Assembly: GCF_015206885.1 (NCBI RefSeq)
Contig: NZ_JADEXY010000030.1
Location: forward strand, 1 to 35,005
Direction of reading: 5' to 3'
Length of the DNA: 35,005 bases
Source: Microcystis aeruginosa LEGE 91341
GTDB taxonomy: Bacteria > Cyanobacteriota > Cyanobacteriia > Cyanobacteriales > Microcystaceae
In this document: one piece after another, positions 1 through 35,005 of the stretch
Position numbering within the stretch: the first letter of the stretch is position 1
Layout: each line of letters begins with the position of its first letter
Program-made: the position numbers and the translations under genes
Notes under the pieces: model-generated
Databases searched by the model: none
What the model saw: only the letters and a program-made list of their open reading frames with translations
What the model was told of the DNA's origin: nothing

Positions 1-556
1 GGGTATTGGGGTCCGGGGGGGTGACGGGTAAAGATTGCTTGATCTTACTGACGGCTAATTGATGGGCTGGCATCAGGGACGGTGGCGGATTAGGCGGTAA
101 GAGGGTATTAGTCAGATTGATGACGGTGCGGGGACTCTGAACCACTGGTGGGGCGGGAATGTTTGCGATCGGGCTAGTTTTAACGGGAGGAGCGGGAATA
201 TTAGCGATTGCACTGGTTTGAGGAGTTTTCTCTACTGGACGAGCGATCGCTATCAATCGATCGAGGTGGCGGGAGTTATTTTTGTGCTGCCCCAGTAGGG
301 AATTCTCAGCTTTCGTCGGGGTGGGGGTGGTGTTGGTTAACCATTGATTGAGAGTGAGGAGACTATTAGCAATTAAAAAGATCACCATTGCCCAGATACC
401 CCAAGGGGTAAAAAAGATATCTTTAGCCGGGGGACAGATGTTAATGACAGCAGCTTCTAAGTATTCTGGTTCCTGAGCGGGATCAATGGCTGAACTGGGT
501 TGATGGACGATCGAGAGAGGCAAATCTTGGGAGGATGGGGATCGATCGGATTTCAT
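1..556 (-). CDS. Partial membrane protein with proline-rich tail (C-terminus outside window)
   Basis: An open frame starts at an ATG (CAT at 554-556 on the plus strand) and stays open for 185 codons to the left edge, so the C-terminus is missing. The N-terminal 45 residues are polar. One hydrophobic segment follows (FFTPWGIWAMVIFLIANSL, about residues 49-67), then a Ser/Thr/Pro-rich linker containing two copies of an IANIPAPPV-like motif. This suggests a single-pass membrane protein with a long low-complexity segment on one side. It is divergent from the DUF721 gene across a 94-bp gap that probably holds both promoters. I do not recognise a named family. The call as a gene rests on the unbroken frame, the sensible start and the membrane segment. 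Confidence 0.75.
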   Translation of the reverse strand, partial: MKSDRSPSSQDLPLSIVHQPSSAIDPAQEPEYLEAAVINICPPAKDIFFTPWGIWAMVIFLIANSLLTLNQWLTNTTPTPTKAENSLLGQHKNNSRHLDRLIAIARPVEKTPQTSAIANIPAPPVKTSPIANIPAPPVVQSPRTVINLTNTLLPPNPPPSLMPAHQLAVSKIKQSLPVTPPDPNT

Positions 557-650
557 GGCAGATATCCAGGGCGGGGGTATTAAAGGTTATGCTGAAAAGT
601 TAGCGGGTTTTTTCGTCCTAGTCTAACGTGGTACTCTCTAGATTTTTCAG

Positions 651-1211
651 ATGTCTTTACATTCTCTTGACAAAATTTTGGCGGTTATTACTCAACAGGC
701 GGGTTGGGAAGAATATCGCCAGTATGATCAAGTGCTGCAATTATGGCCAAAAATTATTAATCCCCGTCTGCTGGAGCAAACCCGGCCTTTTTCCCTCAAT
801 CGCGGGGTTTTATCGGTGGCTACCAGTAGCGCCGCTTTAGCCCAGGAATTGTCTTTACAACGCTATAGCTTATTAAAACGGCTTAATAGTCAGTTAGAGA
901 CTCCCTTGGACGATATCCGCTTTTCTGCTGCCCGTTGGCAGCAAGATAGTCAGTTAATTCCTCCAGAAGCGATCGCACCTAAATCCCTGAGAGATCATCC
1001 TAGTTATGTCACCCCGGAAAAACCGCCAGAAAATCCCCAGCAACTGGACAGTTTAGAAAGTTGGAGCCAGAAAATAGTTCACAGAACCCGATCTTGGCCG
1101 ATTTGTCCTCGTTGTCAGTCTCCCAGTCCGTCCGGAGAGCTTGAGCGTTGGCAATGTTGTGCTTTTTGTTTTGCCCAGTCGGGCGGGGTAAAAGATTCAA
1201 TTTTTTTATAG
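651..1211 (+). CDS. DUF721 / DciA-like protein with C-terminal zinc ribbon
   Basis: This 186-residue protein has an N-terminal DUF721 domain (about residues 5-95). It contains the typical pattern of a W-P turn, a hydrophobic L-x-V strand (GVLSVATSSAALAQEL) and a following helix. DUF721 includes DciA, the loader/partner of the replicative helicase DnaB in many bacteria, so a role near DNA replication is likely but is inferred from the family. The C-terminus carries two Cys pairs, CPRC at 152-155 and CAFC at 170-173, which look like a small zinc ribbon that classical DciA lacks. The start at 651 places the domain correctly; the overlapping frame from 628 has no family features. The divergent upstream gene encodes a membrane protein. 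Confidence 0.82.
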   Translation: MSLHSLDKILAVITQQAGWEEYRQYDQVLQLWPKIINPRLLEQTRPFSLNRGVLSVATSSAALAQELSLQRYSLLKRLNSQLETPLDDIRFSAARWQQDSQLIPPEAIAPKSLRDHPSYVTPEKPPENPQQLDSLESWSQKIVHRTRSWPICPRCQSPSPSGELERWQCCAFCFAQSGGVKDSIFL

Positions 1212-1587
1212 TCTTGTGGAAAGAGTGCTTTTGAGTCGGGAATCAATAGGACTATCTTTTCTGTCTTAATTGAACCTGTATTCATCAATTCTATTCGGCT
1301 AAGGCTTGATCCCCGGTTTGTTATCGGCGATACTAGAGCCGATAACCTCGGCCACAACTGAGTTGAACTCTTCAGTTTTGAGACAGTGCTGCTTTTTGCA
1401 AAGTAACTATTAAAAGATTCTAAAAATAAAATTTTTTTTGGGGATCACTAAAAACTATATGGCGTATCAGTCCTAGCTATGCTAGTCAGGAAAATACCCT
1501 TGGCACGGGGTAGGACAATATTACACAGAGCGAAAAGAGAGTCATCCCTTGAGTTCCCTATAATGATCTTCCTTTTAAAGCCAACCC
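1212..1587. other. Intergenic stretch
   Basis: No convincing gene is visible here. There is an 8-bp perfect inverted repeat, TTATCGGC / GCCGATAA, at 1321-1328 and 1338-1345 with a 9-nt loop. It has no T-tract, so it is not a clear terminator. A run of A/T with eight consecutive T lies near 1431. A TATAAT box sits at 1559-1564, ahead of the small Cys-rich gene. Confidence 0.5.
1559..1564 (+). promoter_or_regulatory. Possible -10 box for the Cys-rich small protein
   Basis: A perfect TATAAT lies 24 nt before the ATG at 1588. No good -35 hexamer is seen 16-18 nt upstream, so this is a weak single-box assignment. Confidence 0.35.
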
Positions 1588-1863
1588 ATGCAAGCCGCAA
1601 ACTTTCTTACTTCTTCCTGTCGATACTGCCGATACTATCAAACCCAAGGTCGGCGCGGTGGCACTTGTCAACAACTAGATGTTCCCGTCGAAGCTCATTG
1701 GAAAGCCTGCGCTCTAGCGATGCCTCCTTTTGGCACTGAATGGCAACAACTCAATCGGGTGGTTAGTTTAGAACAGTCTCTAGAATTAACCTGTGCAGTG
1801 TCGCCCACTCCCGTAGTGGTTTCCCCTAGTCGTCATGCTCCCCGACAACCGATCGCAGTTTAG
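1588..1863 (+). CDS. Conserved cyanobacterial small Cys-containing protein
   Basis: This 91-residue protein has cysteines at 11, 14, 27 and 41. The arrangement CRYC...GRRGGTC...WKACALA followed by PPF looks like a small metal or redox centre. It resembles a short conserved hypothetical family of cyanobacteria, and I know no defined function. It reads in the same direction as the biliverdin reductase gene 133 bp downstream. The C-terminal 35 residues are Ser/Pro/Arg-rich and probably disordered. A frame in another phase (1479-1739) overlaps it but lacks any recognisable feature. Confidence 0.7.
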   Translation: MQAANFLTSSCRYCRYYQTQGRRGGTCQQLDVPVEAHWKACALAMPPFGTEWQQLNRVVSLEQSLELTCAVSPTPVVVSPSRHAPRQPIAV

Positions 1864-1996
1864 AATATCTAGGGCCTAAACAGAAGCAAAAAATTGGCGT
1901 TGCCCATTTAAAATATGAATTCACCCCTCCACATCTTTCAGGGCGCTATTTTTGAGATAATAGATGAGTTGATTGCCAAGATAAAGCGTCGCCAGA

Positions 1997-2995
1997 ATGC
2001 CCCTGATGACTTCTCATTGTCCCTTAAAAATTGGTATAGTTGGCACAGGGTTCGCCGCTCAACGTCGCGCTGAAAGCTTGCAAGCCGATGATCGCGCCCA
2101 GCTTCTGTACTTTAGCGGTAATAGTCCCGAATCGATCGCTAATTTCTCGCAAAAATACCAAATTTCTGCCCTAGATTCGGCAATAAGCCTGGCCAGTCAT
2201 CCTGATCTCGATCTGATTGTCATTGCCAACGTTAATCAGGCCCATGCCTCGATCGCCCGTACTGCTTTAAAATCCGGTAAGCACGTTATCGTCGAGTATC
2301 CTCTGGCTTTTCACCCGGCAGAGGCGGAAGAATTAATCACCTTAGCCGAAACCGAGAAGAAATTACTGCACGTCGAACATATTGAACTTTTGGGGGGACT
2401 CCATCAAACCCAACAGCAGCATTTAGCCAGCCTCGGCAATATTCACCTAGCCCGTTATACCACGATCTCCCCCGGCAGACCAGCACCCCGGCGCTGGACA
2501 TTTCATCGGGATTTATTCGGGTTTCCTTTTACTGCTGCCCTTTCTCGTATCCATCGCTTTACTAATTTATTTGGGGAAGTGGAGTCCGTATCCTGTCATT
2601 GTCGTTATTGGAATGCCCCGGAATCCGATTATTTTCTGGCCTGTTTGTGTGAGGCGCAGTTATTATTTAAAAATGGCTTAATTGCCGAAGTTACCTACGG
2701 CAAAGGCGAAGTTTTTTGGCAAAATGAGCGAACTTTCACTATTCATGGTGAGGGGGGCAGCTTAATTTTTGAAGGGGAAAAAGGGCAGTTAATTAATAGT
2801 GAAGGTAGCCAAGCTTTAGAAGTGGAAACCCGTCGCGGTCTTTTTGCCAAAGATACCGCCATGGTGCTAGATTATCTCTTCGATCGGGTTCCTCTTTATG
2901 TTACTCCCCAAGCCAGTCTTTATGCCCTACAAGTGGCCTATGCTGCCTATCAATCTTCTTTGTCGGGAAAAACAGTTTTTCTCGGGGCTAATTAA
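1997..2995 (+). CDS. bvdR: Biliverdin reductase (Gfo/Idh/MocA fold)
   Basis: A 332-residue NAD(P)H-dependent oxidoreductase. The Rossmann motif GIVGTGFAAQRRAE begins near residue 13. Further matches to cyanobacterial BvdR are GKHVIVEYPLA, the core LLHVEHIELLGG, PAPRRWTFH and EVTYGKGEVFWQNERTF. The agreement with Synechocystis BvdR that I recall runs along the whole length, which separates it from generic sugar dehydrogenases of the superfamily. It reduces biliverdin IXa to bilirubin and is thought to influence phycobiliprotein supply. Starts at 1997 or 2006 (Met4) are both possible. No operon partner is visible; a mobile-element remnant begins about ten bases after the stop. Confidence 0.88.
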   Translation: MPLMTSHCPLKIGIVGTGFAAQRRAESLQADDRAQLLYFSGNSPESIANFSQKYQISALDSAISLASHPDLDLIVIANVNQAHASIARTALKSGKHVIVEYPLAFHPAEAEELITLAETEKKLLHVEHIELLGGLHQTQQQHLASLGNIHLARYTTISPGRPAPRRWTFHRDLFGFPFTAALSRIHRFTNLFGEVESVSCHCRYWNAPESDYFLACLCEAQLLFKNGLIAEVTYGKGEVFWQNERTFTIHGEGGSLIFEGEKGQLINSEGSQALEVETRRGLFAKDTAMVLDYLFDRVPLYVTPQASLYALQVAYAAYQSSLSGKTVFLGAN

Positions 2996-3004
2996 ACCGA
3001 CTTA

Positions 3005-3216
3005 GGGCTTGCTGAATAATGGTAAAACCCTTTTAAAATAAGGCTTTTGACCTGTTAAAGTCCGATGTTAGTGCTGCGAAAATAGGATTGGGACTTTCAA
3101 GAACCTTGCATTATCCTTCTTTTAGTACACGCTTGGTACAAAAAAACAAGGGCAACAAAGCCCGAAACGACCGGCTACTGACTCCTACCCCCAGGAAAAA
3201 CTTTTTCAGCAGACCC
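3005..3216. mobile_element. Probable MITE / non-autonomous insertion element
   Basis: A segment of about 212 bp has imperfect terminal inverted repeats. The left end reads GGGCTTGCTGAATAA and the right end, reverse-complemented, reads GGGTCTGCTGAAAAA (12 of 15 match). CCGACTTAG occurs at 2997-3005 and again at 3215-3223, overlapping both ends, so a direct repeat of 6-9 bp flanks the element. There is no room for a transposase. Internally, AAAGTCC (3057-3063) pairs with GGACTTT (3091-3097). The right direct repeat contains the stop codon of the minus-strand permease gene. Confidence 0.6.
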
Positions 3217-3219
3217 GAC

Positions 3220-4170
3220 TTAGACTTTTTGAATTAACTTTCTGCCTAGTAAACCCTGGGGACGAACTAACAACATAATAAAGAGAATAGCAAAAGCGAT
3301 CGCTTCTCGATAACCGGAATATTCTGCGGGAACAAAAGCTTCGGCAATACCCAATAATAAACCACCGATTACTGCTCCGGGGATACTTCCCAATCCCCCT
3401 AAAACAATCACTCCTAAACCTTTTAATCCGAAAGCAATACCGAAATATGGACCAGCAATACTAACACTAGAACCGACTAAAGTTCCTGCTAAACCTGCCA
3501 AGGCACCACTAATAAAAAAGGTAATCACGATAAATTTTTCGGGATTGATCCCCAACAAACTGGCAGTGGTAACATCTTCAGCTACCGCTTGTAAAGCTTT
3601 GCCCATTTTGGTGAAATTAACCCAATAAGTTAGTAAAGCTACCATCACTGCTGAAACCAGAAAAATAATAATCTGAATTGTGCGAATTGCCACGGGGCGA
3701 TCGGCTGTACCAAAATTAATTGCAGGGGGAAGATTGCCATAAATATCATCGGGAAAAGTATAAATTTCTGCCCCGACTAAGTATTGAATAACATTGACAA
3801 TCACCACGGCTGCCCCTAGGCTAGAAACCAGAGTTAAGAGAGAATCGGAACCCCGTATCCGGAGAGGTTTAAAGGCTAATCTTTCCAGAAGAACTGAGGT
3901 GAAACCTGAAAGGATACAACCTAGCAAAAGTGCCAAAAAAAAGGGTAAGGAAAAGGGTAATTTGGCATTAGCTAATAAACCATTAAAACCGAAAACTCCC
4001 CCGGCTAGAGCGTAGGTAAAATAGGCACCGAGGGTAAAAATTGCGCCATGGGCAAAATTGATAATCCCTAAAATGGAAAAAATCAAAGTGTAACCGAGGG
4101 CAAAAATAGCATAGACACTACCGATCGATAAACCGTTTAAAACCTGTTGAAAAATTGTTACTAGATCCAT
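3220..4170 (-). CDS. Branched-chain/neutral amino-acid ABC transporter permease (LivH/NatD type)
   Basis: A 316-residue, very hydrophobic protein with about eight membrane segments. It shows LivH-family signatures: GLSIGSVYAIFALGYTLIF at the N-terminus, GIINFAHGAIFTLGAYF, and the cytoplasmic EAA-like loop near GINPEKFIVITFFISGALAG. The inner-membrane permease pairs with a LivM-type subunit, an ATPase and a periplasmic binding protein, none of which is in the window. In cyanobacteria the closest role is NatD of the N-I neutral amino-acid system, but the substrate cannot be read from sequence. It follows lgt on the same strand after 12 bp, so the two are probably co-transcribed. Its stop codon lies inside the direct repeat flanking the element at 3005-3216. 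Confidence 0.85.
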   Translation of the reverse strand: MDLVTIFQQVLNGLSIGSVYAIFALGYTLIFSILGIINFAHGAIFTLGAYFTYALAGGVFGFNGLLANAKLPFSLPFFLALLLGCILSGFTSVLLERLAFKPLRIRGSDSLLTLVSSLGAAVVIVNVIQYLVGAEIYTFPDDIYGNLPPAINFGTADRPVAIRTIQIIIFLVSAVMVALLTYWVNFTKMGKALQAVAEDVTTASLLGINPEKFIVITFFISGALAGLAGTLVGSSVSIAGPYFGIAFGLKGLGVIVLGGLGSIPGAVIGGLLLGIAEAFVPAEYSGYREAIAFAILFIMLLVRPQGLLGRKLIQKV

Positions 4171-4182
4171 TGTCGGGGTTAG

Positions 4183-5034
4183 CTAGGGTAACTTTTGATT
4201 ATAACTGACGGTCGCCACCACATCCGGTAAAGGACGCTGGAGTTTATATAACCAGAATAAACCGAAAAGACCGACAGCGATCGCTCCTAAACTAATTATT
4301 TGTGCCATTTTCAGAGGACCAAACATTAAACTATCGGTGCGTAGTCCCTCAATCCAGAATCTACCTAGACTGTAGGCGATAAAATAAACTAGGGTCAGGG
4401 TGCCAATTTTTAATTTACTAGGGTGTTTTAAACCCCAGAAAAATAGATAGATGAGTAGGGCAAAAACTGCCAGATTCCAGAGAGATTCGTAGAGAAAGGT
4501 GGGGTGAAAATAATCGACGGTGATATGTTTTAAAGGACGACTAGCGGGAGGAATAAACAACTTCCAAGGTAAATTAGTCGGACTGCCAAAAGCTTCCGAA
4601 TTAAAAAAGTTGCCCCAACGTCCGATCGCTTGACCGAGAATAACTGAAGGTGCGACTAGATCGAGTAATTGCCAAAGAGAAACCCGATTAATGCGGGCAA
4701 AGATTAGGGCCGCCAGCAAACCCCCGATAATTGCCCCGTGAATAGCGATACCTCCCTTCCAAATGGCAATAATATCGGCAGGATTTCGCGCGTATTCTTG
4801 CCACTGAAAGAGAACATAGTACAGACGGGCTGCAGGTATAGCCCCCACTACTAACCAAATGGCCAAATCAGCGATTAAATCGGGATTGATCGCTCTTTTT
4901 TGGGCTAGGTACTGGGAGAGGGTAACACCGAATAATACCGCCATAGCAATCAGAAATCCATACCAGCGCACCGAAATCGGTCCAATCTCCCAGAGAATCG
5001 GGCCAGGGGACTGAAAGACAAAACCTAAGAGCAT
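4183..5034 (-). CDS. lgt: Prolipoprotein diacylglyceryl transferase
   Basis: A 283-residue inner-membrane enzyme that transfers diacylglycerol from phosphatidylglycerol to the lipobox cysteine of prolipoproteins, the first step of lipoprotein maturation. The Lgt signature [13 protein letters not shown] is at residues 138-150, the conserved region [12 protein letters not shown] is at 94-105, and [10 protein letters not shown] is at the N-terminus. About seven membrane segments are present and the length is normal. The start at 5034 gives the usual N-terminus, although no strong ribosome-binding site is visible. It is the first gene of a probable two-gene minus-strand unit with the permease, and is divergent from tRNA-Leu. 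Confidence 0.95.
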
Positions 5035-5082
5035 AAAATTATTAAGAATAAAAAATTTTATCTTTCCTATAGTATCTTATGC

Positions 5083-5088
5083 TATGAT
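5083..5088 (+). promoter_or_regulatory. Possible -10 box of tRNA-Leu
   Basis: TATGAT lies 20 nt before the first tRNA base, a suitable place for a -10 element. The -35 region is not clear. Confidence 0.3.
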
Positions 5089-5107
5089 CAGATACAGTGC
5101 TATATTT

Positions 5108-5188
5108 GCGGATGTGGCGGAATTGGTAGACGCGCTAGATTTAGGTTCTAGTGTCTTTGATGTGTGGGTTCGAGTCCCTCCATCCGCA
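5108..5188 (+). tRNA. tRNA-Leu (anticodon UAG)
   Basis: The acceptor stem GCGGATG (5108-5114) pairs with CATCCGC (5181-5187), and the discriminator A is at 5188. The anticodon stem CTAGA / TCTAG encloses TTTAGGT, giving anticodon UAG, which reads CUA/CUG leucine codons. The T-arm contains GGTTCGAGTCC. The extra arm is long enough for a class II tRNA, total length 81 nt, and CCA is not encoded. The adjacent inserted unit starts 52 bp downstream. Confidence 0.97.
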
Positions 5189-5240
5189 TTGACCTTCGGG
5201 TCGATAAAGTGTAACCTGATTTGGCGTTGACGAGCGACGA

Positions 5241-5249
5241 CCCAAAAGG
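5241..5249. repeat. Left copy of 9-bp direct repeat flanking the actM-pfnM unit
   Basis: CCCAAAAGG directly precedes the left inverted arm. The same 9-mer in the same orientation directly follows the right arm at 7488-7496. The placement is that of a target-site duplication. Confidence 0.6.
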
Positions 5250-5406
5250 GTCTTCTAGTTTTTGTGTGGAAACGAGGTCTATACTGATAGTTTCGTCCGC
5301 GGCTCGACTGAGCTTCGCCGAACGTCAAAATAGTCCTACAAGTCTTGCTCAGTAAGGATTTTACAATTTTATGAGCAAAAAATATCACACCAAGTCGAGA
5401 AGATCT
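5250..5406 (+). repeat. Left inverted arm of the actM-pfnM unit
   Basis: About 157 bp that match, with gaps, the reverse complement of 7356-7487. The best block is a perfect 24-bp match, 5271-5294 against 7441-7464. The inner edge is a perfect 14-bp match, AAGTCGAGAAGATC at 5392-5405 against 7356-7369. Between them, blocks such as AAAATAG, AAGTCTTGC and GCAAAAA align. The left arm carries about 26 extra bases (within 5295-5326) with a small GCTC-GACT-GAGC hairpin. The arm holds no gene; a TACAAT at 5362-5367 could be a -10 box reading toward actM. Confidence 0.8.
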
Positions 5407-5451
5407 GTACAACGAATAGTTTAGCAAAAAATTGAAAAATAGGAGAAACAA

Positions 5452-6555
5452 ATGAGTGAAATCGTAATCGTAATTGATTGTGGCTCAGGCTTTATAAAAG
5501 CTGGTTTTGCAGGCGAGAGTAAGCCAAGGGTTGTCTTTCCGAGTGTTGTAGGTAGACCTAGACATCAGGGTGTACGAGTTGATAAAGATTCTTATGTTGG
5601 TGTGGAAGCACAAGAAAAACGGGGCGCACTTAAGATGCAATATCCTGTTGAACATGGCATTGTGACATATTGGGATGACTTTGAGAAAATACTTGATCAT
5701 ATTTTTTATAAAGCACTGAGAGTAGCCCCTGAAGAACATCTCATCTTCATAACAGAACCTCCGTTGAATCCTAAAGCCAATCGGGAGAAATTAACCCAGA
5801 CTTTATTTGAAACATTTAATGCACCAGGTATGTATCTTGGCATAGGTTCTGTTATGGCTGTTTATGCAGGTGGCAGAACAACAGGACTAGTGGCTGACTT
5901 GGGAGCGGGAGTTACTCATACCGTTCCCGTTTATGAAGGTTACGCAATACCTCATGCGGTTATCCGTTTGGACTTAGCAGGAGAAGATTTAACCGAGTAT
6001 CTAATGAAGCTATTGTCCCAAAGAGGCTACTCTTTGAACAGTTTCGACGACCGTGAAATGGTGCAGGACTTGAAAGAAAAATTATGCTATGTGGCGTTAA
6101 ATTTTGAAGAGGAAATGCAGACGACTGCTGGTCGTGAACAATCTTATACCCTAACTGACGGTCGGGAAATTAGGATTGGTGATGAATGCTCTCGCTGTGC
6201 TGAAACCCTGTTTCAACCCGCATTTATAGGGATGGAATCTGCTGGCATTCATGAAACTATTTACAACTCTATTATGAAATGCGATGCCGAGATTCGTAAT
6301 GAATTATTTGCCAACATCGTGCTTTCAGGTGGAACTTCAATGTTTCCAGGCTTCGCTGAAAGAATACAAAAGGAAATCAATGCCTTAGCACCGCAAAATA
6401 CGCAAGTTAATGTCATAGCTGTTCCTGAGCGTCAATATTCGACATGGATTGGTGGGGCAATGCTGGCAGCTTCTGATGATTTTGAGGCAATGTGCATTAG
6501 TAAACAAGATTACGATGAAAACGGGCCAAGTATTGTGCATAAAAAATGTTTCTAA
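5452..6555 (+). CDS. actM: Eukaryote-type actin (ActM)
   Basis: A 367-residue protein that aligns without large gaps to eukaryotic actin (375 residues), not to bacterial MreB/ParM. Conserved blocks include [44 protein letters not shown] and the C-terminus SIVHKKCF. Phosphate loop 1 is DCGSG (actin DNGSG). Loop 2 is DLGAG (actin DSGDG), so the residue matching Asp157 is Ala152. The residue matching Gln137 is Gly132, while the equivalent of His161 (His156) remains. The DNase-binding loop is three residues shorter, and the region near actin residue 235 is also shortened. A strong AGGAGA ribosome-binding site lies at 5441-5446. Acquisition from a eukaryote, polymerisation and a partnership with the downstream profilin are established for the PCC 7806 homologue. 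The missing catalytic residues suggest altered ATP hydrolysis. Confidence 0.97.
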
Positions 6556-6612
6556 TGTTTTATAGCGGTTTTCAGTCTAATAAGGTATAGTAAATCCCTT
6601 GATAGATAGGCG

Positions 6613-6701
6613 TTTCAGCGTTTCAATCGGGACTCACTTGTGTGAAAATCGCTGAAATACAACATAACTCTGTTACCGTAATTGGCAGATGTGCCAATTA
6701 C
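6613..6701 (+). promoter_or_regulatory. Two hairpins in the actM-pfnM gap
   Basis: TTTCAGCG (6613-6620) pairs with CGCTGAAA (6650-6657). GTAATTGGC (6678-6686) pairs perfectly with GCCAATTAC (6693-6701) around a 6-nt loop. Neither is followed by a T-tract, so they look like mRNA structures or operators rather than intrinsic terminators. A third small stem, AGGCG/CGCCT, lies at 6746-6759. Confidence 0.45.
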
Positions 6702-6844
6702 AAGCCGTATGCTAATATAAGAATGGTTTTATTAGTTTCTGACAAAGGCGAAAACGCCTGTGCGGATTTTGAAAATCACCCCATATATATTCACTATGTA
6801 TGGTAGATTAAAGGCTGAATAAAAGCTGAATTAAAGAGGTTTAT

Positions 6845-7264
6845 ATGTATTACGACAGTTACATTGATAATTTGTGCGCTCAATCAAATGATTCCACAGG
6901 GAAAGCCCATTGTGATAAAGCGGCTATTATTTCGCTAGATGGCGGTGCGGCTTTGACTTCTCCAAATCATCCGCATGGTATTCAATTATCACCTTCGGAA
7001 GGGCAGAAAATTGCGCGTATGATGAAATCATCAGATTTTAGTTCATCGCAGGCAAATGGTATTCTTTTAGAAGGTGTGAAATATCTATTTTTGCGCGAGG
7101 ATGGCAACGTCGCTCTTGCAAAAAGGAAAGGCCATGGCGCAATAACGATACAAAAATCCAAAAGTGCGGTTGTGATAGGGCATACTGCTGAAGGTTATCA
7201 ACAGGGAAATACCAATAAAGCGGTCGGCATTATTGCAGATTATTTAGATAGTCGTGGCATTTAA
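6845..7264 (+). CDS. pfnM: Eukaryote-type profilin (PfnM)
   Basis: A 139-residue protein with the profilin fold order: YIDNL helix, AAIISLDG strand, then ANGILLEGVKYLFLRED, GAITIQKSKSAVVIGHT and NKAVGIIADYL. This is the eukaryotic actin-monomer-binding protein. The N-terminal Trp of the poly-proline site is Tyr here (MYYDSYIDNL), and the second one (usually in a G-x-x-W-A context) is replaced in DGGAALTS. Poly-proline binding is therefore probably lost. An insertion around SPNHPHGIQL makes it longer than most profilins. A ribosome-binding site AAAGAGG is near 6833-6839. It lies 289 bp after actM on the same strand and ends in an intrinsic terminator, so it probably forms a functional pair with actin, as described for PCC 7806. 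Confidence 0.95.
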   Translation: MYYDSYIDNLCAQSNDSTGKAHCDKAAIISLDGGAALTSPNHPHGIQLSPSEGQKIARMMKSSDFSSSQANGILLEGVKYLFLREDGNVALAKRKGHGAITIQKSKSAVVIGHTAEGYQQGNTNKAVGIIADYLDSRGI

Positions 7265-7273
7265 CAAATGGAC

Positions 7274-7312
7274 AAAGGTGGATAAAAATGCTGATCCGCC
7301 TTTTGTTTTTTT
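7274..7312 (+). terminator. Intrinsic terminator of pfnM
   Basis: A 10-bp stem, AAAGGTGGAT (7274-7283) with ATCCGCCTTT (7294-7303), contains one G-T pair and a 10-nt loop. It is followed by a T-rich run to 7312. It begins 10 nt after the pfnM stop and lies inside the inverted arms. Confidence 0.85.
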
Positions 7313-7355
7313 AAACAATAGACCTCGACCTAATATTATCTCAAGACCAAAAGTG

Positions 7356-7487
7356 GATCTTCTCGACTTTGTGTAATAATTTTTGCTTATGTAATCGTGA
7401 AATGCTTATCTGGCAAGACTTTTAGGGCTATTTTGCTGAAGAAACTATCAGTATAGACCTCGTTGGCACACAGAAACCAGAAGAACG
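7356..7487 (-). repeat. Right inverted arm of the actM-pfnM unit
   Basis: About 132 bp, the inverted partner of 5250-5406. It lacks the roughly 26 extra bases present in the left arm. It holds no gene, although short open stretches exist. Its outer end is immediately followed by the second CCCAAAAGG at 7488-7496. Confidence 0.8.
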
Positions 7488-7496
7488 CCCAAAAGG
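7488..7496. repeat. Right copy of 9-bp direct repeat
   Basis: CCCAAAAGG in the same orientation as 5241-5249, directly outside the right arm. Confidence 0.6.
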
Positions 7497-7572
7497 AAAA
7501 CCTGTTAATTTCCATTTTTGAGCCTCCGGTTCAGAAGATTGGTATGAGATTTAACGTTGAAAAATCTCCCTT

Positions 7573-8217
7573 TTATTTTTTCAACTGACTTCTTACCCAA
7601 TTCCGAAACGCTTTTACTAAGTCTAGGTAATCTGTCTGGCCAGCTTGTGGTAAAAATATAGCAAGTTCTAAGATGGGTAAATTAGGAAAAAACTGACTGG
7701 TTGGGGAGGTGATATAAGTGCCATTTTGTAATTGTTGGATGACCAGAGATTCCCCATCATAAACCCAAACCTCTGCTACACCTAGATCTGCATAAACCTG
7801 AAGGCGATTTTGAGAACTGCTGGTGACATCAATTTCTATGACTAAATCTGGTGCAGGGTCTTCATTTAAGTCCAGTAGCTTTTTCCCCCGAACCGCCTCA
7901 ATATTATCAATGTAAAAGCATTCATCTGGTTCTGCACCACTCAATTTAGGGCGTTTAAAGGTGGTAGAACCAAGGGGATAAATCGGGACTACTGATTCTT
8001 CCGCTAGGGTTTCGACAAAGCGACCGATGAGGGTTTTACTAAATTCGTGTTCTGGGGAAGGAGCCATGATTTCTAAATTGCCACGATTGTAGGTCAGCCG
8101 CAGACGGCGATCGCTCATTTCTTCTAGCAGCGTTTCGTAGGTTTCCCAGCTAATCCCTGACAGGTGAATTATTTCAGCCGGTGGTGCGGGCAGTGTTACA
8201 GTCATAGATTCAAGCAA
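7573..8217 (-). CDS. Uma2 (DUF820) family putative restriction-like endonuclease
   Basis: A 214-residue protein of a family strongly expanded in filamentous and bloom-forming cyanobacteria. The N-terminal part has the usual W-x-x-Y-E-x-L-L and RGNLEIMAPSPEHE segments. The PD-(D/E)XK-like core includes EPDECFYI (Asp98) and PDLVIEIDVTSSSQNRL (Asp124, Glu128). As in many cyanobacterial members, the lysine after the acidic pair is not evident. The biological role of these proteins is unsettled. The gene is upstream-adjacent to the actM unit's right end and lies 54 bp downstream of clpB on the same strand, so readthrough from clpB is possible. Confidence 0.85.
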   Translation of the reverse strand: MLESMTVTLPAPPAEIIHLSGISWETYETLLEEMSDRRLRLTYNRGNLEIMAPSPEHEFSKTLIGRFVETLAEESVVPIYPLGSTTFKRPKLSGAEPDECFYIDNIEAVRGKKLLDLNEDPAPDLVIEIDVTSSSQNRLQVYADLGVAEVWVYDGESLVIQQLQNGTYITSPTSQFFPNLPILELAIFLPQAGQTDYLDLVKAFRNWVRSQLKK

Positions 8218-8271
8218 AAATCCCCTGCTTCCATAATAATCAAAGGGTGAGCATGGCCCACCCTTACTTAA

Positions 8272-10890
8272 TTAAGCAGTTACTACCGGAGAAGCTAACC
8301 GTTTAAAGGTCAATCTTTCATCGGCCACATCGACAAAAATCGTGTCTCCCCCTTTGAATTCGCCGCGCAGAATTGCCTTAGCGATCGGAGTTTCCACATA
8401 TCTTTGTACTGCCCGTTTTAGGGGTCGCGCACCGTACACTGGATCGTAACCAATTTCTGCTAGATAATCGAGGGCAATATCGGCAAATTTCAGGGCTATT
8501 TTTTGTTCCATCAAGCGAGCGCTGAGATTGGCTATCTGTAGTTTGACAATCGATCGCAGTTGTGCTTTCTGTAAACTATGGAAAATGATCGTTTCATCGA
8601 TACGATTGAGGAATTCGGGACGGAAACTATTCCGCATTGCTTCCATCACCCGCGCCTGCATTTCTTCATAACGAGACTCATCACCAGCCACGTCTAAAAT
8701 GTATTGAGAACCGATATTACTGGTCATAATAATGATGGTATTTTTGAAATCAACCAGATGACCTTGAGAGTCGGTTAAGCGCCCATCGTCAAGGATTTGT
8801 AACATAACGTTAAAAACGTCGGGATGGGCTTTTTCAATCTCATCAAAGAGGATGACAGAGTAGGGACGGCGCCGGATTGCCTCGGTTAATTGGCCTCCTT
8901 CATCGTAGCCGACGTATCCCGGAGGCGCACCCATGAGACGGGAAACGCTGTGTTTTTCCATGTATTCCGACATATCGATGCGAACTAGAGCCTCTTCCGT
9001 GTCAAAGAGATTGCGCGCTAAAGCTTTCGCCAATTCTGTCTTACCAACCCCCGTCGGACCGAGGAAAATAAAGCTGGCCGTGGGACGGTTGGGATCCGAT
9101 AAACCAGCGCGGGAACGTTGAATCGCTTCGGCTACGGCTGTGACTGCTTCCTCTTGACCGATGACACTTTCGTGTAATTCGTCTTCCAGATTGAGGAGTT
9201 TTTCTTTTTCCGATTCGATTAATTTATTGAGAGGAATTCCCGTCCATTTCGAGATAATTTCGGCGATATCCGATTCGAGAACTTCTTCCCTTAATAAACT
9301 TTTACCGGTGGTTTGTTTGTCAGCTAATTGGGTTTCTAGGGCGGACATTTGGCGCTGCAGATCGGTTAATTTTCCGAACTTTAATTCGGCGGCGCGATTA
9401 TAATCATAATCTCGTTCGGCCTGTTGGATTTCTAGATTAACTTGTTCGATCGCTTCTTTAACGCCACGAACTTTATCGATAATCTCTTTTTCTCCTTGCC
9501 ATTGGGCATTTAATCCCGATTGTTCTTCCTTGAGGTTAGCCAGTTCTTTTTCTAACTTTTCTAACCGTTCTCGCGAAGCTGGATCGTATTCCCGTTGTAG
9601 GGAAAGTCTTTCCATTTCTAGCTGGAGAATTTTGCGATCAATTTCATCGAGTTCTTCCGGTTTAGAGGTGATTTCCATCTTCAATTTGGCCGCCGCTTCA
9701 TCAACTAAATCAATGGCCTTATCGGGCAAAAAGCGATCGCTAATATAACGATTAGAAAGCAGTGCCGCTGCCACTAAAGCATTATCGGCAATTTTCACCC
9801 CATGATGCACCTCATAACGTTCTTTAAGACCGCGAAGAATTGAAATAGTATCGACCACATTTGGTTCATCCACTAAAACCTCTTGGAAGCGTCTTTCTAA
9901 TGCCGCATCTTTTTCGATATATTTGCGGTACTCATCGAGGGTAGTGGCCCCAATACAACGCAATTCACCCCGGGCTAACATTGGTTTTAATAAATTGCCC
10001 GCATCCATTGCCCCTTGAGTGGCTCCCGCACCTACAACGGTATGAATTTCATCAATAAACATGATGATATTGCCTTGGGACTCGGTGACTTCTTTGAGGA
10101 CAGCTTTTAATCTTTCCTCAAACTCTCCGCGATATTTTGCTCCCGCAATTAAGCCACCTAAATCGAGAGAAATGAGAGTACGATCTAACAGAGATTCTGG
10201 CACATCACGGTTAATAATCCGCTGGGCTAATCCTTCGACAATGGCTGTTTTTCCTACTCCCGGTTCTCCGATTAAAACCGGGTTATTTTTAGTTCTGCGA
10301 GAGAGAATTTGAATCGTGCGACGGATTTCGTCATCCCGTCCAATTACGGGGTCTAATTTACCTTCTCGTGCCAATTGGGTGAGATCTCGCCCGTATTTTT
10401 CTAGGGCTTCATATTTGCCTTCTGGATTCTGATCGGTCACTTTTTGACTACCTCTGACTTGTTGAATAATTTCTTTGAGTTTGCTTTCGGTAAGTCCGAA
10501 TTCTTGAAAAATATTTTTACCGAAGCGATCATCTTTAGCGTAACCTAAAATCAAATGCTCGATCGAGATAAAGTCATCTCCAAATTCTCGGCGATAATTT
10601 TCCGCTCGATCGAGTAAACTATCTAAACTACGACCTAAATAAATCGAGTCACCGGGGTTAGATATTTTCGGTTGACGACGGATAAAGTCATCGGTTCGAT
10701 CCCGCAAACGGGCTAGACTAATATTAGCTTTACTAAAGACACTGCCCGCTAATCCCTCCTGTTCAAGAAGGGCTTTCATTAGATGTTCGCTTTCGATTTG
10801 TTGCTGGCTGTTCTGTTTGGCAATGTCCGGCGTTTTGACGATTGCCTCCCAAGCTTTTTCCGTAAATTGTTGTGGATTGGTTGGCTGCAT
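8272..10890 (-). CDS. clpB: ClpB disaggregase (Hsp100)
   Basis: An 872-residue cytosolic AAA+ hexameric chaperone that threads aggregated proteins together with DnaK. Its order is an N-domain (1-145); NBD1 with Walker A GEPGVGKT at 208-215 and Walker B MFIDEIH; a middle-domain coiled coil (about 410-530) rich in Glu/Arg/Leu; and NBD2 with a second Walker [10 protein letters not shown] near 610, plus [13 protein letters not shown] and the C-terminal [14 protein letters not shown]. It has no ClpP-binding IGF loop. The length is normal. Cyanobacteria carry two ClpB paralogues, and I cannot tell which this is. No CIRCE-type inverted repeat is visible in the upstream region. Confidence 0.97.
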
Positions 10891-11133
10891 TTTCTATAAG
10901 AGATTACTTTTATACCCTAGAGATTATTCTAGATTGACCGGTTTGTCGGCTCCTAGGGGCTTACCGTACCTAGTTCAGGGGGATTTCCCCTCAATGGTGC
11001 GATTTAAGCGGCTAAAGTTTATAAGCTGTCAGGGATTTAAACTGCGTCTTGGAAATTTTAGTACAAATGCTCGAACTTTCAACCAAGCTAAAATCTTAAT
11101 TATTAAAGATGTTCACTGATGACTGATTACTGA

Positions 11134-11192
11134 TACTAAATCCAGTTATAAAAAACTGATTATTTATTCTCCGTTTTGCCTTTTGCATGAGT
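11134..11192 (-). repeat. Dispersed intergenic repeat, copy 1
   Basis: On the minus strand this reads ACTCATGCAAAAGG, then GAATAAATAATCAGT, then GGATTTAGTAT with short gaps. The same series occurs on the plus strand at 16595-16648, giving two inverted copies about 5.5 kb apart. Confidence 0.6.
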
Positions 11193-11225
11193 AGAAAACG
11201 GGTTTCTCAAAGAAACCCGTTTTCT
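11193..11225 (-). terminator. Perfect 15-bp hairpin downstream of the transketolase-like gene
   Basis: AGAAAACGGGTTTCT (11193-11207) and AGAAACCCGTTTTCT (11211-11225) form a perfect stem with a 3-nt loop. It lies about 120 bp past the stop of the minus-strand transketolase-like gene. The stem ends in TTTTCT but lacks a long T-run, so a terminator is likely but not certain. Confidence 0.55.
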
Positions 11226-11261
11226 GTGCGTTACTCAACGGATTTGATATGATTACTACTC

Positions 11262-11324
11262 ACTGATTACTGATTACTGATGACTGATGACTGATTACTG
11301 ATAACTGATAACTGATAACTGATA
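11262..11324. repeat. Heptanucleotide tandem repeat (ACTGATN x 9)
   Basis: Nine consecutive 7-bp units of the form ACTGAT plus T, G or A. This is the short tandemly repeated (STRR) type typical of cyanobacteria. A shorter array of three units lies at 11115-11135. Confidence 0.92.
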
Positions 11325-11346
11325 AAAGCCCACCCTAAAATACCAT

Positions 11347-13248
11347 CTAAGCGATTAAAGATTTAACTTTACTAATGATACCAACTGGGTCGATACCTTG
11401 GTGGGGGAATTGTTCCCATAAACCGCCACAACCTTCATGGTGAGTACCGATATAGGCATATTTAGGAGTTAAACCGCGTTCGAGTAACCAAGAACCATAA
11501 CGGCTACCTAAACCCGTGCGACGGTTAAATGCTTCTACCACTAAAACAAAGGGAGAATTACCAACTTTAGCGATAATTTCTTCATCCACCCCATTGAGAG
11601 TCGGTTTATTAATTAAACCCACGTCGATCCCTTCTTGTTTTAGACGTTCCACTGCATCTAAAGCGCGGTATAAACCATCGCCAAAGCTGATGATATAACC
11701 GGCAGTGCCTTCTCGAATTACTTCATCTTTTCCGGGGACAAAGGTATAACCATCGGCAAAGAAATTATGACCGTTAGTATCAAGAATATTGGGAGTTTTA
11801 GAACGAGTCGAGAAGATAAAACGTAAACCGGGTTGATGGAAAGTTGCCTCGACACAAGCGGTCATTTGTGCCGCATCGGCCGGGAAATAAAGACGGGTTT
11901 CGTAACCGTCATCGAGTCCATTATCGGCAAAGAAATTATTCAAACCAAAGTGACAGGTATTATCTGCCATGTCATCGATACCAGAATGGGAAAAATGACA
12001 TAAAAGATTAGAATAATTCAAGCGGGCCATGGTGATTTCAGAAATACACATTTCTAGAAAAGCGGCAAAGGTGGCGAAAATTCCCTGTTTACCTTTTTCC
12101 ATCCCAAAACCAGCGGCCGCCGAAAGATTGCCCCGTTCCATAATACCGGAAGGAATAAACACTTCGGGATGTTTATCGTGGATAATTTTTAAACCGCAGG
12201 AACCCTCTAAATCGCTATCTACTACTAATACCTTAGCCTTGCGTTCTTCCTCGCTCATTTTGCCTAAAAGACTGACTACCGCTTCGCCGAAAACGTTGCG
12301 GTTAGAACCCCATTTATCCCCAGAACCGAGGAATTTATAGTCATTAGAAGGCTTCTTAATACTGTTGAGATATTCCACGGCGGCACTGTGTCCTTTTGCC
12401 TCTAAATATTTTAAAGCCAAGGGGACAGAAATCACATCATGACCGTGGTTAGAACCTTCTAAACCTTCAATTCCGGGACACATGGGACGTTTATTAATAA
12501 TCGCAATCGGGCCAGGAGTATTAATTGCTTCACAGATGTTGCGATACAAACTATCGATATCTTCCCCATCTCCCACTAACACTTTTAGTCCATGGCCGGT
12601 GAGAGTTTTGGCCACATCATAACCGGGTAAATATTTGGAAGGATTACCAGCAATCGTCACATCATTATCATCAATAATCAGCTTAACATTGATGTGTTGA
12701 GCCACGGCTAAACGGGCAGCTTCTGCGTCATTGCCTTCCTGTTGAGAACCATCGGAACCTAAACAAAAAACGGTTTTTCCGGAGTTAGCTAAAGCGACAC
12801 CGTTAACGTAGGGCCACATATGTCCTAAACGGCCAGAACTAAATTTGACACCGGGGGTTAATCCTAATTCCGGGTGTCCGGGAAGTTTAGAATTGGCCTC
12901 GCGGTAGTGCATTAATTGTTCTGCGGGTAAAGAACCTTCTAACGCAGACATGAGATATTGAGTACCGACGCGGTGTCCTGCTTCATCGAAGAATATTGGT
13001 ACAAATTGACTAGGTTGACTGCGGAAAAGAGCATCGAGAATCACCACTTCCGGGACGGTATCGTAGGGGCCGCCGGTGTGTCCACCCACACCCCGGGCTG
13101 CACCCGTGGCAGTAAAAAAGATGATAGCATCGCGACAGAGTTGGATATTGGCTTTTAGGGCGCTTCTTTGGTCGTCGGTGAGGGTGGGGTTACTGGGGTC
13201 GAGACTGATGGGTTTATAGGCACTCAAATCGATGGGAAAGGTTGTCAT
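11347..13248 (-). CDS. Transketolase-like thiamine-diphosphate enzyme
   Basis: A 633-residue protein with the transketolase domain order. The N-terminal ThDP domain contains GGHTGGPYDT (55-64), LPGHPELGLTPGV, SSGRLGHMWPYVNG and the Mg/ThDP-binding pair GSDG (164-167) ... DDNDVTIAG (193-201). A pyrimidine-binding domain around 320-490 follows, with a C-terminal domain containing FGDGLYRALDAVERL and VEAFNRRTGLGSRYG. Several positions differ from Calvin-cycle transketolase (for example GSDGSQQEG rather than GDGxxxEG), and the middle resembles phosphoketolase in places. The exact substrate is therefore uncertain, and it is probably not the cell's main tktA. The ATG at 13248 fits. The gene is divergent from hypC. 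Confidence 0.75.
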   Translation of the reverse strand: MTTFPIDLSAYKPISLDPSNPTLTDDQRSALKANIQLCRDAIIFFTATGAARGVGGHTGGPYDTVPEVVILDALFRSQPSQFVPIFFDEAGHRVGTQYLMSALEGSLPAEQLMHYREANSKLPGHPELGLTPGVKFSSGRLGHMWPYVNGVALANSGKTVFCLGSDGSQQEGNDAEAARLAVAQHINVKLIIDDNDVTIAGNPSKYLPGYDVAKTLTGHGLKVLVGDGEDIDSLYRNICEAINTPGPIAIINKRPMCPGIEGLEGSNHGHDVISVPLALKYLEAKGHSAAVEYLNSIKKPSNDYKFLGSGDKWGSNRNVFGEAVVSLLGKMSEEERKAKVLVVDSDLEGSCGLKIIHDKHPEVFIPSGIMERGNLSAAAGFGMEKGKQGIFATFAAFLEMCISEITMARLNYSNLLCHFSHSGIDDMADNTCHFGLNNFFADNGLDDGYETRLYFPADAAQMTACVEATFHQPGLRFIFSTRSKTPNILDTNGHNFFADGYTFVPGKDEVIREGTAGYIISFGDGLYRALDAVERLKQEGIDVGLINKPTLNGVDEEIIAKVGNSPFVLVVEAFNRRTGLGSRYGSWLLERGLTPKYAYIGTHHEGCGGLWEQFPHQGIDPVGIISKVKSLIA

Positions 13249-13614
13249 CGTAGATTTTCCTTAATGTAGAGAAATAACTATAGTCAGGGAAATCATAGCC
13301 TAGAATGTCACCCGATCGATTGATTGAATAATTTCTTATCATTGGTGTAGTCCCTAATACAAAAGTTTTACCCCTGCTGGGATAGCGTCCACGGTCCGGG
13401 ACGGGGGAAATCTTAAAAAAGATAGGAGAAAAAAAGCTGTTCTTGAGGGCAATAGTCCAGAATGGCAGGTAGGACTAAGTTAAAAGGATAACCTTTGACT
13501 GTATAGCGTTTCTTAGAGGGATGAAGTATGACCTAATTCTCGGTTGATATTACTGCAACCTCTAGCCCAAAAATCAGCGCATAATTAACAAAAACTAGAT
13601 TTAAGGTAAAAACT
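13249..13614. other. Divergent intergenic region, transketolase-like gene / hypC
   Basis: A 366-bp region that must hold promoters for both flanking genes. The only structured signal I see is the GTA-N8-TAC element with a spaced TAN3T box listed separately. No open frame of interest is present. Confidence 0.5.
13347..13388 (+). promoter_or_regulatory. Possible NtcA-activated promoter for hypC-hypD
   Basis: GTAGTCCCTAATAC at 13347-13360 is a perfect GTA-N8-TAC. After 22 nt, TAGCGT at 13383-13388 fits the TAN3T -10 box at the spacing typical of NtcA-activated promoters. The 5' leader to hypC would be about 220 nt. GTA-N8-TAC alone is common by chance; the spacing and intergenic position raise its value. 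Confidence 0.4.
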
Positions 13615-13878
13615 ATGTGTTTAGGCATACCGGGACAAATTACGGCAATTATTGATGAAAACCATCATCTCGCTCTCGTCGATGTGGGGGGTGTAAAAAG
13701 AGAAGTAAATATTACTTGCATTGTTGATGAAGACCATCCTGCTAATACTTGTGTAGGGGATTGGGTATTAGTTCATGTGGGTTTTGCTATGAATCGAATC
13801 GATGAAGATGAGGCGCAAGAAACCTTAAATTTATTAACACAATTAGCAGAATTAGAGGCAGAATTTAATCATAATTAA
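13615..13878 (+). CDS. hypC: HypC/HybG-type hydrogenase maturation chaperone
   Basis: An 87-residue protein beginning MCLGIPGQI. Cys2 is the residue that carries the Fe(CN)2CO precursor together with HypD and later contacts the hydrogenase large subunit precursor. The rest is an OB-fold typical of the family (ALVDVGGVKREVNI, VGDWVLVHVGFAM, then an acidic C-terminal helix). The length is normal. A modest AAGG lies at 13603-13606. It precedes hypD by 116 bp on the same strand, and the two encoded proteins form a complex, which supports both calls. In Microcystis the client would be the bidirectional NiFe hydrogenase encoded elsewhere. Confidence 0.95.
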   Translation: MCLGIPGQITAIIDENHHLALVDVGGVKREVNITCIVDEDHPANTCVGDWVLVHVGFAMNRIDEDEAQETLNLLTQLAELEAEFNHN

Positions 13879-13994
13879 TGTTCTTAAAGTAGTCACCCAT
13901 AAATTAATGCTGTTGTCTATCTCTAAGAAATGTAGATTACGGCAATTATTACTGACTACCGACAGCTAAAAATGATAATTAAAGGAGATAAACT

Positions 13995-15101
13995 ATGAAA
14001 TACGTTGATGAATTTCGTGATCCAGTTAAAGCGGCAGGATTAATTCAACAAATTGAACAATTATCGATAAGAATCTCTGAAAAGCGGGAAAAAGTTACTA
14101 AAATTATGGAGGTTTGTGGAGGTCATACCCACTCAATTTTTAGATACGGTATCGAGGCAATACTTCCGGAAACTATCGAATTAATTCATGGTCCTGGATG
14201 TCCCGTTTGTGTGATGCCGCGAGGTCGTTTAGATGATGCCATTTTTCTCGCACAACAACCGAACGTAATTCTGACAACTTTTGGCGATACTATGCGTGTC
14301 CCCGGTTCCCATTTGAGTCTGCTGCAAGCGCGAGCAAAAGGTGATGATATTCGTATGGTTTATTCTCCTCGCGATGCTTTAAAAATTGCCAGAGAAAATC
14401 TCGATAAAGAAGTAATATTTTTAGCATTAGGTTTTGAAACAACCGTTCCTAGCACAGCTTTAACTGTTTTAGAAGCGCAAAGAGATGGCATCACTAATTT
14501 TAGTTTATTTTCCAATCATGTGGTGATTATTCCTGCTCTGAAAGCTTTGTTAGATAACCCAGATTTACAGTTAGACGGTTTTGTTGGTCCCGGTCATGTC
14601 AGCATGGTAATTGGCACAGAACCCTATCAAGTTATTGCCCAAGAATATCATAAACCTGTGGTAGTTTCTGGGTTTGAACCTTTGGATATTCTCCAATCAA
14701 TTTGGATGGTATTAAAACAATTAGATGAGCAGAGATGTGAGATCGAAAATCAGTACGATCGAGTGGTACAAAATCAAGGAAATAGAGTCGCTTTATCGGC
14801 AATCAAGCAAGTTTTTGAACTGCGGGATCAGTTTGAATGGCGAGGTTTAGGAGAAATTGCACAAGGAGGGTTAAAACTGCGGGATGAGTACAGTAATTTT
14901 GATGCGGAGAAAAAATTTACCCTACCCAATCAGCGTGTTAAAGATCACAAAGCTTGTCAGTGTGGCGAAATTCTTAAAGGTGTTTTAAAACCCTGGGAAT
15001 GTAAAGTATTTGGTACTGCTTGCACTCCCGAACATCCCATCGGTACTTGTATGGTTTCTAGTGAAGGTGCTTGTGCCGCTTATTATAAGTATGGTAAGTA
15101 G
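13995..15101 (+). CDS. hypD: HypD hydrogenase maturation protein
   Basis: A 368-residue iron-sulfur protein that works with HypC in assembling the Fe(CN)2CO moiety of NiFe hydrogenases. Diagnostic motifs are CGGHTH at 41-46, GPGCPVCVMP with Cys69 and Cys72, FGDTMRVPG and FVGPGHVS. The C-terminal cysteine set for the [4Fe-4S] cluster (CQCGEILKG ... CTPEHPIGTCMVSSEGACAAYY) is also present. A strong ribosome-binding site AAAGGAGAT is at 13981-13989. The length is as expected and all key cysteines are present. Confidence 0.97.
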   Translation: MKYVDEFRDPVKAAGLIQQIEQLSIRISEKREKVTKIMEVCGGHTHSIFRYGIEAILPETIELIHGPGCPVCVMPRGRLDDAIFLAQQPNVILTTFGDTMRVPGSHLSLLQARAKGDDIRMVYSPRDALKIARENLDKEVIFLALGFETTVPSTALTVLEAQRDGITNFSLFSNHVVIIPALKALLDNPDLQLDGFVGPGHVSMVIGTEPYQVIAQEYHKPVVVSGFEPLDILQSIWMVLKQLDEQRCEIENQYDRVVQNQGNRVALSAIKQVFELRDQFEWRGLGEIAQGGLKLRDEYSNFDAEKKFTLPNQRVKDHKACQCGEILKGVLKPWECKVFGTACTPEHPIGTCMVSSEGACAAYYKYGK

Positions 15102-15125
15102 TCGTGCAAAATTAATTTCCTAGTC

Positions 15126-15174
<49 letters not shown>

Positions 15175-15375
15175 CTATTAGGGATCGGATTTGAGTTTTC
15201 AGTTCACTGTTTCCTCACACCAGAAGTCTGACGGAGTAGTGGCTTAGATGTGTAATTAATTTTGCTTAGGTACTTAGAAATTAGTAAATTTTTTTACTGA
15301 TTAAGGTTCCTTTCCGGTGAGGAAACGCTAGAATTATCACCAGAAGAAATTAACAATCTCTCGGTAATAAAAAAG

Positions 15376-15729
15376 ATGAAAATCAAAAATAATCTGGGTT
15401 TATTTGGCTTAACTACCTCTCTACTGCTAATTATCGCTTCGGAAATCGTTCTTGCTTCTCAAGAACAAACCCTAGAACTGCAACCAAGTCAACCCCCCAG
15501 CACCGATTTTTTCAAACCCGTCACCAATCTAATTAAAGATTTAAACCATCAGGGAGTAACCATCACCGATCCCAATGATCCCATGGCGGTGCGCTACCGA
15601 GTCAATTCCCCCTGTCGCGGTTGTGCGGTTTATCTAGGCACGGGAGTTGCCAATCCTCGCACCCAGACTAATAATAATGGCATGGGAATCAATTTTGGTC
15701 TTGGTTTCACCATGCCTTTTTCACCCTAA
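15376..15729 (+). CDS. Small secreted protein of unknown function
   Basis: A 117-residue protein with a clear Sec signal peptide: a basic start (MKIKNN), a hydrophobic core (LGLFGLTTSLLLIIASEIVL) and probable cleavage after VLASQ. The mature part has a CRGC pair near residues 78-81 and a glycine/asparagine-rich C-terminus ending FGLGFTMPFSP. The final phenylalanine-rich strand resembles an outer-membrane-directed end, but the protein is too short to be a barrel. I do not recognise a family. The frame stays open some codons upstream, but this ATG gives the signal peptide. The stop overlaps that of the convergent HNH gene by a few bases. Confidence 0.65.
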   Translation: MKIKNNLGLFGLTTSLLLIIASEIVLASQEQTLELQPSQPPSTDFFKPVTNLIKDLNHQGVTITDPNDPMAVRYRVNSPCRGCAVYLGTGVANPRTQTNNNGMGINFGLGFTMPFSP

Positions 15730-16223
15730 ATACCGATGACATATTTACGCCATTCGTGATTGTGATTCTCCCTGGTGTGCTTTAATAGCTCAAAGTGGAG
15801 ACTGCTGTAGGGACGACGGGGTTGGGCGCGTAGGGACATATTGGCCTCTTTTGGTGTACGATTGCCCTTATGCACATTACAACGCACACAAGCCGCCACT
15901 AAATTCTCCCAAGTATCACCCCCTCCGCGAGAACGGGGAATCACATGATCGATGGTTAATTGTTCACCTCGGTAGAGACAGTATTGACAGGTGTGATGAT
16001 CTCGTTCGAGAATATTACGACGGGTTAAAGGAATTTCCTTGTAGGGAACACGGACGTATTGCCTAAGACGGATAACGGAAGGTAGGGGTAAGTCACGACA
16101 AACCACTTTTCCGTTATGTTCTAGGGATTCAGCTTTTCCTTTCAACAACAAAACGATCGCGCGCCGCCAACTGGTAATATTTAGCGGTTCGTAGGAAGCA
16201 TTCAACACGAGAACCTTGCTCAT
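15726..16223 (-). CDS. HNH endonuclease family protein
   Basis: A 165-residue protein when started at ATG 16223 (MSKVLVLNASYEPLNI, the usual start in this cyanobacterial family). A GTG at 16265 would add 14 residues and is less likely. The HNH centre is complete. Zinc ligands are C79-x2-C82 and C112-x2-C115, the catalytic His is in DHVIPRSRGG (Asp92-His93), and N107 and the NxH at 116-118 are present. The genuine substrate is unknown. These stand-alone HNH proteins are widespread and conserved in cyanobacteria, so it need not be selfish. A 48-bp piece of this gene is copied at 29115-29162. Confidence 0.88.
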   Translation of the reverse strand: MSKVLVLNASYEPLNITSWRRAIVLLLKGKAESLEHNGKVVCRDLPLPSVIRLRQYVRVPYKEIPLTRRNILERDHHTCQYCLYRGEQLTIDHVIPRSRGGGDTWENLVAACVRCNVHKGNRTPKEANMSLRAQPRRPYSSLHFELLKHTRENHNHEWRKYVIGI

Positions 16224-16400
16224 AGGTGTCTGGAGATCGCTTGAATTTACCCCGAATGGTAACACAGATCCCTGGGATTGGAACCTATTACACTAAATCG
16301 GTTGAGTATAGATATGGTAGGGTGCGTGTTTGTGGCGATTATCTCTGATAAAAACCTAAATTAACAATCGGCTGTAACACATCAACTTCATCATTAAATT

Positions 16401-16526
16401 GGTGCGTTACGCTTTGGCTAACGCACCCTACGATATTAAATTGGTGCGTTACGCTTTGGCTAACGCACCCTACGATATTAAATTGGTGCGTTACGCTTTG
16501 GCTAACGCACCCTACGATTTATGTTT
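16401..16526. repeat. Three tandem 42-bp palindromic units
   Basis: Units start at 16401, 16443 and 16485. Each contains GGTGCGTTA paired with TAACGCACC around a short loop, followed by CCTACGAT and an AT-rich spacer. The first two units are identical; the third diverges in the spacer only. A degenerate relative is found at 28826-28942. Confidence 0.92.
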
Positions 16527-16594
16527 TTGTTTGTGGCGATTATCTCTGATAAAAACCAAAAGCCGTTGAGTATAGGCTACATATCAGGACAGGC

Positions 16595-16648
16595 ACTCAT
16601 GCAAAAGGGGGAATAAATAATCAGTCTTTTAATAACCGGATTTAGTAT
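16595..16648 (+). repeat. Dispersed intergenic repeat, copy 2
   Basis: ACTCATGCAAAAGG, then GAATAAATAATCAGT, then GGATTTAGTAT: the same order as the minus strand of 11134-11192, with a few substitutions and one short gap. Confidence 0.6.
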
Positions 16649-16761
16649 GAACTCTCAAAAATTAATTATGCAATAACTCTAATCATATTATTGAAAACGG
16701 ATTTAATATAATTAGCAAAACTAATGATATATATATATATATGCAAATAATTTATATATAA

Positions 16762-16790
16762 TTGACAGTAAAAAGAAACGCCCTTAAGAT
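16762..16790 (+). promoter_or_regulatory. Promoter of the giant lectin-RHS gene
   Basis: A perfect TTGACA (16762-16767), a 17-nt spacer and TAAGAT (16785-16790) lie 54 nt before the GTG start. The AT-rich upstream (AT)8 tract could act as an UP-like or bendable element. Confidence 0.65.
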
Positions 16791-16844
16791 GCCAACAAAG
16801 ATTAATTTAGTGAATCAAGCTAGACATCCAAGCAGAAGGCATAA

Positions 16845-19800
16845 GTGGATTTTCCAACACTTCCCCCAATACTTCTAGAAGATAGCTCAAGTCTTTTGGG
16901 AGTCGATCGGACATTGATGGCGACAGCACCATCTATGCTGGCTCCGACAACGCTAGAGGTGGTTCCTCAAATCACGCCTCTCACCCTATCTTCCCCTAGC
17001 AATTTTCTTGCTCCCGTGAGCGCGACGGCGAGCGATAACTTAGCTAATCAAGGTGATTCTCTGCTATCAGTCCCATTATTAGTTAATCCAGAGGCTGTTA
17101 ATTTCTCCTTTTCAGATCAAGATACTTCTTGGCGAGGGACTCCTCAAATCACTCAGCTAGATGATTTAGGCGAGGTTTTAGTTGTTCCGGGCAATCCCTC
17201 AGAAAGGGTGAATATGGTTGTCCAGTGGACATTGCGAGAAGCCGATTTTAATAATGAAGTGGGATTCTTTCTGGTGGATCCTTTAGGTGGGGTAGAAGGT
17301 ATCGCCCCCGGTGAAGAAGGATTCGCCGAAGCGGCTTTAAGCAGTTCCAGCCGGCAAACTCTCTTCAATTCGGGTAATCAAGCGGGAAATTGGCGAGAAT
17401 TTACCGTTCCAGGGGGTAGTCGCCTAGGGTTTTATGTGATTCAGAATAATACCAGCGCTAATTGGTTAGAAAATAATCGACAAAATCAGGGTCAATCGGA
17501 GTTAGCTTTTTTCTCCCTTAAAGGAGCTAATCCTGATAATTTTGATCATTCCCAAAGCAGTCATCTTGGCCGCGGAATCTGGCGACTTAATTGGGAAGAT
17601 TTGACGGGTGGGGGAGATCAAGATTTTAACGACGTGGTTTTTAATATTGCTCAAGCAGGAATTGTCTTACCCGGAGACAAAGAACAGCAGGTTCCCCTCA
17701 CAGTTGAGGCTGTCAGTCAGGATAATACTTTTCCAAACGAGATGGGTTATTACTTGGTTGATACCCCGGATGGCGAGATAAATGGGATTAAACCAGGGGA
17801 TCAGGGTTATTTAGAGGCGGCTTTGTCAGGCGATCGCCACCAGGTAATTTTTGCCTCTGGGAAAGCGTTTGATAGTAAAACTTTTAACGTCCCTTCTGGG
17901 AAATATCTGGGATGGTATCTAGTCGCTAACGGGACGACAGATCAGGCGATCGCCAAGGGAGAAAATGCCCCGCCGGTTTTCTTTTCCTTTGCGGCGGCGA
18001 ATGAAGATGGTTTGAATCATGTCCATGCTCAACAGGATAGTCAGACTTGGGCCTGGGAAGATTTTTTGGGTGGCGGCGATCGCGATTTTAATGATTTAGT
18101 GTTTCGGTTCAGTTTCGGGGAACCCACTGGAGAACCGATTCAGTTACCGTCTTTGAGTATTGAAAATACCACAGTAACGGAGGGGGACACAGGAACTCAA
18201 TCTGCTAATTTTACAGTTCGTTTATCAGCGCCTGCAAATACAACAGTTACGGCTCAATTTACGACGAAGGATGGAACCGCGCAGGTGGGGACAGATTATG
18301 AATCTTCGACGGGGATTTTGACGTTTGCACCGGGAGAAGTGGAGAAAAAAATTACAGTTGATGTCAAGGGCGATACGATTAGCGAGCCTACGGAAATCTT
18401 CACGGTCAATTTAACAGGAGTGACCAATGCTATTCTGATTCAAGGTGAGGGAATTGGCACGATTCTGGATAATGATAATTCGGTGAATCCACCTGATAAT
18501 AATCCTCCTGTCACCGATGCAGATAAAACTATTACTTTACCAGAAGATAGTCAACCTATCCCCTTAAATATTAATCCACCTACAGATATTGATGGGGATA
18601 CTTTAACGGTTTCTATCACTCAATTACCAGATAATAGCAAAGGAAAAATAACTTTAGCTAATGGCACAGTTATTAATGTGGGTGATAAGATTTCGATTAA
18701 TTCCCTAACTTCTTTGCTATACACACCTCTAGCAGATGTTAATGGTAGTGGTGGCAATTTTGTTTATACTGTGAGTGATGGTAAAGGAGGGAGTGATAGT
18801 CAAACAATTAGTTTTGTCATTAATCCGATTCAAAACCCTGGTAATAATTCTCCGGTAACAGATGCTGATAAAACTATTACTTTACCAGAAGATAGTCAAC
18901 CTATCCCCTTAAATATTAATCCACCTACAGATATTGATGGGGATACTTTAACGATTTCTATCACTCAATTACCAGATAATAGCAAAGGAAGAATCACTTT
19001 AGCTGATGGCACAGTTATTAATGTGGGTGATGAGATTTCAATTAATTCTCTGACTTCTTTGCTATACACCCCTCTAGCAGATGTTAATGGTAATGGGGGC
19101 AATTTTGTTTATACTGTGAGTGATGGTAAAGGAGGGAGTGATAGTCAAACAATTAGTTTTATTATCAATCCCAGTAACTTAATTGTTTCTGCTGTTTCCG
19201 CGAATAATGCTCCTGAATTTACGACTAATCCTGAGTTAGAGATTATTGTCGGTAATGATTATACTTATGATGCAAATGCCGTTGATGCGGATAATGATAC
19301 CTTATTCTACTCCCTCTCCCTTGCCCCTGATGGTTTAACCATTGACAATAATACTGGTGTTTTAAGTTGGAAATCCCCAACAATCGGCAATTATAACATC
19401 TCCATTTCCGTGGAAGATGGTAAAGGGGGAAGGGATACCCAAACTTATAATTTAGGGGTAGTAACCAACGTTATTGATTCTCAACTAAATCGCCCTCCAG
19501 TATTCGTTTCCAATCCTGTTGTTTATGGTAATCTCAACAGTGAATATCGTTATGATGCTGATGCGACTGATGCTGATAATGATAATTTAACTTATTCTGT
19601 CATCAATGCCCCTAATGGCTTGGTAATCAATCAGAATACTGGTGTTGTTACATTCACTCCCACCGTCTCAGGAGCAACCGAGATAACCTTACAAGTTAAT
19701 GATGGTAAGGGGGGTATTGCGACTCAGATTTATACTTTATCGGTGTTAGAAGAAGAAACGGATAATTATGCACCTGTCATCATCTCTGAGCCTATTCTTA

Positions 19801-22800
19801 AAGCTAGTACCAGTCAAAATTATGTTTATGATGTTAATGCGATCGATCCTGATAAAGATATTTTAACCTATTCTTTAGTGAATGCTCCTCAAGGAATGAG
19901 TATTGATAAGTCAACAGGAGAAATTCTCTGGAACACAGCAGGTAAAACTGTTGGTAACTATAATATTTCTGTTAAAGTTACGGATAATCGTGGGGGTGTG
20001 GATACCCAAGAGTTTGTTATTGCTTTAAATAATGCTTTATTAGGAACAATTGAAGGAGTTAAATGGGAAGATGCTAATGGTAACGGAATATGGGATTCAG
20101 CTAATTTTGAAGACTTTGTTGATATATCATCTATCAGACTGAATGGCGATAGCAAAATAGTTAATTCTCAAATTGTCAGCAATAAAGACGTTTTAAGATT
20201 AGCAGAATCAGAATTTTATTCATCGGGAAATGCTTTGTTAAAGAATCCCTTTAGCTTTGTAGGAGAAAATGGAGAAAATTTATCTTTCTCTACTAACTTT
20301 AGTTTTTTAATCTCTGATTCGAGTGGACTTGGGGATGAAGATGGTGAGGGTGCGGATGGAATTGCTTTTATTGTTAGTCCTACAGATACCATTGGTAGTG
20401 CAGGAGGAGGAATTGGTTATGAAGGCTTAAATAACACTGTTGTTATTGAATTAGATACATTTAATAATGGTAGCCAAGATCAAAATAATGGCAATCATAT
20501 TGGTATTAATGTTAATGGAAGTACAACCTCTCTTGTCCAAACAAATATTGCCACTAGATTTAATAATAGTGAGATTTGGAATGTTTGGATTGACTATAAT
20601 GGCTCGTCACAATTACTAGAAGCTAGAGTCTCTCAAGACTCTAATCGCCCTACACAAGCCACTGTTTCCGCAACAATTAATATTGCTGAAATTCTCGGAC
20701 AAAATGAGTTTTTTGTCGGTTTTACTTCTGCTACAGGGGCAGGATTAGGAAACCATGATATTCTTTCCTGGACATTTATTAACAATGAACCTGCTTTAGA
20801 AGGAATTACCGTCTATCTTGACTCAAATAATAATGGCACTTTTGATAACAATGAGCCTAGTCAAATCACCGATGAAAACGGAAAATATCAATTCACTGGG
20901 TTAGAAGCAGGTACTTATATTGTCAGGGAAATTGTACCGACAGACTATGAACAAACTTATCCTAGTGGACAACCTACAGATTCTCTGGGAGATGGTTTTG
21001 CTGATGTTATTCTTGACTACTTTAACAGTGGAGCAGGAACGTTTAATGAACCTTATGGAGCAGATAATGATGGCAATGGCCCTGTTTTAGTCAGTGTTGA
21101 TATTATTTTAGGAAGTGATACTTTAGGAGCATTATCACTTCCTACAGGCTCTTATGTAACTGTTGGTTTTACTGACGAAATTATTATTGATAAACCGGGT
21201 AACGATATTTTTATTCCAGAAATCGGATTTGCTGGAGAACAAGCAGAAGTTTACGTTAGTTCTAACTTAGAAGATTTTGTCTTACTTGGAATTGGAGATG
21301 GCGGAACAACTTCAATTTTTGATCTTGCTTCAATCAATTTTACCCAACCAGTCCGAGCTATAAAAATTGTTGGACTTGACAATAATGGACTAAGCCCAGG
21401 TTTTGATGTTATCAATGTACAAGGATTACCGGATAGTATTGCTAGTCCAGATTTTTATACTATAAAACTCAAAGCAGGAGAAACTGTTAGTAACATCAAC
21501 TTTGGCAACCAAAAAATTGATCAACCTATCCCCAATCAAGCTCCCGTATTCACTAGCACAGCGCCTCAAAATGCCAAAATAGGACAATTATTAACCTATC
21601 AAGCTACTGCTACCGATGCCAATAATGACAGGTTAACCTATAGTTTACTCAATCAACCTAAAGGTATGACAGTTGATGCGGAAACTGGTATCTTAATTTG
21701 GCAACCAAAACAAAATCAAATCGGTAATAATCGAGTAGTTTTGCGAGTCTCTGACGGTAAAGGAGGCATTGCTACTCAAGAATTTTTCCTCAATACTAAA
21801 GGGATTAACACCCCACCGCAAATTATCTCCTCTCCTAACACCCTTACCCTGATTAATAATACCTACAGCTATGAAGTAAGAGCCACCGATTTTGATAACG
21901 ATACCCTAACCTATAGCCTGATTAATCCCCCTGAAGGGATGACCATTAATGCCAATACTGGCTTAATAGCCTATACTCCTACTAATTTAGGAAAACAAAC
22001 CATTGAAATAAAAGTTAGCGATGCTTTTGGGGGGACTAATACCCAATCCTATCAATTACAAGTTTTAGCCACATTAGGTAACAATTTACCTAGTATTACC
22101 AGCACACCTAAAATCATCATTGGTGCTGGGGGATTATATCAATATGATGTCGAGGCTAATGATCCCGAAAATACCGCTATTAGCTACAATTTAACGGTTA
22201 AACCCAATGGGATGACTATTGATGCAAATACAGGTTTAATTACTTGGCAAACTCAGAACACCACTAACGGTGATTTTCAAGTTACAGCCACAGCGACGGA
22301 TGCAGATGGTGGAATTGCTTATCAAAATTACTATATCCGAGTTACTCCTAATCAGGCACCGATTATTAGTTCTCAGCCATTAGAATTAGCTCAATTAGGC
22401 GTTACTTACAAATATGATGTCATTGCCAAAGATGCAGATAATGACACTTTAACCTATAATCTCTTACAGGCTCCTCAAGGCTTAACTATTGATCAATTTG
22501 GCCGTATTCGTTGGCAATCTTCATCCCAAAATCAAGGTATTTATCCTGTGAAGATTCAAGTCAGCGATGGACGCGGGGGAATCACCACTCAAACCTATAA
22601 TTTAACCCTTAGCAATGATGATATTACTAATCCGGTAGTGGAATTAGGCTTTAATACCAATCTGATTAATATTGGTCAAAGTATTAATTTCCAAGTTCGA
22701 GCAACAGATAATATCGAAGTTAAAACCCTCACTTTAACGGCTAACAAAACTCCGCTAACTCTTAATCCTAATACTCCCAACGGACAAATTAATACCGCCA

Positions 22801-25800
22801 CTTTTGTCGGTCAAAAAGCAGGAGTTTATCAAATTATTGCTACTGCTACCGATGCAGCCGGTAATCAGGATACAGAAACAATTGAAGTGCGGGTACTTGA
22901 TCCCAGTGATACCGAAGCACCTGTTGTTGAAATTAACAAAACTAACTTAGAAGCCACCCAAGGCATTATCAAGTCGCCTACAGATATTATTGCTACCGTC
23001 ACAGATGATAACCTCGAATTTTATCGAGTGGAAATTGCCCCGATTGAAGCAGTTAATTTAAGCAATATCGGGGAAGATGATCCAGATTATACTTTATTGA
23101 CAAAAGGCACTAAGAATGTTACTAATCAGCAGGTAGCTAATCTAGATCCTCGTTTGTTAGCAAATGGAAGTTATCTAGTGAAAATTACCGCTTTTGATTT
23201 TAGTGGTAATGGTAATGTCCAAGGGGTTATTTTAAATGTGACAGGAGAAAATAAACCGGGTGAGTTTTCTCTAGAATATACTGACCTATCTATTCCTTTA
23301 ACTGGTGTTCCCATTGAAATTATCCGTCGCTATAATAGCTTAGAAAGTACAACTCAAGGAGATTTTGGCTATGGTTGGAATTTAGGTTTACAAGATGCCA
23401 AAATTGTCGAATCTTCCTCTGATGGACGAGATTTAAGTGATGCTAATTCCGATTTATTTGGAACTTCTAATACCTTCTCCGTCGGGACACGAGTAACTTT
23501 AAATACTCCCGATGGTCGCCGCGTTGGATTTACTTTTAATCCCGTACCAGTTTCTGCTAGTTTCTTCGGTGCAATTTATGCTCCTAGCTTTACTCCCGAT
23601 GCAGGGGTATTTGATAAGCTAGAAACAGAAAACTCTCCTTTAACTATTCGTAGTGACGGTACTGTAGGAGCATTTTTATTCAGTTTTCTTGGTTATAATC
23701 CCTCGCAATACAAATTAACCACCAAAGATGGAACGGTTTATAAGTATGATCAGAATTTTGGTTTAATTGATGTCACCGACAGAAATGGCAATAAATTAAC
23801 CTTCTCCGATGAGGGTATTACTAGCTCAACGGGTGCTGAAATTGACTTTATTCGAGATGGTCAAGGTCGCATTACTGAAATTATCGATCCTGATGGTAAA
23901 TCTATTAAATATGTTTATGATAGCAACGGTGATTTAATTGAGGTGATTGATCGCACCAATAACACCACCGAGCTAGTTTATGATGACCCCAATCGTCAAC
24001 ACTTCTTAACAGAAATTATCGATCCCTTGGGACGCAGTGCGACTCGTACAGAGTATGACGAAAATGGACAAATCAGCAAGATTATTGACGCTAACGGTAA
24101 TGAATTAAATATCGCTTTTAATAATGCTACTAATAGCCAAACCATTCGAGATCCTTTTGGTAATAATATTACCCGGGTTTTTGATGCTCAAGGTAACGTC
24201 ATTCAAGAAGTTGATCAATTAGGGGGTATTACTTTACGCACTTACGATGAAGATAATAACCTGTTAAGTGAAACCGATCCCGAAGGGAATATCACCAGTT
24301 ATACTTATGATAGTCGAGGTAATAAGCTGACAGAAACCAATGGGGAAGGTAACACAAAAACCTTTACCTATAACGATAATAACGACATCCTGACAGAAAC
24401 GACTGCTTTAGGTTTTGTCACCACTTACACCTATGATAATAACGGGAATCTCACTAAACGGGAAGACACAGAAAGCAATGTTACTGAATATGAATATGAC
24501 TCCTTGGGACTTTTAACTACTGTCACCGATGCTAATGGTAAAATTAGTAACTTTAAGTATGATAATCGTGGTAACTTAACTGAATTAACCGATCCTACGG
24601 GAGCAAAAACCACCTTTACCTATGATAGTAATGGACGAGTTGCTAGTGTTACTGATGCGTTGGGAGCAATTACTAATTATATCTATGATGCTCAAGGACG
24701 CTTGATTGAAAAAGCTGATCCTGAAGGGAGTAGTTGTGGTTGTGCGAGAGGTATTACCAAAACCGAATATAACGCCGCAGGGGAGAAAATCGCCGAAATA
24801 GACGCATTAGGAAGACGCACAGAATACCGTTATAATGATCGTGGTTTATTGATTGAAACTATCTTACCTGATAGCACTCCTACTAATTTAAGCGATAATC
24901 CTCGCACCAAAAACGAGTATGATGCTCTTGATCGCCTCACTGGTTTTACCGATGAATTAGGACGTAAAACTATCTATGTTTATGACGCATTAGGGCGAGA
25001 AATTGAGGTAATTTATCCTGATAGTACCCCTAACAATTTAACCGATAATCCCCGTACCAAGAAAGAATACGACAAAGCCGGGCGAGTAATTGCGAAAATT
25101 GACGAATTGGGTAATCGTACCGAATATGATTATGACAAGAGCGATCGCCTTTTAACTGTTACTAATGCCCTGAATCAAATTACTAGCTATAATTATGATG
25201 CAGACGGGCGAAAAGTTGCCATGACAGATGCGTTAGGGCGCATCACTGAGTATGATTATGACGAGCTTGATCGCCTTCTTACCACAACTTATGCTAATAA
25301 TGCGGTAATGACTACCACTTATGATCCTTTAGGACGAGTGATAGTAGAAACAGATTTAGCAGGAAATACCACTAATTATGAATACGACGCTTTAGGAAGA
25401 CTAACGGCGGTAATTGATGCTTTAAATCAACGTACTGAGTATAAATATGACTTAGTGGGTAATTTAATCGAGCAAAAAGACGCAAATGGTAATATAACTA
25501 AGTTTGAATATGACAGTTTACGCCGTCTAAAAGCTACCATCTTACCCGGTGGACAACGTAACGAGACAATCCACGATAAAATCGGTAATTTAATCAAAGT
25601 AACTGACTTTAATGGAGTCGTCACCACCTATAAATATAATGAGCGTAATTGGTTAACCGAAAAATCTTTCTCTGATAGTACACCAACGGAAACTTTTACC
25701 TATACCTTGACGGGGGAATTAGCTACCGTTATCGATAATCGAGGGGTGACAAATTATGTTTATGATGAGCGTGACAGGTTAATTAGTCGTACCGAACCCG

Positions 25801-27173
25801 ATAACCGTACTATTAGCTATACTTACGACAAGGCTAGTAATATTCTTACCTTAACCGTACCTTCAGGCACAACTACTTATACTTATGATGCGTTGAATCG
25901 CCTTGATACTGTTAAAGATGCGGATAATGGAGTAACAGACTACGATTATGATGCGGTGGGTAATTTGATTAAAACAGTCTTCCCCAATGGGGTGACAGAA
26001 AATCAACAATATGACTTGTTAAATCGCTTAACCTATCTCGAAAACCTCAATTCTACCGGTATTATTTCTAGTTATACCTATACCCTAGATGCAATGGGTA
26101 ATCGGGTGAAAGTAGTAGAAAATGATGGTCGTACAGTGGAGTACAACTATGACAATGTCTATCGTTTAACTCAAGAGAAAATTACTGATACTGTAGCAGG
26201 TAATAAAACGATTACTTATAGTTTTGATGCAGTAGGAAATCGTTTAGAAAAAGTCGATTCAGTGGAAGGTACGACTACCTATACATACAACGAGAATGAC
26301 AGATTATTAAAAGAAATCCTTGGCGGAAATGTTACCCAATATCAATACGATGAGGAGGGTAATCTCCTTGCTAAGGTAGAAAATGGCGCAACTACCACTA
26401 ATTATGAGTGGAATGCTAAGGGTGAATTAACTGCGGTAGAAGTCACGGAAAATGGCGAAACCGGACGCATTGAGTTTGAATATGATCACAATGGTATCCG
26501 AGTGGCGATTGATGTGGATGGTGAGGTGACACGCTTCTTAATCGACAACAATCAACAGCAATACGCCCAAGTGATTGAGGAATATCAAACTAATGGTACA
26601 GTGAATACTACCTATACTCACGGTTGGGATTTAATCTCTCAAGATGACGGTGCAAATCGGATTTACTATCAAGTGGATGGTTTGGGTAGCACTCGTTTGA
26701 TGACGGGTAATAATGGTTCTGTCATCGTAGAATATGATTATGATGCTTATGGTAATTTAACCCGTAAAGTCGGGGATGCGGATAATAATTATCTGTTTGC
26801 TGGTGAGCAGTTTGATGAGGCGGTAGATGGTTATTATTTACGAGCAAGGTATTATGATCCTAATACTGGACGTTTTGCTTCCGTTGATCCGTTTGAGGGT
26901 TTCAATAATCAGCCGATAACGTTACATGATTATTTATACGCTGGGGTTAATCCGGTAAATGCGATCGATCCTAGTGGGGAGGTGTCTTTAATTGAGTATA
27001 GCCTTTTGATTAGGTATATTCCTCTAATAATTGCTACAGCATTTGCAGTTGATTGTTACACCAAATATCTAAATGACGTTGCTAATTGTAAGGATCGTAG
27101 AACAGAAAGAGCAAGAGCAATATGCTATAGTGAAGCAGCAGAAATGCTTGCTAAATGTTTAAGAGGAGGATAA
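16845..27173 (+). CDS. Giant surface protein: DUF4114, Calx-beta, cadherin-like repeats, nested lectin and RHS/YD shell
   Basis: 3442 residues. The start is GTG with AGAAGG at 16834-16839. No N-terminal signal peptide is visible. Approximate domains: DUF4114 twice (86-270 and 280-424, each ending GGGDxDFND); Calx-beta 436-545; two tandem-95/cadherin-like repeats 552-781; three cadherin/Ig-like repeats 788-1063; SdrD_B-type start GVKWEDANGNGIWD near 1071. An L-type lectin-like domain (1085-1314, with DGIAFIVSP and VVIELDTFNN) follows, then resumed SdrD_B sequence (1315-1373). A second inserted domain lies at 1376-1534, and the SdrD_B end is at 1537-1556 (NINFGNQ). Four more Ig-like repeats reach 1925, with two linker domains to 2135. 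The RHS part starts at SLEYTDLSIPLTGVPI, YD repeats run to about 3346, and the RHS core signature YYLRARYYDPNTGRFASVDP is at 3330-3349. DPSG is at 3375-3378, followed by a 64-residue tail with a hydrophobic segment and four Cys. Probably exported, adhesive and possibly a polymorphic toxin; the activity is unknown. Confidence 0.93.
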   Translation: MDFPTLPPILLEDSSSLLGVDRTLMATAPSMLAPTTLEVVPQITPLTLSSPSNFLAPVSATASDNLANQGDSLLSVPLLVNPEAVNFSFSDQDTSWRGTPQITQLDDLGEVLVVPGNPSERVNMVVQWTLREADFNNEVGFFLVDPLGGVEGIAPGEEGFAEAALSSSSRQTLFNSGNQAGNWREFTVPGGSRLGFYVIQNNTSANWLENNRQNQGQSELAFFSLKGANPDNFDHSQSSHLGRGIWRLNWEDLTGGGDQDFNDVVFNIAQAGIVLPGDKEQQVPLTVEAVSQDNTFPNEMGYYLVDTPDGEINGIKPGDQGYLEAALSGDRHQVIFASGKAFDSKTFNVPSGKYLGWYLVANGTTDQAIAKGENAPPVFFSFAAANEDGLNHVHAQQDSQTWAWEDFLGGGDRDFNDLVFRFSFGEPTGEPIQLPSLSIENTTVTEGDTGTQSANFTVRLSAPANTTVTAQFTTKDGTAQVGTDYESSTGILTFAPGEVEKKITVDVKGDTISEPTEIFTVNLTGVTNAILIQGEGIGTILDNDNSVNPPDNNPPVTDADKTITLPEDSQPIPLNINPPTDIDGDTLTVSITQLPDNSKGKITLANGTVINVGDKISINSLTSLLYTPLADVNGSGGNFVYTVSDGKGGSDSQTISFVINPIQNPGNNSPVTDADKTITLPEDSQPIPLNINPPTDIDGDTLTISITQLPDNSKGRITLADGTVINVGDEISINSLTSLLYTPLADVNGNGGNFVYTVSDGKGGSDSQTISFIINPSNLIVSAVSANNAPEFTTNPELEIIVGNDYTYDANAVDADNDTLFYSLSLAPDGLTIDNNTGVLSWKSPTIGNYNISISVEDGKGGRDTQTYNLGVVTNVIDSQLNRPPVFVSNPVVYGNLNSEYRYDADATDADNDNLTYSVINAPNGLVINQNTGVVTFTPTVSGATEITLQVNDGKGGIATQIYTLSVLEEETDNYAPVIISEPILKASTSQNYVYDVNAIDPDKDILTYSLVNAPQGMSIDKSTGEILWNTAGKTVGNYNISVKVTDNRGGVDTQEFVIALNNALLGTIEGVKWEDANGNGIWDSANFEDFVDISSIRLNGDSKIVNSQIVSNKDVLRLAESEFYSSGNALLKNPFSFVGENGENLSFSTNFSFLISDSSGLGDEDGEGADGIAFIVSPTDTIGSAGGGIGYEGLNNTVVIELDTFNNGSQDQNNGNHIGINVNGSTTSLVQTNIATRFNNSEIWNVWIDYNGSSQLLEARVSQDSNRPTQATVSATINIAEILGQNEFFVGFTSATGAGLGNHDILSWTFINNEPALEGITVYLDSNNNGTFDNNEPSQITDENGKYQFTGLEAGTYIVREIVPTDYEQTYPSGQPTDSLGDGFADVILDYFNSGAGTFNEPYGADNDGNGPVLVSVDIILGSDTLGALSLPTGSYVTVGFTDEIIIDKPGNDIFIPEIGFAGEQAEVYVSSNLEDFVLLGIGDGGTTSIFDLASINFTQPVRAIKIVGLDNNGLSPGFDVINVQGLPDSIASPDFYTIKLKAGETVSNINFGNQKIDQPIPNQAPVFTSTAPQNAKIGQLLTYQATATDANNDRLTYSLLNQPKGMTVDAETGILIWQPKQNQIGNNRVVLRVSDGKGGIATQEFFLNTKGINTPPQIISSPNTLTLINNTYSYEVRATDFDNDTLTYSLINPPEGMTINANTGLIAYTPTNLGKQTIEIKVSDAFGGTNTQSYQLQVLATLGNNLPSITSTPKIIIGAGGLYQYDVEANDPENTAISYNLTVKPNGMTIDANTGLITWQTQNTTNGDFQVTATATDADGGIAYQNYYIRVTPNQAPIISSQPLELAQLGVTYKYDVIAKDADNDTLTYNLLQAPQGLTIDQFGRIRWQSSSQNQGIYPVKIQVSDGRGGITTQTYNLTLSNDDITNPVVELGFNTNLINIGQSINFQVRATDNIEVKTLTLTANKTPLTLNPNTPNGQINTATFVGQKAGVYQIIATATDAAGNQDTETIEVRVLDPSDTEAPVVEINKTNLEATQGIIKSPTDIIATVTDDNLEFYRVEIAPIEAVNLSNIGEDDPDYTLLTKGTKNVTNQQVANLDPRLLANGSYLVKITAFDFSGNGNVQGVILNVTGENKPGEFSLEYTDLSIPLTGVPIEIIRRYNSLESTTQGDFGYGWNLGLQDAKIVESSSDGRDLSDANSDLFGTSNTFSVGTRVTLNTPDGRRVGFTFNPVPVSASFFGAIYAPSFTPDAGVFDKLETENSPLTIRSDGTVGAFLFSFLGYNPSQYKLTTKDGTVYKYDQNFGLIDVTDRNGNKLTFSDEGITSSTGAEIDFIRDGQGRITEIIDPDGKSIKYVYDSNGDLIEVIDRTNNTTELVYDDPNRQHFLTEIIDPLGRSATRTEYDENGQISKIIDANGNELNIAFNNATNSQTIRDPFGNNITRVFDAQGNVIQEVDQLGGITLRTYDEDNNLLSETDPEGNITSYTYDSRGNKLTETNGEGNTKTFTYNDNNDILTETTALGFVTTYTYDNNGNLTKREDTESNVTEYEYDSLGLLTTVTDANGKISNFKYDNRGNLTELTDPTGAKTTFTYDSNGRVASVTDALGAITNYIYDAQGRLIEKADPEGSSCGCARGITKTEYNAAGEKIAEIDALGRRTEYRYNDRGLLIETILPDSTPTNLSDNPRTKNEYDALDRLTGFTDELGRKTIYVYDALGREIEVIYPDSTPNNLTDNPRTKKEYDKAGRVIAKIDELGNRTEYDYDKSDRLLTVTNALNQITSYNYDADGRKVAMTDALGRITEYDYDELDRLLTTTYANNAVMTTTYDPLGRVIVETDLAGNTTNYEYDALGRLTAVIDALNQRTEYKYDLVGNLIEQKDANGNITKFEYDSLRRLKATILPGGQRNETIHDKIGNLIKVTDFNGVVTTYKYNERNWLTEKSFSDSTPTETFTYTLTGELATVIDNRGVTNYVYDERDRLISRTEPDNRTISYTYDKASNILTLTVPSGTTTYTYDALNRLDTVKDADNGVTDYDYDAVGNLIKTVFPNGVTENQQYDLLNRLTYLENLNSTGIISSYTYTLDAMGNRVKVVENDGRTVEYNYDNVYRLTQEKITDTVAGNKTITYSFDAVGNRLEKVDSVEGTTTYTYNENDRLLKEILGGNVTQYQYDEEGNLLAKVENGATTTNYEWNAKGELTAVEVTENGETGRIEFEYDHNGIRVAIDVDGEVTRFLIDNNQQQYAQVIEEYQTNGTVNTTYTHGWDLISQDDGANRIYYQVDGLGSTRLMTGNNGSVIVEYDYDAYGNLTRKVGDADNNYLFAGEQFDEAVDGYYLRARYYDPNTGRFASVDPFEGFNNQPITLHDYLYAGVNPVNAIDPSGEVSLIEYSLLIRYIPLIIATAFAVDCYTKYLNDVANCKDRRTERARAICYSEAAEMLAKCLRGG
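18498..19187 (+). repeat. In-gene duplication: two near-identical 345-bp repeats
   Basis: Codons encoding the two tandem-95 domains repeat at an offset of exactly 345 bp (115 codons), for example GATAAAACT at 18522 and 18867. They differ by scattered single bases, much closer than any other pair of domains in the gene. This indicates recent duplication or conversion. Confidence 0.85.
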
Positions 27174-27245
27174 CTCTCACCACCTTAGTCGTTTTTAAAA
27201 TACTTAATAATAAGTCCCCAAACAAAATTATCTGTCTAAAAAAAT

Positions 27246-27554
27246 ATGAAAATGAATAATTTAGGTGAAATTATCGCCACAAGACATTACACTGTATTGA
27301 GTAACAACAAAAAAATTGTTGTTAAGATAGGTAAACCCTTTGTTTATAATGATTCTCAGGATTATGTCTGTCCTTTTCAAATCATAGGCTTACAAGACGA
27401 GAAGATAAAGTGTATTTTTGGTGTGGATTCTATACAATCATTGTTACTAGCCCTAAAAGCTATAAAATCTTACTTAGATAGCTACGCAGAGCAAGAAAAT
27501 GAAATACTAAGTTGGCTTGGTGGTGACTCTGGAGATTTGGATTTAGAAGTTTAA
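27246..27554 (+). CDS. DUF6968-like small protein, candidate immunity partner of the RHS protein
   Basis: A 102-residue soluble protein. The pattern IATRHYTVLSNNKKIVVKIGKP, then DYVCPFQIIG, then FGVDSIQSLLLALKAIKSYL matches my memory of the DUF6968 family, which often sits beside polymorphic-toxin genes. It starts 72 bp after the giant gene on the same strand and has no strong terminator before it, as expected for an immunity gene. The acidic C-terminus (GGDSGDLDLEV) would suit binding a basic toxin tail. Function is inferred from position and general resemblance only. Confidence 0.6.
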   Translation: MKMNNLGEIIATRHYTVLSNNKKIVVKIGKPFVYNDSQDYVCPFQIIGLQDEKIKCIFGVDSIQSLLLALKAIKSYLDSYAEQENEILSWLGGDSGDLDLEV

Positions 27555-27597
27555 ACTGTAGCTTGTAGGGTGGGTTAGTGCGATCACCTGATCTTGT

Positions 27598-27653
27598 AGT
27601 GCGATCGCCTCTCTTGTAGGTTGGGTTGACAACGGAAACCCAACATCATCCCC
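27598..27653. repeat. HIP1-containing palindromic repeat, copy 1
   Basis: It begins AGTGCGATCGCC and continues with CTCTTGTA, TTGGGTT, a short loop, AACCCAA and CATCATCCC. The same order occurs at 28226-28281. Confidence 0.7.
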
Positions 27654-27735
27654 CGATTATTCTTCATGTTATGGATTGGGCGGCGCTTCGTTTAGCTCAA
27701 ACTGCGAATGATTTTTATTATCTTTGCTCATATAA

Positions 27736-27978
27736 TCAGGTGAAACTCAAGAAGGCCGTCAAATTGCAACTCAAGATATAATTCAACAAATTCGTCAAAT
27801 TTTACCTTATGCACCAGCCTATAAAAGCAAAAATAATCCCTATGGTATGAGATTAAAAGTTACAATTAGGATCAAAGGTTTTAATGGAGGGCAAGGAAAT
27901 TTAATCACAATCTGGCAAATAGATCAAGGCAAAATTATTCCTAGATTAATTACAAACTGGTTAGAAGTTTACAGCTAA
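27736..27978 (+). pseudogene. 5'-truncated DUF6883-like gene
   Basis: An open frame of 80 codons follows a stop at 27733-27735 and has no suitable start. It encodes GETQEGRQIATQDIIQQIRQ, then YGMRLKVTIRIKGFNG, then LITIWQIDQGKIIPRLITN. This looks like the C-terminal half of a DUF6883 protein, which typically precedes a DUF4926 gene in cyanobacteria, as here (14 bp to the next start). The missing 5' part is replaced by repeat-rich sequence, so this is probably a remnant. Confidence 0.55.
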
Positions 27979-27992
27979 AAGAGCAAAACATA

Positions 27993-28256
27993 ATGAAAGC
28001 AAAAATTAATGATTCGATTCAAACTTTAATAGATATAACCGCCGATTTTTCAGATTTAATCATTCCTAAAGGAACAATTGGTGCAATAGTTGAATCCTAT
28101 CCTAATCCTGAAGCATACGCTATTGATTTAATGATTTCTAATCCTAAAGTCATTGGTGGTTTTACTTATGAAAATGTAATTTTATCTCCTGAACAATTTA
28201 TTGTTATTTCTTCTCAATCAATATCAGTGCGATCGCCGCTCTTGTACATTGGGTGA
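27993..28256 (+). CDS. DUF4926 domain protein
   Basis: An 87-residue protein with KINDSIQTLIDI, IPKGTIGAIVESYPNPEAYAIDL and LSPEQFIVI, the beta-rich pattern of DUF4926, a family often paired with DUF6883 and suspected to belong to toxin-antitoxin-like modules. The last residues (VRSPLLYIG) and the stop are encoded by a HIP1-containing repeat (copy 2, 28226-28281), so the natural C-terminus was probably altered by repeat insertion. The upstream partner is a remnant, so the module may no longer work. No strong ribosome-binding site is seen. Confidence 0.65.
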   Translation: MKAKINDSIQTLIDITADFSDLIIPKGTIGAIVESYPNPEAYAIDLMISNPKVIGGFTYENVILSPEQFIVISSQSISVRSPLLYIG

Positions 28257-28281
28257 TCGGTACTCAACCCAACATCATCCC
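28226..28281. repeat. HIP1-containing palindromic repeat, copy 2
   Basis: The same order as 27598-27653: AGTGCGATCGCC, CTCTTGTA, TTGGGT, spacer, ACCCAA, CATCATCCC. It overlaps the 3' end of the DUF4926 gene and supplies its stop codon. Confidence 0.7.
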
Positions 28282-28391
28282 TAGGATGCTCTAATCTTGT
28301 GTCGTGATCTTGTGATATTTTGGTTGAGAGTGCAATGTTGAAAGCACTGCGTAGCAGCACGCTAATTCATAAATTATCAAAGGAGATTGTC

Positions 28392-28610
28392 ATGAAAGGA
28401 GAATTCACCGCCATCATTGAAGCAGCAACAGAAGGGGGATACTGGGCGATTTGTCCTGAAGTACTAGGTGCAAATGGTCAAGGAGAAACCATTGAAGAAG
28501 CCAAAGAAAGCTTAAAAAGTGCTATTCAACTAATTTTTGAAGATCGTTTAGCTGATATTCGTCGAGGACTACCAAAAGAAGCGATCGAGGAGACAATTAC
28601 CATTCCATGA
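28392..28610 (+). CDS. hicB: HicB-type antitoxin
   Basis: A 72-residue protein when started at ATG 28392, which has a strong AAAGGAGATT just upstream; the longer frame from 28320 has no such signal. The HicB partial RNase-H-like fold is visible: FTAIIEAATEGGYWAICPEVLGANGQGETIEEAKESLKSAI. It neutralises HicA and usually autoregulates the operon. The stop TGA overlaps the ATG of the next gene (ATGA at 28607-28610), implying translational coupling. Unlike the classical order, the antitoxin comes first, as in many cyanobacterial hicBA pairs. Confidence 0.88.
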   Translation: MKGEFTAIIEAATEGGYWAICPEVLGANGQGETIEEAKESLKSAIQLIFEDRLADIRRGLPKEAIEETITIP

Positions 28611-28786
28611 AACGTAAAGAATTAGAAAAAAAGTTGCGGAAAGCTGGTTGTTATCTTAAGCGAGAGGGTGCTTCTCATTCTCTTTGGATTAACCCTCAAA
28701 CTGGGGTCATTGAAGCTGTACCGCGACATACAGAAATCAAAGAATTTTTAGCACAAAAAATTCTCAGAAACCTGAATGCCCAATAG
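28607..28786 (+). CDS. hicA: HicA-type mRNA interferase toxin
   Basis: A 59-residue protein, MKRKELEKKLRKAGCYLKRE at the N-terminus, then GASHSLWINPQTG. The dsRBD-like HicA fold carries its catalytic His in the G-x-S-H-x-x-W segment. The second conserved part, VPRHTEIKEFLAQKILRNL, is also intact. The HicA family cleaves mRNA without ribosome assistance. The frame begins at the ATG overlapping the HicB stop and shows no damage, so the pair looks functional. Confidence 0.88.
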   Translation: MKRKELEKKLRKAGCYLKREGASHSLWINPQTGVIEAVPRHTEIKEFLAQKILRNLNAQ

Positions 28787-28825
28787 TGCGATGCCGAAGG
28801 CACTGCCTAGCAGTACGCCGATCTT

Positions 28826-28942
28826 GTAGGGTGTGTTAGACGGCGATTATCTTTGATAAAAAACTCAAATTAACAATCCGCACCCCACGCACTAACTTTA
28901 TGATTAAATTGGTGCGTTACGCTATCGAAAAGCTCACCCTAC
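28826..28942. repeat. Degenerate copy of the GGTGCGTTA repeat region
   Basis: The order GTAGGGTG, GGCGATTATCT, TGATAAAAA, AAATTAACAATC, ATTAAATTGGTGCGTTACGC and CACCCTAC parallels 16317-16433, with substitutions and a changed loop. One palindromic unit is present rather than three. Confidence 0.75.
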
Positions 28943-29015
28943 GAGTTAGTGCGATCGCCTGTAGCTGGGGTTGAGAGTTAAATAGAGCAAATTATAAATT
29001 ATTAAAGCAAAATCG

Positions 29016-29099
29016 ATGAGAACCATTCCCTTAACTTTAGAACAGCTTATTTAAGCAGTACAACAATTGTCGCCTGATCAACGAATTGCGATCGCCTGA
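29016..29099 (+). pseudogene. Antitoxin remnant with internal stop
   Basis: In one frame from ATG 29016: MRTIPLTLEQLI, stop (TAA at codon 13), AVQQLSPDQRIAIA, stop. This resembles the N-terminus of a short cyanobacterial antitoxin family (TLEQLIEAVQQLSPEQR type, from memory). A single G-to-T change of a Glu codon would explain the first stop. It is followed by unrelated sequence, so the gene is also truncated at its 3' end. Confidence 0.6.
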
Positions 29100-29114
29100 T
29101 CGGGTAGAGAACAG

Positions 29115-29162
29115 GGACGTATTGCCTAAGACGGATAACAGAAGATAGAGGTAAGTCACGAC
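29115..29162 (+). repeat. Copied fragment of the HNH endonuclease gene
   Basis: 48 bp match 16052-16099 within the HNH gene with about three substitutions, in the same plus-strand orientation (antisense to the HNH reading direction). Confidence 0.85.
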
Positions 29163-29223
29163 TCCCTGATCACTAATTTTTGATAAGCTAAGAGACAGTA
29201 ATTATAATTTCGTCGTCAATCCT

Positions 29224-29418
29224 ATGATTTTGCCAGGTAGTACCGTTCGAGTCAGCAATCCCGATGATACCTACTATAAATTTGAAGGTTTAGCCCAGCG
29301 TTTAAGCGATGGGAAAGTAGCCGTTCTTTTTGAGGGGGGCAACTGGGATAAGTTAGTCACCTTTAATCTCTCGGAATTAGAAGAAGTAATTATTGCCCCC
29401 GCTAAAGGCAAAAAATAA
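29224..29418 (+). CDS. ndhS: NdhS subunit of photosynthetic NDH-1 complex
   Basis: A 64-residue SH3-like protein: [20 protein letters not shown], then [20 protein letters not shown] and [12 protein letters not shown]. This agrees with cyanobacterial NdhS, the stromal/cytosolic subunit that contributes to ferredoxin docking on the NDH-1 complex in cyclic electron flow and respiration. The length and the conserved [15 protein letters not shown] core are normal, and the C-terminus is basic. It overlaps nothing and lies 2 bp before the next gene, so the two are probably co-transcribed. Confidence 0.88.
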
Positions 29419-29420
29419 CC

Positions 29421-30095
29421 ATGCGTCCACCTTTACCGCAATTGGCTACGGATAACCGCCATCCCGATCATATCGCCGAAGTTATCGAGACAACGACGAC
29501 CGAGTTTTTAGCGCAATGTTTGGAACCAGAGGAGTTAAACTTTCCTTTTATGCCTGCTTTTGGTAGTTGGGTAAAAGCCTACGATGAAGAAACGGGTAAT
29601 AAGATTTTTGGGATTGTCACCTTTGCCACCACTGCACCGATCGATTCGGTACATCGCGCTAGAGCTTTGGGGTTATCTTTGGCTGAATTGCGGGAACAAC
29701 AGCCGCAGATTTTCGCTATGTTAAAAACGGAATTTCGGGCAACTATTGTCGGTTTTGAAACCCTGCCTGGACAATTTAATGGCAATGGTGCCGGGCGAGG
29801 TTATATCTATCAATATATTCCTCCCCGTCCCCCACAAATTCATCAGGCAGTTTATCAATGTGAGTCGTTAGAAGTGGTTTATTTTAGTGAACAATTAGAC
29901 TTTTTACGAATTTTATTACAGGTCAAAAATACTCCCGTGGAAGCTTTGGCAGCCGCTTCTATCCGTCAGATGTATCAATTGCGTCAAGCTGATCGACAAT
30001 GGTTAGTGAATGTGGGCAGACAGTTAAGTGTTTTACTTAAAGATGATTATGATCGCTTGCGTTATATTCTCAGTCAAATTCATCTTAGTCCTTAG
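29421..30095 (+). CDS. HAS-barrel domain protein (conserved cyanobacterial)
   Basis: A 224-residue soluble protein. The N-terminal half (about 10-105) looks like a HAS-barrel beta domain (HIAEVIETTTTEFLAQCLEP, FGSWVKAYDEETGNKIFGIV), a domain otherwise found at the start of HerA-type ATPases; no ATPase follows here. The middle has a YIPPRPPQIH linker, and the C-terminal part is helical. The family is conserved and uncharacterised in cyanobacteria. It starts 2 bp after ndhS and is probably in the same transcript, but I see no direct evidence of a link with NDH-1. Confidence 0.75.
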   Translation: MRPPLPQLATDNRHPDHIAEVIETTTTEFLAQCLEPEELNFPFMPAFGSWVKAYDEETGNKIFGIVTFATTAPIDSVHRARALGLSLAELREQQPQIFAMLKTEFRATIVGFETLPGQFNGNGAGRGYIYQYIPPRPPQIHQAVYQCESLEVVYFSEQLDFLRILLQVKNTPVEALAAASIRQMYQLRQADRQWLVNVGRQLSVLLKDDYDRLRYILSQIHLSP

Positions 30096-30410
30096 ATGAT
30101 TCGGCTCTCTTGGCGCTCTTAGAGTAGTGAAAATACCTTACTCCCTCTCTTTGTGTCCTTTGTGTCTTTGTGGTTAAGAAAAAAATCAGCAACCCTTGCC
30201 CATTCACGGAACCGTTTATTACTCTATAATTCCTGTACTTGAGCAACCAGCTTTTTTCAATGGGTGGCAACAAATAGGTCGGCAAAAGGCGATCTCTGGT
30301 TGCCAAGGTCTCATAGTGACTCGGAGTTGAAAGAGTCCCCGACCTAGGAAATATTGATAGAGTATTGATAGGAGACTGGCAAAAATTCAACTATAAGAGG
30401 ATTGTCACTG
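30096..30410. other. Intergenic stretch with degenerate repeats
   Basis: No gene is supported. The segment TTTGTGTCCTTTGTGTCTTT followed by GTGG near 30150-30173 is a pyrimidine-rich repeat type common between cyanobacterial genes. AAGAGG near 30395-30400 is the ribosome-binding site of the next gene. The minus-strand open frames crossing this area have no domain features. Confidence 0.45.
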
Positions 30411-30728
30411 ATGACAGCAGTTACCGAGAATGATCTGAAAAGGTTAGAAGATTTAATCGTTAGCGGACAGAAAGCGATCGAGTCCAGACTGACAGCGATC
30501 GAATCCCGACTGACAAACCTAGAAAATGGACAGAAGGCGATCGAGAACAGTTTAGGAGAAATTAAAGGGGATATTAAGGCCTTAGATGCCAAAGTTACGG
30601 GACTAGAAAAGAGGGTTGACGATCTCAACGCACGAGTCAACATTACCACCATTGGATTCCTTAGCATTGTCGGCATTTTGGTGACAGGAATGCTGACTAT
30701 TGCTGGTAAAACAGTCTTTTTCCCCTAG
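30411..30728 (+). CDS. Small coiled-coil protein with C-terminal membrane anchor
   Basis: A 105-residue protein starting at ATG 30411 (a TTG at 30402 lies too close to the AAGAGG site). Residues 6-75 form a long coiled coil with degenerate 7-residue repeats (AIESRLTAIESRLTNLENGQ) and then KVTGLEKRVDDLNARV. A single hydrophobic segment (TTIGFLSIVGILVTGMLTIA) ends near the C-terminus. This resembles numerous cyanobacterial tail-anchored coiled-coil proteins without known function. The internal repeats contain GCGATCGA-type HIP1-like sites, which may have grown by duplication. Confidence 0.7.
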   Translation: MTAVTENDLKRLEDLIVSGQKAIESRLTAIESRLTNLENGQKAIENSLGEIKGDIKALDAKVTGLEKRVDDLNARVNITTIGFLSIVGILVTGMLTIAGKTVFFP

Positions 30729-31036
30729 AATAACTTATTCGATCTGCGCCACCGCGTCTAAGGGAGCATCAAGACTGGTAAGACGGCCTAAATAAGTCGG
30801 TCTATGGTTCTGCTCGCTGTCTATCCCGGGGAGAAATCCCTCTGGCATTTCTCCAATGCGAAATCTGGGCTAAAAATTGGCCTGGTCAGGAAATCTTGAT
30901 GTTAAATTCCCCAAAAATTGCGCTAGGATCGGCTTAATAGCACAGGAAAGGCGATCGAGTGGGATAACCGATCCTGCGGTTTGAGAAGGTGACTGTATAA
31001 TTGTTAGAGTATCAATAGATCAATTCCAGAGGAATC
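30729..31036. other. Intergenic stretch before cp12
   Basis: No gene is supported. An inverted repeat, GGAGAAAT (30830-30837) with ATTTCTCC (30847-30854), has a 9-nt loop. TATAAT at 30996-31001, 36 nt before the cp12 start, is a likely -10 box, although no properly spaced -35 is seen. Confidence 0.5.
30996..31001 (+). promoter_or_regulatory. -10 box of cp12
   Basis: A perfect TATAAT upstream of the AGAGGA ribosome-binding site and the ATG at 31037. The TTGAGA at 30981 is too close to act as -35, so an activator may be needed. Confidence 0.45.
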
Positions 31037-31261
31037 ATGAGCAATATCCAAGATAAAATTCAAGAAGAGCTAGAAAATGCCAGAGCCGTCTGTAGTATAG
31101 AAGGTTCCACCTCTGGTGAATGTGCCGCCGCTTGGGATGCGGTGGAAGAATTACAAGCAGAAGCTGCTCACCAACGTCAAGACCATCCCCAAAAAACCTA
31201 CTTTGAAAAGTATTGTGCTGATAATCCCGATGCCGCCGAGTGTCGCCTTTATGAAGATTAA
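31037..31261 (+). CDS. cp12: CP12, redox switch of the Calvin cycle
   Basis: A 74-residue intrinsically disordered protein. It has the N-terminal Cys pair C19/C29, the core motif AAWDAVEEL (30-38), and the C-terminal pair C60/C69 in YCADNPDAAECRLYED. When oxidised in the dark it bridges GAPDH and phosphoribulokinase into an inactive complex. All four cysteines and the GAPDH-binding tail are present, so the full form is expected. It is a single-gene unit with its own -10 box and strong terminator. Confidence 0.97.
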   Translation: MSNIQDKIQEELENARAVCSIEGSTSGECAAAWDAVEELQAEAAHQRQDHPQKTYFEKYCADNPDAAECRLYED

Positions 31262-31312
31262 TCCAGTCAGGCAGCAGTTTTTTCTCTCCTCACAGTAGAA
31301 TCCTAGCTTTAG

Positions 31313-31352
31313 GGCGATCTCAACTATAAAGAGATCGCCTCTCGTTTTTTTT
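31313..31352 (+). terminator. Intrinsic terminator of cp12
   Basis: A perfect 9-bp stem, GGCGATCTC (31313-31321) with GAGATCGCC (31331-31339), has a 9-nt loop and is followed by eight consecutive T (31345-31352). Confidence 0.92.
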
Positions 31353-31435
31353 GTTTGTTGGTCAAGCTGTGACCGATTTTGGCTCCCGCGTCGGAAGACA
31401 GTAAAATGTTGACAGTGTAATTGTCTAAATAATTT

Positions 31436-32029
31436 ATGAATCAACTTTGGTTTCGTCCTCTCGTTTGGATAGATTATCGTTTAGCCGTCCTATTTACGGT
31501 GATTATTCCGGCAATTTTGTTAATTTGGTCTTTATTTGCAAAAATCGAATCATTACAGAAATTGTTGATTATCTATTGGCGAGTGGCTAGTCTTTTGTTA
31601 ATTACCGTATATTTAATGATCGCTTCCTGGCCGATTGGTTTTGTCACCAGTTTTTTAGCTAAGATTTTAATCCCGATTTCTCTCTGGTTTTGGGTGGATA
31701 TTAACGATGAAATTAAAGATTTACCCGCCAGTCCGATTAAATTTGTCACCACTGCTTGGCGTTGGGCAGTAACGATTTATTGTCCTTTAGGCGCGATTTC
31801 TACCTTACCTTTTCTCTCCTGTGCTATGTCAGGGGAATTGCTAAATTCTCCCTATTGTCAGGTTTGGCAGGAAGCACCCTGGCAGTTTCGCGAGATTTTT
31901 CATTCAGAAGCTACCGCTAATGTTTTGGGCTTTTTTGGTTTAGTTGGTCTCTCTTTTTATACTCTCTATTTTGCCCATTTTCTTCTTATTCGCCTTGGCA
32001 AACAGGGACGTTCAGCTTTACAACAGTAA
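31436..32029 (+). CDS. DUF3177 family membrane protein
   Basis: A 197-residue protein with five or six membrane segments (for example VLFTVIIPAILLIWSLFA near 19-36 and LIPISLWFWVDIN). It agrees with the cyanobacteria-specific DUF3177 family by its N-terminal WFRPLVWIDYRLAVLFTV and a conserved aromatic C-terminus. Function is unknown. TTGACA at 31409-31414 lies very close to the start and has no properly spaced -10, so the promoter is unclear. The next gene starts 14 bp downstream, suggesting a two-gene transcript. Confidence 0.8.
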   Translation: MNQLWFRPLVWIDYRLAVLFTVIIPAILLIWSLFAKIESLQKLLIIYWRVASLLLITVYLMIASWPIGFVTSFLAKILIPISLWFWVDINDEIKDLPASPIKFVTTAWRWAVTIYCPLGAISTLPFLSCAMSGELLNSPYCQVWQEAPWQFREIFHSEATANVLGFFGLVGLSFYTLYFAHFLLIRLGKQGRSALQQ

Positions 32030-32043
32030 GTTTTTAGCTATCG

Positions 32044-32346
32044 ATGATTAGCCATTTTTCTATGAATATTGGTCAACAACTCGAACAATACACCCTCAAA
32101 AATCCCCAAGAGGTTTTATTAGTGACTATTGCTGTGGATGGGGAGGAGGAAGAAATCTCTATTTTTAAGGGTTTTTCTAGTTCTCTTACTCGCAGCACCC
32201 CCTACGATCCCGATATTCCGATCATTCCTGAAACGGCGACAATTATTAAGATAGATCGTCTTGCTAGTCCTTATCATCCCCTTAATCCTCGCTATATCCA
32301 AGAAAATCTTAGCTTAGAGAAAATGCAGTTTTTACTGATTAATTGA
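32044..32346 (+). CDS. Conserved cyanobacterial hypothetical protein
   Basis: A 100-residue soluble protein, possibly starting at the internal Met7 (MNIGQQLEQYTLKNP), which looks the more natural N-terminus. It has a beta-strand and acidic patch, VLLVTIAVDGEEEEISIFKG, and a C-terminal segment with PDIPIIPETATIIKIDRLA. I recall similar short proteins in other cyanobacteria, all uncharacterised. It sits directly after the DUF3177 gene and is probably co-transcribed. Confidence 0.7.
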   Translation: MISHFSMNIGQQLEQYTLKNPQEVLLVTIAVDGEEEEISIFKGFSSSLTRSTPYDPDIPIIPETATIIKIDRLASPYHPLNPRYIQENLSLEKMQFLLIN

Positions 32347-32404
32347 ACGGGTAATTTTGCTTGGATAATATCAGCACCCATCTCGATGGATTTAACAGCT
32401 TTTA

Positions 32405-32445
32405 TTTACCTTCCACAAACCTTGTCTATCTAGACAAGAGGTAAA
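32405..32445. promoter_or_regulatory. Nested inverted repeat upstream of egtD
   Basis: CTTGTCTA-TC-TAGACAAG (32421-32438) is an 8-bp perfect palindrome. It is enclosed by a second pair, TTTACCT (32405-32411) and AGGTAAA (32439-32445). No T-run follows. It lies about 130 bp before the egtD start and could be an operator or the terminator of the preceding transcript. Confidence 0.45.
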
Positions 32446-32576
32446 TTTTGCGGCGTTTTAGTGGTAAAATTACCGGGGAATGATAATCTCTGCCAGTATT
32501 CAAGCTGTCAAAGTGGATTTGATCCTCGGTATCGATCGAGAACAATCAAAAAACTGGAGAATAATCTGGAGAATCT

Positions 32577-33587
32577 ATGCAACTTAAACAATCTAACCAA
32601 GAACTGTTACAAATTGAGTATTTAGCCACCGCTGCTACGGGACAAAATATAGTTAAGGATGATGGCAAAGATGTGATTGAAGGATTAACTAAAACCCCCA
32701 AAAGTTTACCATCTAAATATTTTTATGATCGGCAAGGTTCGCAACTTTTTGAAGAAATCTGTCAATTGCCAGAATACTATCCCACTAGGACAGAAGCGGC
32801 TATTCTCCAAGAATATGCTCAAGAAATTGTCGCTTATACAGGATACTGCGAATTGATAGAATTAGGTAGTGGTAGTTCCACTAAAACTCGTCTGTTATTG
32901 GACGCTTATTATCAACAGCAAAAATCCTCTAAATATGTACCTATCGATGTTAGTGAAACTATTCTCCAAGCTAGTGCGATAGAATTACAAAAAGAATATC
33001 CTAATTTACCAATTCAGGGGTTAATTGGAACCTATGAACAGGCCTTAGCCTGTTATCAAAATGCTTCCGATAATACCAGAATGATTTTTTTCTTGGGAAG
33101 TTCGATCGGTAATTTTTCTGCGGCTGAATGTGATAAATTTTTAGAAGAAATTGCCACTGTCTTAAAAGCTGGAGATTATTTTTTATTAGGGATTGATCTC
33201 CAAAAACCATCAGCAATATTAGAAGCAGCTTATAATGATGCCCAAGGGGTGACGGCCGCTTTTAATTTAAATATGCTTTCCCATTTAAATTGGCGTTTTC
33301 AAGCTGATTTTAATCTTGATTTATTTAGTCATAAAGCTATCTATAATCAAGATCAATCTCAAATCGAAATGTATTTGATTTGTCAAAAAACTCACCCTGT
33401 GCATCTTAAAAAACTCGATTTAACGGTTAATTTTCAAGCATCGGAGGGTATTTTAACAGAAATTTCGCGTAAATTCAACCTAGAAACTATGCAAAAAGAC
33501 CTAGAATCAAAGGGATTAAAACCGCTTAAGGTTTTCACAGATACTGAAAATTTATTCGGTTTAATTCTCTGTCAGTTATCCCTGTAA
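32577..33587 (+). CDS. egtD: L-histidine N-alpha-methyltransferase EgtD
   Basis: A 336-residue SAM-dependent enzyme that trimethylates histidine to hercynine, the first step of ergothioneine synthesis. Family motifs are LPEYYPTRTE (64-73), the SAM-binding ELGSGSSTKTRLLLDA (95-110), YVPIDVSE and FFLGSSIGNF. The C-terminus FTDTENLFGLILCQL is also typical. The length is normal. Two near-identical CTGGAGAAT motifs lie just upstream of the ATG, one serving as ribosome-binding site. It precedes egtB by 40 bp, and the two form the minimal cyanobacterial ergothioneine pair. Confidence 0.95.
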   Translation: MQLKQSNQELLQIEYLATAATGQNIVKDDGKDVIEGLTKTPKSLPSKYFYDRQGSQLFEEICQLPEYYPTRTEAAILQEYAQEIVAYTGYCELIELGSGSSTKTRLLLDAYYQQQKSSKYVPIDVSETILQASAIELQKEYPNLPIQGLIGTYEQALACYQNASDNTRMIFFLGSSIGNFSAAECDKFLEEIATVLKAGDYFLLGIDLQKPSAILEAAYNDAQGVTAAFNLNMLSHLNWRFQADFNLDLFSHKAIYNQDQSQIEMYLICQKTHPVHLKKLDLTVNFQASEGILTEISRKFNLETMQKDLESKGLKPLKVFTDTENLFGLILCQLSL

Positions 33588-33627
33588 ATAATGAGAAAAT
33601 TATCATCAGTAATAGAGGCATAAAAAC

Positions 33628-34983
33628 ATGGAAAAGATTCAAGCACAGGCTCCTATCTCTCTAAAAAAATGTAGTCGAGAAAATATACTGGACTATTTTG
33701 AAAATGCTTGGCAATTAGAAGATATTCTGTTAAAAAGCATCATCAAAGAGGAAGCTTTTTATTGTAACCCTGACGATCTAAGAAATCCCCTCATTTTTTA
33801 TTTAGGTCATGCGGCGGCTTTTTATCTGAATAAATTGCAGATGGTTAACCTGTTAAAAAAAAGCCCTAATCCTGACTATGAATTATTGTTTGGAGTGGGA
33901 GTAGATCCAGCAACTCCCGCAGAATTAAACTCTGCTATCGCTCATATTCAGTGGCCTAGGGTGGATAAAGTTTGGGAATATCGACAACAAGTCTATGAAA
34001 TTGTGGTCGAAATAATTAAAAATGTACCTCTTAATCTTCCTATTCATCCGCAGCATTCTCTCTGGTCATTAATGATGGGAATTGAGCATCAGCGTGTTCA
34101 CTTTGAAACATCTTCAATGTTACTCAGACAACTGCCCTTAGATTGTCTGCAACGTCCTCAAGGTTGGCATTATGCCCCTTCTTTTGGTCAAGCTAGTCCT
34201 AATCAAATGGTGGAGGTTTCTGGGGGAATAGTAGAAATTGGTAAACCCCAAGATTCTCCTATTTATGGTTGGGATAATGAGTATGGTTATCGGCAAGTTC
34301 AAGTTAACAATTTTCTGGTGAGTAAATATATGATTACCAACGGAGAATTTAAAGAATTTGTCCATAATGGTGGCTACGAAAATCCCAGTTATTGGGATGA
34401 AGAAGCTTGGCAATGGAAAAATCACTATCAAGTCAAATATCCTAAATTTTGGCTGGTAGATGAGGGAGGAAATTATCAATATCGAGCCATGTTTGATGTT
34501 TTCGATTTACCTCTTGATTGGCCAGTAGAAGTGAACTATTATGAAGCGATCGCTTACTGTCGTTTTCAAGGTCAAGGAATACGTTTAATGACGGAAGCTG
34601 AGTGGAATTTAGTCACCTATGGCAGTCAAAAAAATCGATGTTATACCCTAGAAAACGATAAATTTGATGACTATAACCTCAATTTAAAATTCTGTTCTCC
34701 CACTCCCGTGGGAATGTTAAAAAATACGGGCAATAACTCAGAAATTTATGATTTACGCGGTAACGTCTGGGAATGGCTAGAAGATGATTTCAATCCCTTA
34801 ACTGACTTTCAACCCCATTACCTCTATGCTGACAATTCCACTCCTTTCTTTAATAGTCAACATAAAATGATGTTAGGAGGAGCTTGGGTGACTAACGGCA
34901 CAGAAATCCTACCCTACTATCGCAATTGGTTTCGCCGGAATTTTTATCAACACGCTGGTTTTAGAATCGCACAAAGTCTTTAG
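33628..34983 (+). CDS. egtB: Ergothioneine biosynthesis sulfoxide synthase EgtB
   Basis: A 451-residue non-haem iron enzyme that joins hercynine to a thiol donor (cysteine or gamma-glutamylcysteine) using oxygen. The N-terminal DinB-like helical bundle supplies the three-histidine iron site: His61 in YLGHAAAFY, and His154 and His158 in IEHQRVHFE. The C-terminal formylglycine-generating-enzyme-like domain (about 195-450) shows GWDNEYGYRQVQV, RLMTEAEWNLVTYG, YDLRGNVWEWLEDDF and the end YRNWFRRNFYQHAGFRIA. The length and all key residues are intact. Together with EgtD it should suffice for hercynyl-sulfoxide synthesis; no C-S lyase is adjacent. Confidence 0.95.
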   Translation: MEKIQAQAPISLKKCSRENILDYFENAWQLEDILLKSIIKEEAFYCNPDDLRNPLIFYLGHAAAFYLNKLQMVNLLKKSPNPDYELLFGVGVDPATPAELNSAIAHIQWPRVDKVWEYRQQVYEIVVEIIKNVPLNLPIHPQHSLWSLMMGIEHQRVHFETSSMLLRQLPLDCLQRPQGWHYAPSFGQASPNQMVEVSGGIVEIGKPQDSPIYGWDNEYGYRQVQVNNFLVSKYMITNGEFKEFVHNGGYENPSYWDEEAWQWKNHYQVKYPKFWLVDEGGNYQYRAMFDVFDLPLDWPVEVNYYEAIAYCRFQGQGIRLMTEAEWNLVTYGSQKNRCYTLENDKFDDYNLNLKFCSPTPVGMLKNTGNNSEIYDLRGNVWEWLEDDFNPLTDFQPHYLYADNSTPFFNSQHKMMLGGAWVTNGTEILPYYRNWFRRNFYQHAGFRIAQSL

Positions 34984-34984
34984 G

Positions 34985-35005
34985 TGGGGTGTGGGGTGTG
35001 GGGTG
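34985..35005. repeat. Heptanucleotide tandem repeat (TGGGGTG x 3 or more), cut by window edge
   Basis: Three perfect 7-bp units start two bases after the egtB stop and run to the last base of the window, so the array probably continues. It is a third, unrelated 7-mer STRR unit. Confidence 0.85.

Follow-up and report, generated by a model that had tools for sequence, protein, structure and literature searches.

How a eukaryote-type actin gene and a profilin gene came to lie between a tRNA gene and a Uma2-family gene of Microcystis aeruginosa LEGE 91341 is the question raised by this locus. The window analyzed, a stretch of 35,005 nucleotides (contig C241 of an assembly of 4,485,075 bases in 280 contigs), carries actM at 5452–6555 (plus strand; 367 aa; PF00022, E 2.4e-124) and pfnM at 6845–7264 (plus strand; 139 aa; PF00235, E 5.5e-30). 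The left neighbor of the insertion site was tRNA-Leu (5107–5189, plus strand, found with ARAGORN), and the right neighbor was the Uma2-family gene (7573–8217, minus strand, PF05685). The pair is a published case of eukaryote-type cytoskeletal genes in a bacterium, whose setting was described, in the accessible parts of the sources, merely as a genomic island. These accessible parts apply that term to the same two genes in M. aeruginosa PCC 7806 (PMC3254629, PMC2442094), restrict them to Microcystis of the Braakman reservoir (PMC2442094), report them as missing from two other strains (PMC5996124) and mention them as horizontally acquired (PMC3741299). In a word search, the accessible text of PMC3254629 contained no "inverted repeat", "transpos" or "insertion", and that of PMC2442094 no "inverted repeat" or "MITE".

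The segment from 5248 to 7487 is very probably a non-autonomous composite transposon, moved as one block by a transposase acting in trans. The genes were bracketed by two inverted arms, at 5248–5406 (plus strand) and 7355–7487 (minus strand), each a full copy of one non-coding MITE with ends GGCTCTTCT. The inverted arms, which an earlier note on this DNA had put at 132–157 bp, were real, and their lengths came to 159 bp on the left (a subtype with a 26-bp insert) and 133 bp on the right; the perfect 24-bp block that it had placed at 5271–5294 and 7441–7464 was exact. A repeat search returned two pairs of inverted blocks, 5251–5300/7435–7484 (88% complementary) and 5326–5405/7356–7435 (81% complementary). 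The outer ends of the unit (GGGTCTTCTAG on the left arm, CGTTCTTCTGG on the right arm) were imperfect, GGG and CGT replacing GGC. At the inner ends, AGAAGATCT (left) and AGAAGATCC (right) were found where AGAAGAGCC was expected, both arms sharing the same change, AGAAGATC for AGAAGAGC, which may have disabled movement of the single copies. Promoter-like sites gave no signal in 5060–7600 (9, versus 6.8 with sd 2.5 in shuffles).

Within the 35-kb window, the 9-mer CCCAAAAGG had exactly two occurrences, starting at 5241 and 7488 and oriented alike, and no reverse complement of it was found. Direct copies outside the arms, as the earlier note had claimed, were therefore found, and what it had taken for a 9-bp target-site duplication resolved into 7 bp, CCCAAAA (left copy 5241–5247, right copy 7488–7494), plus GG. 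The left GG (5248–5249) is the end of the element, and the right GG (7495–7496) was assigned to target DNA because the empty sites of other genomes have it. Once the 7-bp rule of the family was applied, the unit spanned 2240 bp.

The arms belonged to an abundant repeat family. With the left arm as DNA query, 30 matches were obtained in its own genome, 20 of them at least 78 bases long, both arms included. Aligned copies had the ends GGCTCTTCTGGTTTCTGTGTGG... and ...CAAAGTCGAGAAGAGCC and a body of mostly 132–133 bp, with an insert of 26–34 bp in a few copies. The best of 27 copies compared with the left arm was L131 (85.5%), and the right arm was best matched by L045 (93%). The two arms were 81% identical to each other, the lowest of the right arm's 27 comparisons; with matches of up to 93% between the right arm and other copies, the arms are therefore independent copies, and their reading as one duplicated palindrome was rejected on the alignment. 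Finding two copies within 120 bp either side of one gene pair had a probability of about 3e-7, on the assumption of 20 copies placed randomly in 4.485 Mb.

Matches to the right arm were confined to Microcystis, in 10 of the 291 genomes of the order (1 of 122 genera). One plasmid record was matched (Microcystis aeruginosa NIES-2481, 82%) and no phage record. Each of the 12 genomes searched in the genus (the own genome included, one per species) contained MITE-type matches, at least 25 to 58 per genome with flank matches included. The insert of the long subtype (window 5297–5326) had matches of 26–30 bases at eight further places of the genome and looks, by its sequence, like a separate small repeat by itself. 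The locus L080 was considered as an autonomous parent and rejected: MITE ends enclosed another insertion, whose ORFs were, by reading, not ISL3-like.

The family duplicated 7 bp of its target. An exact 7-bp direct repeat was found outside the ends in 43 of 67 two-ended elements, a set drawn from sampled loci rather than whole genomes, with identical flank pairs counted once, which included both arms, five elements of IS size, the 309-bp subtype and weak elements such as L110. The other 24 displayed no duplication, and no length other than 7 was seen among lengths of 4 to 9, so that a duplication of 9 bp, present in none of the 67, was rejected. In an earlier and smaller set, the 7-bp match was found in 17 of 25 elements (identical flank pairs again counted once); one of the 17, L049, had a tandem 7-mer as its target and so matched at 14 as well. 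Flanking 7-mers of different elements agreed in only 2 of 4422 pairings, so the agreement of the outer 7-mers of the unit is not a matter of chance.

Neither arm had a duplication of its own in the family register, and the pair shared the outer CCCAAAA, a duplication of family length at the outermost ends, with the caveat of a near-copy of the 9-mer (ACCAAAAGT) inside the right arm. In clusters of the MITE, own 7-bp duplications were found at three of three copies (L119) and two of two (L120), and at neither copy of an adjacent pair in G009 (L083); at L121 no two-ended element was found. The lack of an own duplication is only weak evidence, because 24 of the 67 elements and the L083 pair also lacked one, and the en bloc reading is carried by the outer 7-mer common to both arms and by the empty sites. 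At the L083 pair (2855–3388), the downstream 7-mers of the two MITEs were reverse-complementary (AGCAAGG / CCTTGCT), a pattern that an inversion could produce.

Relatives displayed the target site without the unit. When the genomes were compared with the joined flanks and with the two filled junctions, the uninterrupted site scored above either junction in 9 of the 11 other Microcystis genomes (G001, G003, G004 and G006–G011); for 8 of these 9, the sequences of the sites were also extracted. All nine had a single copy of CCCAAAAGG, exact in seven and variant in two (CCGAAAAGG in G003, one extra A in G006), and in G010 two additional G came after the exact 9-mer. The overlap of the two flank matches in G001 and G011 was 9 bases, exactly the 9-mer, and the Uma2 side followed directly, with a gap of 39 bases in G010; the Uma2 gene itself adjoined the empty site in these three genomes. 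The site was chromosomal in G001, a relative assembled as a single contig. In G002 and G005 the target stretch after the tRNA was missing. At this position, the 11 other genomes showed neither the actin-profilin unit nor a MITE on its own. The empty-site test that the earlier note had proposed (one 9-mer between tRNA-Leu and Uma2, no arm present on its own) thus came out in favor of insertion.

Coding DNA of actM-pfnM was restricted, among the matches listed for the 12 genomes, to the own genome, where it occupied one place, and none of these matches revealed the unit at a second place. The matches listed for the 11 others fell within query positions 1101–1218, which correspond to a second, unrelated Microcystis repeat of about 100 bp and its edges. 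This repeat of MITE type lay between actM and pfnM (window 6561–6657, plus strand, edges approximate), was of the TATAGCGGTTTTCA...TGAAAACCGCTATA type and had a degenerate right end. Since the unit contains Microcystis repeats of two kinds, we infer a period of residence in Microcystis.

An ISL3-family transposase with ends similar to those of the arms was encoded elsewhere in the same genome. Exact GGCTCTTCTSG ends numbered 64 in G009, versus 6 for the reversed pattern, and 20 regions were taken there, chiefly at ends for which no partner was apparent, so as to cover part of the lone ends. Four of the loci (L073, L075, L079, L090) were two-ended IS copies with ends GGCTCTTCTGGTTTTCGTGTG / GGCTCTTCTAGGTTCTGTGTG: L073 and L075 measured 1245 bp, L090 was degenerate at 1369 bp, and L079 was interrupted by other sequence. 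Terminal inverted repeats of the MITE matched these elements: in a comparison of the ends alone, the two IS ends had 4 and 5 mismatches in 25 bases to the left MITE end. The duplication length was also the same, 7 bp, in two of five IS-sized elements (L073 and L075), with none in L090, L105 and L106; the flanks of L079 agreed over 7 bases by eye. In G009, L075 encoded an uninterrupted protein of 384 aa (PF01610) with ISL3 DDE, zinc-ribbon and HTH domains. The own genome harbored a copy 97% identical to this gene and free of stops (C218:26162–27304), with similar ends on both sides, the first nine bases of one end including a mismatch, and another copy on C244 with two stops; the 7-bp duplication was absent from these two IS copies (L105 and L106). 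The copies of the family and this ISL3 gene agree with the earlier suggestion that the arms are mobile repeats served by a transposase in trans, and the own-genome enzyme could act on their ends.

Two separate copies of the ISL3-type MITE of Microcystis would thus have come to flank actM-pfnM, one inverted relative to the other. A transposase in trans, most likely of the ISL3 family and with matching ends, would then have used the two outward-facing ends, and the whole block would have moved into the spacer between tRNA-Leu and Uma2, duplicating CCCAAAA. Given the 7-bp rule and the empty sites, the unit most likely moved whole on its outer ends, presumably in a single event. With the MITE matched only in Microcystis among the 291 genomes, what the unit displays is movement inside one genome of this genus or from one to another, and not arrival from a eukaryote. 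The earlier note had proposed that the genes entered, or moved within, the genome on a mobilized unit; the empty sites bear out the movement, and entry into the genome on the unit stays conjectural.

The alternative that retains most weight, and is still unlikely, is a stepwise assembly, in which CCCAAAAGG first received the right MITE alone, the left MITE and the genes being added beside it later by a second insertion or a rearrangement. It draws on the near-copy ACCAAAAGT (7346–7354), which lay directly inside the right arm and agreed with the outer CCCAAAAGG at 7 of 9 positions, so that a duplication of the right arm's own is possible there. Of the 34996 9-mers of the window, 62 were as close to CCCAAAAGG as ACCAAAAGT. 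The straight 7-bp register gave no match, a shift of 1 bp being required at each end, and a solo MITE was found in none of the nine genomes having the site. If the later step was a circle integrated by homologous recombination, the inverted arms speak against it; such an integration would leave direct arms. With transposition of the whole block preferred, ACCAAAAGT may reflect chance or be the trace of an earlier single insertion.

Still less probable is delivery of the genes by a genomic island of phage or plasmid type, suggested for PCC 7806 in the accessible part of PMC3254629, a reading that also fits the adjoining tRNA gene. The unit had no match among plasmids (near mode) or phages (distant mode), profilin had none among phages or plasmids and actin none among plasmids, and viral contigs contained no close relative of either protein. 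This evidence concerns the last move, and an earlier viral step could have preceded it. That two MITEs merely happened to insert independently near an older actM-pfnM island is scarcely credible: the family is abundant and forms clusters of 2–3 copies within a few kilobases (L119, L120), but the empty sites stop at the outer MITE ends and the outer 7-mers agree, versus 2 of 4422 pairings for different elements.

Transposition of the MITE-bounded block is a mechanism of a known kind. Composite structures bounded by Tn3-derived MITEs, the TIME-COMPs, are described in the accessible part of PMC13367494: as in the Microcystis unit, two non-coding MITEs in direct or inverted orientation bracket a cargo, an outer direct repeat is present and a transposase is required in trans. 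TIME-COMPs duplicate 5 bp (sometimes 6) and carry resistance genes (PMC13367494, accessible part), whereas the Microcystis unit duplicated 7 bp, was bounded by ISL3-matching MITEs and carried eukaryote-type actin and profilin; in G001 its site lies on the chromosome. The unit is thus TIME-COMP-like in structure, and assignment to the Tn3-derived TIME-COMPs themselves was rejected on the duplication length and on the ISL3 transposase with similar ends. An IS-bounded composite transposon was rejected as well, arms of 159 and 133 bp being too short for a transposase gene, and a Tn7/CAST-type insertion near the tRNA was dropped given the 7-bp duplication and the MITE ends. Other MITE-flanked cargo is reviewed in PMC10969869, as far as its accessible part goes.

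The closest published repeat comes from M. aeruginosa PCC 7806: a MITE of 187 nt that the accessible part of PMC11448079 assigns to ISL3 transposases. It is alike in genus, in ISL3-type ends starting GGCTCTTC, in the lack of a transposase gene and in its many copies, and it differs in its ends (GGCTCTTCG versus GGCTCTTCT), its repeats (8 bp versus 7 bp) and its length (187 nt versus 133/159 nt). A word search of the accessible text of PMC11448079 gave no occurrence of "actin" or "profilin". The unit is a real and precisely bounded composite transposon with eukaryote-type cargo; within the open literature searched, it is new in its host, its cargo and its type of MITE, and a prior description may exist. 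With a precise unit, empty sites and a matching transposase, the last step of the actM-pfnM story becomes testable at the bench. If the proposed movement is true, short non-coding repeats of a cyanobacterium are able to mobilize functional genes of eukaryote type.

The cargo was rare and not unique to Microcystis, as indicated by a Planktothrix pair and by few hits among 386 sampled cyanobacterial genomes. Profilin matches were found in two of these (the own genome and G363, 57%) and actin matches at E 1e-20 also in two (the own genome and G113). In an alignment of 14 sequences, ActM shared 66% identity with human cytoplasmic actin. A search of genome contigs with ActM returned 12 loci on records titled as bacterial, 10 of which were metagenome-assembled; two (L094 and L091) were so close to human actin (89% and 84% identity) that eukaryotic contamination is possible. 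Homologues of eukaryotic actin on bacterial-titled contigs (L091–L101), long scaffolds of Thiosymbion and Sessilibacter included, were 39–64% identical to ActM in the 10 that were compared out of 11, L097 being excluded because it matched in two frames; some of these could be contamination.

A significant profilin match lay beside only 1 of the 12 actin loci, in Planktothrix sp. PCC 11201 (83% protein identity), where 609 bp, including an intergenic part upstream of pfnM, had 78% DNA identity. Inverted arms of the MITE kind were not found there between 4500 and 9500. Between the two genes, a stretch of about 110 bp in Microcystis, mostly the second MITE-type repeat, had as its counterpart about 340 bp in Planktothrix that showed no BLAST similarity. 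The armless orthologous pair splits the route of the genes into cyanobacteria from their route to the insertion site. A wider reading, tentative and on balance doubtful, treats actin-profilin as a mobile accessory module circulating between cyanobacterial genera (Planktothrix, Microcystis and a third with profilin alone) rather than a single eukaryote-to-Microcystis transfer; in Microcystis it would have become the cargo of a still mobilizable MITE-bounded transposon able to hop between strains.

In G363 the profilin gene was located at a contig end (L123:8–430), in the same order and 57% identical to PfnM, and no actin match at E 1e-20 was obtained in that genome. The Planktothrix pair (L102:5977–7699) lay between direct copies of a Uma2-like gene (4165–4758 and 8309–8884), whose identity was 98% across 265 compared bases, in a neighborhood that by eye also contained toxin-antitoxin-like genes. 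The actin homologues of Planktothrix (L102:5977–6750) and of G113 (L124:4331–5128, minus strand) measured 257 and 265 aa, and both lacked the stretches aligned roughly to actM residues 32–61 and 172–261, which we take to be about the location of actin subdomains 2 and 4. Judged by their alignment, these two proteins are possible core-only mini-actins.
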